Shown: positions 1 through 64,000 of the stretch, piece by piece
Position numbering within the stretch: position 1 is the stretch's first letter
Layout: each line of letters begins with the position of its first letter
Assembly: GCF_028289705.1 (NCBI RefSeq)
Contig: NZ_JANQOI010000137.1
Span: forward strand, 1-64,000
From: Pelagibius sp.
GTDB taxonomy: Bacteria > Pseudomonadota > Alphaproteobacteria > Kiloniellales > Kiloniellaceae
Length of the DNA: 64,000 bases
Direction of reading: 5' to 3'
Notes under the pieces: model-generated
The model's database searches: none
What the model was told of the DNA's origin: nothing
The model's input: the letters and a program-made list of their open reading frames with translations, nothing else
Translations under genes and position numbers: made by a program

Positions 1-136
1 ATTTCGCCGTCATGGTCCGAGCGCATTTGGCCCGCGGTTAGGAGCGACGAGGAAGGACATGCTCAAGCATATTCGACCCAGTGGGCCCATGGGAGCGACG
101 CGGCCGCGGGCCAAACGCGCCGGATCCCTCTGGGAC

Positions 137-229
137 GGGGCAGATATGCGCCAGGGCGGCGTCGCGGACGCCTTGTGGGGGATCACCCCACGGCGCCGCC
201 CGCTCCTAGCCCTGGCGCACATCTGCTCC
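137..229. other. Strongly folded element (possible structured RNA or palindromic element)
   Basis: Arms at 137-157 and 209-229 are complementary over 21 positions, with one G-U pair and one A-C mismatch. The enclosed segment holds two further perfect hairpins: 158-163 with 167-172 around a 3-base loop, and 175-180 with 186-191 around a GATCA loop. The whole can fold as a closed multi-branch structure. The rest of 1-289 shows no convincing gene: a short reading frame opens at 59 behind an AGGAAGG, but its product is low-complexity and it overlaps the folded element. I do not recognise an RNA family. It could be a small RNA, the terminator of a gene beyond the left edge, or a REP-like palindrome. 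Confidence 0.5.
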
Positions 230-289
230 CGCCACGACGGCGAAGTGAATGTCAACAGGCCCTAAAGCCTTGCGCCGTCGGGAACAGCC

Positions 290-976
290 GTGATCAAGCG
301 GGTCTTGCGCGTCTTCCGGCGCCTCCTGTTCTGGACCCTGGGCATCGCTATCGTCACACCGCTGGTCCTGATCCTGATCTATCGCGTCGTGCCGCCGCCG
401 ATCACGCCGCTGATGGTGATCCGCGTCGTCGAGGGGCGCGGCCTGGAGCGTGACTGGACGCCTCTGGCAGAGATCAGTCCCCATCTGCGCCGTACCGTGG
501 TGGCGGCCGAAGACAATCTCTTCTGCGAGCACAGCGGCTTCGACTGGGACTCCCTGGAAGCGGCGGTCCGCTCCTATGCGGCGGGCAAGCGCGCCGGGGG
601 CGGCAGCACCCTCTCCATGCAGACCGCCAAGAACCTGTTTCTCTGGCCGCGGCGCAGCGTCGTCCGCAAAGCCCTGGAAGTGCCGCTGACCGGCGCGCTG
701 GAACTGCTCTGGCCCAAGCAACGGATCCTGGAGGTCTATCTCAACATTGCCGAATGGGGCCCGGGGATCTACGGCGCCGAGGCGGCGGCACGGGCGAACT
801 ATGGCGTGGGCGCGAAAGACCTCAGCCTCCGCCAGGCCTCCCAGCTTGCCGCCGTTCTGCCCAGTCCGCTGAAATGGCGTGCGGCCCCCGCGGGCGACTA
901 TGTTGCCAAGCGTTCAGCGACAATCCGCAAACGCACCCGCCAACTCGGGCCGCTGCTCGACTGCGTGAGCGACTAG
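290..976 (+). CDS. mtgA: Monofunctional biosynthetic peptidoglycan transglycosylase MtgA
   Basis: A 228-residue GT51 glycosyltransferase, which polymerises lipid II into glycan strands at the periplasmic face of the inner membrane. A single N-terminal membrane anchor spans about residues 12-31. The GT51 signature AAED (catalytic Glu74) is followed by FCEHSGFDW, then the GGSTLSMQ motif and KQRILEVYLN. The length is typical for MtgA, and there is no penicillin-binding transpeptidase domain. The start is a GTG with only a weak ribosome site. The stop codon shares CTAG with the stop of the convergent gene on the other strand. Confidence 0.93.
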   Translation: MIKRVLRVFRRLLFWTLGIAIVTPLVLILIYRVVPPPITPLMVIRVVEGRGLERDWTPLAEISPHLRRTVVAAEDNLFCEHSGFDWDSLEAAVRSYAAGKRAGGGSTLSMQTAKNLFLWPRRSVVRKALEVPLTGALELLWPKQRILEVYLNIAEWGPGIYGAEAAARANYGVGAKDLSLRQASQLAAVLPSPLKWRAAPAGDYVAKRSATIRKRTRQLGPLLDCVSD

Positions 977-2193
977 GGCTCGACAGAGCCGCCCCGGGAA
1001 TCCCGGTCGCGGAGTTCGCGCGCGGCCAGCAGACCGAATGGCAGCCACAAGGTCACCCATTCCCGCCCAAGGTTTTGCACCAGGGAACGACTGTCGAAGA
1101 GGGACGCAACGAATCCGAAAACCAGCAGCACCAGATAGATCGGCTTTCCCTTCAAGGCAGCTCTGTAAGCCCATAGAGCGGCAACTCCCAAAAGTGCAAC
1201 GAGCAGCAAGGTTGCCGGAATGCCGCCGTAGAATTGATTGGCCAGGAGCAGATTGTGGGCGGATCGAGACGGCCCGTGCTTGCCGGCAAAGCCGCCTTCC
1301 GCCAAGCTGCCGTGACCGAACCAGGGGTGCTCTGCTATAGCCTGGAGGGCTTGCTGCCAGATTTCGAAATGGCCGCTCGGAGCCCGCTCATACAGGTATA
1401 CAATGGGCTTCAGTTCAAGGAGTACACCGCCCAGAAGCCCGACGGTACAAAGGCCGAAGACAATCATGGCAATGCGGCGGTCTGCAATCAGAGTGGTGAT
1501 CAGCAGGGCGCAGATCAGTGCGATCAGCGGCCCTCGACTCGCCGTCAACATCATGAAACAAAGCCCAAGACCGATGACCCCGACCCAGAGCAAGCGCTCT
1601 CCCATTCCACGTGCCTGAGGCAACAGACAAAAGGCCGCGATCAGGACAACCGAGCCATAGAGCGTCGCCCCGATGATTGGGTGCGACGCCAAGCCGAAGC
1701 CGGTCAACCGCCAAAGGTCTGGCTCACCACTGAAAATGCGCACTGCAAAGACGACCAGCAGAGTCAGACTGGCCGAGAGCGCGAAGCAGACAAACAGCCG
1801 TTTCTCGAAGCTTTCAGAACCAGCGGCCAACAGCGCTGTGATTGCAAAGAAAACGGATACCAGCAGGGCTAGGCGCAAGAGGTTCGCCATGTCGGTCCAG
1901 ATCAGCCCCTCGGTCCAGAGTCCCGAGACCAAGACGTAGGCGACGTAGGCGAAGGCAAGCTTTGCAATGCTTGCGTGGCCGAGAGAACGCAGATTCAGTT
2001 CGCGCAGGCTCAGAATGAAAATCGGTAGCGCCACAACATAGAAAAGAACTCGGTGGCCGCGCGTCTCAAGAACGAATGCGGTGCAGAGCACCAGAATGTG
2101 GGCAGCCTTAACGACCTCGCTGTGCGTCAGTGCGCCATAGATTTTCTTTGCGGTTGTGAAGGTCTTGCCGGGTTCGAGATCGCTTGAAGCCAA
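973..2193 (-). CDS. O-antigen ligase / Wzy-like polymerase family membrane protein
   Basis: A polytopic membrane protein with about ten hydrophobic segments and a periplasmic-loop region containing GHGSLAEGG and SAHNLLLANQ. These resemble the large loop (His- and Asn-containing) of the O-antigen ligase / Wzy superfamily (PF04932). Members join or polymerise surface polysaccharide at the periplasmic face. The start is uncertain: a TTG at 2193 gives about 406 residues, and an ATG at 2286 gives 437 but overlaps the upstream gene by 160 bases. I chose TTG because the extra N-terminus lies wholly within the other gene and carries no recognisable domain. It overlaps the preceding glycosyltransferase gene, so the two are probably cotranscribed. 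Ligase versus polymerase cannot be settled here. Confidence 0.75.
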   Translation of the reverse strand: MASSDLEPGKTFTTAKKIYGALTHSEVVKAAHILVLCTAFVLETRGHRVLFYVVALPIFILSLRELNLRSLGHASIAKLAFAYVAYVLVSGLWTEGLIWTDMANLLRLALLVSVFFAITALLAAGSESFEKRLFVCFALSASLTLLVVFAVRIFSGEPDLWRLTGFGLASHPIIGATLYGSVVLIAAFCLLPQARGMGERLLWVGVIGLGLCFMMLTASRGPLIALICALLITTLIADRRIAMIVFGLCTVGLLGGVLLELKPIVYLYERAPSGHFEIWQQALQAIAEHPWFGHGSLAEGGFAGKHGPSRSAHNLLLANQFYGGIPATLLLVALLGVAALWAYRAALKGKPIYLVLLVFGFVASLFDSRSLVQNLGREWVTLWLPFGLLAARELRDRDSRGGSVEP

Positions 2194-3209
2194 GGATAGT
2201 TCTCTGAAAGAGGATCGTCGAAGCTCTGCTCCAGGATGTACCTGGCAACCCGCTCTGACGCAAACAACGAATGGCCTGCAGCCCAACCGGCCTCGGCAAC
2301 CTTTCGACGCTCACGGTCATTGCGGGCGAAGAACGCCAGCTTGTCCACCAATTCGTCAGGACCATCGAAAAACGCGATCTGATTGTCTGTGAAGATGTCC
2401 CCGAAACCGGTTGACCTGGAAACGAAAGTCAAAAGGCCGTTTCCAAGTAACTGGCTCATCCGGTCAGAGGCGTAGAGATAAGCGTTGTCCGGTCGGCTGA
2501 GGCTGATCCCCATCCGTGCATTGGCCAAAGCGGCAAGGTAAGCGGCACCAAAGACCGGTGGCTTGCCCGGCGTGCAGCGAATGTCGGCGCTCAGACCGGG
2601 GACCTGGCTGATGGCTTCGGTGACGAAGTCCACCCGGCTGTCTTTCGTGTTTACAGCAAAGAATACGTCATGGTCCTGGTCATTGCGCATAAAGGCGCGG
2701 CCCGTATCGATCGCAGAGTCAACCGGGTTGGGGATGAAGTAGACCTCGGCACGGCTGCCCCGGAGTGTTTCGAGGATAGGTGCCGCGGTCGTCACGAAGA
2801 TTTTGTCGACGATCTCGGCGCGGCGCTTCACGCGCTTCTGGTTAGGCCCATCTGAAAGGGCATCGACATTCCGGTAGGCAATGCGAATGTCTGGCATTTC
2901 GTCTCGAATTGCGGCCAGCGTCGAGTTACGGATCACCTCGCAATGACCGAGAAGCAATAAGTCCGGTCGGAAGTTCCGGCAGGTCGTGATCAGCTTGCGA
3001 TTTGCCGCATGCCAACCCGTAATCGAAGTTAGCAGCGGTGTTGAAGCCCTGGCGATTTCTCTGTCATTGAAGGCGTGGAGATTGCAGCCATTACGGATGA
3101 GACCGTGGAGCAACTTCGGTAAGATCATGTAGAAGGAATTGCCGAAGTCACGTCCGAACACATTTCCGACCAACAAGACCTTGCGGCCCGAGTAGTTGGA
3201 TGAGTTCAT
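2127..3209 (-). CDS. Glycosyltransferase, CgeB/GT1-like
   Basis: A 360-residue soluble protein. It begins with a Rossmann-type strand (GRKVLLVGNVFG) and has a second half resembling a glycosyltransferase-B nucleotide-sugar domain: LSRPDNAYLYASDRMSQLLG, then TFVSRSTGFGDIF and a C-terminal helix-rich tail. This layout matches the CgeB-like / Glyco_trans_1_2 proteins, which often sit in polysaccharide clusters. The ATG at 3209 was chosen because AGGACGG lies just upstream; the longer frame back to 3374 adds residues with no domain character. The gene runs into the O-antigen ligase-like gene, which suggests a shared role in surface glycan synthesis. The donor and acceptor are unknown. The 283 bases upstream (3210-3492) show no further gene. 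Confidence 0.65.
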   Translation of the reverse strand: MNSSNYSGRKVLLVGNVFGRDFGNSFYMILPKLLHGLIRNGCNLHAFNDREIARASTPLLTSITGWHAANRKLITTCRNFRPDLLLLGHCEVIRNSTLAAIRDEMPDIRIAYRNVDALSDGPNQKRVKRRAEIVDKIFVTTAAPILETLRGSRAEVYFIPNPVDSAIDTGRAFMRNDQDHDVFFAVNTKDSRVDFVTEAISQVPGLSADIRCTPGKPPVFGAAYLAALANARMGISLSRPDNAYLYASDRMSQLLGNGLLTFVSRSTGFGDIFTDNQIAFFDGPDELVDKLAFFARNDRERRKVAEAGWAAGHSLFASERVARYILEQSFDDPLSENYPWLQAISNPARPSQPQRKSMAH

Positions 3210-3492
3210 GCTGCCGTCCTGGAGTTCGGAATATGTAAGAGTTGAACGGAAAGCAACCTCTGCGCAAGCCGCTTGTTGCGCGCTCGAATTGCTCGCCGGC
3301 CAGATGTACTCGTTTTGGCTAGACAGTTTCATGGATCTGGGCGGGCAACATCTAAGGTGCCACGCACGCGGCAAGGAGCCGCGGATCCACCAGCAGACTC
3401 GGCTGCTGCTTGCTTGGGTGAGTGGCTGAGCTTCCAGGTCCCTTCCGTGTGGTTCGGCTGTGAACCAGGTCGATAGGGGCTGAAAGTATTCC

Positions 3493-5172
3493 TCAGCAGT
3501 CCTGCGGCGGCTGTAGAAGCCCCCAGCCGAAGGTGCTGTCGCGGCCGGGAGACCCGAGGTCGCGCGCCTTGTCGATCAGCGCTTGGCTGGCCGCAGAGGG
3601 TGTGATGTCGGGCTGTGCAGCCAGCATCAGTGCGGCCGCTGCGGCAACGAAGGGAGCCGCGAAGGAGGTGCCGCTGTTGTAGCCGCCGCCTTGACCGCCG
3701 CGCGCGCTCCAGACGTCGACGCCCGGTGCGGCCAGGTCGATGTAGTCGCCGCGATTGGCCTGGCGATAGGGCTGCAGCGCGGCATCGATCGCCGTGACCG
3801 CGACCACGGGTGGATATCCGGCCGGGAAGACCGGCGCCGCGTTGGGCCCTTCATTGCCGGCTGCGGCGACCAGCACCATTCCCGCCTCGTGTGCCCGCTC
3901 CACGGCCAGGCGCAGGACCAGGTTGCTAGACCCGGAGAGGCTGAGGTTCACGATCCTCACGCCCTGCTGGCCGAGCCAGTCGACGGCCCGTGCGATGGCA
4001 TCGGTCGTGCCCACGACGCGGCCGTTGGCGCGCAGTCCGAAGATTGCCGCGGCGTAGAGCCGGGCCGATGGCAGCAGGCCCGCCGTTGTGCTGGCGGGAT
4101 CGCCGATGATCAGCGCGGCGATGGCCGTGCCGTGATCCGCGGGAGCCGCCCGCAGCCCGGCGGCCAGAAAGCTCCGCGCCGTCACGCTGCGGCCGTGCAG
4201 CGCGGGGTGCCGGGGGTCGACCGCGGTGTCCACCAGACCGATCTCGACGTCCTGCCGGCAGGAGCCGGTAGGCTCGGGCCAGCCGACGAGCGCTTTGGCA
4301 TAGGTCCGGGGTTCCGCTGCCGCCTGCGGGCTGTAGAGCGTATTGGCGTCGAAGGTCGTCGCCGGGAAGCCCTGACGCAGGTTGGCAAGGGCGGTGGGCA
4401 CGTCCAGGCCGTTGGGAATGCCCAGGCGGATCAGCACGAAGCCCAGGGCCTGCAGATCCTGAAGGGTGCGCACGGCATAGCCGAGCCCACCGAGTTGCTG
4501 GGTTAAGGCTGTCGCCTGATCCAGGCTGCCGGTAACGGCAAGAACCTCGTCGTCTTCTCGGTCGATGCCTGCGTCACCGAGCGGGGCCGGCGGGACAGGC
4601 AGGCCGGGAGGGACCGCTTCGGGCGCTTGCCGGACTGACGGTCCGGCGGGCGTGACGGTCCCTGGCCGGACCGGTTTGGGCGGCTCGGCGGGCCTGCGCT
4701 CGACGGTGGCCGTGCGGCGATCCGGATCGATGGGGTTGCCGGCAGCGTCCACGGTTGCCGGACGCGGCCCGCAGATCTGCAGGAGACGGCGCTCTGCCGC
4801 GATCTGGTTGCCGCGGCGGTCCTCGATCCCGAGCTGGTACCAGCCGCCCGGCGAGAGGTCCTTCGACTTCGGCACGGTGGCGACGATATGCCGGTCAGAC
4901 CAGGAGGAGACCGTCAGCGCCACCCGGCTGTTGGCATCCTTCAGGACCAGCGCTTTGCCGCCGGCGCGGCCGAAGTTGGTTCCCTTCACGGTGACGCGGT
5001 CGCCAACGTTCAAGCAGGCGCTCGCTCCCACACCGAGAATCTGGGGCGCGGTCCGGCTCGATTGCGCCTGCGCCAAGCCTGCGGTGGCCGCCCAGAGGAT
5101 CAGCACCACCGAGAGCGGTACCACCCAGCGCGGCGCCGGCACAGGTTTCACAGGATCAGTTCCTCTCCGCAT
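3493..5172 (-). CDS. Exported subtilisin-family (S8) serine protease with IPT/TIG-like domain
   Basis: A 559-residue protein with a signal peptide (about 14-37, ending AQAQ) and an IPT/TIG-like beta domain at about 42-135. A proline-rich linker runs from about 160 to 200, then a region resembling a subtilase prodomain at about 207-280, and the S8 catalytic domain at about 308-555. The triad is complete: Asp315 in GLVDTAVD, His347 in DHGTAIA, Ser503 in GTSFAAP, with oxyanion Asn440 in AAAGNEGP. The ATG at 5172 overlaps the end of the anti-sigma gene by 17 bases, so translation is probably coupled. Upstream in-frame codons back to 5415 lie inside the anti-sigma gene and were dropped. Last gene of the six-gene block. 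Its substrate is unknown; the anti-sigma factor is an obvious candidate. Confidence 0.9.
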   Translation of the reverse strand: MRRGTDPVKPVPAPRWVVPLSVVLILWAATAGLAQAQSSRTAPQILGVGASACLNVGDRVTVKGTNFGRAGGKALVLKDANSRVALTVSSWSDRHIVATVPKSKDLSPGGWYQLGIEDRRGNQIAAERRLLQICGPRPATVDAAGNPIDPDRRTATVERRPAEPPKPVRPGTVTPAGPSVRQAPEAVPPGLPVPPAPLGDAGIDREDDEVLAVTGSLDQATALTQQLGGLGYAVRTLQDLQALGFVLIRLGIPNGLDVPTALANLRQGFPATTFDANTLYSPQAAAEPRTYAKALVGWPEPTGSCRQDVEIGLVDTAVDPRHPALHGRSVTARSFLAAGLRAAPADHGTAIAALIIGDPASTTAGLLPSARLYAAAIFGLRANGRVVGTTDAIARAVDWLGQQGVRIVNLSLSGSSNLVLRLAVERAHEAGMVLVAAAGNEGPNAAPVFPAGYPPVVAVTAIDAALQPYRQANRGDYIDLAAPGVDVWSARGGQGGGYNSGTSFAAPFVAAAAALMLAAQPDITPSAASQALIDKARDLGSPGRDSTFGWGLLQPPQDC

Positions 5173-5788
5173 GCGTGACCACGTCGCCCCGCGCGCGCAG
5201 CTTTGTGAGCGCTTCTTCAATGGCGGGATCGCCCTCGGCGGGGTCCAGCAAACGCAGGTCGTAGACGCCGATTGCCGAGGGCCCGTCAGCGATGCTGACC
5301 CCCGCGGCTTGCAGCACCGCGCGAATCTCCTGCTCGGTGGCCGAGGGGGCGAAGGTGACTTCCAGCACCGCGGGACCCAGGAGCGGCTCGCCGCCGGCCG
5401 TGTCGACATCGCCACCGGGCCCGCCGGTCAGGTTCACCAGAACGCCGGCCTGGATCACCACCGCCAGACAGGCGGCGACCGCCAAGGGACGCCACCAATT
5501 GGCGATGGAGACGACCTTGCCGCCACCCGCCACTGGCCGATCCCGTTCCTCGCTGCGGTTGATCTCCCGCTTCAGGCGTTGCAGGCCCAATTCGCCCGGG
5601 CTGTTCTCCTGGGGCTGGTCCTTCACCTGCCGGCGCAACGCCGTGAGCAGCGCCACCTCTTCGCGGGCTTCGCTGTTGTCTTCCAGGTAGGCCTCGACGG
5701 CGGCGCGTTCCTCGGCCGACAAGGTTCCGTTGACGTACCATGGCAAGAGCAGGTCGAGTTCCTGGTCGCTGCGTCCGTTTTCGGCCAT
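5156..5788 (-). CDS. Membrane anti-sigma factor with periplasmic prodomain-like C-terminus
   Basis: A 210-residue single-pass membrane protein. Residues 8-60 form a helical anti-sigma-like cytoplasmic domain (LLLPWYVNGTLS, then AVEAYLED). It lacks the zinc-binding His/Cys set of ZAS-type anti-sigma factors. A membrane helix spans about 98-120. The periplasmic part, about 141-210, reads as a small alpha/beta domain ending VVTHAERN. Its order (strand, TEQEIRAVLQAAG helix, GVYDLRL strand, EEALTKLRA helix, final strand) is that of subtilase propeptides, many of which end in a similar xxAEPN. The start codon overlaps the sigma stop as TGATG, and the 3' end overlaps the protease gene. Anti-sigma function is inferred from position and layout. 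Confidence 0.8.
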   Translation of the reverse strand: MAENGRSDQELDLLLPWYVNGTLSAEERAAVEAYLEDNSEAREEVALLTALRRQVKDQPQENSPGELGLQRLKREINRSEERDRPVAGGGKVVSIANWWRPLAVAACLAVVIQAGVLVNLTGGPGGDVDTAGGEPLLGPAVLEVTFAPSATEQEIRAVLQAAGVSIADGPSAIGVYDLRLLDPAEGDPAIEEALTKLRARGDVVTHAERN

Positions 5789-6342
5789 CACAAGACTCCC
5801 ATCTCCTTGAGCCCCGCAAGGCATTTCATCAATGCCTTCTTTGCGTGAAACATCCGGGTCTTCACGGTTCCCTCCGGGCAGCCCACGATGGAGGCGATTT
5901 CGCCGTAGGGGAGGTCTTCGAAGAAGGCCAGATGCACCACGCTGCGATGTGCCTCTGAGAGCTGGTCGACACAGTGGCGAACCTGCTCCGCATTCTGGGC
6001 CGCCGAGAGTGTTTCCGCCGGATTGGGGGAGTCGTCCTCGGCGATCTCCGGATCCAATTCTACGCTTTCTGCGGGCTTGCGTCGCCGAATCCGGTCGATT
6101 GCCTTGTGATGAGCGATACCGAGAACCCAGGTGCTCACAGCGGACCTTCCCTCAAAGCGCCCGGCGCTGCGCCAGACTTCGAACATGACCTCGTTCAGTA
6201 CGTCGGCCGCTTCGAAGGAATCGTTCACTTTGGAGCGGATAAATCGAAAGACCCGGCCTTCGTAGAGTCGGTAGAACGCGTCGAGGGCGCTCTGGTCGCC
6301 CTCGGCCATACGGTGCAAAAGCTCTCGGTCTTCCTGCGCCAA
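5788..6342 (-). CDS. ECF-type RNA polymerase sigma factor
   Basis: A 184-residue group 4 sigma factor with region 2 at about 14-80 (AFYRLYEGRVFRFI, then DVLNEVMFEVWR) and region 4 at about 122-178 (LPYGEIASIVGCPEGTVKTR helix-turn-helix). It directs RNA polymerase to its own promoter set. The TTG start at 6342 is preceded by GGGAG at a good distance and preserves the usual N-terminal helix (ELLHRMAEGDQ); an ATG at 6309 would remove it. It overlaps the anti-sigma gene by one base, the common arrangement of a sigma and its regulator. It lies 42 bases after the upstream secreted-protein gene, suggesting autoregulation of the whole block. I see no clear GGAAC/GTC-type promoter at the head of the block. 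Confidence 0.92.
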   Translation of the reverse strand: MAQEDRELLHRMAEGDQSALDAFYRLYEGRVFRFIRSKVNDSFEAADVLNEVMFEVWRSAGRFEGRSAVSTWVLGIAHHKAIDRIRRRKPAESVELDPEIAEDDSPNPAETLSAAQNAEQVRHCVDQLSEAHRSVVHLAFFEDLPYGEIASIVGCPEGTVKTRMFHAKKALMKCLAGLKEMGVL

Positions 6343-6384
6343 CGACTGCTCCCACGGCTGCCGGCGGCCCGCCTCTGCGGGCGC

Positions 6385-7512
6385 CTAAGGTCGGTAGATT
6401 TCCCTTACGGAGCTGGACCCGATCACAGCGCCCTTAGCATCAATCGCGCTGACCTTCCAGAGATAGCGCCGATCTGCGGGAATGTACGCAAGGGAGAAGT
6501 GGTTGAAGTGCGCCGCTGTCTGTTCAGCGGACACAAAGATCCCGGCCAGCGCGGTGCCGTCCGGCACTGCGGCTTCACCGGGCGCGGCGAAGAGCTCCAG
6601 GTGATAGGCGGCCACGCCGGCAAGGGCGGACCAGGCAAAGCGCGTCTCCTCGCTGAGCACTTCGTCGGGAAAAGGCTTAGTGGTCAGGATGCGCCCTTGG
6701 GTTGGCGCAGTCACGTAGTACCGCAGCAGCGGTTCGGCGAAACTGGTCTCCGGCGTCGTGATTCTGAAGCGGACCAGGTTCGAACCCTCGACGGCCGTTG
6801 GCAGCGGCGGACTGGTGATGACCGTGCGGCCGCTGGCACCGACGCCCTGGCGCACCAGGGTCAAGGGGCGGAAGACCGGCACCCCGTCCGTCGTGCTGGC
6901 GCTGGCGACTTCCCACTGCCCGCTGATCAGCCCGGCACCGCTGGTGGTGATCTCTGCCACCGCGCGCAGGCTGCTGGCCTCGGCGAGCACGCGGACCCGG
7001 GACTCGTCGTCGAAGGCCAGGGCAAGCCGCTGGACCGTCAGCCCGGCTGAGCCGGGCCCGCTGGGAACGACCGTGACGCTTGCAGCGGCCTCGCCGCTTT
7101 CGAAGCTGTCGGCAAAGCTGCGGCGGACGACCAGTGGGCTGGCCAGCTTGATGGCCCGGAACACGAAGGCCTGAGGGATCACCAGGGTCTCTTCGAAGAC
7201 CAGACGCTCCGGTATCTGGCTGCCCTCGGTTGCGCGCGCCAGGCGCTGCGGGATCGAACCGACGACCATGCCGTCGATCAGCAACTCCGCCCGCTGGGAG
7301 GCGATGGTGCCCGGGCCCGGCGGCGGGCTCACCAGCGTCCTGTCGACCTGCCAGGCAACGGTCAGGCTGCTGGCCCCGGTCGTTGCGACCTGCGCCCTTG
7401 CGGGCTTGGGTGTCACCTCGCTCACCGCGGCCTCGGCCGCACCGGTCAAGGGAGCGAGCAAGAGCGCTGTGGCGGCCGCAGCCCTTGCAAAACGGTTGGT
7501 GCGCGTAGCCAT
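6385..7512 (-). CDS. Secreted beta-domain protein, paralogue of the next upstream gene
   Basis: A 375-residue exported protein with an N-terminal signal peptide (hydrophobic 10-27, AAEAA cleavage region). The rest is beta-rich, with two or three Ig/fibronectin-like segments and a last one ending DRRYLWKVSAIDAKG. It is clearly paralogous to the product of 7618-8847: both share EGSN, RYYVT/QYYVT, PADRRYLW/PSDRRYRW and an ending of IYRP/IYKP. AGGAG lies directly before the ATG at 7512. There is no enzyme motif, lipobox or sorting signal. The function is unknown. Its place between a beta-barrel gene and a sigma/anti-sigma/protease set suggests a periplasmic or surface partner of the barrel. Confidence 0.8.
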   Translation of the reverse strand: MATRTNRFARAAAATALLLAPLTGAAEAAVSEVTPKPARAQVATTGASSLTVAWQVDRTLVSPPPGPGTIASQRAELLIDGMVVGSIPQRLARATEGSQIPERLVFEETLVIPQAFVFRAIKLASPLVVRRSFADSFESGEAAASVTVVPSGPGSAGLTVQRLALAFDDESRVRVLAEASSLRAVAEITTSGAGLISGQWEVASASTTDGVPVFRPLTLVRQGVGASGRTVITSPPLPTAVEGSNLVRFRITTPETSFAEPLLRYYVTAPTQGRILTTKPFPDEVLSEETRFAWSALAGVAAYHLELFAAPGEAAVPDGTALAGIFVSAEQTAAHFNHFSLAYIPADRRYLWKVSAIDAKGAVIGSSSVREIYRP

Positions 7513-7549
7513 GTCTCCTACCTCACCTCACGATCCCTGGGGAGAGCCG

Positions 7550-7590
7550 TCCATGGGACCCGCGGTCCCGGCGGCTGCTCCCATGGGTCG
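7550..7590. other. Intercistronic inverted repeats
   Basis: CCATGGGA at 7551-7558 pairs with TCCCATGG at 7579-7586. A competing smaller hairpin, GGGACC with GGTCCC, lies within it at 7555-7569. It sits in the 105-base gap between the two paralogous secreted-protein genes and has no T-run. It may stabilise or attenuate the message between the paired genes. Confidence 0.4.
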
Positions 7591-7617
7591 TATGGCGGTG
7601 GCGGAAGGTTCAAGGCG

Positions 7618-8847
7618 TTAGGGCTTATAGATATCCGCCAGCGCGCTGACGCCGATGGTGACGCCGTTCTCGCCGATGGCCTTGACCAGCCAGCGATAGC
7701 GGCGGTCAGACGGCAGGTGGGCCAGCGTGAAGTCCTTGAGGCGGGTTTCGGTCACGGCCGCCGGCACCACCACACCGGTCAGGGGCGCCGCCGGCGCCTC
7801 GGGCTGGCCGTTGGGGGCTGGATCGAGCGGGGCGTTGGAGACCACGGTTTCCTGGTCCGCCGGCTCGGCCGGTCCGCTGCCGCCCCGGAAGAACTCCAGC
7901 TTGTAGGCGGTGGCGCCGGGGATCGCCTGCCAGGCGAAACGGGTCGTCTGGGTCAGGGGCGTACCCGGCCCAGGGCTGGTGGTCAGCAACAGGCGCGGTT
8001 GTTGGCCGTCCGGCAGCGGGCTCTCCGGCGTCACGTAGTACTGCAGTTCCGGCGCGTCGAAGAAGGTGCCGGGATCGGTGATGCTGAGGCGCACGATGTT
8101 GCTGCCTTCGAAGCGGGTGGGCAGCGGCGGGCTGGTGATCACCACGCGGCGCCCGCCGGCGATGTTCTGGCGCACCAGGGAAAGGGGGCGGAACACCGGC
8201 GCGCCGGCGGTGGTCGTCGCCGGGGCGATTTCCCACTGCGCGATAATGAGGCCGCTGCCGGTGGTGTTCAGCTCGGCGCGGGCCCGCAGGCGGCTGCCCT
8301 TCGGCAGCACCCGCACCCGCGAATCGTCGTCGAAGGTCAGCGACAGACGGCTCACCGTGAAGGACTCCGACCCGGGCCCGGAGGGATTGAGGATCAGGTC
8401 GCCGGAAAGGCTGGCCGGAAAGGGCGCGACCGCGCCGGTGTTGTCGGTGAAGGTGCGGCGGAGCACGAGGGCTGACCCGGACTTTACCGCCCTGAAGGCC
8501 AGGGCCTGGGGCACGGTGAAGCTCTCCGTGAAGGTGGCGCCTTCGTTGGCGATGGTGGCGCCGGGAAGGCTGCGGGAGAGGGTGCGGTTCACCGTGCCGA
8601 CGACGGCGCCGTTCAGCAGGAACTGGCCGCTGGGCGAGGAAATCACGCCGGGGTTCGGGACGATCGTTCCGGGAATGCGCACGACGCGCCAGACCACGGT
8701 CACCGTGCTCGGTGCCGTCGCGGAGATGGCGATGCGGCTCGGCACCGCGTCGACACTGACGATCCCGGCCATCGCCGGCCCCGAGGACAGCAGCAGGCCC
8801 AGCGCGAATGCCAGGACCGAGAGCAGCGATGCCATGCGGCGGGTCAT
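7618..8847 (-). CDS. Secreted beta-domain protein, first of a tandem paralogous pair
   Basis: A 409-residue exported protein with a signal peptide (hydrophobic 7-27, GPAMA cleavage region). Beta-rich domains follow, with the same conserved stretches as the downstream paralogue: LVRQ, VITSPPLPT, EGSN, and DRRYRW near the end. It is 34 residues longer, mainly through a Pro/Ala-rich insertion around residues 320-350. GAGGGGC precedes the ATG, and the gene starts 11 bases after the beta-barrel gene, so the two are cotranscribed. I do not recognise a named family, and no catalytic motif is visible. An adhesin, a matrix component, or a periplasmic subunit of the barrel is possible. Confidence 0.8.
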   Translation of the reverse strand: MTRRMASLLSVLAFALGLLLSSGPAMAGIVSVDAVPSRIAISATAPSTVTVVWRVVRIPGTIVPNPGVISSPSGQFLLNGAVVGTVNRTLSRSLPGATIANEGATFTESFTVPQALAFRAVKSGSALVLRRTFTDNTGAVAPFPASLSGDLILNPSGPGSESFTVSRLSLTFDDDSRVRVLPKGSRLRARAELNTTGSGLIIAQWEIAPATTTAGAPVFRPLSLVRQNIAGGRRVVITSPPLPTRFEGSNIVRLSITDPGTFFDAPELQYYVTPESPLPDGQQPRLLLTTSPGPGTPLTQTTRFAWQAIPGATAYKLEFFRGGSGPAEPADQETVVSNAPLDPAPNGQPEAPAAPLTGVVVPAAVTETRLKDFTLAHLPSDRRYRWLVKAIGENGVTIGVSALADIYKP

Positions 8848-8858
8848 AATGGAGCCCC

Positions 8859-10964
8859 TCAGTAGACTACCGGCAGCGAGAGCCGGAGCGTCGTGAAGGC
8901 TTCGTACTGCAGGTCGTCCTCGGAGTTGTCGAAGTCGTCATTGGTTTCCTGAATGAAGCCGTTGAAGGCAAGGGCGATGCCCAGCCTGTTGGCGTCCGGC
9001 TCGCGCAGCGTCCAGACGACCTCGCCGCCCAGGCTGGAGCTGTCCGGTGTGTCGCCGTCACCGGTCCGAACGTTCAGATTATAGGACAGGGAGGCGGTGA
9101 GCACCTGCGGGATCACCGTGATATCGCTGGCCAGTCCGAAGTTGACGGTGCGGTTCGCCTTGCCCAGGTCCTTGTCCTCGAAGACGTCATACTGCACCGT
9201 CGGTGAGAGCGTCAGCCAGTCGTCGATCAGGAAGTAGCCGCTGAGCCCCGTCGTGTTGTTGACGGTGTCGCTGGTGAAATTGATCTCGTCCTCGAAGGAA
9301 TAGATCATATGGGAGACGTTCCAGCTCCAGCTCTCGTAGTTTGAGCCCAGGTTGAAGGTGAGGGAGCGGCTGACGTTGTTGGCATCGTCTGCCGGGAAGT
9401 CGACCGAGCGCTCGACCCGTTCGATATCGGTGACGCTGGCGTTGACCGTAAAGAAGGGCTGGCCGTACCAGGGCAGGCTGCCGTCCTCCTCCGGCTCGAC
9501 GAAGGGGGTGTAGGAGCCGTTGAAGTAGACCCGGATCGTGCGGTCCGTGGGCAGAAAGTCGAAGTCGTCGACGTTGCTGTACTCGTGATCGACCTGCAGG
9601 TTGGCGGTGAACTCGTCCCAGAAGAAATCGGTGAAGATGGAGGTGGTCTCCCGGTCGGGCCGAATCCCCGGGTTCGCGAGGCTCTGAAAGAAGGTGTCGA
9701 TCTGCTCGCGCTGAACGCCGATGGTCCAGTTGAGGATGCCGCCGTCCAGCGTGGTGCCGCGCAGCGGCTCTACGGAGGCAAGGAATGAGTAAGCGTTGGC
9801 GGTCTCCGCGTCGAAGCCCTCGTCCTTGCCGTCGAAATCGAAGGTCGCCTCGGCGAACTCGCCGCGCAGCCGGACGCGTTCCTCGAACCACAGGCTGTCC
9901 ACGGCGACGGACCAGCCGTCGCCCTCGTTGATGACCTCCTCAGTGCCGATCCCGAAGCCGCCGTCGCTGCCCTCGCCGTTGTAGTAGACCCCGGTGAGCA
10001 CCAGGTTCTCCTTCAGCGCCCCGATGGGCCGCAGCGATACCGAGGCGCCCTCGACCCGGTCCTCGTCGTGGCTGATCCCCAGGACGTGGCGGGTGCCGAC
10101 CAGGGATTCGGTGCGCAGGACGAAGCCGGTGGCCGTGATCCGTTCGTCGGCGGTACCCACCCTCATGGAAACGCCGCGGCGGTTGAAGTTCGACATCACC
10201 AGGCTGTCGATCCCGGTATCGTGGTTGCCCACGGTCAGGCCGGCGAAGACGTCCTCATTCTGGAAGTCGCCGTCCAGGCGGAACTCCCCGAGGTCGAAGT
10301 TGCGCTGCTCCAGGCCCAGTTCGAGTTGGGAGTTGTAGATGTAGTTGCCCTGCGCGGAGAGGCGCCAGGTCTCGTCGCCGGCCGCCGCCTCCACATCGCC
10401 GCCGCTTTCGCCGGTGACGTGCTGCGAGGGCGTTTGCAGGCCCTCGTTCAGGACCCGCGCGTTCACCTCGCCGGCGAGATCGGCGTTCACCGTGAGGTCG
10501 CGGATCAGGGCGGAGTGGCGCACCTCGACCAGCCAGACCCCGCGCTCGGCGATGCTGCCGTCATCGCCGCGTTCGATGAGGCGCACCACGTGGTCTCCGG
10601 TGGTGAGCGGTTCGGGAAGGGTGACGGTGAGTATGCCCGGCCCGGTCGTCGCAAAGGCCGTCAGGTCGATGTCGTCGACCTCGACCGCCAGGCGCGGGTA
10701 GACCGCCGGGTCCAGGTCGGCCGGAAGGTCGATGACGATGGGATCGCTGCGTCCGCGGGTCTCGCCGGCCGGCGCCCGCAGCTCGGGCACCCAGTCCTGC
10801 GCCAGGCTCGGCGAGGAGACGGCAAGTCCGAAAATCAGGACGGCAAAACCCAGGGCTTCAAAGCCGCGTCCGGCTGAGCGCAATAGCCCCCCGCCGCCGG
10901 CGCCCGTTCCCTGCGCCGCAGTCAAAGCCGTGGCCCCGTGCGAACCACGTCCCGGACGTCTCAT
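8859..10964 (-). CDS. Outer-membrane beta-barrel protein with N-terminal Ig-like domain
   Basis: A 701-residue protein. An N-terminal export signal ends near residue 55 (SSPSLAQ), and a beta-sandwich-like domain spans about 57-155. From about 160 to the C-terminus there is a long run of amphipathic strands with alternating aromatic residues, rich in Asp, Asn and Tyr. The protein ends with an aromatic residue (LPVVY), as expected for insertion by the BAM complex. There is no TonB box or plug domain, so it does not look like a TonB-dependent receptor. It heads the six-gene block and is followed after 11 bases by the paralogous secreted proteins. It could be a porin, a surface anchor or an export pore; the sequence does not decide. 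Confidence 0.78.
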   Translation of the reverse strand: MRRPGRGSHGATALTAAQGTGAGGGGLLRSAGRGFEALGFAVLIFGLAVSSPSLAQDWVPELRAPAGETRGRSDPIVIDLPADLDPAVYPRLAVEVDDIDLTAFATTGPGILTVTLPEPLTTGDHVVRLIERGDDGSIAERGVWLVEVRHSALIRDLTVNADLAGEVNARVLNEGLQTPSQHVTGESGGDVEAAAGDETWRLSAQGNYIYNSQLELGLEQRNFDLGEFRLDGDFQNEDVFAGLTVGNHDTGIDSLVMSNFNRRGVSMRVGTADERITATGFVLRTESLVGTRHVLGISHDEDRVEGASVSLRPIGALKENLVLTGVYYNGEGSDGGFGIGTEEVINEGDGWSVAVDSLWFEERVRLRGEFAEATFDFDGKDEGFDAETANAYSFLASVEPLRGTTLDGGILNWTIGVQREQIDTFFQSLANPGIRPDRETTSIFTDFFWDEFTANLQVDHEYSNVDDFDFLPTDRTIRVYFNGSYTPFVEPEEDGSLPWYGQPFFTVNASVTDIERVERSVDFPADDANNVSRSLTFNLGSNYESWSWNVSHMIYSFEDEINFTSDTVNNTTGLSGYFLIDDWLTLSPTVQYDVFEDKDLGKANRTVNFGLASDITVIPQVLTASLSYNLNVRTGDGDTPDSSSLGGEVVWTLREPDANRLGIALAFNGFIQETNDDFDNSEDDLQYEAFTTLRLSLPVVY

Positions 10965-11144
10965 CGCCCCCTGCCTTTCGTTCCACCCCCCATGGCGGTC
11001 GGATTACGGCGACTCTCCCACTAAGCATTTTGTCATATCGCGATTGATGAGGGAAAGGAAGGGCCGGCACCCCGGCTTCCCCAAATTGCATCGGCGCTCA
11101 TGAGCCTTGCCGAGCGCCGCGCGAGTCCCTAGGTTTGCGGCCAT

Positions 11145-11222
<78 letters not shown>

Positions 11223-11339
11223 CCCCACATACTAATGCCTTGGCCTGCGGTGAGCGCGCCTGCGCCCCACCTTCCTTGCCGCGCGGTCCAGATTGGCTAT
11301 TCTGCGCAGCGCACGCCGCGCCGGATAGGAGACGAGGGG

Positions 11340-11810
11340 ATGACCGAAACGAGCGAACTGGCGGCCTATCGCGCGCAGGTGAAGGCGGATCTGGGGTTGC
11401 CGGCGGACCTGGAGATCGAGGCCTTCTATTTCGGCGACTCGCCGGACTTCGCCGACGAACTGGCGGAGCTGGTGGTCTCCGGCCCCAAGCGGGCGACCGT
11501 GGGCTGGGTGGCCGAGGCCGAGCTGCTGGAGGAGCCGCTGCCCCAGGTCGGCGACCTCTTCATCATTCTCGACGGTCGCGGGAGGCCGCGCTGCACCATC
11601 AAGACTACCGAGACCCGCCGTGGCCCGCTGCTCTCGGTGGACGAGGCCTTCGCCTGGGACGAGGGGGAGGGGGATCGGACCCTCGGGTTCTGGCTGGAGG
11701 GGCACCGCCAGTATTTCGCCCGGCGCTCCAAGGTCCTCGGCATGCCCTTCGACGAGAACGAGAGCGAGCTGCTGTTCGAGCGTTTCGAAGTGGTGCACCG
11801 CGCGGCATGA
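11340..11810 (+). CDS. ASCH-domain protein
   Basis: A 156-residue soluble protein with the ASCH fold (PF04266). It has KRATVGW near residue 50, GDLFIILDGRGRPRCTIKTT as the central strands, and VDEAFAWDEGEGDRT with WLEGHRQYF toward the end. ASCH proteins are RNA-binding or nucleotide-modifying; some have amidohydrolase activity on modified cytidines. The ATG at 11340 follows GGAGACGAGGGG; the upstream frame runs through the tRNA and is not coding. A strong hairpin lies just after the stop. It stands alone, so the exact role is unknown. Confidence 0.85.
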   Translation: MTETSELAAYRAQVKADLGLPADLEIEAFYFGDSPDFADELAELVVSGPKRATVGWVAEAELLEEPLPQVGDLFIILDGRGRPRCTIKTTETRRGPLLSVDEAFAWDEGEGDRTLGFWLEGHRQYFARRSKVLGMPFDENESELLFERFEVVHRAA

Positions 11811-11822
11811 CAGGCAGCGCGG

Positions 11823-11851
11823 GCGGGCCCGGCGCTTGAGACCGGGCCCGC
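11823..11851. terminator. Hairpin between convergent genes
   Basis: GCGGGCCCGG at 11823-11832 pairs perfectly with CCGGGCCCGC at 11842-11851 around a 9-base loop. It lies between the convergent ASCH and binding-protein genes. No T-run follows on either strand, so it may act in both directions as a weak terminator. Confidence 0.6.
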
Positions 11852-11872
11852 AGCTTGGCCGACCGTGGGCCC

Positions 11873-12994
11873 CTAATTGGTCAACCCGGTCGCATAGGTG
11901 TAGCTGCCCTCGCTCCAGCGATAGACGACGAAGCCCGGCACCGAGACGTCGCCCTTGGCGTCGAAGGCAATCTCGCCAAGGACGGTCTGGAAGTCGTAGC
12001 CTCGGAGAGCTGCCGCCACGGTTTCGGGATCGACCGAACCGGCCATCTCGGCGGCCTGGGCCCAGACCTGCACGGTCGCATAGGCGTAGAGCGTGTAGCC
12101 TTCGGGCTCGATGCCGTTTTCCTTGAAGCGCGCGACGATAGTGCGGGCCTCCGGCGTCTTGCGCGGATCGCTGGCGAAGGTCATCAAGGTGCCTTCGGCC
12201 TGCCCGCCGGCAATGCCCCAGAAGTCTGCGCTCATCAGCCCGTCTCCGGCCATGAAGGTGGCGTCGAGCCCCGCCGATTTCGCCTGCCGCAGCATCAGGC
12301 CGATCTCCGTGTAGTAGCCGCCGATGAAGACCAGATCGATGTCGGCCTCTTTCAGCCTGCTGACGACCGCGCGATAGTCTTTTTCTCCGGCGTTGTAGGC
12401 ATCGCTGAAGACGACGGTCTGGCCGAGATCGGCCAGCTTCTGCCGGGTCTCGTCGGCCAGGCCCTTGCCGTAGGCCGACTTGTCGTGCAGCACAGCGACC
12501 CGTGCCTTAGGCATCTGTTCACGGATGAACTGCGCGGCCACGCCGCCCTGCTGGTCGTCACGCCCGGCGACCCGGAAGACCAGGTCGCCGCCGGCCTCGG
12601 TCAACTCGGGCGCGGTGGAGGCCGGAGACATCATCAAGACGCCTTCTTCCTCATAGACCCGCGATGCGGGGATCGAGCAGCCGGAGCAGCCATGTCCGGC
12701 GACGAACACGATGTCCCGGCCGACCAGACGATTGGCTACGGCAACGGCCTGCTTGGGGTCGCAGACGTCGTCTTCGACGGTCAGGACAAGCGGCTCCCCG
12801 AGCAGGCCGCCGCGGGCGTTGATGTCCTTCACCGCCATCTCGGCCCCGCGGCGCAACTGGTCGCCGAAAGCGGCAAGGGGGCCGGTCATGGGTCCGACGG
12901 CGGCGATGCGAATCTCGGCCGCGGCCGTCCCGGCAGCGGACAGCAGCAAGCCTGCGAGGGTGAGGGAAAGGGGGAACTTTGATGTCCACGTCAT
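11873..12994 (-). CDS. Branched-chain amino acid-type ABC transporter substrate-binding protein
   Basis: A 373-residue periplasmic binding protein of the LivK/LivJ type (Peripla_BP_6). The signal peptide ends near GTAAA (residue 26). The family hallmarks follow: IRIAAVGPMTGPLAAFG, ELTEAGG and FRVAGRDDQQGG. The domain repeats as two lobes, with YNAGEKDYRAVVSRLK starting the second. It should capture a branched-chain or other small amino acid for an ABC importer, but no liv permease or ATPase gene is nearby. It probably serves a transporter encoded elsewhere, or a sensor role. AGGAG precedes the ATG by about ten bases. Confidence 0.92.
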   Translation of the reverse strand: MTWTSKFPLSLTLAGLLLSAAGTAAAEIRIAAVGPMTGPLAAFGDQLRRGAEMAVKDINARGGLLGEPLVLTVEDDVCDPKQAVAVANRLVGRDIVFVAGHGCSGCSIPASRVYEEEGVLMMSPASTAPELTEAGGDLVFRVAGRDDQQGGVAAQFIREQMPKARVAVLHDKSAYGKGLADETRQKLADLGQTVVFSDAYNAGEKDYRAVVSRLKEADIDLVFIGGYYTEIGLMLRQAKSAGLDATFMAGDGLMSADFWGIAGGQAEGTLMTFASDPRKTPEARTIVARFKENGIEPEGYTLYAYATVQVWAQAAEMAGSVDPETVAAALRGYDFQTVLGEIAFDAKGDVSVPGFVVYRWSEGSYTYATGLTN

Positions 12995-13321
12995 AACATT
13001 CTACTCCTTGTCGGAAGTCTCGATGTTGCGGCGCGGCGCGCATTCCTGGCGCGGGCCCTGGATTGGCTTTGCAGGCGCTCAGCGGTGGCCCGGCGTTGGA
13101 ATGCCGCGCCAACATGACGGAAGACTGTTTCAGTTCGACAACATCAGCAGTGGGAATGTTCGGCGATTGCGCCATGGCTCCCCGGCGCAGAGGACGGGAC
13201 GGCCTGCGCGGAACGCCGCGACTCCGGTGGCGAAGGCCGTGCTGAGTGCATGACGCCCATTCGGCGGCTATGATCTCTCGCCCGACCACATCGTTTGCCG
13301 CTGAGACCCGCAGGGAGGCCG
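12995..13321. other. Intergenic region without recognisable gene
   Basis: This 327-base gap separates the divergent binding-protein and VOC genes and must hold both promoters. I see no convincing reading frame, no clear -35/-10 pair and no long palindrome. Confidence 0.5.
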
Positions 13322-13741
13322 ATGGCCATGGCACTTGCCAAGCTCGATCACGTGAACATCCGCACCGCCAACCTCGCGGCCATGGGCGCCTTCTATCAGG
13401 AGGTTCTGGGCCTCACCGCCGGTGAGCGGCCGGCCTTCGGCTTTCCCGGCGCCTGGCTTTACTGCGGCGCCACGGCGGTGGTGCACCTGGTGGAGGTGGC
13501 CGAGCAGCCGGACCCCCAGGGCGCGCTGCGCCTCGAGCACTTCGCCTTTTCCGGTGCCGGCCTGGGCGAATTCCTCGCCCTGCTGCGCCGGCGCGGGGCG
13601 GGCTACGAGATCGGCGTCGTGCCGGGCCTCGGGATCATCCAGGTAAATGTCCACGACCCGGACGGCAACCACATCCACATCGACTTCGATCCCGCCGAGG
13701 CCGCCTCGGTCACCGACGAGCCCGTCCTGGCGGCGGTCTGA
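13322..13741 (+). CDS. VOC-family (glyoxalase-fold) protein
   Basis: A 139-residue protein of the vicinal oxygen chelate superfamily. It starts with the canonical LDHVNIRTANLAAMGAFYQEVLGL and ends with HDPDGNHIHIDF. Candidate metal ligands are His in LDHV, His in RLEHFAF and Glu/Asp-His near the end. Members include glyoxalases, dioxygenases and antibiotic-binding proteins, so the substrate cannot be assigned. GGGAGG stands before ATG 13322; a second ATG at 13328 is nearly as plausible. Confidence 0.85.
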   Translation: MAMALAKLDHVNIRTANLAAMGAFYQEVLGLTAGERPAFGFPGAWLYCGATAVVHLVEVAEQPDPQGALRLEHFAFSGAGLGEFLALLRRRGAGYEIGVVPGLGIIQVNVHDPDGNHIHIDFDPAEAASVTDEPVLAAV

Positions 13742-13871
13742 CCTGCTTTAGGGGCCGGCGGGACGGGCGATCAAAGTCGTTGCGCGAGGCCGGGCAGCGG
13801 CTATCATGCGCCGCGAATTGACGGGGCCGCGAGTTGATGGGGCCGCGTCGACCCCTGGGAGCAGATCAGAC

Positions 13872-14177
13872 ATGCAAGTGCGCATCTATCAGCCACCGAA
13901 GACGGCGATGCAGTCGGGACGGGCGCAGACCACGGTCTGGATGATGGAGTTCGAGCCGACGGCGGCGCGCCGCGTGGAGCCGCTGATGGGCTGGACCTCC
14001 TCCGCCGATACCCGCGCGCAGTTGCGCCTGAAGTTCGAGACCCTGGAAGAGGCGATTGCCTACGCCAAGGCCGAGGGCCTGATGTACAGCGTGGAAAAGC
14101 CGCGGGAAAGAAAAGTCAGACCAAAAGCTTACGCCGATAACTTCAAGTACGATCGCATCGGCCGCTGGACCCACTAG
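13872..14177 (+). CDS. NDUFS4-like ETC complex I subunit
   Basis: A 101-residue protein matching the ETC_C1_NDUFS4 family, an accessory subunit of NADH:quinone oxidoreductase found in alphaproteobacteria and mitochondria. It opens with VRIYQPPKTAMQSG and ends DNFKYDRIGRWTH, both typical of the family. The motif PLMGWTSSADT, followed by LKFETLEEAIAYA, is the usual core. The ATG at 13872 has GGGAG about ten bases upstream. In this group the gene lies apart from the nuo operon, as here beside a tRNA. Confidence 0.93.
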   Translation: MQVRIYQPPKTAMQSGRAQTTVWMMEFEPTAARRVEPLMGWTSSADTRAQLRLKFETLEEAIAYAKAEGLMYSVEKPRERKVRPKAYADNFKYDRIGRWTH

Positions 14178-14229
14178 GCTGGCCATAGGGCCGCTGTCCG
14201 GCGCCGGCGGTCGACGATCCCTCCCCTGG

Positions 14230-14306
<77 letters not shown>

Positions 14307-14342
14307 TGATCCCACAAGCTGGACAGGTCTGCGGACTGCGCT

Positions 14343-14669
14343 TCAGTCGCTGAGGCCGATGTGGACCCTGCCGGCTTCGATGCGGACCGGGTGGATCCTG
14401 AGGTTGACGCAGGCGGGGGCCGACTTGGCCTCGCCGCTGCGAATGTCGAAACGGCCCTGGTGTTTGGGGCACTCGATGAGGGAGTCGATGACGATGCCGT
14501 CGGCCAAGTGGATCTGCTCGTGGGTGCAGAGGCCGTCGGTGGCGTAGAACGCGCCCTCCAGCGTCCGATAGACCGCGTAGGTCTTCGTCCCGCGGTCGAA
14601 ACGGATCACATCCTCCTCGTCGATCTCGTCGACGGCACAGACCTCGACCCAGTCCAGTCGGTCGCTCAT
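14343..14669 (-). CDS. mocE: MocE-like Rieske [2Fe-2S] ferredoxin
   Basis: A 108-residue Rieske-type ferredoxin. The cluster ligands are Cys-Thr-His (CTHEQIHLADG, about residues 48-58) and Cys-Pro-Lys-His (CPKHQGRFD, about 67-75), with the standard spacing. It should pass electrons to a non-haem di-iron oxygenase or desaturase. The gene lies 24 bases after the desaturase-like mocD gene, the same pairing as mocD/mocE of rhizobial rhizopine catabolism. No ferredoxin reductase is present here. Confidence 0.85.
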   Translation of the reverse strand: MSDRLDWVEVCAVDEIDEEDVIRFDRGTKTYAVYRTLEGAFYATDGLCTHEQIHLADGIVIDSLIECPKHQGRFDIRSGEAKSAPACVNLRIHPVRIEAGRVHIGLSD

Positions 14670-14693
14670 GCCCCGTTCCTTTCAGGTGACGGC

Positions 14694-15770
14694 TCAGATG
14701 GCGGCCGTCGCGCCGGCCCGGTGACCCTGCGCGCCCGCCGGCAGGGCGCGCCGGACGAAGTGGTCCGGGTCCCTGGTCTGCCTGATCATGGCCGGGATCA
14801 TCTCCCGGTAGGCTGCCCAGAGACTGGGATAGGGCGGGGGGCAATCCTCCCTGATGGCTGCGTGGAGGGCCGGCAGTGCGTAAAAGGGCACCATCGGGAA
14901 CATGTGGTGTTCCAGGTGGTAGTTCATGTTCGAATAGATGAACCGCAGCACCGGGTTCAGATGGACGGTGCGGCAGCTCAAGCGGTGGTCGGGCACGTCC
15001 TCGGCCAGACCGGCATGCTGGGTCGCCGACAGGATATGGTGCAGCCAGGAGCCGTAGAAGGTCGGCAGCCCGACGAACATGACCGGCATCCAGCTCTGGG
15101 CCGCCAGGGACCAGACGATGACCGCCGCCAGGATCGCCAGGTAGGCGCGTGCCGTCCAGACGACCTTGGCGCGCTCGCTCTCCGGCACGTAGTCCGTCTC
15201 CACCTCGTTCAGACGGCCGACGCTGTGACGCAGCAGCTTGGACATCTCGATGGGGCCGGTCTTGAGATGCAGCAGGTTGCGGACCATGCCGAAGAGATCC
15301 GGCGGGCGCGGGAAGGCGATTTCCGGATCGCGGCCGACGACGATGGTGTGGCTGTGGTGGCGGGCGTGGCTCCAGCGCCAGAGATGGGCATTCTTCAGGG
15401 CCATGAATGACGCTAGGTGGTAGAAGGCCTCGTTCAGCCGGCGGCTGCGAAAGGCGGTGCCGTGGGCGCATTCGTGCCAGCGGGAGTCGGCGCAGGACCC
15501 GTAGAGCAGGCCGTAGACCAGGAAGGCCGGAACCATCCACCAGGTATCCCAGCTCAGGTAGGCGAGGAGGCCGCTGGCCGCGAGCAGGCCCAGCCACAGT
15601 GTGTAGTCCCTGAGGGCCGGTCCGTCGCTGCGCCGGCTTAGCTGCCTGAGCTGCTTGCGTGGGATCGGACAGGCATACCAATCCTCATGCGTCAGGGCAG
15701 GGGCGGGGGCCTCATTGGACAGGCTGTAGTCGCGCCATTGCGCTGTCGTGGTCTTTGCGGCCCCGCTCAT
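14694..15770 (-). CDS. mocD: MocD-like fatty acid desaturase-fold hydrocarbon oxygenase
   Basis: A 358-residue integral membrane di-iron enzyme. Three histidine boxes are visible: HECAHGTAF (about 100-108), HARHHSHT (about 137-144) and HLEHHMFP (about 287-294), with hydrophobic segments between. This is the membrane desaturase/hydroxylase superfamily. With the adjoining Rieske ferredoxin it matches MocD, described in rhizobia as acting on 3-O-methyl-scyllo-inosamine. Desaturases of this type have other substrates too, and no other rhizopine gene is nearby. The ATG at 15770 is preceded by GAGG; the longer frame to 15884 begins inside an operator and was rejected. Confidence 0.82.
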   Translation of the reverse strand: MSGAAKTTTAQWRDYSLSNEAPAPALTHEDWYACPIPRKQLRQLSRRSDGPALRDYTLWLGLLAASGLLAYLSWDTWWMVPAFLVYGLLYGSCADSRWHECAHGTAFRSRRLNEAFYHLASFMALKNAHLWRWSHARHHSHTIVVGRDPEIAFPRPPDLFGMVRNLLHLKTGPIEMSKLLRHSVGRLNEVETDYVPESERAKVVWTARAYLAILAAVIVWSLAAQSWMPVMFVGLPTFYGSWLHHILSATQHAGLAEDVPDHRLSCRTVHLNPVLRFIYSNMNYHLEHHMFPMVPFYALPALHAAIREDCPPPYPSLWAAYREMIPAMIRQTRDPDHFVRRALPAGAQGHRAGATAAI

Positions 15771-15868
15771 GGCAAATCCTCGCTGTGCGGATCGGCTGAC
15801 CGGCTCCTCCCGGATGCGATCGAGCCGGCCCAGAATTGCGGACGCGGGCCAACGGCGCAACGGCACGA

Positions 15869-15883
15869 TGATAGATTCTATCA
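15869..15883. promoter_or_regulatory. Palindromic operator 1 in the moc/LacI divergent region
   Basis: TGATAGATTCTATCA is a perfect 7-1-7 palindrome of LacI-family operator size. It lies about 100 bases upstream of mocD and 55-70 upstream of the regulator gene. The LacI-type protein encoded next door is the likely ligand. Confidence 0.65.
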
Positions 15884-15900
15884 AGCCATCAAAAATGGCT
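15884..15900. promoter_or_regulatory. Middle inverted repeat in the moc/LacI divergent region
   Basis: AGCCAT and ATGGCT flank CAAAA as perfect 6-base arms. It starts on the base after operator 1. It could be a third protein site or a small hairpin; its half-sites differ from those of the operators on either side. Confidence 0.45.
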
Positions 15901-15910
15901 CATGACAGTT

Positions 15911-15925
15911 TGATAGAATTCATCA
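15911..15925. promoter_or_regulatory. Operator 2 near the LacI-type gene start
   Basis: TGATAGAATTCATCA shares its left half with operator 1 and is an imperfect palindrome. Its centre is 42 bases, four helical turns, from that of operator 1. It abuts the regulator start, which fits autorepression and looping. Confidence 0.6.
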
Positions 15926-15938
15926 TAGCATGGGCTGC

Positions 15939-16967
15939 ATGAGCAAGCGCCCGACAGTCCGCGATGTGGCCGAGCGCGCCGGGGTCAGCGTGGCAACGGT
16001 GGACCGCGTGATGAATGCCCGCTGTCCGGTGCGTTCGGCGACCGCGGAGCGCGTGCTGCGTGCCGCTGACGAACTCGACTACCACGCCAGGACTCTGCTG
16101 CGCCGGCGGATCGAGGAGACGGCACCCAAGGTCACCCTCGGGTTCCTGCTGCAGAAGTCGAAGAAGCGCTTCTATCAGCAGCTTGCGGTCGATTTGAACG
16201 CGCAAACCCAGTCCGAGGCGCGCATCCGCGGCACGCCGCTGGTCGCCTTCGTGGAGGACCTGTCTCCTGACGCCATCGTGGCGCAGATGCGCGCGCTGGG
16301 CGACAAGGCGGATGCCCTGGCCGTGGTCGCCGTCGATCACCCGAAGGTGGCCGCCGAGGTCGAAGCCTTGCGTGAGCGCGGCGTTCCGACCTTTGCCCTG
16401 CTCAGCGATCTGACCGCGCCGGCGCGGGCGGGGCACATCGGCGTCGACGGCCGCAAGGCCGGCCGCACCGCCGCCTGGGCGGTGGCGCGTCTCGCCCGCA
16501 TGCCGGGCAATGTGGGCATCCTGGTGGGCAGCCACCGCTACCTCGGCCACGAAGACCGCGAAATCGGGTTCCGCAGCTATTTCCGCGAGCACGCCCCCGG
16601 GTTCCGGGTGCTCGAGCCGGTGGTTTATCTCGACGATGCCGTGCTGGCCTATGACGCGGCCCACGAGCTTCTAAAGCGGCACCCCGAGATCGTCGGCTTC
16701 TATCACTGCGGCGGCGGCGTGGAGGGCGCGCTGCGCGCCGTGCGGGAGGAGGGCTTCGCACAGCGAATCGCCTTCGTCTGTCACGAGCTGACGCCCTCGT
16801 CGCGCGAGGGCCTGATCGACGGCGCGGTGGATGTGGTGATCGCATCGCCCACGCAGCGCATCGCCACAGAGGCGGTGGACGCCATGGTGGCGGCACTGCG
16901 CGGAGAGGTCACGGCCGCCCGGCAGATCCTGGTGCCCTTCGAAATCTACGTCTCCGAGAACATCTGA
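15939..16967 (+). CDS. LacI-family transcriptional regulator
   Basis: A 342-residue regulator with an N-terminal LacI helix-turn-helix (RDVAERAGVSVATVDRVMN, about residues 7-25) and a periplasmic-binding-protein-like effector domain from about 60 (PKVTLGFLL; DRE...FRSYF; FYHCGGG). It should bind a sugar or cyclitol-like ligand. The gene is divergent from mocD-mocE with two related palindromes between, so it probably represses both units. Start 15939 or the in-frame ATG at 15930 are both possible; neither has a good ribosome site, so the message may be almost leaderless. Confidence 0.88.
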   Translation: MSKRPTVRDVAERAGVSVATVDRVMNARCPVRSATAERVLRAADELDYHARTLLRRRIEETAPKVTLGFLLQKSKKRFYQQLAVDLNAQTQSEARIRGTPLVAFVEDLSPDAIVAQMRALGDKADALAVVAVDHPKVAAEVEALRERGVPTFALLSDLTAPARAGHIGVDGRKAGRTAAWAVARLARMPGNVGILVGSHRYLGHEDREIGFRSYFREHAPGFRVLEPVVYLDDAVLAYDAAHELLKRHPEIVGFYHCGGGVEGALRAVREEGFAQRIAFVCHELTPSSREGLIDGAVDVVIASPTQRIATEAVDAMVAALRGEVTAARQILVPFEIYVSENI

Positions 16968-17018
16968 TCCGCGGGTCCGCCGGTCCCGTCAACCGCCGTC
17001 GGCGGAAATCTGGCGGCC

Positions 17019-17225
17019 TCAGTTGTCACGTTGGTCCTGGCGCAGCCAGAAGGGGTTGGGATTGCGGGAGTCGCGGTGGCCGTGGGCGTTGCGGGGTGCC
17101 CGCGGGGTACAGGCGGCCAGCAGGGGCAGGAGGCCGAGCGCCACCAGGCCGAGGCCGGCCAGGGCGGTTCGGCGCGTGGATCCGCTGGCGGTTGCGGTGG
17201 CGGGGCGGGCGTCCTGATCGGTCAT
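17019..17225 (-). CDS. Small Tat-like lipoprotein, unknown function
   Basis: A 68-residue product with STRRTALAGLG, a twin-arginine-like start of a hydrophobic stretch that ends in the lipobox LLAAC. The mature part is only about 30 residues, Arg/Asn/Pro-rich. The ATG at 17225 has a weak purine-rich stretch upstream; the frame continues to 17387 but that part lacks any signal. It could be an outer-membrane-bound small lipoprotein. I do not recognise a family. Confidence 0.5.
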   Translation of the reverse strand: MTDQDARPATATASGSTRRTALAGLGLVALGLLPLLAACTPRAPRNAHGHRDSRNPNPFWLRQDQRDN

Positions 17226-17409
17226 TGCGGCGGCTCTCTTCACGATGGGGGCGATCCAGACTGGAGCGCGGCAGGCGGCCGCACAAGCCCGATATAGGGT
17301 GGCCGAGGCCGGCGCATGATTCACATCGTCGCTACGACAGGTCAATCCCACGTGAACACACTCACGGCCCGGCAGGGACGAGGCCAAGCCTCGACGGTGG
17401 GAGCAGGTT

Positions 17410-19095
17410 TCACCTGCCGTTTCGGACCGCCGGGCGGTCGGGGTCGCGCAGGGGTGCCAATCCCCCCTCGACGCTCGCCATGATCCTATCGGTCACCTTG
17501 CGTTCCAGGGACCACCTGAGGACCAGCTTGCCGGCAAAGCGCAGCAGCCCGTTGAGGATCGGCCGCAGTTCCTCCTCGATCGCCACGTCCCCCAGCGCCC
17601 TGACCCTGGCGCGCACCTGCTCGCGCAGGTGATCCATATCGACCTGTTCGGGCTTGGGGCGCTCGGCGACGGGAATGTCCTCGTCGGCTGCCAGGTCCTC
17701 AGTAAGCGGGATGATCGGCAGGCCTGGGTGCGGCGCTCCTTTGGAATCGGGCAGCATGCGCCGTTCGCCGTTGCGCTCGCGCACGTACCAGCGCTCCCGC
17801 TGCTCCGCGGTGAGGTTCCGGAACAGCGGGTTGGTCTCTGGCAGAGCCAGATAGCGCAGCAGGAACGAGCGGCAGTTCTTGCGGCCCAGGAGGTAGTCGT
17901 GGCGACGGAAGGACTCTTCGAAGAAGCCGCCGAAGCCGCCCAGCGTTGCGGAGGCGATCGCATACTCGACCTGCCGGCCGTCGGCGTTGCGGCGCGAGGG
18001 TGAAATCATGAAGCGGGAAAAGACGTTCGACTTCTCGGCCAGCATCAGTTCCTCGGGCTTGAAGCGTGCCTGATCCACCAGGGCGCCGAACATCTGTGGC
18101 AGGATGGAACGCAGGCGGTCGTCGTTGCTCGGGTGGCGGTCGAACTCGATCCGGTTGGGGAAGGGGTCGATCATGATCACGGCGCGCCGTGCCTCTTCTC
18201 CGTCGCGCGGATTCCTCTCATCGCTGCCGCCGGAGAGATGGCGCCGCGCCAGCTCCAGCGGCTCGTTGTTCATCAAGCCGCCGTCGACGCAGACGAACTC
18301 GTAGCTGTCGGGTTTGGCCTCACCGAAAGCCGGATCGCGCATCTCCGTCCTGCCGTAGTAATCGTCCGCATCGCGGTCCAGAATCTGCGGACTGAGGCCG
18401 ATGGGAAAGGCGCCTGTGGCCAAGGCCGCTCGGGCGAGCTTTGGCCAGTTTCCCCCCGGGCAATCGTTCGGGTCCAGCGGGATGAATCCGGCCGGGGCCG
18501 CAGCCTGCCAGGCAACGGCAAAGCGCATGTCGTCCATATGGTTGGTCATCCCATAGGCATCGCTTGTGCCGGTGCCGTAGAGCTGAAAGCCATAGGGGAC
18601 GCCGCGCAGGTTGGCGACGGTCAAATAGACGGCCAGCGGGTCCGCCACCCAAGGCCGTTTGCGCTTTTCACCCTCCGCTTCGAGGGCGCCTTTGGCGATT
18701 TCCCAAAGAGCGGTCGAATCGAGTGCCGAGACCAATGCTTTGCGATTTGCCACGTCGCGGGTCCCGAGCAGCTTCTTGATGTCGATTTCCCGGACCCAGG
18801 AATTGTAGAGTTGGTTGGTCCGCGCACTGACTGGGTCGGCACCGGGTCGCTGGTGCGCCAGGTCATGCATGAAGTGGACGGCAGAGATTGCAGAGGTCAT
18901 GCCGCCGGCCGAAGCGCCCGCCAGGACCGGTACGCTGACCCGGTGACGCGGGCCAGTCCAGTCAGGCCGTTCGCGCGCCGCATAATAGCCGTCCAGGGCC
19001 TCGATCAGAAAGTCCATGACACCGGCGGTGTAGGCTCCGGCCGAGATGGCACCGGCCATGACCAAACCCAACTGGAACTCATCGTCGTCTGACAT
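17410..19095 (-). CDS. Patatin-like phospholipase
   Basis: A 561-residue patatin-family lipid acyl hydrolase. The nucleophile Ser62 lies in GASAGG (GxSxG), and the dyad Asp is about residue 271 in DGGLMNNEP. An N-terminal GLVMAGAISAGAYTAGVMDF carries the oxyanion-hole glycines. It is longer than minimal patatins, with a C-terminal helical extension of about 200 residues, as in the patatin-related proteins grouped as TIGR03607. No signal peptide or membrane anchor is evident, so it is likely cytoplasmic. It follows two genes for a helical protein and a lipoprotein on the same strand; together they may form one operon. Confidence 0.88.
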   Translation of the reverse strand: MSDDDEFQLGLVMAGAISAGAYTAGVMDFLIEALDGYYAARERPDWTGPRHRVSVPVLAGASAGGMTSAISAVHFMHDLAHQRPGADPVSARTNQLYNSWVREIDIKKLLGTRDVANRKALVSALDSTALWEIAKGALEAEGEKRKRPWVADPLAVYLTVANLRGVPYGFQLYGTGTSDAYGMTNHMDDMRFAVAWQAAAPAGFIPLDPNDCPGGNWPKLARAALATGAFPIGLSPQILDRDADDYYGRTEMRDPAFGEAKPDSYEFVCVDGGLMNNEPLELARRHLSGGSDERNPRDGEEARRAVIMIDPFPNRIEFDRHPSNDDRLRSILPQMFGALVDQARFKPEELMLAEKSNVFSRFMISPSRRNADGRQVEYAIASATLGGFGGFFEESFRRHDYLLGRKNCRSFLLRYLALPETNPLFRNLTAEQRERWYVRERNGERRMLPDSKGAPHPGLPIIPLTEDLAADEDIPVAERPKPEQVDMDHLREQVRARVRALGDVAIEEELRPILNGLLRFAGKLVLRWSLERKVTDRIMASVEGGLAPLRDPDRPAVRNGR

Positions 19096-19149
19096 TGCAG
19101 GTCTCCCGCAGGATCAGGGGTGGCAGAGCGTGCCCCCGGGCCGCAGGGC

Positions 19150-19503
19150 CTAGAGCGGGACCGGGGCGAACTTGACGGCCTTCTTCAGGAGTTTGTCGAG
19201 CAGGCCGAAGACCTTGGTCGCCTTCTCTGCGATCTTGACCGCGTCGTCGAGATCCTTGGTTGCCTTGCGCAGATCGGTGGTCGCCTCCAGGACCTTCGTC
19301 TGCGCCGCGGTGAAGGCCGCCGCCTCGCTGTTGAAGCGGGCGGCCTCCAATTCGACCCACTGGGCCCGCAGTTCCTGGGCGCGGTTCAGCAGCGCCTGGC
19401 GCTGTGGGATCGGAAGGTTCGGCGCCATGGCTTTCCTGACCATGTCCTCGAACGACTTGAACAGGCCGTCGCGCAGGGCCTTGGACGCTTTCACTTCCGA
19501 CAT
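19150..19503 (-). CDS. Small all-helical protein in the patatin block
   Basis: A 117-residue protein that is almost entirely amphipathic helix, Ala/Lys-rich, with coiled-coil-like heptads around residues 60-110 (TKVLEATTDLRKATKDLDD). There is no signal peptide. It lies 54 bases upstream of patatin and 59 bases downstream of the lipoprotein gene. The function is unknown; it could be a small binding partner of either. Not recognised. Confidence 0.65.
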   Translation of the reverse strand: MSEVKASKALRDGLFKSFEDMVRKAMAPNLPIPQRQALLNRAQELRAQWVELEAARFNSEAAAFTAAQTKVLEATTDLRKATKDLDDAVKIAEKATKVFGLLDKLLKKAVKFAPVPL

Positions 19504-19562
19504 GCTTTTCCTTCCTCTGCTGCCCGCCGGGCCTCACCCCAACGCCTGCTCGAGACACACCC

Positions 19563-20498
19563 TCAGGAGAGGGCGGCACTCAGGCGCTGGAAGGACTCGA
19601 AGACCTCCTTGGCGGAGTCCGAATAGCTGCGCACGATGGTCACCAGGTCGGAGAGGTCTTGCGGACCCTTCTCCGACTTCGCATAGCGCACCAGCGCATC
19701 GTGGGCGATGTCGAACTGGTCCAGGGTCTGGATGAGCCCCTGCAGGGTGGAGAGGCTCTTGGTGCGCGCCTCCAGGGCCTGGTCGATCTTGGTCAGGGTG
19801 CTGAGCCGGGCCGAATTGTTGTTCGACTCCTGGGCTTCGGCGTAACGGATTGTCAGCTCGGCGATCTCAAGCTGTTTCACGGAATCGCGCTGGCGGATGA
19901 CGAAGGTCAGATCCTCGCGCAGCTTGCCGGAGATGTCCTGGATGGCCGGTGCCGCCTTGGCGATGGCGGCATCCAGGGCGCGCGAGCGCTTGGCGTTGAT
20001 GATCTCGGTGGCGATGGCATCGGAGATGATCTTCAGCGGACCGGTGATGTCGCTGATCGGCAACTCCCCGAGGATGCCGCTCTCGGCGTTGAGGTCCGTC
20101 AGCAGGGCATCGGCGGAGCTGCGGGCGCGCTCGCTGGCGGCTTTCCAGCGCTCGCTGGCATCGCTCTCCGCCAGGGCCGCGAGCATCTGGGTGTACTGCT
20201 TCAGCACACCGAAGGTGCGGTCGCGTGCGGCGATGGCCTGCGGCGACAGAATCGGTTCCGACAGCTTTGAGATGTTCAGCGGCCGGTCCGGATCTTCCCG
20301 CAAGAGGGTCAGCTCATAGCCGCGCTCGAAGCTGTTGATGCTCTCGACATATTCCAGCGCCACGGACGCAGTCTGGTCCGTCGCGCTCTGAAACTCGCCG
20401 ATGCTTTCCTGATAGATGGTGAAGTCGCGCGGTGTGCCGCAGGCCGCCACCGCAGCAAGCAACAGAAAAGTCCAGAGTCCTGTAATCGCCCGTTTCAA
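19563..20498 (-). CDS. Helical lipoprotein of unknown function in the patatin block
   Basis: A 311-residue lipoprotein. A hydrophobic stretch ends in the lipobox AAVAAC (Cys about residue 20), then about 290 residues of predominantly helical, Ala/Ser/Lys-rich sequence with coiled-coil character (LTIRYAEAQESNNNSARL, then TKIDQALEARTKSLSTLQG). I chose the TTG at 20498 because GGGGGAG lies upstream and the resulting signal sequence is normal; upstream residues to 20693 have no such pattern. The same block holds a smaller helical protein and a patatin. The function is unknown. Confidence 0.7.
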   Translation of the reverse strand: MKRAITGLWTFLLLAAVAACGTPRDFTIYQESIGEFQSATDQTASVALEYVESINSFERGYELTLLREDPDRPLNISKLSEPILSPQAIAARDRTFGVLKQYTQMLAALAESDASERWKAASERARSSADALLTDLNAESGILGELPISDITGPLKIISDAIATEIINAKRSRALDAAIAKAAPAIQDISGKLREDLTFVIRQRDSVKQLEIAELTIRYAEAQESNNNSARLSTLTKIDQALEARTKSLSTLQGLIQTLDQFDIAHDALVRYAKSEKGPQDLSDLVTIVRSYSDSAKEVFESFQRLSAALS

Positions 20499-20758
20499 GA
20501 CAGCGGCTCCCCCTTCGCTGGTGTACGGCGGCCAAAGCAAGAGACCGAGAGCCAATGGCTTTCCGGTTACGCCCCCCACGTACCGATTGCCTGGCTGAGT
20601 CGAGCCGCCGTCGCCGACTCCCTGCGAAATAGTGATGCCGATGAGAGTGTGATCGCAAGCCGGAAATCGGACCTTGCACATCCGGATCGGCAATCCGGGC
20701 AGAACCTCAAGTTGGCGGTCCGAGGTCGATTGCCGGGCCGCTACGCCCGGGCGGCCGG

Positions 20759-21034
20759 TTAGCGTGCGCCGCGGGCCACCGCCGGCTTGGAGCGGGGGGT
20801 CAAGAGCTTTGCCGACTTGCTGGGGCCGGACTGCCAGTTCAGATCGATGCCCTGTTCCTTCAGATAGGCTTCGGCCGCGGCCCGGGCTTCGCCATGAGAG
20901 TCCGCAAAGCCCTGGGCATAGAAGCGCCCGTCCTTCTCGTAGGAAACGGTCCAGCGGAACTCGGGAGGTCCGCGGCGCGAGCCCGATCCGGGGTTGCCGC
21001 GCCAGGGCTCGATCAGGATGTCATGCTTCTTCAT
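20759..21034 (-). CDS. Conserved-looking small protein, unknown function
   Basis: A 91-residue basic protein: HDILIEPWRGNPGSG, then a strand-like FRWTVSYEKDGRFYAQG and a helix AEAYLKEQGIDLNW. The layout suggests a small alpha/beta domain with a disordered Lys/Arg/Ser-rich tail. A possible weak hairpin (20736-20741 with 20751-20756) follows the stop. Not recognised. Confidence 0.55.
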   Translation of the reverse strand: MKKHDILIEPWRGNPGSGSRRGPPEFRWTVSYEKDGRFYAQGFADSHGEARAAAEAYLKEQGIDLNWQSGPSKSAKLLTPRSKPAVARGAR

Positions 21035-21431
21035 CGCGTCATACGCATGGTAATGAGGTTGACTGAGTGGTCATTGTATACAGATGCGGTGTTCTTTGTG
21101 GACCCTCTTGTTGTCCGGCCATCGCTTGTGGTGCCGGCGGCGAATGCCAAGTCCGGAACTACAAAGCGAGAGACTGAAGCCGCATTCACAGCGTGTCGGC
21201 GCTCCTGAGCGCAGGCTTCGAGGGCGCCGGGGGCGGCGGCTCCTCGGGATAGCCGGGCGGCCAGCCCGGCGGCGGTTCGATATCGGGAGCGGGTTCGCCC
21301 GGCGGATGGACCGGCGGCGGTACCGGTGCCGGCGGATCGGGAGGTGGTTTTGGGACTTGTGCGAAGCGTGAGTGCAAACCTGAACTCAAGGGCGGGACAG
21401 TCGCGCCGTGGCCGCCCTTCCAGAAAGCCTC
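21035..21431. other. Gap holding only a doubtful proline-rich frame
   Basis: About 400 bases between two small genes. The only reading frame with unusual content is the proline-rich one at 21186-21389. The part 21035-21185 is relatively AT-rich around TTGTATACAG and may contain a promoter, but no pair with correct spacing can be chosen. Confidence 0.4.
21186..21389 (-). CDS. Proline-rich small protein (doubtful)
   Basis: A 67-residue frame with roughly two-fifths proline (PPPDPPAPVPPP and PPPGWPPGYPEEPPPP). It starts at a TTG with no good ribosome site. Proline runs of this regularity can arise by chance in GC-rich sequence, but the WPPGYPEEP pattern is like real cell-envelope linkers. Low confidence. 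Confidence 0.3.
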   Translation of the reverse strand: MSSGLHSRFAQVPKPPPDPPAPVPPPVHPPGEPAPDIEPPPGWPPGYPEEPPPPAPSKPALRSADTL

Positions 21432-21680
21432 CTAGTGTCTGAGGACCAGCAGGGCACCCTCGATCAATTTGACCACGTTGGGGCAGCCGTCGATGGAGGC
21501 CAGGTCGCGGGCCAGTTCGAGCTTGGCGATCGCTTCGTCCGGCGTGTTGGCGGCGCGGGAAATGATCTCCTCGTCCAACTCGGACACGCTCTCCTCGGCG
21601 GCGACAGGGTCATGCTGATCCTGCTCGCGCAGCAGCCGCGCGCGATGGATGGTCAACTCGTTCAGTGTGTGCATGGACAT
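21432..21680 (-). CDS. Small acidic helical protein, unknown function
   Basis: An 82-residue protein, mainly helical, beginning MSMHTLNELTIHRARLLREQ and rich in Glu/Asp (AAEESVSELDEEII). There is no signal peptide or known motif. ATGs at 21680 and 21674 are both possible starts. It lies alone, about 100 bases from modC. Not recognised. Confidence 0.55.
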   Translation of the reverse strand: MSMHTLNELTIHRARLLREQDQHDPVAAEESVSELDEEIISRAANTPDEAIAKLELARDLASIDGCPNVVKLIEGALLVLRH

Positions 21681-21780
21681 AATTAAACCGCGCTCTTTGC
21701 CGCCCAATCTGTGTCAAATGGCGGGCACCTGAAAATCCAGTTAACCATGATAGCCGAAACGGGCCTCCTTGTCGCCTAAA

Positions 21781-22905
21781 TCATTTGTCTTCAGACAAGA
21801 AGCGGGCGGTCCTGTCACGCCGTCCCAAGCTCTGGCGGTCGATGGCGACACTCTTGATCAGGGCAAAGACCTTGAGGCCGGGACGCAGGTTGAGGGCCTT
21901 GCAGGAACGCGCCGTGATGCGGGCCCAGATGGCTGTGCCCCTGGCATCGAGCTGTACGTCCACTTGAGGACTGTTTTCCTCACTCATTGCCTTGATTTCG
22001 CACTCTATCATATTGAGAATGCTGGTGTTTTCCGGCGGTGACAGAGCGATCGATACATCTCTGGCGCGGATGCGTACGCGTAGGCTCTGGCCGAGCGGCA
22101 GCTTCAGGTGCGGCACCCGCAGGCGGCCGCCGGAAAAGCGCAGGTCGGTGAGGCCGAAGGCCTTGTCCTGGCCGGCGACCGAGGTGGTGAGCACGGCACC
22201 GGCCTCGTAGCGGCCTGTCAGCGGGCGCAGGTCCAGCCGGCTGGTCAGATCCTCGACGCTGCCCACCGCCTTCACCTCGCCCTCGGACATCAGCACCAGG
22301 GTATCGGCCAGACGCACGATTTCCTGCATCGAATGGCTGACATAGACGATGGGCAGCGCCATCTCGTCGCGGAGCTGCTCGATGAAGGGCAGCACCTCGT
22401 CCTTGCGCGGCTGATCCAGCGCCGCCAGCGGTTCGTCCATCAGCAGGATCTTGGGGTTGGCGAGCAGCGCCCGGCCGAGGGCGACACGCTGTTTCTCGCC
22501 GCCGGAAAGCGCGCGGGGGCGGCGGTCGAGCAGGGCCTCGATGTCCAACAGGGCGACGACCTGCTCCAGCTCGATCTGGCGCTCCTGCTTTGGCACCCGC
22601 TTCAGCCCGTAGGTCAGGTTGCCGCGCACGGTGAGGTGCGGGAACAGCCGCCCTTCCTGGAACACGTAGCCCAGGCGCCGGCGTTCGGTGGGGACGTCGA
22701 TGCCGGCCTTGGAATCGAACAACGTCTCGCCGGCGAGGGCAATGCGGCCGCGGTCCGGCTTCAGCAGGCCGGCGAGCATGTTCACCAGCGAGGTCTTGCC
22801 GGCGCCCGAACGGCCGAAGATGGCGGTGATCCCGGAGGCCCGGCAGGCGAAGTCCGCCTTCAGGGCCAAGGCGCCGAGTTGCCGCTGGACGTCGACTTCG
22901 AGCAT
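21781..22905 (-). CDS. modC: Molybdate ABC transporter ATP-binding protein ModC
   Basis: A 374-residue ABC ATPase with Walker A GRSGAGKT (about 32-39), signature LSGGEKQR (about 131-138), Walker B ILLMDEP (about 155-161), and a C-terminal TOBE/Mop-type domain (about 300-365) that binds molybdate oxyanion. It energises the ModB permease. The ATG at 22905 stands 10 bases after modB; the frame continues to 23025 inside modB and was rejected. Confidence 0.95.
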   Translation of the reverse strand: MLEVDVQRQLGALALKADFACRASGITAIFGRSGAGKTSLVNMLAGLLKPDRGRIALAGETLFDSKAGIDVPTERRRLGYVFQEGRLFPHLTVRGNLTYGLKRVPKQERQIELEQVVALLDIEALLDRRPRALSGGEKQRVALGRALLANPKILLMDEPLAALDQPRKDEVLPFIEQLRDEMALPIVYVSHSMQEIVRLADTLVLMSEGEVKAVGSVEDLTSRLDLRPLTGRYEAGAVLTTSVAGQDKAFGLTDLRFSGGRLRVPHLKLPLGQSLRVRIRARDVSIALSPPENTSILNMIECEIKAMSEENSPQVDVQLDARGTAIWARITARSCKALNLRPGLKVFALIKSVAIDRQSLGRRDRTARFLSEDK

Positions 22906-22915
22906 CGCCGGGCCC

Positions 22916-23608
22916 TCAGTCGCTGAGCCGGGCGCGCAGGCGCCGCGCCAGGGCTTCCGAGGCGCCGAGGGCGGCCAGGGAGAGGAGCACCGAGAGCAGC
23001 GCCAGGCGCAGCGCGCCGGCCTCACCGTCGGGCGTCTGGATGAGGCTGTAGAGCGCCAGGGGCAGAGTGCGGGTCTCGCCGGGGATGTTGGAGACGAAGG
23101 TGATCGTGGCCCCGAACTCGCCCAGGCTGCGGGCGAAGGCCAGCACGCAGCCGGCGAGAATGCCGGGCGCGATCAGCGGCAGGGTGATCGTGGTGAAGAC
23201 CGAGAGGCGCGTCGCCCCCAGGGTCCGTGCGGCGGTTTCCAGGTTCCTGTCGACGCTTTCCAGGGACAGGCGGATGGAGCGGACCATCAGCGGGAAGGCC
23301 ATGACCGCGGCGGCCAGGGCCGCCCCCTCCCAGGTGAAGGGCAGCGAGATGCCGAAGGTCTCATAGAGCCAGGACCCCAGGGGGCCGCGGCGCCCGAGCA
23401 GGACCAGCAGGAGGTAGCCGACCACCACCGGCGGCAGGACCAGGGGCAGGTGAATGATGCCGTTCAGCAGGGTCTTGCCGTAGAACTCGTAGCGCTGCAG
23501 CAGCCAGGCGGCGGCCAGGCCGAACGGCAGGCTGGTGACCACCGACCAGAGGGCCACGCGCAGACTGAGGCGAATGGCTTCGCTTTCCAGCGGAGTGAGC
23601 TCGAACAT
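22916..23608 (-). CDS. modB: Molybdate ABC transporter permease ModB
   Basis: A 230-residue inner-membrane permease with five or six hydrophobic segments and the binding-protein-dependent transport loop (ETAARTLGATRLSVFTTITLPLIAPGI), which contacts ModC. The motif PLVLPPVVVGYLLL in the N-terminal half is characteristic of ModB. It is on the same strand and tightly spaced between modA and modC. Confidence 0.95.
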   Translation of the reverse strand: MFELTPLESEAIRLSLRVALWSVVTSLPFGLAAAWLLQRYEFYGKTLLNGIIHLPLVLPPVVVGYLLLVLLGRRGPLGSWLYETFGISLPFTWEGAALAAAVMAFPLMVRSIRLSLESVDRNLETAARTLGATRLSVFTTITLPLIAPGILAGCVLAFARSLGEFGATITFVSNIPGETRTLPLALYSLIQTPDGEAGALRLALLSVLLSLAALGASEALARRLRARLSD

Positions 23609-23647
23609 GGTGTCCGTCGGCTGCCGAGGGGATCAACGCTGTGCCGT

Positions 23648-24430
23648 TTAGCGTTCCCGGGCGGTGCCTGTAAAGCCGTGCTTGCGAAAGATGGCCGCGG
23701 CCTCTTCGCCGGTGAGAAAGTCATAGACCCGGCGCACGGCGGGGCTGTCGCGCCCCGCGACGATGGCCAGGGGATAGTGAATCTCCGGCGTCACCGCGGC
23801 GGGGAAGAGGTCGACGACCCTGATGTGCTTGGAGATCGCCGCATCGGTTTCGTAGACAATTCCCGCGGCGACTTCGCCGCGTTCCACCAGGACCAGGGCG
23901 GCCCGGACGTTGGCGGCCTGGGCGAGCTTTCCGGACAGGCCCTGCCAGAGCCCCAGCGCCTCCAGCGCCTGTTGCGCGTAGACGCCGGCGGGGACATGGG
24001 CCGGGTCGCCGATGGCCAGGCGCCCGTCGCCGAGCTTCTCAGCCAAAGGAATGTCCGGTGCGAGATCCACCCGCAGGTCGGAGTCGCCGGGCGCGACCAG
24101 GGCGAGGCGGTTGGACAGCAGGGTCAGCCGGCTCTCCGCGACGATTTGACCCTTCTGGTCCAGGTGGTCCATCCAGCGCACATTGGCGGAGAGAAAGAGG
24201 TCCGCGGGCGCGCCCTGATCGATCTGGCGGGCGAGGGTGGAGGAGGCGGCGACCACAGGGCGGATGGCATCGCCGGTCTTGGCCGCATAGGCCTCGGCAA
24301 TCTCGTTGACGGCATCCGTCGCGCTCGCCGCGGCGAACAGCGTGACGGTCTCTGCAGCGGCAACAGCAGTGCTTCCAAGCCAGATCAGCAGGCCGGCCAG
24401 GGTGCAGAATCGGCGACCGCTTCCGGTCAT
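23648..24430 (-). CDS. modA: Molybdate ABC transporter periplasmic binding protein ModA
   Basis: A 260-residue periplasmic protein with a signal peptide ending near VAAAE (residue 26). Family marks are LFAAASATDAVNEIAEAY, ASSTLARQIDQGAPADLFLSAN and PLAIVAGRDSPAVRRVYDFL. It captures molybdate or tungstate. It begins 4 bases after hisI ends, so both are probably on one transcript. Confidence 0.95.
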   Translation of the reverse strand: MTGSGRRFCTLAGLLIWLGSTAVAAAETVTLFAAASATDAVNEIAEAYAAKTGDAIRPVVAASSTLARQIDQGAPADLFLSANVRWMDHLDQKGQIVAESRLTLLSNRLALVAPGDSDLRVDLAPDIPLAEKLGDGRLAIGDPAHVPAGVYAQQALEALGLWQGLSGKLAQAANVRAALVLVERGEVAAGIVYETDAAISKHIRVVDLFPAAVTPEIHYPLAIVAGRDSPAVRRVYDFLTGEEAAAIFRKHGFTGTARER

Positions 24431-24434
24431 CGGA

Positions 24435-24833
24435 TCAGCCGCCGTAAAGGGTCTCGGGGTCGGTCTCCACCGCCAGGGTTTCCTCCAGGCTGCCGTCCTC
24501 GGCGACCCGCTGATAGAAGCAGGACCGCCGTCCGGTATGGCAGGCCACGCCGGTCTGATCGACGCGCAGCAGCAAGCTGTCGCCGTCGCAGTCGACCAGC
24601 AGGTCGACGAGTTTCTGGGTCTGGCCCGAGGTCTCGCCCTTGCGCCAGAGCTTGCCGCGCGAGCGCGACCAATAACAGACCTGGCCGTTTGCCAGGGTCT
24701 CAGCCAGGGACTCGCGGTTCATCCAGGCGACCATCAGCACCTCGCCGCTGTCGTGCTGCTGGGCCACGGCCAGGACAAGGCCGCGCTCGTCGAAGGTAAT
24801 GGCCTCTTCCAAGGCGGGGGGCAGTTCACTCAT
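24435..24833 (-). CDS. hisI: Phosphoribosyl-AMP cyclohydrolase HisI
   Basis: A 132-residue single-domain HisI, step three of histidine synthesis. It shows VDCDGDSLLLRV with the metal-binding Asp residues, and GVACHTGRRSCFY with the two zinc Cys residues. There is no HisE domain. It sits directly upstream of modA rather than with other his genes, so its expression may follow the molybdate operon or a promoter before it. Confidence 0.95.
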   Translation of the reverse strand: MSELPPALEEAITFDERGLVLAVAQQHDSGEVLMVAWMNRESLAETLANGQVCYWSRSRGKLWRKGETSGQTQKLVDLLVDCDGDSLLLRVDQTGVACHTGRRSCFYQRVAEDGSLEETLAVETDPETLYGG

Positions 24834-24865
24834 GGAGTCACACTTAAGGTCATGGACAACAGGAT

Positions 24866-26080
24866 CTAGCCGGCGCGGGCCGCGATGGTCTCTTCCGTCG
24901 CGTTCAGGCGCTCAAAGCCCGCTTCGAGATCGGCGATCAGATCGTCGCAGTGCTCCAGCCCGGCGTGAATGCGCACCACATGGCCCGGATCGGTCCAGGG
25001 CGCCGCGGTGCGGATGGGGCGCGGATCGGTGAGCAGGATGAGGCTTTCGTAGCCGCCCCAACTGGCGCCGATCCCGAAGAGGTCCAGTCCATCGATCATG
25101 GCGGTCACGGAGGCGCGCGCGCAGGGGTTTAGGACCATGGCGAAGAGCCCCGACGCCCCCGTGAAGTCGCGCTTCCAGATGGTGTGGCCCGGGTCGCCGG
25201 GCAGGGCGGGATAGAGCAGCCGGTCGACCTCCGGGCGCTGCGCCAGCCACTCCGCCAAGCGCCGGGCATTCGCCTGATGACGGTCCAGGCGCACGGCGAG
25301 GGTCCGCAGCCCCCGCAGGCCCAGATAGAGATCGTCCGGTGCCGCGTTGCAGCCCAGAAACTGGCCGGTCCGCCGCAGGGACTCATAGTGCTCCTCGGTG
25401 CTGGCGATCACGCCCAGCATGGCATCGGAGTGGCCGACCATGTACTTGGTGGCAGCGTGCAGGGAGATATCGACGCCGTGGTCGAGCGGGCGGAAGAACA
25501 GCGGTGTGGCCCAGGTATTGTCGATGATCGTGATCACCCCTTTGGCGCGGGCCTCGGCGACGATGGCCGGCACGTCCTGGATCTCAAAGGTCAGAGAGCC
25601 TGGCGACTCCATATAGATCGCGACTGTGTTGTCGCGGATCAGCGCCGCGATGCCGGCGCCGATGGTGGGGTTGTAGAAGGTCGTTTCCACACCGCGGTCG
25701 CGCAACAGCACCTCGCAGATCCTGCGGCCGGGGAAGTAGATGGTGTCAGGCACCAGGATATGGCTGCCCGCCTTGGCGAAGGTCATGAGCGCCACCGCGA
25801 TGGCCTGCAGGCCCGAAGAAACGGCGACGGCGCCATAGGCGCCCTCCAGCCGGGCCACCGTGTCTTCGAAGGCGAATGTCGTCGGCGTGCCGCCCCGGCC
25901 GTAGGAACTTTTTCCCTTCACCAAACGGTTCCGCCCGGCCTCCTCGAAGGCCTCCACGGTGTCCTTGAGTAGGGTCGAGGCGTGATAGACCGGCGTATTG
26001 ACCGTGCCGTAGTGAGCCTGCGGATCCCGGCCCAGATGGGTGAGGAGCGTCTCCTGGCGTAAGCGGTCGGTTTTGGTCAT
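24866..26080 (-). CDS. metC: PLP-dependent cystathionine beta-lyase-like enzyme
   Basis: A 404-residue Cys/Met metabolism PLP enzyme. The PLP lysine lies in HAATKYMVGHSD (about residue 220). Also seen are YGRGGTPTTFAFED, SSGLQAIAVALM near the PLP phosphate, and GGYESLIL near the C-terminus. Proteobacterial proteins of this form are cystathionine beta-lyases, splitting cystathionine to homocysteine, pyruvate and ammonia. Start 26080 keeps the usual N-terminus; the in-frame ATG at 26098 is also possible. It is on the same strand as hisI, 32 bases apart. Confidence 0.85.
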   Translation of the reverse strand: MTKTDRLRQETLLTHLGRDPQAHYGTVNTPVYHASTLLKDTVEAFEEAGRNRLVKGKSSYGRGGTPTTFAFEDTVARLEGAYGAVAVSSGLQAIAVALMTFAKAGSHILVPDTIYFPGRRICEVLLRDRGVETTFYNPTIGAGIAALIRDNTVAIYMESPGSLTFEIQDVPAIVAEARAKGVITIIDNTWATPLFFRPLDHGVDISLHAATKYMVGHSDAMLGVIASTEEHYESLRRTGQFLGCNAAPDDLYLGLRGLRTLAVRLDRHQANARRLAEWLAQRPEVDRLLYPALPGDPGHTIWKRDFTGASGLFAMVLNPCARASVTAMIDGLDLFGIGASWGGYESLILLTDPRPIRTAAPWTDPGHVVRIHAGLEHCDDLIADLEAGFERLNATEETIAARAG

Positions 26081-26584
26081 TCGTGGCGGCTTTCCCATCG
26101 GCTGTCCCGCGTTTCCGGCTGCGCAAACGCTGGTGAAGCAACACGCTTCAAGGTTGGACGATTGCACCGGCGAAGCCAAGCGCGAACACCTGTCGCTGGG
26201 GGAAGTGGCCTGCCGCGGCTGCAGCACCCTGGACCCATCCAGGCCATGTCGTCTGGGTTCACGCCGGTCGGAAACACTGCGACGCCATGCTTGCCGACCT
26301 CAAAGCAGGTTTTGACGGCCTAAACGCTGCTGATGAGACGGCGACCGCGGGCTGCGCGGGGCCTAAGAGCTTGCGCATCGGTAGAGCCGCGAACTGCCTA
26401 TTTTTTTGTCAACTCGCCCCCAGCAAGCTGTTGCCTTTCGCCGGAGAGTGAGACATGGTTCGCCCATGCGAACGCTGAAGCATCCCATCGGGAGGCTGAA
26501 AGAGTTAACAATAACAGCCAGTCAGAACGGGACGGCAGTTCGCTTAAAGATCAAGAAACGATGAACAGCAGGGAAGGTCTTTCC
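26081..26584. promoter_or_regulatory. Long leader/promoter region before aapJ
   Basis: A 504-base region with no credible gene between divergent metC and aapJ. It has a T7 run at about 26401, a GTTCGC-CCAT-GCGAAC hairpin at 26458-26473, and a locally AT-rich stretch near 26500-26570. It likely contains the aap promoter and regulatory sites, though I cannot pick the hexamers. Confidence 0.5.
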
Positions 26585-27604
26585 ATGTCTAAATTGAAGG
26601 TTTTGCTCGCGGCTGGTGCACTCACCGCAGTCGGCGCGACCGGTGCCTCGGCGGGCACTCTGGACGACATTCGCGCGAAGGGCTTTGTGCAGTGCGGCGT
26701 GTCCACGGGCGTCCCCGGCTTCGCCTTTACCGACGACGCCGGTAATTGGCAGGGCTTCGATCCGGCTGTTTGCCAGGGCGTTGCCGCTGCGATCTTCGGT
26801 GATTCCAGCAAGGTCAAGTATACGCCGACCACCGGCAAGACGCGCTTCACGGCGCTGGCCTCCGGCGAGATCGACATGCTGGCCCGCAACACCACCTGGA
26901 CCTTCAGCCGCGACGTCGACCTGGGCTTCACCTTCGTCGGCGTGAACTACTATGACGGCCAGGGCTTCATGATCCCGAAGGCGCTCGGCGTGACCAGCGC
27001 CAAGGAACTGGACGGCGCTTCGGTCTGCATCCAGACCGGCACGACGACGGAGTTGAACCTGGCGGACTTCTTCCGCACCAACAACATCTCTTACGAGCCG
27101 GTTCCCATCGAGACCAACGAAGAGGCGCGCACCAACTATCTGGCCGGGCGCTGCGACGTCTACACGACGGACGCTTCGGGCCTCGCCGCCACGCGTGCCG
27201 CTTTTGACGATCCCGCTGCCCACATCGTGTTGCCGGAGATCATCTCCAAGGAGCCGCTGGGCCCGCTGGTCCGCCAGGGCGACGAGCAGTGGAGCGACAT
27301 CGTCCGCTGGACGCTGAACGCCATGATCAATGCTGAAGAGTATGGCGTTACCTCCGCCAACGTCGATCAGATGGCGACCGGTTCCAACAATCCGGAAGTC
27401 AAGCGGCTGCTCGGCACCGAAGCCGACCTCGGCGGCATGCTGGGCCTTGAGAAGAACTGGGCCCACAACGTCATCAAGCAGGTCGGTAACTACGGCGAGG
27501 TCTACGACCGCTACATCGGCGCCAGCACGCCGATCGGCCTCGAGCGCGGGATCAATGCGCTCTACACCGACGGCGGGCTGATTTACGCACCGCCGATGCG
27601 CTAA
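26585..27604 (+). CDS. aapJ: General L-amino acid ABC transporter binding protein AapJ
   Basis: A 339-residue periplasmic binding protein with a signal peptide ending TGASA. The core is the polar amino acid type (SBP_bac_3): TLDDIRAKGFVQCGVSTGVPGF, GFDPAVCQGVAAAIFG and TRFTALASGEIDMLARNTTWTF. This matches AapJ, which serves the broad-range L-amino acid transporter of rhizobia and relatives. The ATG at 26585 has GGGAAGG about eight bases upstream; longer in-frame starts lie before it without ribosome sites. First gene of aapJQMP, and followed by a perfect hairpin. Confidence 0.95.
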   Translation: MSKLKVLLAAGALTAVGATGASAGTLDDIRAKGFVQCGVSTGVPGFAFTDDAGNWQGFDPAVCQGVAAAIFGDSSKVKYTPTTGKTRFTALASGEIDMLARNTTWTFSRDVDLGFTFVGVNYYDGQGFMIPKALGVTSAKELDGASVCIQTGTTTELNLADFFRTNNISYEPVPIETNEEARTNYLAGRCDVYTTDASGLAATRAAFDDPAAHIVLPEIISKEPLGPLVRQGDEQWSDIVRWTLNAMINAEEYGVTSANVDQMATGSNNPEVKRLLGTEADLGGMLGLEKNWAHNVIKQVGNYGEVYDRYIGASTPIGLERGINALYTDGGLIYAPPMR

Positions 27605-27627
27605 GCGCAGCGACTGGAATGGGCAGA

Positions 27628-27659
27628 GGGGTACGCTAGCAGGGCCGCTAGCGTACCCC
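27628..27659. terminator. Perfect intercistronic hairpin between aapJ and aapQ
   Basis: A 13-base stem (27628-27640 with 27647-27659) around AGGGCC, followed by no T-run. It lies 23 bases after the aapJ stop, 55 before aapQ. Such hairpins after a binding-protein gene typically protect the upstream message or partly attenuate transcription, giving more binding protein than permease. Confidence 0.7.
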
Positions 27660-27714
27660 ATGCCTATTGCATTCTGCCTTTGAAGTCTCACGGTCGTCGC
27701 AGCGGGGTAGTGCC

Positions 27715-28905
27715 ATGGCCGCAATCGAACAAGAGTCCGAACAACTGACCCTGGGTCGCCTTTGGTCGGACAAGCGGTATCGCGCCGTCATCACCCAGAT
27801 CCTGGTGGTCGCGGGCGTCTTCATGTTGGTCGCCTACCTGGCGGTGAATGCCGTGCAGAACCTGGAAGCCCTGGGCAAGACCTTCGGCTTTGAGTTCCTC
27901 CAGGCGCCGGCCAGCTACGACATCAATCAGACGCTGATTCCCTACAATTCGCGCGACACCCATTTCCGGGCGGCGGTCGTCGGACTGCTCAACACGGGCC
28001 TGATTGCGATAACCGGGTGCATCTTCGCCACCATCCTCGGCTTCATCATGGGCGTGCTGAGACTCTCCAGCAACTGGTTGGTCAACCGCATTGTCTATTG
28101 CTACATCGAGTTCACGCGCAACGTTCCCGTGCTCGTCCAGATCCTGCTGTGGCATGGCGTCATCGTCACGACCCTTGGCGTTCCCCGCAATGCGCTGAGC
28201 CCGATGGAAGGCGTCTACCTGACCAACCGCGGCTTCTATGTACCGCGGCCGGTCTTCGAAGACGGCTTCGGCTTGGTGGTCATCGTCTTCCTCGCCGCCA
28301 TCGTCGGCATGATCGTCTTCAGCCGCTGGGCCAGGAAGCATCAGGAAGAGACCGGACAGATCTACCCCGTATTCTCGATTGGCGTCGGCGCGATCATCGG
28401 GCTGCCCCTGATTGCGTTCTTTATTGCCGGCATGCCGATGTCTTTCGACACGCCGGAGCTGAAAGGGTTCAACTTCCAGGGCGGCATGGTGCTGAAGCCG
28501 GAGTTCACGGCCCTTTGGTTCGCGCTCTCCGTCTACACCGCGGCTTTCATCGCCGAGATCGTGCGCGCCGGTATTCAGGCGGTCAGCCATGGACAGACCG
28601 AGGCGTCCTATGCCCTGGGGATCAAGCCGAACTGGACGATGCGGCTGATCATCATTCCCCAGGCCCTGCGCGTCATCGTCCCGCCGCTGACCAGCCAATA
28701 CCTCAATCTGACGAAGAACTCCTCCTTGGCGATCGCCATCGGCTACATGGATATCGTGGCGACCTTGGGCGGAATTACTTTGAATCAGACCGGCAAGGAG
28801 ATGGAGAGCATGATGATCGTGTTGATGATCTATCTCACCATATCCCTGCTGATCTCGGCCTTCATGAACTGGTACAACCGGCGCATTGCGCTGGTGGAAC
28901 GATAG
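27715..28905 (+). CDS. aapQ: General L-amino acid ABC transporter permease AapQ
   Basis: A 396-residue inner-membrane permease with about eight hydrophobic segments and the HisM-type loop toward the C-terminus (EASYALGIKPNWTMRLIIIPQALRVI). A long periplasmic segment in the N-terminal half (about 60-90) matches AapQ and not the shorter polar amino acid permeases. The ATG at 27715 follows GGGGTAGTGCC. Two AGC/Aap subunits, Q and M, form the heterodimeric channel with AapP. Confidence 0.94.
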   Translation: MAAIEQESEQLTLGRLWSDKRYRAVITQILVVAGVFMLVAYLAVNAVQNLEALGKTFGFEFLQAPASYDINQTLIPYNSRDTHFRAAVVGLLNTGLIAITGCIFATILGFIMGVLRLSSNWLVNRIVYCYIEFTRNVPVLVQILLWHGVIVTTLGVPRNALSPMEGVYLTNRGFYVPRPVFEDGFGLVVIVFLAAIVGMIVFSRWARKHQEETGQIYPVFSIGVGAIIGLPLIAFFIAGMPMSFDTPELKGFNFQGGMVLKPEFTALWFALSVYTAAFIAEIVRAGIQAVSHGQTEASYALGIKPNWTMRLIIIPQALRVIVPPLTSQYLNLTKNSSLAIAIGYMDIVATLGGITLNQTGKEMESMMIVLMIYLTISLLISAFMNWYNRRIALVER

Positions 28906-28921
28906 GGTGGGGGGACGCGTC

Positions 28922-30037
28922 ATGGCCGAAACCACGCAAACCTACGAGCCCGGCACCCATCCGGACCTTCCGCCGCCGCTGGCGACCACCGGTGCCCTCG
29001 GCTGGATCAAGAAGAACCTCTTCGGGTCGCCCTCGAGCATCGCCCTCACGGTGATCTCCGTTTACCTGCTCTACTTGATTCTGCCCAACGCCCTCAACTG
29101 GGCCCTCTTCGATGCTGTCTTCAATGCCGGCTCGCGCGCCGAGTGCCGCGAGCTTGGCAGCGGGGCCTGCTGGGGCTTGGCGAATGTCCGCTTCAGCCAG
29201 TTCATCTACGGCTTCTATCCGGAGCACCTGCGCTGGCGGGTCAACCTCACCGCCGTGCTCTTCTTTCTCGCCATTCTGCCGATTCTTTGGGACAGGACAC
29301 CCTATCGTCAGCAGTGGTTCATCTACTCGGCGCTGTTCCCGATCATCGGTTATTTCCTGCTGGTCGGCGGCCTGGGGTTGGAGCCGGTAGAAACGACCAA
29401 GATCGGCGGCTTCACGCTGAACGTCGTGATCGGCGTTACCGGGATCGTGGCCTCACTGCCGCTGGGTATCCTTCTGGCATTGGGCCGGCGTTCGCAGATG
29501 CCCATCGTCCGCACGCTCTGCGTGATGTTTATCGAGTTCATCCGCGGCGTGCCGCTGATCACCCTGCTGTTCGTCGCCTCGACCATGTTGAACTACTTCC
29601 TGCCGCCGGGAACCACGTTCGACCTGATCCTGCGCGTGCTGATCATGGTGACCATCTTCTCGGCGGCCTATATCGCCGAGGTGGTGCGCGGCGGCCTACA
29701 GGCGATACCCAAAGGACAATACGAAGCGGCCGATGCAATGGGCTTGCGCTACTGGCAGTCCATGCGCCTGATCGTTCTGCCGCAGGCCTTGAAGATCTCC
29801 ATTCCGGGTATCGTCAACACCTTCGTGGGCCTGTTCAAGGACACCACGCTGGTGGTGATTATCGGTTTGGTGGACGTGCTGGGCGTTGGCCGCGCGGCGC
29901 TGTCCGACGCGAAGTGGCAGGGACTGGCCTGGGAGGTCTATGTCTTCATCGCCATTCTGTTCTTCATCTGCTGCTTCAGCATGGCGCGCTACTCGCTGTA
30001 CTTGGAGAACAAACTGCACACGGGCCACAAGCGCTAG
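28922..30037 (+). CDS. aapM: General L-amino acid ABC transporter permease AapM
   Basis: A 371-residue membrane permease with a HisM-type loop in the last third (AADAMGLRYWQSMRLIVLPQALKIS). It has a large extra N-terminal region with three helices, as known for AapM. The ATG at 28922 follows GGTGGGGGGA. It is 16 bases after aapQ. Confidence 0.94.
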   Translation: MAETTQTYEPGTHPDLPPPLATTGALGWIKKNLFGSPSSIALTVISVYLLYLILPNALNWALFDAVFNAGSRAECRELGSGACWGLANVRFSQFIYGFYPEHLRWRVNLTAVLFFLAILPILWDRTPYRQQWFIYSALFPIIGYFLLVGGLGLEPVETTKIGGFTLNVVIGVTGIVASLPLGILLALGRRSQMPIVRTLCVMFIEFIRGVPLITLLFVASTMLNYFLPPGTTFDLILRVLIMVTIFSAAYIAEVVRGGLQAIPKGQYEAADAMGLRYWQSMRLIVLPQALKISIPGIVNTFVGLFKDTTLVVIIGLVDVLGVGRAALSDAKWQGLAWEVYVFIAILFFICCFSMARYSLYLENKLHTGHKR

Positions 30038-30067
30038 AGCGCGGGCCGAACGAGGAGGCAAAAAAGG

Positions 30068-30841
30068 ATGTCAGACGCTGCTGCGGCGCAACTGTCGATT
30101 TCCGATGAGGTGGCCATCCAGATCATCGGCATGCACAAGTGGTACGGCGAGTTTCACGTCCTGAAGGACATCAACCTGACGGTCAACCGTGGCGAGCGCA
30201 TCGTCATCTGCGGGCCTTCGGGGTCCGGCAAGTCGACGATGATCCGCTGCATCAACCGCCTGGAGGAACATCAGAAGGGCAAGATCGTCGTCGACGAGAT
30301 CGAACTGACCAACGATCTCAAGAACATCGCCGAGATCCGCCGCGAGGTGGGCATGGTGTTCCAGCACTTCAATCTTTTTCCCCACCTGACGGTGCTGGAG
30401 AACTGCACCCTGGCGCCGATCTGGGTGCGCAAGATGCCCAAGGCCGAGGCCGAGGAGATCGGCATGCAGTATCTGGAGAAGGTCAAGATCCCGGAACAGG
30501 CGGGCAAGTACCCGGGCCAGCTTTCCGGCGGCCAGCAGCAGCGCGTCGCCATCGCCCGTTCGCTCTGCATGAACCCGCGCATCATGCTGTTCGACGAGCC
30601 CACTTCGGCCCTCGACCCGGAGATGATCTCCGAGGTGCTGGACGTGATGGTGAGCCTCGCCGAAAGCGGCATGACCATGCTCTGCGTGACCCACGAAATG
30701 GGCTTCGCCCGCAAGGTCGCCAACCGGGTGATCTTCATGGACGGCGGCGAGATCATCGAGGAGAACGAACCGGAAGAGTTCTTCAACAACCCGCAGTCGG
30801 CGCGGACCCAGCTCTTCCTCAGCCAAATCCTGCACCACTAG
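30068..30841 (+). CDS. aapP: General L-amino acid ABC transporter ATPase AapP
   Basis: A 257-residue ABC ATPase of the polar amino acid type: Walker [10 protein letters not shown] (about 52-60), signature [15 protein letters not shown] (about 152-166), Walker [15 protein letters not shown] and the switch His in CVTHEMGF. An AGGAGG-like sequence precedes the ATG. Last gene of the aap operon; a terminator follows about 70 bases after the stop. Confidence 0.95.
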
Positions 30842-30910
30842 GGCAGGGCTTTTGAAGCACGCGGTCCCGAGGTAGGGGGCCGGGAAGACAGAAGTCGTCG
30901 CATGGTACGG

Positions 30911-30945
30911 AAAGGGCCGGTTTGGATGACCCCGCCGGCCCTTTT
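30911..30945 (+). terminator. Rho-independent terminator after aapP
   Basis: AAAGGGCCGG at 30911-30920 pairs perfectly with CCGGCCCTTT at 30935-30944, with a 14-base loop, ending in four Ts. It ends the aap operon. Confidence 0.75.
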
Positions 30946-31042
30946 CGCTGGCCGGATTGGCGGGCAGCCGATCGTTAATCCCTTGTTGTCGCCGATCTGC
31001 TAATCTTTCGTCCTTCAGCCTTCACTCCAGCGGACCAGTCCA

Positions 31043-32140
31043 TTGAGCGACCAAGCGAGGACAGAACAGCGGCCGTCACCGCCAGGGGACAAGGTCGTCT
31101 TCGCCCAGGTGGAACCCACGACGCGCTGCAACTTCACCTGCGGCTTCTGCAGCGGGCGCAAGATGGACCAATCCGACTTCGCGGCCGAGGACTTCGCGCG
31201 GCTGCTCGATGCCTTTCCCGAGCTCGAGCACATCGAGTTGCAGGGGGAGGGGGAGCCGCTGCTGCACAAGGGCTTCTTCGACATGGCCCGGCAGGCCGCC
31301 GCGCGCGGCATCCGCCTCTCCATGATCACCAACGGCAGCCTGTTTTCCGAGGAGCGGGTGGCGGCCATCCTCGACGTCGGCATCGAGGCCATCTACGTCT
31401 CGCTGGAATCGCCGGAAGATGACGTCTTCCAGGAGATCCGCGGCGGGCTGTTCAGCAAGGTGAAAGATGGCATCGCGCGCCTGCTCGCGGCGCGCCGGGC
31501 CCGCGATCTGGAGCGCCCGACGGTCGGCTTTGCGATCACCGTGCTGAATGACACCATCGACAGTCTGCCACAGGTCGCCGATCTCTATCGCGCGCTGGGC
31601 ATGGACGGCGGGGCGACGGTCCAGCCGCTGAACCGGATGGAAAGCTACACCGCCGTCTACGATGCGGATATGGCCGCCCGCCTGCTGGGGCCGGAGGACC
31701 GCCGCCGCCTGCAGGAGACGATCCACCGCCACCCGGAGATCGGCGCGATGCTCGCCGAAGTGCGCCAGACGCGGCATTTCTACATCGAGATGCGCCGGCG
31801 CTATCCCGCCGAGCACGGCTGCCCTTGGGTGAAGGGCGCGCTCTACATCGACCGCCACGGCGCCATCGCGAGCTGCTGCATGGTGAAGGACACGGCGCGC
31901 TACGGGCTGGGGAAGATCGGCTTGACGCCGATGGACCTGGTCATGGAAAAGCGGCGGGAGATCGATGCGGCGCTGGACGCCGGACAGCCGCCGGAGCAAT
32001 GCCGGGGCTGTGCCTACTACGTCAGTCCCCAGCAGCGCGATGCGCGCCGCCTCAATCGTCTGGCGGCCCAGAAGGCGCAAGCCACGCGGCCCGCCCCATC
32101 ATCACCGTCGCCCGGATCAGGCGGGCAGGGTCCCGCTTAG
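31043..32140 (+). CDS. Radical SAM/SPASM-like protein
   Basis: A 365-residue radical SAM enzyme. The [4Fe-4S] site is CNFTCGFC (CxxxCxxC, about residues 29-36), followed by HIELQGEGEPLLH, a standard GGEP-like motif, and SMITNGSLF. The C-terminal part has further cysteines (GCPWVKGALY, ASCCMVKDT, CRGCAYY), which fits a SPASM/twitch auxiliary cluster. The product is unknown, since no precursor peptide or pathway gene is next to it. The start is a TTG at 31043 with a weak site. Its 3' end overlaps the convergent GNAT gene by 24 bases. Confidence 0.82.
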   Translation: MSDQARTEQRPSPPGDKVVFAQVEPTTRCNFTCGFCSGRKMDQSDFAAEDFARLLDAFPELEHIELQGEGEPLLHKGFFDMARQAAARGIRLSMITNGSLFSEERVAAILDVGIEAIYVSLESPEDDVFQEIRGGLFSKVKDGIARLLAARRARDLERPTVGFAITVLNDTIDSLPQVADLYRALGMDGGATVQPLNRMESYTAVYDADMAARLLGPEDRRRLQETIHRHPEIGAMLAEVRQTRHFYIEMRRRYPAEHGCPWVKGALYIDRHGAIASCCMVKDTARYGLGKIGLTPMDLVMEKRREIDAALDAGQPPEQCRGCAYYVSPQQRDARRLNRLAAQKAQATRPAPSSPSPGSGGQGPA

Positions 32141-33130
32141 CCGGGGGTCCGGGATCGTCACCTTCTCCTGGCGATAGGGGCGGAAGCCGAATTTCTGATA
32201 GAGCGGCAGGGCCTTGGGGTGGTCCATGGTGTTGGTGTTGACCGTCAGGCGCTGGGGCTCGTAGCTCCAGGCCTGCTCGACTGCCTGGTATAGCAGATAG
32301 GGGCCCAGCCCCTTGCCGACGAACTGCGGCAGCAGCCCGAAGTAGGCGAGATCGATCACCGGTTCCTCGCGGCGGTCCAGTTCGAAGTAGCCGGCGGGAA
32401 CCCCCTCGACATAGAGCACGAAGACCTCGACCCGGTCGTCCTGGATGATGGCAGCCAGGTCCCCGTCGGACATCTCGCGGCGGTACCACCAGGTGTAGTC
32501 CTCGCCGACACCGTCATAGAGAAAGCGGTAGAAGCTCACCGTCGGCTGGTGGGCGCGCATCAAAGCGACCTTGGTCCTGTGGGGCGGATGCACCTGGGCC
32601 AACTGCGGGCGCTCCGTCATCTCCAGATAGGTGATGGTGAACTGCAGCCTGGTCTCGCGGCCCGCGGCCACCGCAATGTCCGGTGGCAGCGCTTCGCCTT
32701 CGGGGGGATCGCCCGGCAGGGCCAGCCAGCGGGCCATGACCGCGCGGGGGGTGTGGGCGTAGCCGAGGGCGGCGTAGAACCCCAGCGCCTGACGGTTGGT
32801 TTCCCGCACCATCAGTTGGATCTTCAGGATGCCCTGCCGGTCCAGCCAGTCCTCGGCCTCGCGCACCAGGCGCCGGCCCAGGCCCGTCCCGCGCAGCGCA
32901 GGGTCGACCGCCACGGCGTAGAGCCAGCCGCGATGGCCGTCGTGGCCGCAGCAGATGGAGCCGACAACCTCGTCGGAGCGCACGGCCACGATCATGGCGG
33001 CGCAGTCGCTGTCCTGCCAGAGAGCGATGTCCCGCTTGGGGTCGTTGTACCAGGCCGCAAGGCCGCAACGCTGCCAGAGGCTGACGCAGCCGTCGAAGTC
33101 ACCGTCCTCGTAGTCACGAAGATGCAGCAA
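32117..33130 (-). CDS. Protein with two GNAT acetyltransferase domains
   Basis: A 337-residue fusion of two GNAT-fold domains. The first (about 1-135) has the acetyl-CoA loop AVDPALRGTGLGRRLV and TNRQALGFYAALGY. The second (about 155-325) has LAYFGLLPQFVGKGLGPYLL and MDHPKALPLYQKFGF. Each therefore keeps a pyrophosphate-binding RGTGLG/VGKGLG-type motif. N-acetylation of an amine or protein substrate is expected, but the target is unknown. The start is TTG 33130. Confidence 0.85.
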   Translation of the reverse strand: MLHLRDYEDGDFDGCVSLWQRCGLAAWYNDPKRDIALWQDSDCAAMIVAVRSDEVVGSICCGHDGHRGWLYAVAVDPALRGTGLGRRLVREAEDWLDRQGILKIQLMVRETNRQALGFYAALGYAHTPRAVMARWLALPGDPPEGEALPPDIAVAAGRETRLQFTITYLEMTERPQLAQVHPPHRTKVALMRAHQPTVSFYRFLYDGVGEDYTWWYRREMSDGDLAAIIQDDRVEVFVLYVEGVPAGYFELDRREEPVIDLAYFGLLPQFVGKGLGPYLLYQAVEQAWSYEPQRLTVNTNTMDHPKALPLYQKFGFRPYRQEKVTIPDPRLSGTLPA

Positions 33131-33150
33131 GGGACCGCCCGCTCAGCGGC

Positions 33151-34014
33151 TCAGGAGGCCGGACCGGTGGCAACCGGCGTATCGCCCGGCAAGCCCCATT
33201 CCGCCCAGGACCCGTCATAAAGGGCCACGTCGGGATGACCCAGCCGGTGCAGGGCCAGCGCGAGCACCGCCGCGGTGACCCCCGATCCGCAGGAGGTCAC
33301 GATCGGCCGGTCCAGGGAAACCCCCGCTGCCGTGAAGCGCTCCGCAAGGGCGGCGTTGTCCAGCAGGGTCTGGCGCGCCTGGTCGACCAATTCGGTGAAG
33401 GGCAGGTTGCGGCTGCCCGGGATGTGCCCGGAGCGCATGCCCTCGCGCGGTTCGGCTTCGCTGCCCTCGAAACGGGGCTGGCGGCGGGCGTCGACCACCT
33501 GCTCGCGCTGGTCGGTCAGGTTGCGCAGCACCTGGCTGCGGTCGCGCACGATCATGGCGTTGGCGCGGGCGGTGAAGTGACGCTCCTCCGGCCGGGCCGG
33601 ACCGTCTTCGACGGGGCGGCCCTCGTCCAGCCACTTGGGCAGCCCGCCGTCGAGCACGGCGACCTCGTGATGGTCGAAGTGGCGGAAGGTCCACCAGACC
33701 CGCGGCGCGCTCCAGATGCCGCGCTGGTCGTAGATCACCAGCCGCAGACCGTCGCCGAGGCCGAGGCGGCGGACCTTGGCGGAAAAGATGTGGGGCGGCG
33801 GCAGCATGTGGGGCAGGTCGCTGGCCGGGTCCGCGATCTCGTCGATGTCGAAGAACACTGCACCCGGAATGTGCTGGGATTCGAACTCGCGGCGCGGGTT
33901 CAGCCCCTCGTTGGGCAGGTAATAGCTGGCATCGACGATGCGCAGGTCCGGCGCCCCCAGGTTGGCGGCCAGCCATTCGGTTGTGACGAGTGCATCCCTG
34001 TCGAAGTCGACCAT
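33151..34014 (-). CDS. sseA: 3-mercaptopyruvate/thiosulfate sulfurtransferase
   Basis: A 287-residue protein with two rhodanese domains. The second bears the active-site loop SCGSGVTA with catalytic Cys242, the CGSGVTA type associated with 3-mercaptopyruvate sulfurtransferase. The N-terminal domain has VSxxW-like WLAANLGAPDLRIVDASYYLP and RPEFEx-like HIPGAVFFDIDEI. Start 34014 gives the standard N-terminus. It is next to alaX and cysK on the same strand, so cysteine/sulfur metabolism is the theme. Confidence 0.9.
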   Translation of the reverse strand: MVDFDRDALVTTEWLAANLGAPDLRIVDASYYLPNEGLNPRREFESQHIPGAVFFDIDEIADPASDLPHMLPPPHIFSAKVRRLGLGDGLRLVIYDQRGIWSAPRVWWTFRHFDHHEVAVLDGGLPKWLDEGRPVEDGPARPEERHFTARANAMIVRDRSQVLRNLTDQREQVVDARRQPRFEGSEAEPREGMRSGHIPGSRNLPFTELVDQARQTLLDNAALAERFTAAGVSLDRPIVTSCGSGVTAAVLALALHRLGHPDVALYDGSWAEWGLPGDTPVATGPAS

Positions 34015-34054
34015 ATCGGCTTTCGCTCCCCTGCAGCGGCTTGCCCGCCTGCGG

Positions 34055-34762
34055 CTATTCGTCAAAGAGAATGTTGATGCGCCGGTTCTGGCGCCCCTTG
34101 TTTTCGATCTTGCCGACTCTCACGCGCCCGATCTCGCCGGTTTGCCGCACATGGGTGCCACCGCAAGGCTGCAGGTCGACCCCGGGAATGTCCAGCAGCC
34201 GCACCCGGCCGCTGCCCATGGGCGGCTTCACCGACATGGTGCGCACCAGATCCGGCTGTGCCGTCAGCTCGTCTTCGCTGATCCACCGTGGGGTCACCGG
34301 GTGATCCGCCTCGATCAGGCGGTTGAGGGCCGCGGTGATGGCTTCCTTGTCCAACTGCGTGTCCGGCAGGTTGAAATCGAGCCGCCCCTTGGCGGCGCCA
34401 ATCTGTCCGCCGGTGACGTCGCCGGTCACCACGGAACAGAGCAGGTGCAGGCAGGTGTGCATGCGCATGTGGCGGTAGCGCCGCTCCCAGTCGACTTCCG
34501 CCTCTACCTTGGTGCCGGGCGCCGGGGCCGGGGTGCCGTCTTCCAGGACATGGACCACGTCCTCGTGGGTATCCCCCTTGACCGCATCGACCACGCGCAG
34601 CCGGGTGCCGTCCTCCAGTACGAGAAATCCGCTGTCGCCCGGCTGACCGCCACCCATGGGGTAGAAGACGGTGCGGTCGAGCCGCAGCCCTTCGGGCCCG
34701 GCGGCCGTGACGCTGGCCTCGCACCGCTTCAGGTAGGGGTCTTCGCGAAACAGCAGTTCCAT
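34055..34762 (-). CDS. Alanyl-tRNA editing protein AlaX
   Basis: A 235-residue trans-editing protein related to the AlaRS editing domain. Zinc ligands are HTCLH (about 102-106) and CGGTH (about 200-204). The N-terminal FYPMGGGQPGDSG is the AlaX/AlaRS editing hallmark. It hydrolyses Ser- or Gly-tRNA(Ala). It lies between sseA and cysK. It is longer than AlaX-S, and close to the AlaX-M type. Confidence 0.92.
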   Translation of the reverse strand: MELLFREDPYLKRCEASVTAAGPEGLRLDRTVFYPMGGGQPGDSGFLVLEDGTRLRVVDAVKGDTHEDVVHVLEDGTPAPAPGTKVEAEVDWERRYRHMRMHTCLHLLCSVVTGDVTGGQIGAAKGRLDFNLPDTQLDKEAITAALNRLIEADHPVTPRWISEDELTAQPDLVRTMSVKPPMGSGRVRLLDIPGVDLQPCGGTHVRQTGEIGRVRVGKIENKGRQNRRINILFDE

Positions 34763-34798
34763 GGTCCTCGTGTTCCGTTCCTGTCCGCTGTTACTTGC

Positions 34799-35809
34799 CT
34801 AGCTGCGCCAGGACAGCCAGTCCGGCACCGGCAGGTCTTTTTCGCGCAAAAACGCCGGATTGAACAGCTTGCTCTGATAGCGCATCCCGCCGTCGCAGAG
34901 GATTGTAACGATTCGATGGCCGGGTCCCAGCTTCCTGGCCAGGCGCAGGGCGCCCGCGACGTTGATCCCGCTGGATACGCCGAGGCAGAGCCCTTCGGAC
35001 TCCAGCATGTCGAAGACCAGCGGCACCGCCTCGGCATCCTGGATCTGGAGCGGCTCGTCGATTTCGGCGCCGTCGAGGTTGTCGGTGATGCGCCCCTGGC
35101 CGATGCCTTCGCTGATGGAGCTGCCTTCGGCCTTCAGTTCGCCATGGGCGTAGTAGTTGTAGAGCGCCGCGCCCATGGGGTCGGCCAGGCCGATCATCAC
35201 GTTCTTGTTGCGCTCCTTCAGCGCCATGGAGACCCCGGCCAGGGTGCCGCCGGTGCCGACGGCGCAGACGAAGGCATCCACCCGGCCGTCGGTCTGGTTC
35301 CAGATCTCCTGGCCCGTGGTCTCGTAGTGGCCGCGCCGGTTCGCCGTATTGTCGAATTGCCGGGCCCAGATCGCGCCGTTGGGGTCGCTTGCGTTCAGTT
35401 CCTTGGCCAAACGCTCGGAGACATGGACGTAGTTGTCCGGGTCGCGGTAGGGGACCGCCGGCACCTCGCGCAGTTCGGCGCCGGAGATGCGCAGCATGTC
35501 CTTCTTCTCCTGGCTCTGGGTGTCGGGGATGACGATGACCGTGCGATAGCCGCGGGCCCGGCCGACCAGGGCCAGGCCGATGCCGGTGTTGCCGGCGGTG
35601 CCCTCGACAATGACGCCGCCGGGCCGCAGGGCGCCGCGCTCCTCGGCGTCCTTGATGATCGCCCAGGCCGCCCGGTCCTTCACCGAGCCGCCGGGATTGA
35701 GGAATTCGGCCTTGCCGAGGATCTCACAGCCCGTCTCTTCGGAGAGCTTGCGCAGGCGAATGAGGGGCGTATTGCCGATCGTACCGACAAATCCATCGCT
35801 GACATCCAT
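34799..35809 (-). CDS. cysK: Cysteine synthase A
   Basis: A 336-residue PLP enzyme (O-acetylserine sulfhydrylase). The PLP lysine is in NPGGSVKDRAAW (about 45), the substrate loop is EGTAGNTGIGLALV, and the phosphate-binding loop is VGTGGTLAGV. The opening DGFVGTIGNTPLIRLRKLS supports start 35809, since upstream frame has no similarity. It makes cysteine from O-acetylserine and sulfide. Confidence 0.92.
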   Translation of the reverse strand: MDVSDGFVGTIGNTPLIRLRKLSEETGCEILGKAEFLNPGGSVKDRAAWAIIKDAEERGALRPGGVIVEGTAGNTGIGLALVGRARGYRTVIVIPDTQSQEKKDMLRISGAELREVPAVPYRDPDNYVHVSERLAKELNASDPNGAIWARQFDNTANRRGHYETTGQEIWNQTDGRVDAFVCAVGTGGTLAGVSMALKERNKNVMIGLADPMGAALYNYYAHGELKAEGSSISEGIGQGRITDNLDGAEIDEPLQIQDAEAVPLVFDMLESEGLCLGVSSGINVAGALRLARKLGPGHRIVTILCDGGMRYQSKLFNPAFLREKDLPVPDWLSWRS

Positions 35810-35985
35810 GAGATCCGGTTCCTTGCTAGGGGCGATTGGCTTGAGGCTATGGGCTGGAGGCATGGCTTGTGGCTTCCCCGACGGTTGGAGGCGGCTTAGC
35901 ACTGCCTGAAAGTCCTCACCGGCGTCAGCCGGGAAGGGCCGGACCCGTCGGCTTGGGTCCCTATTAGGCAGTACGTCGCCGTAGA

Positions 35986-36597
35986 TTACTTCCAAATACG
36001 CACAATCTCTGTGCAATTCAAGGCCAGCCACTGCAGGGCGACCACGGCGGTGAAGTTGGCGATGGCGCCCTCGGACAGCAGTTTCAGGGCCTGGGGGCGG
36101 GGCAGGGGCAGCACCCGGATGTCTTCGCCCTCGTGTTCCAGGCCATGCAGGCCGCCGGCCGCGCTGGCGTCGACCCTTCCGCAGAACAGCGTCAGGGTTT
36201 CCGAGGAGCCGCCCGGGCTCACGAGGTAGCGGCCGATCGGCTCCAGGGCGGAAATCTCGCAGCCCGCTTCCTCCATCGCTTCGCGGCGCACCACCGCTTC
36301 GGCCGTCTCGCCGGGATCGATGATTCCCGCCACGATTTCAATCAGCCAGGGTTCCTCGCCCGCGGCATAGGCCCCGACCCGGAACTGCTCGATCATTACC
36401 ACCTGGTCCAGGGCCGGGTCGTAGAGCAGCACCGCGGCGGCGTGGCCGCGCTCGAAGACCTCGCGCCGCATTTCCGCGGTCCAGCCGCCGTCGAACTTGC
36501 TGTGGCGCAGGCGGTAGCGGTCGATCTGGAAATAGCCCTTGAAGGCCTCGGTCTTCTCGATGATCTCGATGCGCGGGTCGCGGTCGGCTTTGTCCAT
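35986..36597 (-). CDS. nudF: NUDIX hydrolase, ADP-ribose pyrophosphatase-like
   Basis: A 203-residue NUDIX protein. The NUDIX box runs AGIIDPGETAEAVVRREAMEEAGCEI (read as GX5EX7REUXEEXGU, with REAMEEAG visible). It also has FRVGAY and WLIEIVAG before it, as in ADP-ribose pyrophosphatases that cut ADP-ribose to AMP and ribose-5-phosphate. It is on the same strand as cysK, and divergent from the OsmC fusion gene. Confidence 0.9.
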   Translation of the reverse strand: MDKADRDPRIEIIEKTEAFKGYFQIDRYRLRHSKFDGGWTAEMRREVFERGHAAAVLLYDPALDQVVMIEQFRVGAYAAGEEPWLIEIVAGIIDPGETAEAVVRREAMEEAGCEISALEPIGRYLVSPGGSSETLTLFCGRVDASAAGGLHGLEHEGEDIRVLPLPRPQALKLLSEGAIANFTAVVALQWLALNCTEIVRIWK

Positions 36598-36773
36598 GCC
36601 TCTGGTCCTGGGTGATGGGCTTGTGGTGCTGTCTCAGACGGGTGTAACGCAGCATTGGTTTACGGCATCTCCGTCGCGCCGGATAGCGGCGGTCCAGCTT
36701 GCCAAGATATTGAATGGCATGTTCCGATCCTCCTGCCGGCGCCGGCGACCCTAGCTAAACGGAGACCACGTCC

Positions 36774-37997
36774 ATGGCAATGAAGAGCGAGAAACTGACC
36801 TTTGCGGGCTCCAGCGGGGAGATGCTGGCAGCGCGGCTGGACCTGCCGGCGGGCCCGCCGCGGGCCTATGCCCTTTTTGCCCACTGCTTTACCTGCACCA
36901 AGGACATCTTCGCCGCCTCGCGGATCGCCGGAGCCCTCGCGGAGCAGGGCATTGCCGTCCTGCGCTTCGATTTCACCGGGCTCGGCGCCAGCGAGGGGGA
37001 CTTCGCCAACACCAACTTCTCCTCCAACGTCGAGGATCTGGTGCGGGCGGCCGATCATTTGCGGGAGACCCGCCAGGCCCCGAAACTGATCATCGGCCAC
37101 AGCCTGGGCGGGGCGGCGGTGCTGGCGGCGGCGGGCAAGGTGCCGGAGGCGGTAGCAGTGGCGACCATCGGGGCGCCGGCGGAACCGGCCCACGTGGCGC
37201 ATCATTTCACCGAGGCGCGCGAGGAAATCGACGCCAAGGGCGAGGCGGAGGTGCTGCTGGTCGGCCGCCCCTTCACCATCAAGAAGCAGTTCCTGGAGGA
37301 TATCGAGGCGCAGCGCCTGGAAGACGCCATCGCCGGCATGAAGAAAGCCCTGATCGTCTTCCATGCGCCCCGGGATCAGACCGTCGGGATCGAGAACGCG
37401 GGCAAGATCTTCGGTGCCGCGAGACATCCGAAGAGCTTCGTGTCGCTGGACGATGCCGATCATCTGCTGAGCCGGAAGGTCGATGCGATCTACGTCGCCA
37501 ATGTGCTGGGTGCCTGGGCCGCGCGCTATCTGGGCGACCTCGATGTCGCGGCGGCGCCGGCGGCGCGGGCGGGCACCGTGGTGGTGCAGGAGACCGGGGA
37601 GGGGCGCTTCACTCAGGCCATCGCGGCCGGGCCGCACAAGCTCCGCGCCGACGAGCCGGAAAGCTATGGCGGACTCGATTCCGGCCCCTCGCCTTACGAT
37701 CTGCTGCTGGCCGGTCTCGGCGCCTGTACCTCGATGACCCTGCGCCTCTACGCCGAACACAAGAAGATCCCTCTCGAGGGGGTCCAGGTGACTCTCACCC
37801 ATGACAAGATCCACGCCGTCGACTGCGAGGAGTGCGAGACCAAAGCGGGCAAGATCGACCGGATCGAGCGGAGCGTGCGCGTGACCGGCGCTCTCGACGA
37901 AGACCAGCGCAAGCGTCTGCTGGCCATGGCCGATCGCTGCCCGGTGCACCGCACCCTGGAGAGCGAGGTCCAGGTCGTGACCAAGATGGCGGACTGA
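36774..37997 (+). CDS. Fusion of alpha/beta hydrolase and OsmC-like peroxidase domain
   Basis: A 407-residue fusion. Residues 1-255 are an alpha/beta hydrolase with nucleophile elbow GHSLGG (Ser110), Asp near HAPRDQ, and His230 in DDADHLL. Residues 265-407 are an OsmC/Ohr-type thiol peroxidase domain with Cys318 in GLGACTSMT and Cys389 in RCPVHRTLE. The bifunctional form is widespread in proteobacteria and is thought to remove organic peroxides together with an esterase function. The gene is divergent from nudF. Confidence 0.93.
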   Translation: MAMKSEKLTFAGSSGEMLAARLDLPAGPPRAYALFAHCFTCTKDIFAASRIAGALAEQGIAVLRFDFTGLGASEGDFANTNFSSNVEDLVRAADHLRETRQAPKLIIGHSLGGAAVLAAAGKVPEAVAVATIGAPAEPAHVAHHFTEAREEIDAKGEAEVLLVGRPFTIKKQFLEDIEAQRLEDAIAGMKKALIVFHAPRDQTVGIENAGKIFGAARHPKSFVSLDDADHLLSRKVDAIYVANVLGAWAARYLGDLDVAAAPAARAGTVVVQETGEGRFTQAIAAGPHKLRADEPESYGGLDSGPSPYDLLLAGLGACTSMTLRLYAEHKKIPLEGVQVTLTHDKIHAVDCEECETKAGKIDRIERSVRVTGALDEDQRKRLLAMADRCPVHRTLESEVQVVTKMAD

Positions 37998-38558
37998 CCC
38001 GCGGGCGTCGCCGGAACCGACCCAAGGGGTGCCGGGGCGGATGGGTCGCATATGGTTCAGGGATTGTCGCAAACCTACAACTCGCGGGTTTCAGGCGACG
38101 ATAAAGTCTGCTAGGCTCTTGGTTGAAAAGAACAAAACCGATCCGGGCCAGCGGCGGGACAATGCGCCGCGGCACCCGGCATCGGCATAAGAAAGAGAGT
38201 TTTTTGAGCAACAGGGAAGGTTTGGGGTTTGCGGATAACCGCTGACAATTCGGGGTCAGCGGCCGAGGTAGGAGTTGACCCTGAGGTCAGAGCCGCTTGG
38301 CGGCAGGGGCCGCCGGTAGCGGCTTGTCAAAAGTGATCCACCGATCTTGCAGACCCTGGAAAGAGGGGAGCGCGCCTTTTGGCGCGCCTGAATTTTGGCA
38401 ATCGATACGGTTTGACCGGCCACGAAAACGTGATCACGTTTGGATCCGGCAAGGCGGTCACATCGGTTCGTGAAGAGCGGGTTGGCATAAATCGAGCTGA
38501 GCCCTGACGCGGCATGCCGTCGGCAGGCTCCGAACAAGTTCACCAGGGAGACATGCAT
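37998..38558. promoter_or_regulatory. Hairpin-rich leader of the peptide transporter operon
   Basis: A 561-base gap. Four hairpins lie in 38239-38387: 38239-38246 with 38255-38262 (8 bp), 38276-38280 with 38285-38289, 38291-38297 with 38318-38324 plus an inner 6 bp stem, and 38370-38376 with 38381-38387 (TTTT loop). A perfect 16-base palindrome is at 38426-38441. No gene is visible. Some hairpins may end the OsmC fusion transcript; the palindrome looks like an operator of the downstream operon. Confidence 0.6.
38426..38441. promoter_or_regulatory. Perfect 16-base palindrome, candidate operator
   Basis: AAACGTGATCACGTTT reads the same on both strands. It is about 120 bases before the peptide binding-protein gene and outside any coding region. 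A dimeric regulator is the likely binder; it does not match a motif I know for certain. Confidence 0.6.
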
Positions 38559-40265
38559 ATGACTAAAGAGTTGGAAACCATCAACGGCAAGCCGCTTCAC
38601 CCCGGCGTCGAAGAGCTTTGTGAGCAGTTCAAGAGCGGCAAGTTGGACCGCCGCGAGTTCGTGCGGCTGAGTGCCTTCCTGGGAGTTTCGGCTGCCTCGG
38701 CCTATGCCTTTGCGGGCGATCCCAGCGGCGGCCTCTTCAAGGCGGCGGCGGCGGAGACGCCGAAGGCCGGCGGCATCCTGCGCCTTGCCATGCTGGTCCA
38801 GGAGATGGTGGACCCGGCGACCTTCGATTGGACCGAGAAGTCGAACCAGGCCCGCCACATCGTCGAATACATGACCATCACCGGCCCGGATAACATCACG
38901 CGGCCCTACCTCGCGGAAAGCTGGGAGGCGTCAGACGACCTGAAGACTTGGACCTTCAAGCTGCGCCAGGGCGTCAAGTGGAACAACGGTGACGACTTCA
39001 ACGCCGACGACGTGGTGTTCAACTTCACCCGCTGGCTGGATCCGAAGACCGGCTCGTCGAACCTCGGCCTCTTCTCGGCCATGACTGAGGAATATGACAC
39101 GGGCGAGAAGGACGACAGCGGCAACCCCAAGATGGGCAACCGGATGACCGAAGGCGCGGTCGAGAAGGTGGACGACCACACCGTGCGTCTGCATCTCAAC
39201 TCGCCGGTTCTGTCGATGCCGGAGAACCTCTACAACTACCCGACCGCCATCGTGCACCGGAACTTCGAGAAGGAGGGTGGCGATCTCTCCAAGAACCCGG
39301 TGGGCACCGGCGCCTTCGAACTGGTCGACTTTGCGGTCGGCGAGAAGTGCATTCTGCGCAAGCGCCAGGATCCCTACTGGGGTGGCGAGGTCTACCTCGA
39401 CGAAATCCACTACATCGACACCGGGCAGGATGCCGCGGCGGCCATCGCGGCGCTGGCTTCCAAGCAGGTCGACGCCGTCTACCGGCTGGACATCTCCTCC
39501 ATTGAGATCGCGGAACGGGTGCCCGGTGTAGTGATTTCCCAGGCCGTCACGGCGCAGACCGGCGTCATTCGCATGAAGGTGACCGAGGCGCCCTTCGACA
39601 ACCCGAAGGTGCGGCAGGCAATGGCGCTGGCTGCCGACAATGATCAGAACCTCCAGCTGGCCCACCGCGGCCTCGGCTCGATCGGCGAAAACCATCATGT
39701 CGGCGAGATCCATCCGGAGTACGCCAAGCTGCCGCCGCTGAAGCGCGACGTGGCCAAGGCCAAGGCTCTGCTGGCGGAAGCCGGCTATCCCGACGGTCTC
39801 AAGGTGACCTGCAATGTCGGCAACACCGACGGCACCTGGCAGCAGGATTCGGTCCAGGTTCTGAAGGAACAGGTGGCCGAGGCCGGCATCGATATCGGCA
39901 TCAACGTCATGCCGGCGGCCCAGTATTGGGAAGTCTGGGACAAGGCGCCTTTCAGCCTGACCGCCTGGACCCACCGTCCGCTGGGCACCATGGTCTTGAG
40001 CCTGGCCTACCGGCGCGGCGTGCCGTGGAACGAGGCGAGCTACGACAACCCGGCCTTCGACGAGGCCCTGAACGCGGCCGAAGCCATTCTCGACGTGGAA
40101 AAGCGCCGCGAAGCCATGGCCAAGGTGGAAAAGATCCTTCAGGACGACGCCATCATGGTTCAGCCCTTCTTCCGCTCGGTCTTCACCGCGACGACCGACA
40201 AGGTCAAGGGCTACAGCACCCATCCGACGCTCTATCACCAGTTCAACGGCGTCTGGCTGGCATAG
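38559..40265 (+). CDS. Peptide/dipeptide ABC transporter substrate-binding protein with Tat signal
   Basis: A 568-residue SBP_bac_5 family binding protein. The N-terminus carries a twin-arginine signal ([12 protein letters not shown]) followed by a hydrophobic stretch and AFAGDP. The core motifs are [41 protein letters not shown], seen here in pieces. It should bind a peptide, opine or similar ligand. The ATG at 38559 has CAGGGAG at good spacing; an ATG 6 bases earlier is also in frame. Export folded through Tat is an inference. First gene of the operon with permeases and fused ATPase. Confidence 0.92.
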
Positions 40266-40273
40266 TGAGGAAG

Positions 40274-40301
40274 AGGCCGCGGAGCTTCGGCGCCGCGGCC
40301 T
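40274..40301 (+). terminator. Hairpin after the binding-protein gene
   Basis: AGGCCGCGG at 40274-40282 pairs with CCGCGGCCT at 40293-40301. It sits just after the stop and 110 bases before the permease gene. No T-run follows, so it probably differentiates expression within the operon rather than ending it. Confidence 0.6.
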
Positions 40302-40413
40302 TCTCGATTTTGGGCGCCGGGATGACCCGTCGCCACCGCTTCGAAAGTCCGCAGGTCTGAAGAGTGCGAAGCGCTGCAGACCGCTATCGGGGGGACGGGA
40401 AGGCTAGGAAGCG

Positions 40414-41361
40414 ATGCTGATATTCATTGCGCGACGCATAGGCACCATGGTGCTGACGATGCTGGTCGTGTCTCTGCTTCTGTTCTTGCTGCTGGAGATC
40501 AATGTCGAGGGCGTGGCCATCAAGGTCCTCGGCCCCTACACCTCTGACGAGCAGCGCGAGATCTGGCTGGAAGACAACGGCTATTTCGATCCCATGCCGG
40601 TGCGCTACGCGCGCTGGGTCGGCAATGCTGTGGTTGGCGACTTCGGGGATTCGGTGCGCTTTAAGGTGCCGGTCTCGGAGATTCTGCCGGGGCGGATCTG
40701 GAACACCGCGATCCTCGGCTTCTGGGCGCTTCTGATCGCTTCCATCATCGGGCTGTTCCTGGGCGTCATCGCCGGTATGCGCGAGGGGTCCGGACTTGAC
40801 CGCACGGTCTCCGTCGGCTCCATCGTGACCACCTCGGTGCCGGAGATCGCCAGTGCACCGCTGCTCTCCGCGCTCTTCGTGTTCTATCTGCCCCAGGTGA
40901 TCGGCTGGGGCCTTCCCGGAACCAGTTCCATGGCATCCGGCTTCGACTGGGTTCAGCTGGTGCTGCCGATCATGGTGCTGGTGCTTTACGACTTCGGCTA
41001 CATCGCGCGCATGACCCGGGCCTCCATGGCCGAAGTCATGATGACCCACTACATCCGCACCGCGGTGCTGAAGGGCCTGCCCTACGGAACGGTGATCCGA
41101 AAGCATGCCCTGCGCAATGCGCTGATCGCGCCCTTCACGGTGATCATGCTGCAGATCAACTGGCTGCTGTCGGGCGTCATCGTCGTCGAGGTCTTCTTCG
41201 CCTACAAGGGCTTCGGGGCGCTGCTTCTGGAGGCTTCGCTGAACCAGGACATCTTCCTGATCGAGGCCTGTGCCATGGTGGCGGTCTTCGTTGCCGTGGG
41301 GACACAGACCCTGGCCGACATCGGCTACACCTACCTCAACCCCCGTATCCGGTTCAGCTAG
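40414..41361 (+). CDS. Peptide ABC transporter permease, DppB/OppB type
   Basis: A 315-residue inner-membrane permease with an N-terminal helix (IFIARRIGTMVLTMLVVSLLLFLL), about six segments in all, and the binding-protein-dependent transport motif (TAVLKGLPYGTVIRKHALRNAL). AGGAAG precedes the ATG. It pairs with the DppC-like permease ten bases further on. Confidence 0.93.
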   Translation: MLIFIARRIGTMVLTMLVVSLLLFLLLEINVEGVAIKVLGPYTSDEQREIWLEDNGYFDPMPVRYARWVGNAVVGDFGDSVRFKVPVSEILPGRIWNTAILGFWALLIASIIGLFLGVIAGMREGSGLDRTVSVGSIVTTSVPEIASAPLLSALFVFYLPQVIGWGLPGTSSMASGFDWVQLVLPIMVLVLYDFGYIARMTRASMAEVMMTHYIRTAVLKGLPYGTVIRKHALRNALIAPFTVIMLQINWLLSGVIVVEVFFAYKGFGALLLEASLNQDIFLIEACAMVAVFVAVGTQTLADIGYTYLNPRIRFS

Positions 41362-41370
41362 GAGGGCGCG

Positions 41371-42258
41371 ATGACGGAAGATGCCATTTCGGCCCCGCGC
41401 CGCGAGTCCTCTCTGATCCGCCTCGTCAAGGGCATGGCGCTGATCCGCGAAAGCTGGGTCGGCATGATCGGCCTCGGGATCATTTTCTTCTGGGTCTTGG
41501 TGGCGTTCTTTGCCGATGTGCTGGCGCCCTTTCCGCCCAATTCCCCCGGGGCGCCGATGACCTTGCCGGGCGGCCCGGCCATCGACGGCACCAGCATTCA
41601 CTGGCTGGGCACCGACCATCTGGGGCGCGACATTCTCTCGCGGATCATCTACGGCTCGCGCCAGGTGCTGCTCTATGCGCCCCTGGCCACGGTCTGCGCC
41701 TATGCGGTGGGCATTCCCATGGGCCTTGCCGCCGGCTACCGCCGCGGCTTGACGGACGATGTGCTTTCGTTCATCGCCAACGTCATTCTCTCCTTCCCGG
41801 TGCTGGTGCTCTACATCATCATCATCGCCACCATCGGCGCTTCCGGCTTCAACATCGTGATCGCCGTCACCTTCGCCTCGGCACCCGGCATCATGCGTAT
41901 CGTGCGCGGACTGGTGCTCGACCTGCGTAATCGTGAGTACGTCTTCGCCGCCGAGACGCGTGGCGAATCGTCCTGGCGGATCATGATGGTGGAGATTCTG
42001 CCCAATGCGCGCGGCCCGCTGATCGTCGACTCCTGCCTGCGCCTGGGTTACGTGATCATCACCATCGGGACGCTCGGCTTCCTAGGCCTCGGCCTGCCGC
42101 CGCCCGATCCCGACTGGGGCGGGATGATCACCGAGACCCGGACCTTCATTCCCTTCATGCCGCATATGGCGGTCTTCCCCTGCATTGCGATTTCCTCGCT
42201 GGTGCTTGGTTTCAACCTGCTGGCCGACGGCCTGCGCGAAGTCTCCTTGCGGGACTAG
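41371..42258 (+). CDS. Peptide ABC transporter permease, DppC/OppC type
   Basis: A 295-residue permease. Its N-terminal segment is followed by an exposed loop containing HWLGTDHLGRDILSRIIYGSR, the DppC/OppC hallmark. The cytoplasmic coupling loop is AAETRGESSWRIMMVEILPNA. AGGAGGG precedes the ATG. Confidence 0.94.
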   Translation: MTEDAISAPRRESSLIRLVKGMALIRESWVGMIGLGIIFFWVLVAFFADVLAPFPPNSPGAPMTLPGGPAIDGTSIHWLGTDHLGRDILSRIIYGSRQVLLYAPLATVCAYAVGIPMGLAAGYRRGLTDDVLSFIANVILSFPVLVLYIIIIATIGASGFNIVIAVTFASAPGIMRIVRGLVLDLRNREYVFAAETRGESSWRIMMVEILPNARGPLIVDSCLRLGYVIITIGTLGFLGLGLPPPDPDWGGMITETRTFIPFMPHMAVFPCIAISSLVLGFNLLADGLREVSLRD

Positions 42259-42269
42259 AGGAGGACGTC

Positions 42270-44381
42270 ATGGCAAACGGCGGAAACGGCTACGACGGCC
42301 CGGTTCTGGAGTGCAGGGACCTCTGCATCTCCTATTTCACCCGGGCCGGCGAAATCCCTGCGGTGATCGATTTCAACCTGACCCTCGAACAGGGCGGGTC
42401 GGTGGGCCTGGTGGGCGAGTCCGGTTGTGGCAAGTCCACGGTCGCCATGGCCATCATGCAGTACCTCGGCAAGAACGGCGCCATCGTCGGTGGGCAGGTG
42501 CTTTACAAGGGCCGCGACCTGTCCTCCTTCAGCCAGGAAGAGTTGCGCCAGTTGCGCGGCAACGAGATCTCCATGGTCTACCAGGAGCCCATGGCCTCGC
42601 TGAACCCCAGCATGACTCTGGGCCGGCAGTTGATGGAAGTGCCACTCTGTCACGAGGACATCAGCGAGAAGGAGGCCTACGACCGCGCCGCCCAGATCCT
42701 GGCCGACGTCAAGCTGCCGGACCCCGACCGGGTGATGGCAGCCTATCCGCATCAGATTTCCGGCGGCCAGCAGCAGCGCGTGGTCATCGCCATGGCGCTG
42801 CTGTCCAATCCCTCGCTGCTGCTGCTCGACGAGCCGACGACGGCCCTCGACGTGACGGTGGAGGCGGGCATCGTCGAACTGATCGGCGAGATCGCCGGGC
42901 GCTTCAACACCTCGATGGTCTACATCTCCCACAATCTGGGACTGATCCTGGAGACCTGCGACCGGGTCAACGTCATGTATTCCGGGGTGGTGGTGGAGCA
43001 CGGCTCCGTCTCCGAGGTCTTCGACCACATGCGCCACCCCTATACCAAGGGCCTGTTCGGCTGCATTCCCCTGCCCGGTGCCGACAAGACTGCGCATCCC
43101 TTGGTCCCCATCCGCGGGCAACTGCCGCTCCCCCACCAGCGCCCCAGCGGCTGCTACTTCGGGCCGCGCTGCGACTTCTTCACCGGCGGAACCTGCGACC
43201 AGGACGGGCTGCACATGACCGAGGTGCCCAACGAGCCGGGGCATACCGTGCGCTGCCGCCGCTGGCAGGAGATCGATTGGGACAGCTACAATCCCGAGGG
43301 CGTGGGGGCCGGCGACATGCAGGCCGGAGACGTGGTGCTCTCCATCGACAACATGAAGAAGTACTACGAGGTCACCGACAACTCGATCGCCGCCATGATC
43401 AAGGGCAATCGGGTGCGCCACGTCAAAGCCAACGAGAGCATCACCTTCGATGCACGCTCCTGCGAGACGGTGGCCATCGTCGGCGAGTCCGGCTGCGGCA
43501 AATCGACGTTCGCCAAGGTGCTGATGGGCCTGGAGACCGCCACCGAAGGCAAGGTGGTGTTCAACGGCAAGGACATTTCCCAGGAGGAGGTCCAGAAGCG
43601 CTCGCCGGAGCAGATCGGCTCCATGCAGATGGTCTTCCAGAACCCCTTCGACACCTTGAACCCCAGTCACACGGTGGGCTCCCAGCTCGCCCGGGTGATC
43701 CGCAAGTTCGGCGTCGAGACCGACAAGCACAAGGTCGAGGCCCGGGTCATGGAACTGCTGGATCTGGTGAAGCTGCCGCGCGAATTCGCCCGGCGCAGGC
43801 CGCGCCAGCTTTCCGGCGGACAGAAGCAGCGCGTCGGGATCGCCCGGGCCTTTGCTGGCAATCCCTCCACGGTGGTCGCCGACGAGCCGGTCTCGGCGCT
43901 CGACGTTTCCGTGCAGGCCGCGGTGACCGGGCTGTTGATGGACATCCAGTCCACCTATCGCACCACGCTGCTGTTCATCAGCCACGATCTCAGCCTGGTG
44001 CGCTATCTGGCGGACCGGGTGGTGGTGATGTACCTCGGCAACATCGTGGAGCAGGGGACGACGGACGAGGTCTTCGCGCCGCCCTATCACCCTTACACGG
44101 AGGCGCTGCTCTCGGCGGTTCCCATCGCCGACACCTCGGTGGAGAAGAAGCGGATCATCTTGGAAGGCAATCTGCCCTCGGTCACCAACCCGCCGAGCGG
44201 ATGCCCCTTCAACACCCGTTGCCCGCGCAAGATCGGCGAGATCTGCGAGACCCAGGCGCCGCCGACCTACGAACCGACGTCGGGACACCAGATCGCCTGC
44301 CACCTCTCGGTTGAGAGTTTTGAGGCGATGCAGCCGGTGATCGTGCAGGCGGACCAGCCTGCCAGCCCGGCAGCGGAGTAG
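42270..44381 (+). CDS. Fused peptide ABC transporter ATPase (DppD-DppF type)
   Basis: A 703-residue protein joining two ABC ATPases. Domain 1 (about 10-340) has [22 protein letters not shown] and a C-terminal oligopeptide extension with Cys residues. Domain 2 (about 350-690) repeats GESGCGKS, LSGGQKQRVGIARAF and another CPFNTRCPR cysteine motif. Both halves keep Walker A and B, and could work as a heterodimer in one chain. AGGAGG precedes the ATG. Last gene of the operon. Confidence 0.94.
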   Translation: MANGGNGYDGPVLECRDLCISYFTRAGEIPAVIDFNLTLEQGGSVGLVGESGCGKSTVAMAIMQYLGKNGAIVGGQVLYKGRDLSSFSQEELRQLRGNEISMVYQEPMASLNPSMTLGRQLMEVPLCHEDISEKEAYDRAAQILADVKLPDPDRVMAAYPHQISGGQQQRVVIAMALLSNPSLLLLDEPTTALDVTVEAGIVELIGEIAGRFNTSMVYISHNLGLILETCDRVNVMYSGVVVEHGSVSEVFDHMRHPYTKGLFGCIPLPGADKTAHPLVPIRGQLPLPHQRPSGCYFGPRCDFFTGGTCDQDGLHMTEVPNEPGHTVRCRRWQEIDWDSYNPEGVGAGDMQAGDVVLSIDNMKKYYEVTDNSIAAMIKGNRVRHVKANESITFDARSCETVAIVGESGCGKSTFAKVLMGLETATEGKVVFNGKDISQEEVQKRSPEQIGSMQMVFQNPFDTLNPSHTVGSQLARVIRKFGVETDKHKVEARVMELLDLVKLPREFARRRPRQLSGGQKQRVGIARAFAGNPSTVVADEPVSALDVSVQAAVTGLLMDIQSTYRTTLLFISHDLSLVRYLADRVVVMYLGNIVEQGTTDEVFAPPYHPYTEALLSAVPIADTSVEKKRIILEGNLPSVTNPPSGCPFNTRCPRKIGEICETQAPPTYEPTSGHQIACHLSVESFEAMQPVIVQADQPASPAAE

Positions 44382-44404
44382 AACCCCCGGCCGCTCCGTT
44401 CTAC
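44378..44404 (+). terminator. Hairpin at the end of the peptide transporter operon
   Basis: GTAGAAC at 44378-44384 pairs with GTTCTAC at 44398-44404, beginning over the stop codon. There is no T-run. Terminator role uncertain. Confidence 0.45.
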
Positions 44405-44506
44405 CCGGACTACCGCTTCTGCGCCGCCGCGTTGGACCAGCGGAGCCTTGTGGCCGCCGTCATGCGGTCGTACCCTTTTGCCATGAATCACGGGGTTGGT
44501 GTCTCA

Positions 44507-45595
44507 ATGGTTAATGGCCGGACCGGGGGACTGTGGCGCCTGATGGCGATGACTGCCTGCGTGGTTGCCGCCGCGGTCCTGTCGGCCTGTACCGTAGAGG
44601 TCGGCCCGCCGCCCGAGTCGGACCCTCCGTTGGTCGCGGAGCGGGAGAAGCAACCACCGCCGCCGCCACAACCCACCGAACCGCAGGCCTGGTCCCGGGA
44701 CATCAATTTCGAGGGCGGGGAGCAGCGGGTCCAGCGCGATCAGATGGCCGAGGGACTGGTCGGCGAAGCGGAAGCGCCCAATTACAGCGGGGAGCGCCTC
44801 ACCTATGAGAGCGCCCTGTCCGGCGAACGTCCGCCGACGCCGGCCGAGCTGATGCGCGAACGCGCCCGCCAGCGGCTTCTGGAGGCCCAGGGCGGGGCAA
44901 ACGGGACGGCCGCGGTGCCGCCGCCGCAGATCGCCGCCGCGCCTGTGGCGGACGTCAGCACTGAATCCCTGCCGGCCCAGGGTGACCAGGATGGCCAGGA
45001 GATTGAGACGGCGGAGCAGGCCCCGACGCCGCCCGTTGCCGCGGACGCGGCCGCGGATGCGATGGAGCCGATGTCTGAGGACCCGGTCGCCACGCCCTCC
45101 GCGGAGCCGATCGCAAGCGCGTCGAACCCGGACGCGGCCCCGGCCACGACCCCGACCACGACCCCGGCGGATGCGGGCGAAGACCAGACCCTGGCCGTGG
45201 CGCAGCCGACGGTCGCCGACCAGAAGCGCGCCGATCTGTCAGCCTCGGCAGAGGGCTCCAGTGCCTCGGTGACCGAGGAGGAGACGGCAGCGCTGCCTCT
45301 GGAGCCCTGGGATGCCCCTGCGGGCACCATTCTGGTCCAGGTCTCTGCAATCCAGGACAGGGGAAAGATCGCCGGCGAGTGGCAACGTCTGAAGGCGGGC
45401 TACCCCTCGGTCCTGGGTCCGCTGCGTCTGGTGGTGGAGGAGGCCAAGCTCGGCGACAAGGGGGTTTTCTTCCGTGTGCAGGCCGGCGGCTTCGCATCCC
45501 AGGAGCAGGCGGAAGAAGCCTGCTCTGTGCTGACGGGGCAGGGTCAGGCCTGCTTCGTGGTCGAGCGGCCCGCAGGGACGCAGGCGGAGTCTTAG
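44507..45595 (+). CDS. SPOR-domain lipoprotein
   Basis: A 362-residue lipoprotein. A hydrophobic stretch ends in the lipobox VLSAC (Cys about residue 26), then a long disordered Pro/Ala/Thr-rich region, including a short Thr-Pro repeat near residues 205-220. The C-terminal SPOR domain spans about 268-350 (TILVQVSAIQDRGKIAGEWQRL and FFRVQAGGFASQEQAEEAC). SPOR domains bind denuded glycan at the division site. Start 44507 follows GGGGTTGGTG; an in-frame ATG at 44483 lacks a ribosome site. Confidence 0.85.
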   Translation: MVNGRTGGLWRLMAMTACVVAAAVLSACTVEVGPPPESDPPLVAEREKQPPPPPQPTEPQAWSRDINFEGGEQRVQRDQMAEGLVGEAEAPNYSGERLTYESALSGERPPTPAELMRERARQRLLEAQGGANGTAAVPPPQIAAAPVADVSTESLPAQGDQDGQEIETAEQAPTPPVAADAAADAMEPMSEDPVATPSAEPIASASNPDAAPATTPTTTPADAGEDQTLAVAQPTVADQKRADLSASAEGSSASVTEEETAALPLEPWDAPAGTILVQVSAIQDRGKIAGEWQRLKAGYPSVLGPLRLVVEEAKLGDKGVFFRVQAGGFASQEQAEEACSVLTGQGQACFVVERPAGTQAES

Positions 45596-45612
45596 GCGGA
45601 ATCTCGGGCGGG

Positions 45613-45843
45613 TTAGCGCGTGATCCTGATTTCGCTGTCAGTGACGGTGGCAAAGGGGACACGCATTGCGACCAGCTTCCATTCCGGTCCGCGGCCTTCC
45701 GCCCAGTGGCGAAACTGCTGCTTGGCGCGGTGCACCACCTCGTCTTCGCTCTGCTCGTGGGCACTGATCACCTGTTGGTAGATCTCCAGGTGAATCTGAT
45801 GCTCATCGTCGTCCAGCTGAAGCTTCACATCGTACTTCGGCAT
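45613..45843 (-). CDS. Small conserved-looking protein, unknown function
   Basis: A 76-residue acidic protein beginning MPKYDVKLQLDDDEHQIH, with a helix YQQVISAHEQSEDEVVHRAKQQF. It has no membrane or export feature. The frame continues to an ATG at 45885, which is also possible. It is convergent with the SPOR gene. Not recognised. Confidence 0.6.
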   Translation of the reverse strand: MPKYDVKLQLDDDEHQIHLEIYQQVISAHEQSEDEVVHRAKQQFRHWAEGRGPEWKLVAMRVPFATVTDSEIRITR

Positions 45844-45942
45844 GGATTTGCATCCTGCTTTGATTTCATCGACCTTTAGGATCATGGGCTAAGACCCCTT
45901 GAGCTTTCGTTAAGTGAGCCGCAGGCCGGTTCGGAGCTTTGG

Positions 45943-45957
45943 TTAAGACTTCCTTAA
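45943..45957. promoter_or_regulatory. Canonical CtrA binding site
   Basis: TTAAGACTTCCTTAA matches TTAA-N7-TTAA exactly, the CtrA full-site consensus of alphaproteobacteria. Other TTAA half sites follow at 45991 and 46012. It lies about 110-120 bases before the hybrid kinase start, and 100 from the small divergent gene. CtrA control of either is inferred. Confidence 0.6.
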
Positions 45958-46064
45958 TCCCGGCTTGATAGCTCTCTAGTCGACGAATCGTTAACCTTGG
46001 TGTCATTTGAGTTAATATCGTTCTTTGTGAAACCCGGTGTCAGGGTTGGGATACGGGGGCAAGG

Positions 46065-49000
46065 ATGGGCCGGACCGCTCAGCCACTTTTTGAAGGAATG
46101 ATCGGGAGTCTGCGCGGAACAGGCATGCCCCTCGGAGAGACAGGCCAAAGCATCGATCATTGGGATCCGGCGACCTTCGCCGGGCGGGCCATCGAACGGC
46201 TTCCCGTCGCCGTGGCCATCGCTGCGTGCAATGGCATGCAGAGCGAACCGTCGCTGATCTACGGCAACGCCGCCTTTGTCCGCCTGACGGCAACTGAGCC
46301 GTCGGCAGAGGCGCCGCGGCCGCTGTTGCAGTGCCTGGGCGCCGAGCGGAGCGTGGCAGAGGACCGGCGGGCCGCGCGTTGCCTGGATGACGGAGAGGGC
46401 TTTGTCGAAACGCTCTCCGCCTGTGTGCTCTCTGAGACGAAGAAATCGCTGCGCTGTCAGTGGGAACCGCTCGGCCTCGCTTTCGGCGGCGCGCCCTGCT
46501 GGACCGTGACCCTGACCGAGATGGAACAGCCCAGCAGCCTTCCCGACAGCGAAGACTGCCTGCGCATGGTTCTGGAGTATGCGCCGCTCTACATCAACTT
46601 CAAGGACCGGGAAGGGCGTTACATCGCCGCGAGCCGACAGTGGCGCAAGCTGCATAATCTCACGCCCCGGGAGCTGGCCGGCCGCCTGCCCGAGGAGATT
46701 TCGGAAGACAAGGACTGGGCCCGCCAGACCAGCAAGGCCGATCGCGAGGTTCTGGAGAGCGGGCGCCTCTTCGCCCAGGAAGAGTCCCTGATCATCAATG
46801 GCGAGTCGCGGACGGTCCTGACCATCAAGTTCCCGCGATTCGGATCCGACGGAGAGATCATCGGACTGGGCACCCTGGGAAGCGATCTGACCGAGCGCAA
46901 GCGCGCGGAGCGGGCGCTGCTCCTCAGCGAGATGGAAGCCGCCCGGACCAAGGCCCTGCTCTCGGAAGCCGTCGAAAGCATGACCGACGGCTTCGTCTGG
47001 TACGGCGACGACGGCAACCTCATCCTCTGCAATCGCAAGTATCGGGAGCTCTTTCCGACGGTAGCGGAGGATCTCTGCCCCGGCGCGAACTACAACGACC
47101 TGGTGAAGCTGGCCTTCGACCGCGAGCAGTTCTCGGTTCTGGCGGTCGAAGAGTCCAGCCTGGAGGAGATGTCGCGGGCGGACTACATCAGGCAACAGCC
47201 TCGGTTCCGCACCAAGACCAGCGAGGGGCGCTGGATCGAGGCCCGCAATCACCCGGTGGAGGCCGGCGGCTTCATCGGTATCCGCCTGGATATCACCGAA
47301 CAGGTTGCCGCGGAGGAAGCGCTGAAGGAGAGCGAGCTGCGCTTCAAGGATTTCGCCCAGTCCGGCCCCGGGGGCTTCTGGGAAATGGACGAGAACCTGC
47401 GGATTATCTCCTTCTTCGACGTGCAGACCGCCAGCGGGCGCTCGCGCCCCCTCGCGCAGGAGGCCATCGGCCGAACCCTCTGGGAGCTTTTTGCGGTCGA
47501 TGTAGAGCAGCACGCCCAGTGGCAGAATTGCCGCAGGGATCTGGAGCTGCGGCGGCCCATCAAGGACCTGCGGGCGGCCTATCGCGACGAGGCCGGGCGC
47601 CACTACTTCTGGCGCATCAACGGCAAACCGCACTATGACCGGGCCGGACGTTTCAGCGGCTATCGCGGCGTGGCCGAGGACGAGACGGCGGAGGTGGAGG
47701 CGCGGCGGCGCGCGGAAGCGGCGGAGGCGCGGCTGATCGACGCCATCGAGAGCATGTCGGAAGGCTTTGCCCTCTACGATGCCGAAGACCGGCTGGTTCT
47801 CTGCAACAGCAACTACCGCAGCATCTGCGCCAACGGCGGTGCGCATGTGGTTCCGGGCATAGCCTTCGAGGAAATCATCCGCATCAATGTCGCCCATGGC
47901 TATATTCCGGGCCTGCAGAGCGGACGGGCCGTGGAGGATTGGATTCAGCGCCGCCTTGCCAAGCACCGCTCCGCCAACAGCTGTGTGACGCAGCGCTGGT
48001 CCGACGGGCGCTATTTCATGGTGATGGAACGGCGCACGCGCGAGGGGGGGATCGCGTCGATCCTCAGCGACATTACGGCCTTGCAGAACGCCCGGCGGGA
48101 TGCGGAGCGTGCCAACGACGCAAAAACACGATTTCTGGCCGCCGCCAGCCACGACCTGCGCCAGCCCCTGCACGCGATCGAGTTGTTCATCGCGGCCCTG
48201 GATGCGACGGTCGAGGGCGAGGACGCCCACGAAATCGTCGCCGACCTGCGCGAGGCCTCGGAGGCGGCGGGACGGCTCCTGGACGCGCTCCTGGACATCT
48301 CGGAGCTGGAAACCGGCAAGCTCGAAGGACAGTTCCAGTCGTTCCCCGTGCAAAGGGTTCTGGACGGGATGCAGAAGGTCTACAGCCAGCAGGCGCGTCA
48401 GAAGAACCTGACTTTGCGCGTGGTCCCCTCAACGCAGTTGGTCTATAGCGACCCCGTCCTGCTGGAACGCATCCTCAGCAACCTTCTCTCCAACGCGGTG
48501 CGCTACACCGAGGCGGGGACCATCCTGCTTGGCTGCCGCCGGCGCGGGAGAAAGCTGTGCATCGAGGTCTGGGACACAGGTCCCGGAATTCCCGAAAACG
48601 AACGGGTCGCGGTCTTCGAGGAGTTCCACCAGCTTGAGAACCCTGCCCGGGATCGACGGAAAGGCGTTGGCCTGGGCCTTTCCATCGTTCAGCGGCTGGC
48701 CAACATCCTGGGTCACGAAGTCCACCTGCGCTCGCAGCCGGGCCACGGCAGCATGTTTGCCGTCGAGCTTACGCTGGCGGATACCACCCACGCCGTGGAC
48801 GGCCCCCGCCGCTCAGCCGCGATTTTGCCACCGCCGCTGCAGGGCCTTCGGGTCTTGGTGATCGAGGACGATATCCAGGTTCAGAAGGCCATGTCGGCGG
48901 CGCTGGAGCCCGCGGGATGCCGGGTTTCCGTCGCATCGGACCATCAGCAGGCCCATGAGCTACTGTGGGAGCTGGATGCAAAGGTCGACCTTATCGTGTC

Positions 49001-49244
49001 CGATTACCTCTTGCCCATGCAGGTCAACGGAGTCGAGACGGCCCTCAGTCTGCGCCGCGCCTGCGGCCGGCAAATCCCCGTCCTGATCGTAACCGCCGAT
49101 CAGGGCGAGGGCCCGCGCCGGGAGATTGCCGCCCAGGGCTTCAATGCCTTGCAGAAACCGGTCAGTTTCGAAGCGCTGCAGTCCGCCCTCACCAACCTGA
49201 TCGAACGCGAAGACGACGATAGCTGGGGCTCAGCGGCAGAATAA
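46065..49244 (+). CDS. Multi-PAS hybrid sensor histidine kinase/response regulator
   Basis: A 1059-residue protein without clear transmembrane segments. It has three to four PAS-like domains (about 165-290, 300-430, 440-550 and 560-670), of which two share the pattern ESMTDGFVWY/ESMSEGFALYD typical of PAS_7. These are followed by a HisKA domain with phospho-acceptor His696 in AASHDLRQPLH, HATPase_c (NLLSNAVRYTEAG, DTGPGIPENE, GVGLGLSIV), and a C-terminal receiver with Asp980 (IVSDYLLPM). It would act in a cytoplasmic phosphorelay; the partner is not encoded nearby. A CtrA site precedes it. Confidence 0.9.
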   Translation: MGRTAQPLFEGMIGSLRGTGMPLGETGQSIDHWDPATFAGRAIERLPVAVAIAACNGMQSEPSLIYGNAAFVRLTATEPSAEAPRPLLQCLGAERSVAEDRRAARCLDDGEGFVETLSACVLSETKKSLRCQWEPLGLAFGGAPCWTVTLTEMEQPSSLPDSEDCLRMVLEYAPLYINFKDREGRYIAASRQWRKLHNLTPRELAGRLPEEISEDKDWARQTSKADREVLESGRLFAQEESLIINGESRTVLTIKFPRFGSDGEIIGLGTLGSDLTERKRAERALLLSEMEAARTKALLSEAVESMTDGFVWYGDDGNLILCNRKYRELFPTVAEDLCPGANYNDLVKLAFDREQFSVLAVEESSLEEMSRADYIRQQPRFRTKTSEGRWIEARNHPVEAGGFIGIRLDITEQVAAEEALKESELRFKDFAQSGPGGFWEMDENLRIISFFDVQTASGRSRPLAQEAIGRTLWELFAVDVEQHAQWQNCRRDLELRRPIKDLRAAYRDEAGRHYFWRINGKPHYDRAGRFSGYRGVAEDETAEVEARRRAEAAEARLIDAIESMSEGFALYDAEDRLVLCNSNYRSICANGGAHVVPGIAFEEIIRINVAHGYIPGLQSGRAVEDWIQRRLAKHRSANSCVTQRWSDGRYFMVMERRTREGGIASILSDITALQNARRDAERANDAKTRFLAAASHDLRQPLHAIELFIAALDATVEGEDAHEIVADLREASEAAGRLLDALLDISELETGKLEGQFQSFPVQRVLDGMQKVYSQQARQKNLTLRVVPSTQLVYSDPVLLERILSNLLSNAVRYTEAGTILLGCRRRGRKLCIEVWDTGPGIPENERVAVFEEFHQLENPARDRRKGVGLGLSIVQRLANILGHEVHLRSQPGHGSMFAVELTLADTTHAVDGPRRSAAILPPPLQGLRVLVIEDDIQVQKAMSAALEPAGCRVSVASDHQQAHELLWELDAKVDLIVSDYLLPMQVNGVETALSLRRACGRQIPVLIVTADQGEGPRREIAAQGFNALQKPVSFEALQSALTNLIEREDDDSWGSAAE

Positions 49245-49268
49245 CGTAGGGGATGGCTTACAGTCCTC

Positions 49269-50780
49269 TTGCGCCGCCGCTGCGGGCGTGAGCGAATAGC
49301 GCCTGCGTCGCGTCAATCAGCTTCGGACCTTCTCTTGGCCCCTGCGCCGATCGACAATTACTGGCTGCTGCTCGTCCTTGTTGCAGGGCTGATCCACCTG
49401 TCCGGCATTTTCTCGGCCCTTCACGCCGTGGTCCGCACCCGCACGGCACAGGGGGCCGTTGCCTGGACCATCTCGCTGATCACCTTTCCTTATCTCGCGC
49501 TGCCGCTCTATTGGGTTTTCGGCCGCGGCAAGTTCCACGGCTACGTCGCCGCGCGGCGCAGCGGCGACTTGAAGATCCACCACATCGCCGCCGATCTGCG
49601 CAGGCGTCTGCACGGGCCGCAGATCCGCTTCGATAGCGGCGGCAACGACAGTCTTGCTGTGTTCGAGCGCCTGGCGGGCATGCCCTTCACGGCGGGAAAC
49701 CGCATCTCGCTGCTGCAGGACGGCGGCGCCACCTATGGTGCCATGTTCAGTGCCATCGACGCCGCGGACCGCTATGTCCTGCTTCAGTCCTACATGATCC
49801 GCGATGACGATCTGGGCCGCGATCTCAAGGCGCGCTTGCTGCGCAAGGCCGCCGACGGCGTTGCGGTCTATCTGCTCTACGATGAGATCGGCAGCTACGG
49901 ACTGCCGGCGGAGTTCGGTGCGGAGTTGCGGGCCGGCGGCGTCGATGTGCGGGCCTTTTCGACCACCCGGGGCCGGGTCAACCGCTTCCAGCTGAACTTC
50001 CGCAATCACCGCAAGACCCTGATCGTCGATGGCCTGACCGCTTTTGTCGGCGGCCTGAACTTCGGCGACGAGTATCTCGGGCGCGACGGAGCCGTCGGTG
50101 CCTGGCGCGACACCCATGTGCACTTCGCCGGGCCCGCCGTGCAGGCGGTCCAGTTGGCCTTCGTCGAGGACTGGTACTGGGCGGCCCGTGACGTGCCGGA
50201 GCTGTCCTGGAATCTCCAGGAGGGGAAGGGCGAGATGGCGGCCCTCGTTCTGCCCACGGGGCCGGCGGACTATTGGGACAGCTGCGAGCTCTTCCTGATC
50301 GAGGCCGTCTCCCGGGCGAGGCGGCGAATCTGGATCGCCAGTCCCTATTTCGTGCCCGACGAACAGATCCTTGCCGCCCTCCAGCTTGCCCGCCTGCGCG
50401 GGGTCGAGGTTCGGCTGCTGCTGCCCAACAAGGCCGATCACATGCTCGTCGACAGGGCCAGCTATGCGCACTATCCGATGGCCGAGCGCGCGGGGATTGA
50501 GATCTATCGTTATGAAGCCGGCTTCCTGCACCAGAAGGTCCTGCTGATCGATGACGAGCTGGCCTCCGTCGGCACGGCAAATCTCGACAACCGCTCCTTC
50601 CGCCTGAACTTCGAGATCTCGCTGGTCGTCTGGGACGCCCGTTTTGCCGAGCAGGTTGAGGCCATGCTGCTGCGCGACTTTACGGTCAGCCGGCGGGTGA
50701 TTGCCGGTGAGCTGGACGAGAAGTCTCTCTGGTTTCGCTTCGGGGTCAGCCTGTCGCGCCTGCTGGCGCCGATCCTGTGA
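49269..50780 (+). CDS. cls: Cardiolipin synthase
   Basis: A 503-residue phospholipase-D superfamily protein with two N-terminal membrane helices (YWLLLVLVAGLIHLSGIF; WTISLITFPYLALPLYWVFG). Two HKD motifs follow: HRKTLIVDG, and HQKVLLIDDELASVGTANLDNRS with NLD-NRSF. It condenses two phosphatidylglycerols to cardiolipin at the inner membrane. The start is uncertain, since TTG 49269 and TTG 49335 are both possible. It lies 24 bases after the kinase gene. Confidence 0.9.
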   Translation: MRRRCGRERIAPASRQSASDLLLAPAPIDNYWLLLVLVAGLIHLSGIFSALHAVVRTRTAQGAVAWTISLITFPYLALPLYWVFGRGKFHGYVAARRSGDLKIHHIAADLRRRLHGPQIRFDSGGNDSLAVFERLAGMPFTAGNRISLLQDGGATYGAMFSAIDAADRYVLLQSYMIRDDDLGRDLKARLLRKAADGVAVYLLYDEIGSYGLPAEFGAELRAGGVDVRAFSTTRGRVNRFQLNFRNHRKTLIVDGLTAFVGGLNFGDEYLGRDGAVGAWRDTHVHFAGPAVQAVQLAFVEDWYWAARDVPELSWNLQEGKGEMAALVLPTGPADYWDSCELFLIEAVSRARRRIWIASPYFVPDEQILAALQLARLRGVEVRLLLPNKADHMLVDRASYAHYPMAERAGIEIYRYEAGFLHQKVLLIDDELASVGTANLDNRSFRLNFEISLVVWDARFAEQVEAMLLRDFTVSRRVIAGELDEKSLWFRFGVSLSRLLAPIL

Positions 50781-50808
50781 TCCGGCGGCGAGTGGGCTCG
50801 CAGGCCGG

Positions 50809-51783
50809 CTACATCTTGCTGAAAGCGTCGATGGTGCGCAGCGCCGCCGGGCCGATGAGCACGACGAACAGTGGCGGCAGGATGAAGACGATCATCGGCA
50901 CCGTGAGCAGGGCAGGCAGGCGGGCCGCCTTTTCCTCCGCCTTCATGGCGCGTTCCTCGCGGGACTCCGCCGACAGCACGCGCAGCGAATGCGCCAGGGG
51001 CGTGCCGTAGCGTTCCGCCTGCAGCAACGTGCTGACCATGCCGCGCAGAACGGTAAGGTCGGTCCGCAGGGCGAGGTTCTGCAAGGCCACGCGCCGGTCC
51101 GGCAGGAAACCGAGCTCAAGGCCGGTGAGGCTGAACTCGTCGGCCAGCTCCGGCGCGGTCCTCTGCATTTCGTCGGCCACGCGCAGCAGGGTCGCGTCCA
51201 GGCTGAGGCCGGCCTCCGAGCAGATGACCATCAGGTCGAGCGCGTCAGGCAGCGACTTGCGGATGGCCTCGCGTCGTTTCTGGGCTGCATTGCGCACCAG
51301 GATGTCCGGCAGGTAGGCACCGAAGATCACCGCGCCCAAGGCGGCCCCAGCCTTGCCCACCGGGCTCAGGTTGTAGGCGTCCAGGCCGTAGATCAGAAAG
51401 GTCGCAATGCCGCCGAAGGCGAAGGGCAGGGCGAGCTTGAAGAAGAAGAAGCGGACCACGGCATCCTTGCTGCGCCACCCCGCCTGCATCAGCTTCAGGC
51501 TCACCTTCCGCGCCTGGGCGCTGCGCAGCAGCTTCAGTTTGTCGACCACCTTGTGCATCAGGGTGAGGCTGGGGAGCTGAGCCTCCCGACGGCGCGGCGT
51601 CATCATCCCGGCGCGCAGGTCGCGGCGCTGGTCGGCGATGAGCTTGGCCCGCTTGCTGGTGGCGTCGCGGTGCAGCAGCGCGAACCAGACCGCCAGGATG
51701 CTGACCAGGACGGAAACGCTCGAGAGGGCGACCAGCAGGTCCTCCACCGACATGCCGGCGGGCAGGAGGTCTTCCAGCGTCAT
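50809..51783 (-). CDS. tadC: Tad pilus inner-membrane protein TadC
   Basis: A 324-residue protein with four or so membrane segments and a T2SSF domain (LPDALDLMVICSEAGLSLDATLLRV). It is the second platform protein of the Tad machine. ATGA overlap with tadB. The last gene of the pilus block; the cardiolipin synthase gene ends 28 bases further on, in convergent orientation. Confidence 0.92.
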   Translation of the reverse strand: MTLEDLLPAGMSVEDLLVALSSVSVLVSILAVWFALLHRDATSKRAKLIADQRRDLRAGMMTPRRREAQLPSLTLMHKVVDKLKLLRSAQARKVSLKLMQAGWRSKDAVVRFFFFKLALPFAFGGIATFLIYGLDAYNLSPVGKAGAALGAVIFGAYLPDILVRNAAQKRREAIRKSLPDALDLMVICSEAGLSLDATLLRVADEMQRTAPELADEFSLTGLELGFLPDRRVALQNLALRTDLTVLRGMVSTLLQAERYGTPLAHSLRVLSAESREERAMKAEEKAARLPALLTVPMIVFILPPLFVVLIGPAALRTIDAFSKM

Positions 51784-52786
51784 ATCTCGAACTTCACCAT
51801 GCGGTACATCACGCCGGCGCCGACGGCAAAACTGAAAAGTCCCAAGAATACGAGGAAGATACCGCGCGGGTCTTCAGTAAGATCTGAGATGTATCCCGGA
51901 TTGACCAGAAAGATCAGCAGCGCCATCACAAAGGGCAGGGAGCCGATGATATAGGCGCTGGCCTTGGCTTCCGAGGAGAGCGCCTTGATCTTCAGCTTGA
52001 GCTGGCGCCGCCGGCGCAGGACGTCGGACAGATTGGCCAGGGTCTCGGCCAGGTTGCCGCCGGTCTCGGCCTGGATCGAAAGGGCGACCGTGAAGAAATT
52101 GAACTCCTGGATGTCGAGCCGGCTGGAGGTATCCCAGAGCGCTTCTTCGAGCTGCTCGCCGAGCCGGACCGCGTCGGTGATCCCGGTCAGCTCGGTGCCC
52201 ACCGGATCGACGATCTCTTTCCCGGCAGTCTTGATGGACTCGGTGATCGGCAGGCCGGAGCGCAGGCCGCGGACCATCAGGTCGATGGCCTCGGGGAAAT
52301 GGGCGATGAAGCGGTTGCGTCGGCGGCGGATGAGAAAGCTGAGACCGGCATGGGGCAGCATGATGCCGGCGAACAGTCCGAACAGTGCCGCGACGATGAG
52401 TGGAATGAAGCTGACGAACCTGAGTCCGCCGAAGGTCGCGATGCCGAGGATCAGGCAGATCAGGAGATAGCGGCCGAGGGAGCTGTTGAAGCCGGCGCTG
52501 GCCAGGCGCAGGCGCAAGAGCTCGGGGCGCGGCAGCAGGCGCTTGATCAGCGTGTCGATGAAGGCGATTTCGCTGTCCGTGTTGGACCGACGGATGGAGA
52601 CGATCTCCTGCGGCGTCATCTCCTTGTTGTTCGCCGCCTTGATCCGTTCGATCCGCCGTTTGGTCTGCTTCTTCGCCTTGTCGCCGCCGAAGACCAGAAT
52701 GAAGATGACCAGCGCCACCAGGGCCGGCAGCACGACCAGCAGCAGCTCCACCGAGACGGGGCCGAGGCCGTATGGCAGGTTGATGG

Positions 52787-52790
<4 letters not shown>
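51780..52790 (-). CDS. tadB: Tad pilus inner-membrane protein TadB
   Basis: A 336-residue platform protein with an N-terminal membrane segment and a T2SSF domain (FPEAIDLMVRGLRSGLPITESI) framed by two more helices at the C-terminus. It works with the CpaF ATPase and TadC. ATGA overlaps link it to cpaF and tadC. Confidence 0.93.
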
Positions 52791-54424
<1,634 letters not shown>

Positions 54425-54430
54425 GGCGTC

Positions 54431-55672
54431 CTACTTTCTGCGGAAGAGTCGTCCCAGACCCTTCTTCTTGGTGGCCTTGCCGTCCTTCTCCTCCTTGAGC
54501 TCAGGCAGCTTGATGTCGCCGGCGAGCTTGCGGATGGCCTTCGAGACCTTCGCCTTGGCATGGGACTGGGCGAGGGGCTTGCCGGTGTTGGCCGCCGAGT
54601 TGAAGGCCTTCGGCTCGTCTGGCAGCAGGAGGTCGACCTTGTGCTCGAGGGCGCGCTGAAAGTCCTTGAGCTGCATCGCCTGCTTGCCGCCGGCGGCGCG
54701 GTTGGCAATCACCCTGACCTTGGTTTCCGGCGCGACTTCCTTGATCCCGGCCAGAATCCGCAGCGAGTCCCGCAGGCCGGAGAGGCTGAGCTCGGTGATG
54801 AGGAGAATCTCGGTTGCCGCCTCGAAGACCCGGCGCCGCACCGCGTAGGCACTGCGCGGAACGTCGATGACGATGGCGTCGTTGATGCGCCCCAGGGCCT
54901 CGAAAAGGGCCTCCACGGCATTGGGGTTGAAGTTTACCTCGGCGGTCAGATTTTCTTCGGTGGCCATGACCGAGAGTAGGTCGGTCAGCTTCGCCATGGC
55001 GCTGGAGATGAACAGACCGTCGACGCGCGCCGGGTTCTCCAGGGCTTCGCGGAGGCCGCGGGTCGGCTCGATGTCCAGGGACAGCGCGATGGTGCCGAAC
55101 TCGAGATCCAGGTCGACCAGCGCCGTCTTGCGCTTCATCTCCTCGCTCAGGATCCAGGCGAGGTTGACGGCCAGGGTGCTGGAGCCGACACCGCCGCGCG
55201 AGCCGATCACGGCGATGCGCGCCTTCTCCTCGTGGACCACCTCGGGCGCGGCCGGGTCGTCGCTCTCTTCGGTCCGGTTGAGGGCCGAGGCCAGGGCCTT
55301 CTCGGTGACCGGCTTGACCAGATAGTCGGTGGCGCCGGAATCGACAATCTCCCGATAGACGGCGATGTCGTTGACGGTGCCGATGCCGATGATCTTGGTG
55401 GTCTCGGGGATTGCCGCCCGCAGGGACATCATTGCGGTCTGCGGCGAGGCCGCCTCCGACACGTCGACGATCAGCACCGAGGGGGGGACGGTGGAACTGA
55501 GGAACTCGATGGCGCGGTTGGGACCGCCGTCCCTCAGCAGGGGTTCGGCGAAGTATTCTCTCAAGACCGAATCGACGACGGAGTGCGTCTGATTGTCGCC
55601 GACGAAGGCGATGCACTCGGCCGCGGTCGCATCGGCGGACTTATGTTCCAGGACGCGCTCTGCCACGCTCAT
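54431..55672 (-). CDS. cpaE: Tad pilus assembly protein CpaE/TadZ
   Basis: A 413-residue protein. The N-terminal third is receiver-like (VPPSVLIVDVSEA), and residues about 150-400 are a ParA/MinD ATPase domain. The Walker A is deviant, GSRGGVGSST, lacking both lysines of KGGVGKT. The motif EFGTIALSLDIEPTRGL in the middle is typical. TadZ/CpaE positions the pilus machine at the pole. ATGA overlap with cpaD. Confidence 0.93.
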   Translation of the reverse strand: MSVAERVLEHKSADATAAECIAFVGDNQTHSVVDSVLREYFAEPLLRDGGPNRAIEFLSSTVPPSVLIVDVSEAASPQTAMMSLRAAIPETTKIIGIGTVNDIAVYREIVDSGATDYLVKPVTEKALASALNRTEESDDPAAPEVVHEEKARIAVIGSRGGVGSSTLAVNLAWILSEEMKRKTALVDLDLEFGTIALSLDIEPTRGLREALENPARVDGLFISSAMAKLTDLLSVMATEENLTAEVNFNPNAVEALFEALGRINDAIVIDVPRSAYAVRRRVFEAATEILLITELSLSGLRDSLRILAGIKEVAPETKVRVIANRAAGGKQAMQLKDFQRALEHKVDLLLPDEPKAFNSAANTGKPLAQSHAKAKVSKAIRKLAGDIKLPELKEEKDGKATKKKGLGRLFRRK

Positions 55673-56388
55673 TGCGACTTGGTGTCCTCGGTGTCCAGAG
55701 GTGTGATCTTGCCGACCCGGTAGCGCTGGATCGAAAGCGACTGCGCCTCGCCGTCACCCGGCTCCAGGGTGCGGCCCTGCACGAGATCGGCCGGATTGGC
55801 CACCATGACGCCGAGATTGTGGGCATTGGAGCAGCCGAAGGCGGGATCGAAAGCCGGGGGGTGCGGCTCCAGCGGCTGCGGTTGCGAGCAGTCCGGCAGG
55901 ATCGGCATGTATTTGGCGAGGGTCAAACGAACCTCGTTGCCGCCGGGCGGCGCCGCCGGAACCTCTTGCGGCTGCTGGCCCAGGACCGTTTCGTATCCGC
56001 GGTCTGCCAGGGCCATGCGCACCGACTCCAGGCGCTGCAGCGCCAGGCGGTCGTAGCGGTTGGCCGCGCCGCTGCCGGCGCTCAGCAAGACGGTGGTTCC
56101 CGGATCGGGGGCCGCCTCCATGATCAGGGCGTCGATGGCATCCTCTGCACGCCGATCGAGGATCGCCGAGCCGTCGCGAAACAGCACCGACTGCTGAAAC
56201 ACGATGGCTTCCGCCTGGTTCTCCGGGGTCGCGGGGATCTGCTGCCACTTGGCGTGGTAGAAGACATGGTTGATCACGTCGGCGACCGCCTGGGCTTCTT
56301 TCGGGCGGTTCGGATCGCCCTCGCAGCCGGCCGCCAGCAACGCGAGCGCCAGGGCCGCGGTCAGCCGTCTGCACATCGGTCCGCTCAT
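55669..56388 (-). CDS. cpaD: Tad pilus lipoprotein CpaD
   Basis: A 239-residue lipoprotein with lipobox LLAAGC (Cys about residue 22). The mature part includes a long helical centre and FGCSNAHNLGVMVANPADLVQGR near the C-terminus, the CpaD signature. It works with the CpaC secretin in the outer membrane. It begins 10 bases after cpaC. Confidence 0.92.
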   Translation of the reverse strand: MSGPMCRRLTAALALALLAAGCEGDPNRPKEAQAVADVINHVFYHAKWQQIPATPENQAEAIVFQQSVLFRDGSAILDRRAEDAIDALIMEAAPDPGTTVLLSAGSGAANRYDRLALQRLESVRMALADRGYETVLGQQPQEVPAAPPGGNEVRLTLAKYMPILPDCSQPQPLEPHPPAFDPAFGCSNAHNLGVMVANPADLVQGRTLEPGDGEAQSLSIQRYRVGKITPLDTEDTKSQ

Positions 56389-56398
56389 CTTGCCGCTC

Positions 56399-57781
56399 CT
56401 AGTCCAGTTTGAAGCCGGTGTTCTTGTTGCCGCCGAGGCTCTCGGCCTGGGCCGGGCTCAGCGGAACCGTGGCGGCGGACTGCGAATCCTTCTGCTCCGG
56501 CACCTGGCTGGTGGCCGGCGGCGGCGCCCGATAGGGATCGAGCGGCGTCTTCAACTCGTTGGCATCCACCGGGCGCACGATGTAGGGCGTGACGATGATG
56601 ACCAGCTCGGTCTCGTCGCGCTCGAAGCGATCGCTCTGAAAGAGAGCACCCAGAATCGGCAGATCGCCGAGGCCGGGAATCTTGCGATGCTCCTGGCGGG
56701 TGCTGTCCTGGATCAGGCCGGCGATGGCGAAGGACTGGCCGGAGGCAAGCTCCACCGTCGTCTCGGCGCGCCGCGTGGTCAGCGAGGGGATCGACAGCCC
56801 GCCGGCCAGCACCTGGACGGCGTTGGAGAGCTGGCTCACCTCCGGGCGCACACGCATCGAGATGCGGCTGCGGCCGAGCACGGTGGGGGTGAAGGCCAGG
56901 CTGACGCCGAATTGCTTGAACTCGACGGTGATGGTGTCTTCGTCCTGGGAGACGGGGATCGGGAACTCGCCGCCGGCCAGGAAGCTTGCGGTTTCGCCCG
57001 ACAGCGCCGTCAGATTGGGCTCGGCCAGGATGGCGACCAGATTGTCTTCCGCCAGAGCGTCGATCAGCGCATCGACGGAGGCATCCCCGATGTTGCCGCC
57101 GGCGAACAAGGTGTTGATGCCGGCGGTGGGCGGCAGGGACTGCAGCGCGAAGTCGAAGCTGCCGTCGATGACGAAATCCCAGTTGAAGCCGAGCTGATTG
57201 ATGATCTCGCGGGAGACCTCCGCGATGCGGACCCGCAGGTTGACCTGGTTCGGCGCCGTCACCGCGAGGCGGTTGATGATCTCCTCGCCCTCGGCAAGGA
57301 AGCGCGCTGCCAGCCGGCGGGCGTCCTCGGACTCGTTGGCCGAGGCCACGTTGCCGGAGAGCACGATGGCGCCGTCGACGGACATGACCTCGATCTGGCC
57401 GTCGGGCACCAACTGATCCAAGGCGCTTTCCAGGCGCTGCAGGTTGTGGGTCACGTGCACCGCGACGTTGGCGATGACGTTGTCGTTGGCATCCAGGGCA
57501 TAGAGCGTGGTGGTGCCCACGACCTTGCCGAACAGGTAGAGCAGGCGGTCGGATTTGGCGCTGATGTCGGCGATCTCGGGATTGGCGATGAAGACCGAGG
57601 TCATGGCGCGGTCAAGGCGGAGGAGTTGGCCTTCGTTCAGCTCGATCTCGATCGGCTCGCCATTGGTCGGAACCGCCCGGCCCTGCAGGGCCGCCGAGGC
57701 CGGTTCCGCCCAGGCGGCGACCGATACGATCAAGGCGATCGCCAGCCAAAGCCTTGAAAACACGCCCATAAAATCCACCAT
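56399..57781 (-). CDS. cpaC: Tad pilus outer-membrane secretin CpaC/RcpA
   Basis: A 460-residue secretin with signal peptide (to about 30), an N-terminal BON/N0-like domain (IEIELNEGQLLRLDRAMTS) and the C-terminal secretin domain (GGEFPIPVSQDEDTITVEFK; LASGQSFAIAGLIQDSTRQ). It forms the outer-membrane pore for the Flp pilus. The ATG directly follows the cpaB stop; an ATG five codons in is also possible. Confidence 0.95.
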   Translation of the reverse strand: MVDFMGVFSRLWLAIALIVSVAAWAEPASAALQGRAVPTNGEPIEIELNEGQLLRLDRAMTSVFIANPEIADISAKSDRLLYLFGKVVGTTTLYALDANDNVIANVAVHVTHNLQRLESALDQLVPDGQIEVMSVDGAIVLSGNVASANESEDARRLAARFLAEGEEIINRLAVTAPNQVNLRVRIAEVSREIINQLGFNWDFVIDGSFDFALQSLPPTAGINTLFAGGNIGDASVDALIDALAEDNLVAILAEPNLTALSGETASFLAGGEFPIPVSQDEDTITVEFKQFGVSLAFTPTVLGRSRISMRVRPEVSQLSNAVQVLAGGLSIPSLTTRRAETTVELASGQSFAIAGLIQDSTRQEHRKIPGLGDLPILGALFQSDRFERDETELVIIVTPYIVRPVDANELKTPLDPYRAPPPATSQVPEQKDSQSAATVPLSPAQAESLGGNKNTGFKLD

Positions 57782-58669
57782 CTAGAAGCGCAGCTGCTGG
57801 ACCTGATTACCACGCGTTACGTTAACAACCTTCTTATTGCCCTGATGACCGTTCCTCAGACCGACCAGCCGGCTGACCTCGGTGTCCCAGGTGTAGGTGT
57901 CGCCGCGCTCCGGGTCCGGCTCCTCCAGCGGCTCTTCCTGGGCCACCAGGTTCTCGAGCTCTTCCTCGTCCTTGGCCAGGCTGCGCAGGCTGATGGAAAG
58001 CGCCCCCAGCTCGCGCACAACCGAGAGCATCTCAGTCTGCTTGGGAGTCACCTCTAGCGTGAAGTTCTTGGCGTATTTCGGCTCGGTGCCGCTGTCGTCG
58101 GTGATCTGGTCGATGGCCAGCACCCGGACGTTCTGCAGCACGGTCTCGCTGGCCCGGCGTTCGATCACCTTCTCTCCGGTCCGGTCGGAGATCGTATGTG
58201 TCAAAATGATGTCAATCCGGTCGCCCGGAAACACCAGGCCGCTGACCCCGGAGGTGGCGTTGACCCGGATGGCGATGGCGCGATAGCCGGGGCGCAGGAC
58301 CGCCGCCAGAAAGCCGCGCTCGCCGGGGCGGATGACCCGCTTGGGCGTGATCGGCTCGCCGGCGGTGAAGCCGCGGCGCACCACCGCACCGTAGAAGTTC
58401 TCGGGCTGAACCTCCTCGTCGGTGAAATAGTTCTCCGGGATGTCGTCGTCCGGCCAGATCTGCCAGCGCAGCTGTTCTTCCTGGATGAACACGCCGGTGG
58501 GCAGGGCGACCTTGGCGACCAGCACCCGGATACCCTCGGGCTGGGGCGCCTCCTGGACGATCACGTCCGGCTTGGCCCTTTGGCTGGCCAGCCAACTGCG
58601 CGCCACCAGGGCGGTGCCGACGGTGATCAGCAGCGCAGCGGCAATGAGCATGATGTTTCTGACTGACAT
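57782..58669 (-). CDS. cpaB: Tad pilus assembly protein CpaB/RcpC
   Basis: A 295-residue protein with an N-terminal membrane anchor (IMLIAAALLITVGTALVA) and a SAF domain followed by RcpC-like beta domain (GFTAGEPITPKRVIRPGERGFLAAVLRPGYRAI in pieces; VFPGDRIDIILTHT). It is periplasmic and ties the secretin to the inner platform. AGGAG for this gene overlaps the stop codon of the 28-codon frame before it. Confidence 0.93.
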   Translation of the reverse strand: MSVRNIMLIAAALLITVGTALVARSWLASQRAKPDVIVQEAPQPEGIRVLVAKVALPTGVFIQEEQLRWQIWPDDDIPENYFTDEEVQPENFYGAVVRRGFTAGEPITPKRVIRPGERGFLAAVLRPGYRAIAIRVNATSGVSGLVFPGDRIDIILTHTISDRTGEKVIERRASETVLQNVRVLAIDQITDDSGTEPKYAKNFTLEVTPKQTEMLSVVRELGALSISLRSLAKDEEELENLVAQEEPLEEPDPERGDTYTWDTEVSRLVGLRNGHQGNKKVVNVTRGNQVQQLRF

Positions 58670-58681
58670 CGCATCGATCTC

Positions 58682-58768
58682 CTAGACGCAGCCGCAGTCG
58701 GCCGTGAGGCCGGCGAGAGCAAACAGGATGAGTGCGGCAGATGAGGGGAGCAGCAGGCGTGACGTCAT
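58682..58768 (-). CDS. 28-residue small protein between cpaA and cpaB
   Basis: ATG at 58768 and TAG at 58682-58684 enclose 28 codons. The product is nearly all hydrophobic: MTSRLLLPSSAALILFAL, followed by AGLTADCGCV. GGAG stands 8 bases before the ATG, at the end of cpaA. Its stop overlaps the AGGAG of cpaB, so translation would be coupled to both. It could be a secreted peptide with two cysteines or a small membrane subunit; the residue before the first Cys is Asp, so it is not a standard lipobox. Not described in Tad systems that I know. Confidence 0.6.
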   Translation of the reverse strand: MTSRLLLPSSAALILFALAGLTADCGCV

Positions 58769-58771
58769 TGC

Positions 58772-59323
58772 CTAGACTCCCATGAGCAGCTGCAAGGCCA
58801 CGTACATGCCGCCGGCGGCTATGGCGACGGCATAGGGCATCGGCTGCTTGCTGAAGGCGGGATCGCTGGTGGCGTAGAAGATGGCGGCCGGGGTTGCGGC
58901 GCGCATCAGCTTGTGACGGATCCACAGCGCCACGGCCAGCAGGCCGCCGGTCATCGCGGTGTAGAACAGCATCGGGACGAACAGCGAGGGGCCGGCCCAG
59001 AGGGTCACCGCGGCGAACAGCTTGACGTCGGCGCCGCCGCACCAGCGCAGGGCGAAGAAGGCAAAGCCCGCCAGAAAGACGATCCCGGCATAGATCAGAC
59101 CGCCCAGCCAGTCGATCGCCCCGCCGGAGGCGATCACGAAGGACGGATAGAGCGCGAGCAGCGCCAAGCTGAAGCGGTTGGGAACCGTCAGATTGCGGCA
59201 GTCGCTGGCGGCGGCCATGATCAGCAGGCCGGCGAACGCCAGGATCGTGAACTGCGCTGTCGCGAGGGATAAATCCATAATCGGTCCATCCAGAAGGAGC
59301 CTCTTTGGCGCTGCCGCTCCCAT
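58772..59323 (-). CDS. cpaA: Prepilin peptidase CpaA/TadV
   Basis: A 183-residue integral membrane aspartyl protease with about five helices. Catalytic Asp residues are in ASDCRNLTVPN and in CGGADVKLF (GxGD-like). It cleaves Flp pilin precursors. GAGGAG lies before the ATG at 59323; a shorter start at 59278 would still keep both motifs. It lies after two hairpins behind the pilin gene. Confidence 0.92.
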   Translation of the reverse strand: MGAAAPKRLLLDGPIMDLSLATAQFTILAFAGLLIMAAASDCRNLTVPNRFSLALLALYPSFVIASGGAIDWLGGLIYAGIVFLAGFAFFALRWCGGADVKLFAAVTLWAGPSLFVPMLFYTAMTGGLLAVALWIRHKLMRAATPAAIFYATSDPAFSKQPMPYAVAIAAGGMYVALQLLMGV

Positions 59324-59363
59324 GACCGTCTCCTCGGAGAGGGAACCGAAAGCGCCGAAAGAG

Positions 59364-59400
59364 AGATAGGGCCACGGGGTCGCAACCCCGGGCCCTATCT
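59364..59400 (-). terminator. Hairpin between pilin and cpaA
   Basis: AGATAGGGCC at 59364-59373 pairs with GGCCCTATCT at 59391-59400, with an inner CGGGG/CCCCG stem. On the minus strand it is followed by CTCTTTC. It would limit transcription into cpaA and keep the pilin message abundant. Confidence 0.65.
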
Positions 59401-59413
59401 TTCTGGTGTTGAG

Positions 59414-59437
59414 CCGGCGGGCCCGGGGGCCCGCCGG
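59414..59437 (-). terminator. GC-rich hairpin just after the pilin gene
   Basis: CCGGCGGGCC at 59414-59423 pairs with GGCCCGCCGG at 59428-59437 around a 4-base loop. It starts 9 bases past the pilin stop. No T-run. It likely protects the pilin message 3' end or pauses polymerase. Confidence 0.6.
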
Positions 59438-59445
59438 GTCAATCC

Positions 59446-59649
59446 TTACGGCGCCGCGGGAGCGCCACCGCCGCTGCCGACGGCATTGCCGAGCTCGTTG
59501 GCGACGCGGTTGAACATGGTGCCCAACGAGTTACCCAGAGAGCCAAGCGCCGCGATAGCAGCAACCGAAACGAGGGCGGCGATCAGGCCATACTCAATAG
59601 CCGTCGCACCGGATTCGTCCTGAAGAAAGGACTTAATGGTGTTCATCAT
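59446..59649 (-). CDS. Flp/Fap-type pilin
   Basis: A 67-residue Flp-type pilin. A short basic leader (MMNTIKSFLQDESG) is followed by cleavage before ATAIEYGLIAALVSVAAIAAL, with Glu5-Tyr6 of the mature protein as required. The mature part ends in a short Gly/Ala/Pro-rich tail. The ATG at 59649 has GGAGG at good spacing. It is the major pilus subunit, the first gene before cpaA. Confidence 0.95.
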   Translation of the reverse strand: MMNTIKSFLQDESGATAIEYGLIAALVSVAAIAALGSLGNSLGTMFNRVANELGNAVGSGGGAPAAP

Positions 59650-59865
59650 GATTGCGACCTCCAATGCACGCATATCCTGGGCGATAATCGGCCTATCGCC
59701 TTAAGAAAGGGTAAAAGAAAAACGGTTTTTGGAGACCGGTACTAAAATACTACCAACAATAACTTGCAGTTACTTGTATAAATGTTGATTAACTTCAGGC
59801 TATATTGAGTTAAATTTTATGCTTTTATTATTTGATTTAATACCTGCTCTGCAAGGACGCCGGAT
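59650..59865. promoter_or_regulatory. AT-rich promoter region of the pilin gene
   Basis: This stretch is far richer in A+T than the rest of the window, over about 59700-59845. It carries a near CtrA site, TTAA-N7-TAAA, at 59701-59715, plus TTAA half sites at 59789, 59810 and 59837. It should carry the promoter and regulatory sites of flp. The exact hexamers are unclear. Confidence 0.55.
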
Positions 59866-60921
59866 CTAGCCGGCTTCGCGCCGGGACAGGCTTCCAGGGG
59901 AGGGGACCTCGGTCCTGTCGTGGAACTTGCGGTCAGGGGCCAGGGGCGGGGCCGGCAGGGTCAGGTAGTGCAGGCGTTTCATTTCGCGGCGCCCCAGGGA
60001 GACGGAGTCCAGGATCAGCCCGCAGGCAACCCCCAGGGAGGCAAGCAGCATCAGGGCGCAGACCAGAACGGCGGTGGGCAGCCGGGGCACAAGCCCGGTT
60101 TCGAAGTAAGTCACGAACAGCGGTATGGCGAGGCCGATGGCACTCACTGCCAGGACGGCGGCACCGGCGGAGAAGAACGCCAGGGGCCGCTCGTCCTTGG
60201 CCAGCCGGACGATGGTCCTGAGGATCCGGAAGCCGTCGCGAAAGGTGCTGAGCTTGCTTTCGGAGCCTGCCGGGCGTTCCTTGTAGGCGGTGGGCTCCTC
60301 GGCCACGGGCATGCGCAGTTCCAGGGCGTGAACCGTCAATTCGGTCTCGATCTCGAAGCCCTTCGCCAATGCCGGGAAGGATTTGACGAATCGGCGGGAA
60401 AAGACCCGGTAGCCCGACAGGATGTCGCCGAAGCGCTTGCCGAAGAGGTGACTGACCAGGCCGGTGAACAGCCGGTTGCCGAAGCGGTGTCCGGCCCGAT
60501 AGGCCTCGGTCCCCGAGTCCTGACGCGCGCCGTTAACCATGTCGAGCTGCTGTTGGCAGAGCAAGGCGATGAGACGCGGCGCGGCGGCGGCGTCATAGGT
60601 GTCGTCGCCGTCGGCCAGCACGTAGATGTCGGCCTCCACGTCGGCGAACATCCGGCGCACGACGTTGCCCTTGCCGCGCAGGGCCTCGCAGACCACCGTG
60701 GCGCCGGCTTCCCGGGCGACGGCCGCGGTGCGGTCGCTAGAGGCGTTGTCGTAGACGAAAATCCGTGCGGCCGGCAGGGCGGCGCGGAAGTCGCGCACCA
60801 CCTGGCCGATGGCCGCTTCTTCGTTGTAGCAGGGCAGCAGCACGGCAACGGACGGCCCATCCGCCGGCCATCTGGCCGCCAGGGCTGCCTGCTGCGCGTG
60901 AACCGGGTTTTCCTGCGTCAT
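59866..60921 (-). CDS. Family 2 glycosyltransferase with membrane tail
   Basis: A 351-residue GT2 enzyme. The catalytic domain has VAVLLPCYNEEAAIGQVV, ADGDDTYDAAA (DxD-like) and SGYRVFSRRFV. The C-terminal third has two predicted helices (LAFFSAGAAVLAVSAIGLAIPLF and AVLVCALMLLASLGVACGLIL), like polyprenyl-phosphate sugar transferases. It should load a sugar on a lipid carrier. Start 60921 gives the usual N-terminus. It is on the same strand as the GT-C gene upstream. Confidence 0.88.
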   Translation of the reverse strand: MTQENPVHAQQAALAARWPADGPSVAVLLPCYNEEAAIGQVVRDFRAALPAARIFVYDNASSDRTAAVAREAGATVVCEALRGKGNVVRRMFADVEADIYVLADGDDTYDAAAAPRLIALLCQQQLDMVNGARQDSGTEAYRAGHRFGNRLFTGLVSHLFGKRFGDILSGYRVFSRRFVKSFPALAKGFEIETELTVHALELRMPVAEEPTAYKERPAGSESKLSTFRDGFRILRTIVRLAKDERPLAFFSAGAAVLAVSAIGLAIPLFVTYFETGLVPRLPTAVLVCALMLLASLGVACGLILDSVSLGRREMKRLHYLTLPAPPLAPDRKFHDRTEVPSPGSLSRREAG

Positions 60922-61040
60922 CGCTTGCCTGCCGACTCCTGACCGGGCCTGCCTGACCCGTGGAGGGGCAGTCTTCCCCAATCCGCTCAAGAATTCCCTA
61001 ACGGTCGCTGGGGCGGGGCTCGTGGAGCTTCGGAAGGCGG

Positions 61041-62906
61041 CTAACGAACCAGGGCGTAAAGCCTCGCCTGACGTTCCAGAGGATTGGGCAGGGCGACCTC
61101 GGACAGCCAGCCCGGCGCCTCGCCGCGGGACAGGCGCCGGTAGAGGCTGGACTCACCGCCATCGGCCACGAAGAAGCTCTCCTCGGCGGGGCCCTGGCAG
61201 AGCAGCACGAGGTCGATGCGCCGGGCCTGCATCAGACTGCGGGCGCCCGCGGCATCGCTGCCGCTCAAGATGCGGTAGCTGTCGTAGATGCCATCGCCAT
61301 TGCGGTGATAGGGCGTCGCGATCACGGCGTGGCGGGTGCGGTAGAGCAGCTCCGGGCCGATATCGAGAAAGGTCAGGATAGTCTGCTGCGAGCCCGCCCA
61401 GCGTGGGTCCTCCTCCAGGAAGCGCGCCACCTCCTGGACGTTGCAGGCGGCGAGGGCCTGGCCCGAGGCGTCGGTGGCTTCGGCGGTCCCAGAGGGTCCG
61501 ACATCGTCGGCCCTGAGGGTGCCGCCGACCGTGAGGGGGCCGAGCAGCAGAATGGTGATTACGCCGCCGCGCAGCAGCCCGCGGCGCAGGTCGTCGTGGA
61601 TCGCGTGGCTCCACAGCAGGAAGCGGTCGAAGACCACCGCAAAGGCCATGATGAAGGCCGCCTCGGCGTAGGCCGAAAAGCGAATGTGGCGCACCGCCAC
61701 CGCCCAGAGGATCAGGCAGGCGAAGGCGACGAAGGCCAGGGTCCAGAAGCGGCCGGAATGGCGTTCCTGCAGCAGGATCTTGGCGAAGAAGGGCAGCACC
61801 AGCAGGCCGCTGCCGAAGTAGAAGATGAAGGTGCCGATGCTCTCGCGGTCCTGGGGAACGACCGCGCGCATCTCCAGCACCCGGTCCAGCCAGATCGGCA
61901 CGATCCGCGGGTCGACGCCCGCCATGGGGCCGGCGAAGAACAGGGGATAGGCGCTGTTGATCAGCAATGCGGTGGCCGCCACGCCGAACAGGCCCAGGAG
62001 CAGGCGCCCAAGCGGCCCGGTTCCCCTGAGGGAGCGGTTCTCGTAGGTCTCGGCGGTGCGCCAGAAGACCAGGATGCAGGCCGCCACCAGAAACTGCACG
62101 CAGGAGACCCGGTCATAGCTCGGCTCCAGCAGCTCGGCGAAGGGTCTCTCGGCGAAGAGTGCCGCCAGCAGCACCAGGCTGAGCGCCAGGGAGAACCATT
62201 TGCTCTGGGCCGCCCGCTCGCGTTCGCCGAACAGCCAGGGCGCGCCGAGGGCGGCGAGGCAGACCGCCAGGGGCAGCAGGAACTCCACCGACAGCCAGAT
62301 GCCGAAGCCGGCGGTGGCGCCGCCCAGAACCGCCGGCCGCGCGTCCAGCGGATTGTGCAGGGCGCGCAGCGTGAAGCCGGCGGTGATCACGAAGACCAGC
62401 AGCAGCAGGCTGTGGTGATCGGCGCGTCCGAGAATGGAATAGACGAGAGCGCCGGGCTGCAGGAAGAGGGCGACCGCCGGCAGAAACCAGACTTCCGGAC
62501 GGATCAGCGGGCGCATCGCCCAGGCCAGCGCAAAGCCCGTCGCCAGTTGCAGCAGCGGCGAGACCAGCATGGCGGCGAAGAAGAGCGCACGCTCGAAGTC
62601 CATGGCGAAGGATACCGGCAGTGCCACCAGCATGATCAGCAGATCGAAGGGGCGGGTCCAGTGCAGCGTGTCGCCGTAGGGGGCGTTGGCCCGGTCGATG
62701 GTGCCGTCGAACCAGTCCCAGCCCTGATAGAGTTCCAACACCCGCAGCATGCGCATGTAGCTGTCGGGGCCGACAAGCCCGGACTCGAAGACCGGAAGAT
62801 CGCGGAACAGGACCAGGCTGCTGTGCACCAAGGCCCAGGTTACGAGCAGAGCGAGACAGGGCAGCCACTGTGCCGCGCCGCTTCTCCTAGCGCTGTAAGA
62901 TTGCAT
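61041..62906 (-). CDS. Integral membrane GT-C protein resembling STT3/AglB oligosaccharyltransferases
   Basis: A 621-residue protein with about 12 hydrophobic segments and a soluble C-terminal domain of about 130 residues. The first external loop reads GPDSYMRMLRVLELYQG...ANAPYGDTLHWTRPFDLL, matching the D-x-Y...P.G...W.xPFD pattern of STT3/AglB. A GRADHHS motif follows in the next loop, as in those families. The classical WWDYG motif is not obvious in the C-terminal domain, so the family is not certain; other GT-C proteins remain possible. It sits between two GT2 genes. Confidence 0.65.
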   Translation of the reverse strand: MQSYSARRSGAAQWLPCLALLVTWALVHSSLVLFRDLPVFESGLVGPDSYMRMLRVLELYQGWDWFDGTIDRANAPYGDTLHWTRPFDLLIMLVALPVSFAMDFERALFFAAMLVSPLLQLATGFALAWAMRPLIRPEVWFLPAVALFLQPGALVYSILGRADHHSLLLLVFVITAGFTLRALHNPLDARPAVLGGATAGFGIWLSVEFLLPLAVCLAALGAPWLFGERERAAQSKWFSLALSLVLLAALFAERPFAELLEPSYDRVSCVQFLVAACILVFWRTAETYENRSLRGTGPLGRLLLGLFGVAATALLINSAYPLFFAGPMAGVDPRIVPIWLDRVLEMRAVVPQDRESIGTFIFYFGSGLLVLPFFAKILLQERHSGRFWTLAFVAFACLILWAVAVRHIRFSAYAEAAFIMAFAVVFDRFLLWSHAIHDDLRRGLLRGGVITILLLGPLTVGGTLRADDVGPSGTAEATDASGQALAACNVQEVARFLEEDPRWAGSQQTILTFLDIGPELLYRTRHAVIATPYHRNGDGIYDSYRILSGSDAAGARSLMQARRIDLVLLCQGPAEESFFVADGGESSLYRRLSRGEAPGWLSEVALPNPLERQARLYALVR

Positions 62907-63019
62907 CGACCCGCCGTCTGTGACGCTGCAAGAGCAGCCGCAATCCTGGAACTAAAGCTCTAAGGTTTGATTAAGTCTGTGGCCTTGCGCACAGCCTGGA
63001 ACAGACGGCTTGGAAGGAC

Positions 63020-64000
63020 TCAGGCGCTGCGTTTTTGTGAAGAGGCGTCTTCGCTCTCCAAGGCCTGTGGCGCGGCGGTCTGTGCGTCGCTGCTCTCCCA
63101 CCCGCTCTGCTGAGGGGACGGGCCGAACTCGCTCTCCACTAGGTACTTGTCCTCTTCCTGCGACTGACCGGCGCGCACCACCTCGGCGATCAGCCCGGTG
63201 GCGATCATCTGGGTTCCGAAGAGCACCGCCATGATGCCGAAGAACAGCAGCGGGCGGGAGCCGATGGGTCCGGCGCCGATGAACCAGAGCACCGTCAGGT
63301 AGCTGAGGGCGGCGAACCCGGCCCCGGCGATGGGCAGGCCGATGTAGGCGAAGAGGTGCGCCGGGCGCATGCGAAAGCGCGTGGAGAGCAGCACGGTGAA
63401 GAGATCGATCATCCCTTTGATCAGCCGGCTCCAGCCGTACTTGGACTTGCCGTGGGTGCGGGGATGATGGGTGACGGCGATCTCGCTGACCCGGAAGCCG
63501 AGGCTGTGCAGCAGGGCGGGGGTGAAGCGGTGCAGCTCGCCATAAAGGTTCAGGTGGGGCAGGACCTCGCGGCGATAGGCCTTGAAGCCGCAGTTGTAGT
63601 CGTGCAGACGCAGGCCGAAGATGCGGCCCACGACCGCGTTGAACAGCTTGGACGGCAGCGTCTTGCCGAGGGGGTCGTGGCGCTTCTGCTTCCAGCCGCT
63701 GACCACGTCGAAGCCGCCGGCGACCTGTTCCAGGAAGCGCGGGATTTCCGCCGGGTCGTCCTGCAGGTCCGCATCCATGGTGATGACGATGTCGCCGCGG
63801 GCCCGGCGGAAACCGGCGGAGAGGGCCGCGGCCTTGCCGAAATTGGTGCGGAAGTTGATGAGGGAGACGGCCGGCTTGCTCTCGACCAGTTTCTGCGCCG
63901 TCATGGGGCCCAGGTCGCTGCTGCCGTCGTTGACGAAGATCACCTCGTAGCGGCAGCCGGTGGGCGCCAGGGCAGTGGCAATCTGCTCATAGAGGGTCTC
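63020..64000 (-). CDS. Family 2 glycosyltransferase, partial at right edge
   Basis: 326 visible residues; the N-terminus lies beyond 64000, since the frame is open to the edge. It has VNDGSSD (UDP/GDP-sugar site), TMDADLQDDPAEIP (DxD), DYNCGFKAYRREV and HHPRTHGKSKYG, then two membrane helices near the C-terminus. This fits the DPM1/ArnC-like GT2 group that makes polyprenyl-phosphate sugars. The C-terminal tail is acidic and disordered. The GTG at 63943 is internal. Confidence 0.87.
   Translation of the reverse strand, partial: ETLYEQIATALAPTGCRYEVIFVNDGSSDLGPMTAQKLVESKPAVSLINFRTNFGKAAALSAGFRRARGDIVITMDADLQDDPAEIPRFLEQVAGGFDVVSGWKQKRHDPLGKTLPSKLFNAVVGRIFGLRLHDYNCGFKAYRREVLPHLNLYGELHRFTPALLHSLGFRVSEIAVTHHPRTHGKSKYGWSRLIKGMIDLFTVLLSTRFRMRPAHLFAYIGLPIAGAGFAALSYLTVLWFIGAGPIGSRPLLFFGIMAVLFGTQMIATGLIAEVVRAGQSQEEDKYLVESEFGPSPQQSGWESSDAQTAAPQALESEDASSQKRSA

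Follow-up and report, generated by a model that had tools for sequence, protein, structure and literature searches.

Six consecutive genes in a 64,000-nucleotide stretch of Pelagibius sp. DNA (the whole stretch that was analyzed, hereafter the window) encode, in this order and all on the reverse strand, an outer-membrane barrel protein, two related secreted proteins (B1 and B2), an ECF sigma factor, a membrane anti-sigma factor, and an exported S8 protease. This study investigated whether these genes constitute one system and what such a system might do. The original prediction regarded them as a self-contained unit for sensing or remodeling the envelope.

Layout of the block and the securely assigned members

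The gene coordinates confirmed the predicted six-gene arrangement (Table 1), in which gaps of 11 bases (barrel/B1), 105 bases (B1/B2), and 42 bases (B2/sigma) are followed by overlaps. The sigma and anti-sigma genes share one base (TGATG), and the anti-sigma and S8 genes overlap by 17 bases if S8 starts at the ATG at position 5172 or are separated by a short gap if it starts at the GTG at position 5151, the position used by several relatives. Scans for sigma-70 promoters and terminators yielded none above chance.

Table 1. Features of the six-gene block, in window positions.
Feature	Positions	Strand	Description
Outer-membrane barrel protein	8859..10964	-	701 aa; signal region; C-terminal Tyr
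B1, secreted Ig/FN3-like partner	7618..8847	-	409 aa
Putative ECF promoter TTGAACC-N16-CGAC	7587..7613	-	In B1-B2 gap, 75 nt upstream of B2
B2, paralogue of B1	6385..7512	-	375 aa; duplication of the Pelagibius group
ECF sigma factor	5788..6342	-	TTG start, common to the genus
Membrane anti-sigma factor	5156..5788	-	RslA-like cytoplasmic domain 7-64, TM helix 100-121, periplasmic domain
Anti-sigma residues 138-210, subtilase-prodomain-like domain	5159..5377	-	Suggested by PF22148 in relatives, AlphaFold, and fold matches
Exported S8 subtilase	3493..5172	-	IPT/TIG-like domain, putative own prodomain-like segment, catalytic domain
S8 residues about 205-285, putative own prodomain-like segment	4318..4560	-	Tentatively assigned by sequence pattern
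S8 catalytic domain	3520..4251	-	Triad D315/H347/S503

Judged by sequence, the sigma factor and the protease are secure members of their families. The sigma factor (family match E 2.5e-15) scored above the cut-offs of PF04542, PF08281, and TIGR02937, and it contains regions 2 and 4 without region 3, the arrangement of an ECF sigma factor. The protease matched PF00082 with an E value of 2.5e-38, and the D/H/S triad that lies in this domain is kept across its relatives.

The anti-sigma factor carries a subtilase-prodomain-like outer domain

The zf-HC2 match of the anti-sigma factor was weak (0.0016, below the cut-off). In its AlphaFold model, a membrane helix connects a cytoplasmic domain resembling RslA to an outer domain of beta-alpha-beta-beta-alpha-beta topology, the latter with a pLDDT mostly above 90. 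RslA was the top match in a structure comparison (residues 7-64, Z 7.4), and this domain fold together with the membrane anchor places the protein among the class I anti-sigma factors. The zinc motif HX3CX2C, which concerns only the zinc-binding subgroup of that class, is absent from the window protein, which has one Cys in its whole length.

The periplasmic domain of these anti-sigma factors displays the pattern VLxVTFxPxATExxIRxLL..IxxGPSALGxYxL..L. The fervidolysin prodomain family PF22148 was matched by 6 of 19 relatives (best E 1.2e-4) and was not reached by the window's own protein when searched singly. Among the best fold matches of residues 139-210 were the subtilisin prosegments 1spb_P (Z 7.2), 3whi, 3cnq, 1scj, and others, with Z scores of about 6.8-7.2, which are moderate values nearly equaled by other ferredoxin-like folds. 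A profile comparison of this domain with the protease's own prodomain-like segment gave a weak match (probability 4-11%, P 0.003), and this direct link was not relied on. Because the family match in relatives, the PF22148/I9-like fold of the model, and the adjoining subtilase gene agree in combination, we read the periplasmic end of the anti-sigma factor as a probable relative of subtilase prodomains, which fold and inhibit subtilases.

The barrel and B proteins belong to no recognized family

Searches of Pfam, NCBIfam, and PDB sequences identified no family for the barrel protein. Structure prediction nevertheless supported the proposed barrel: the AlphaFold model, built from 31 sequences (mean pLDDT 81), has 26 strands (residues 156-700) preceded by an Ig-like N-domain (about residues 60-150). 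Foldseek ranked FimD ushers first, whereas VIA-align placed MtrB first (Z 18.1 over 454 residues), followed by FimD and AlgE. The strand number is that of the MtrB/PioB porin sheath. Unlike that sheath, to which it shows no similarity in sequence, the barrel has the additional N-domain and contains no cysteine, and CXXCH was found in none of the operon proteins and in multiple copies in no ORF between positions 1 and 24000 of the window. An MtrB-type electron conduit was rejected on account of the absent haem proteins and the cysteine-free barrel. The chaperone-usher systems (FimD/PapC with an Ig chaperone) likewise pair a large barrel gene with an Ig-like secreted protein; they differ from the block in that ushers have 24 strands, no usher or pilus-chaperone Pfam family was matched by any member of the barrel or B families, and no pilin genes were seen.

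The window's B1 and B2 matched no Pfam or NCBIfam family. Among 23 B relatives, 7 matched fn3 (best E 7e-5), and the fn3/Ig matches were weak. The two paralogous secreted proteins described in the original prediction are present in the window and are not a general feature of such loci: the second copy is restricted to the Pelagibius group, with an interrupted one in a further genome (G027), and a single B gene is found elsewhere.

The block joins two conserved modules

Among order-level genomes, relatives of B and relatives of the anti-sigma factor occurred in an identical set of 22 of 61 genomes (5 of 28 genera); these genomes are related, and the 22 are therefore not 22 independent events. 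Examination of 20-kb stretches by tblastn revealed that barrel, B (one or two copies), sigma, anti-sigma, and S8 genes are kept in order and strand to about 30% identity. We then scanned 84,980 species, each represented by a single genome, with a barrel profile and identified 30 loci in Pelagibius, Kiloniella, Denitrobaculum, Sneathiella, Micavibrio-labelled and other alphaproteobacterial MAGs, Methylophaga, and one groundwater gammaproteobacterium. B directly follows the barrel in 30/30 loci, and the sigma, anti-sigma, and S8 genes accompany the pair wherever the contig continues in Pelagibius, Kiloniella, Sneathiella, the Micavibrio-labelled MAGs, and Methylophaga. In almost every locus, the signaling genes come after barrel-B. 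The barrel, B, anti-sigma, and S8 proteins also agree in their pairwise distances (r 0.85-0.96), as expected under co-inheritance. Gene order is kept far beyond chance.

The original prediction had made the unity of the block depend on the barrel genes and the sigma-protease genes staying together in related genomes. In the Denitrobaculum group (four loci), the barrel, B, and sigma genes are joined, whereas the anti-sigma and S8 genes are found some 4-8 kb farther upstream in the same orientation. Two genomes (G219 and G325) contain barrel-B without sigma, anti-sigma, or S8 genes nearby, indicating that the function of the barrel need not depend on the signaling part; in one of the two, barrel-B stands beside CHAT-TPR, DUF928, and CHASE2-cyclase genes. 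Conversely, in a phylum-wide sample of 398 genomes, 40 contained prodomain-type anti-sigma factors beyond the barrel set. The sigma factor, this type of anti-sigma factor, and S8 were adjacent in 18 of the 20 wider loci examined, which suggests that the protease goes with the prodomain-type anti-sigma factor, and neither barrel nor B was present in the stretch read at any of the 20 (one contig, L152, stops at sigma). Because the Denitrobaculum group separates anti-sigma and S8 from barrel-B-sigma and each module occurs elsewhere without the other, we conclude that the block combines two modules, barrel-B and a widespread sigma-anti-sigma-S8 unit.

A shared putative promoter motif predicts a regulon of secreted proteins

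Aligning the upstream regions of block relatives revealed the motif TTGAAC(C/G)...CGAC, in which TTGAAC and CGAC are always 17 bases apart. TTGAACC-N16-CGAC is a putative ECF promoter. In the window, the motif lies in the 105-base gap (1 match against 0.06 expected), where it is likely to act as an internal, sigma-dependent promoter. The seven other Pelagibius-group genomes read likewise carry it in the space separating their two B genes. In Kiloniella, Micavibrio, and Methylophaga it precedes the first gene of the locus, in the Denitrobaculum group it precedes the anti-sigma gene, and in several of the wider sigma-anti-sigma-S8 loci it is found immediately upstream of sigma. Matches to TTGAAC-N17-CGAC within the coding regions of sigma and barrel fall on conserved codons and were not counted as promoters. 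Since no such motif was seen upstream of the window barrel, barrel-B1 may be expressed independently of the motif promoter.

Across 14 genomes with the block, TTGAACC-N16-CGAC had 223 matches compared with 42 for a reversed control pattern, whereas 12 genomes without the block had 30 and 39, respectively (Fisher p 4e-11, with sites among relatives not fully independent). The enrichment is limited to genomes holding the block, and we infer that the block's sigma factor reads this motif. The regulon was sampled from genome stretches. In three genomes, 5/9, 19/35, and 11/24 sites were followed within 110 bases by a signal-peptide-like start, compared with 13, 10, and 7% of random positions, as judged by a crude predictor that misassigned some genes. 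The genes after motif sites encode several CARDB proteins, tandem paralogues of 640-880 aa in P. litoralis, and relatives of the secreted protein that is the first operon gene in Kiloniella, Micavibrio, and Methylophaga; this protein was not found in the window genome by a search that had no positive control. S8 itself falls within the predicted regulon.

These findings sustain part of the proposal of a self-contained unit. The 30 barrel loci, the co-presence in 22/61 genomes, the common motif, and the congruent distances reveal a conserved linked system; the single transcript that had been proposed is less well supported, given the likely promoter in the 105-base gap and the separability of the modules. 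As for the proposed function, sensing is plausible in view of the prodomain-bearing anti-sigma factor, whereas remodeling is not favored, as the secreted CARDB or Ig-like proteins that make up the predicted regulon suggest export or display at the surface.

Proposed mechanism and alternative explanations

The best-supported model is that S8 and the prodomain-bearing anti-sigma factor form a switch through which the sigma factor turns on the block together with a number of secreted surface proteins. The anti-sigma factor would hold the sigma factor at the inner membrane and expose in the periplasm a decoy cap, related to the prodomain by which subtilases are capped and inhibited. Exported S8, once rid of its own prodomain, would bind or cleave this cap, destruction of the anti-sigma factor would begin, and the sigma factor would be freed. 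It would then act at TTGAACC-N16-CGAC promoters, inducing B2-sigma-anti-sigma-S8 in the window (in relatives, the operon from its first gene, or anti-sigma-S8) together with the dispersed genes for secreted CARDB or Ig-like proteins, which the 26-strand barrel and the Ig/FN3-like B proteins may export, anchor, or display. The conservation, linkage, prodomain homology, motif, and association of the motif with secreted genes are computational observations. The contact between protease and anti-sigma factor and the direction of the signal are our inference from these, and the role of barrel and B in export or display is suggested by the secreted regulon and the size of the barrel. We estimate a probability of roughly 0.55 that the block is a protease-linked ECF signaling system coupled to a surface-protein module. 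The more specific reading, a new envelope system in which a protease-sensing ECF switch with a decoy prodomain controls an unrecognized outer-membrane export or display machine and its dispersed CARDB-type substrates, is put forward tentatively.

The roles within the switch could also be assigned differently. The prodomain of the anti-sigma factor might be a chaperone or inhibitor that restrains S8 in the periplasm, with S8 acting as an effector on regulon proteins, by maturing or degrading them, and the sigma factor switched by another signal through ordinary site-1/site-2 proteolysis. This account agrees with the established activity of prodomains and with the position of S8, downstream of the anti-sigma gene and in the predicted regulon; we consider it rather unlikely, as S8 adjoins this type of anti-sigma factor even in loci without barrel-B (18/20), which suggests a closer regulatory role and is not decisive.

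A different question is whether barrel and B are an exporter at all. They might be a monitored structural complex of the outer membrane, a porin or sheath with an Ig-like plug or a handler of lipids or glycans, in which damage is signaled by B or the barrel to the anti-sigma factor or S8. The MtrB sheath as best fold match and the placement of barrel-B before the signaling genes argue for such a complex, whereas the secreted nature of the predicted regulon and the high rank of chaperone-usher barrels among the fold matches argue against it, and on balance we regard it as doubtful. That barrel-B and a generic sigma-anti-sigma-S8 unit are merely unrelated neighbors is highly improbable: the modules do occur apart and a promoter probably separates B1 from B2, yet B and the anti-sigma factor are present in an identical set of 22 of the 61 genomes, the gene order is kept over alpha- and gammaproteobacteria, the motif precedes both kinds of unit, and the distances are congruent.

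Comparison with known systems and significance

The nearest precedent for the proposed switch, by analogy, is RsiV-sigmaV of Bacillus subtilis, in which the anti-sigma factor is the receptor of an enzyme, foreign lysozyme, whose binding triggers proteolysis of the anti-sigma factor (PMC4183432). Both systems have an ECF sigma factor and a membrane anti-sigma factor, and in both the outer domain is, or in the block is proposed to be, an enzyme receptor; in contrast to RsiV, the block encodes its own candidate enzyme, a protease, within the operon, and the outer domain of its anti-sigma factor is probably a subtilase-prodomain relative. The block resembles RslA-SigL-type class I pairs in the sigma regions, the cytoplasmic fold, and the membrane anchor, and differs from them in lacking the zinc-binding cysteine motif in the window protein and in having a prodomain-like outer domain and a linked S8. 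ECF54-type contexts also place subtilase and CHAT proteins near the sigma factor (PMC8999054), and a CHAT-TPR gene adjoins barrel-B in one relative of the block; however, ECF54 is described without an anti-sigma factor, which accompanies the sigma factor here. In the open-access literature searched, no ECF system with S8, subtilase, prodomain, or CARDB of such composition was found, in agreement with the original prediction, which knew of no described system so composed.

The proposed switch would provide a concrete way for a cell to sense free protease in its own envelope, through a decoy prodomain on the anti-sigma factor. It would link an unclassified barrel family and an unclassified Ig-like family to a predictable regulon of secreted proteins in marine bacteria, and the promoter motif would allow this regulon to be read straight from genomes.

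Flanking genes and variation of the block among relatives

In the window, the six-gene block is adjoined by a pair of genes, one glycosyltransferase-like and the other for an O-antigen ligase (Wzy_C). Of the seven other Pelagibius-group stretches read, four (L064, L066, L067, and L068) have this pair beside the block; no such pair was detected in the stretches of other genera. The barrel gene has, immediately upstream and on the other strand, a tRNA-Pro-like gene that was recognised by eye.

Most non-Pelagibius loci carry, upstream of the barrel gene, a gene for a secreted protein of approximately 420-490 aa without a Pfam match, and the gene set in these loci is thus larger. The modules were also found apart: one stretch (L092) contains the barrel and its secreted partner B without the sigma, anti-sigma, or S8 genes, adjacent to CHAT-TPR, DUF928, and CHASE2-adenylate cyclase genes. 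Two others contain orphan paralogues of the prodomain-type anti-sigma factor with no sigma or S8 gene nearby. The second B copy of genome G027 is interrupted, with three TGA codons reported within the match.

Positions of the features (L, stretches of related genomes)
Feature	Stretch	Position	Strand	Remark
Glycosyltransferase-like and Wzy_C genes	window	973-3374	-	adjoin block
tRNA-Pro-like gene	window	11147-11221	+	recognised by eye
Secreted Pfam-less gene	L103	8430-9809
	L108	8513-9874
	L121	8330-9640
	L102, L106, L109, L111, L114
Barrel and B	L092	12501-18503
Orphan anti-sigma	L082	8959-9675
	L083	9073-9789
Second B copy	L075	10481-11278		G027
TTGAAC-N17-CGAC in coding regions	L064	8651-8625		example
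	L064	11698-11672		example

Promoter-like motifs and the predicted regulon

In most relatives, TTGAAC-N17-CGAC, the pattern of the putative ECF promoter, was found again inside the coding sequence for sigma and in the 3' portion of that for the barrel, where it could reflect either codon conservation or internal promoters. Proteins of the predicted regulon (L211, L212, L213, L216, and L223) frequently terminate either with a basic tail of Arg/Lys-Pro or with a short hydrophobic segment, such as IVPGLGN or VIPNIGG. Both endings are possible sorting or anchoring signals.
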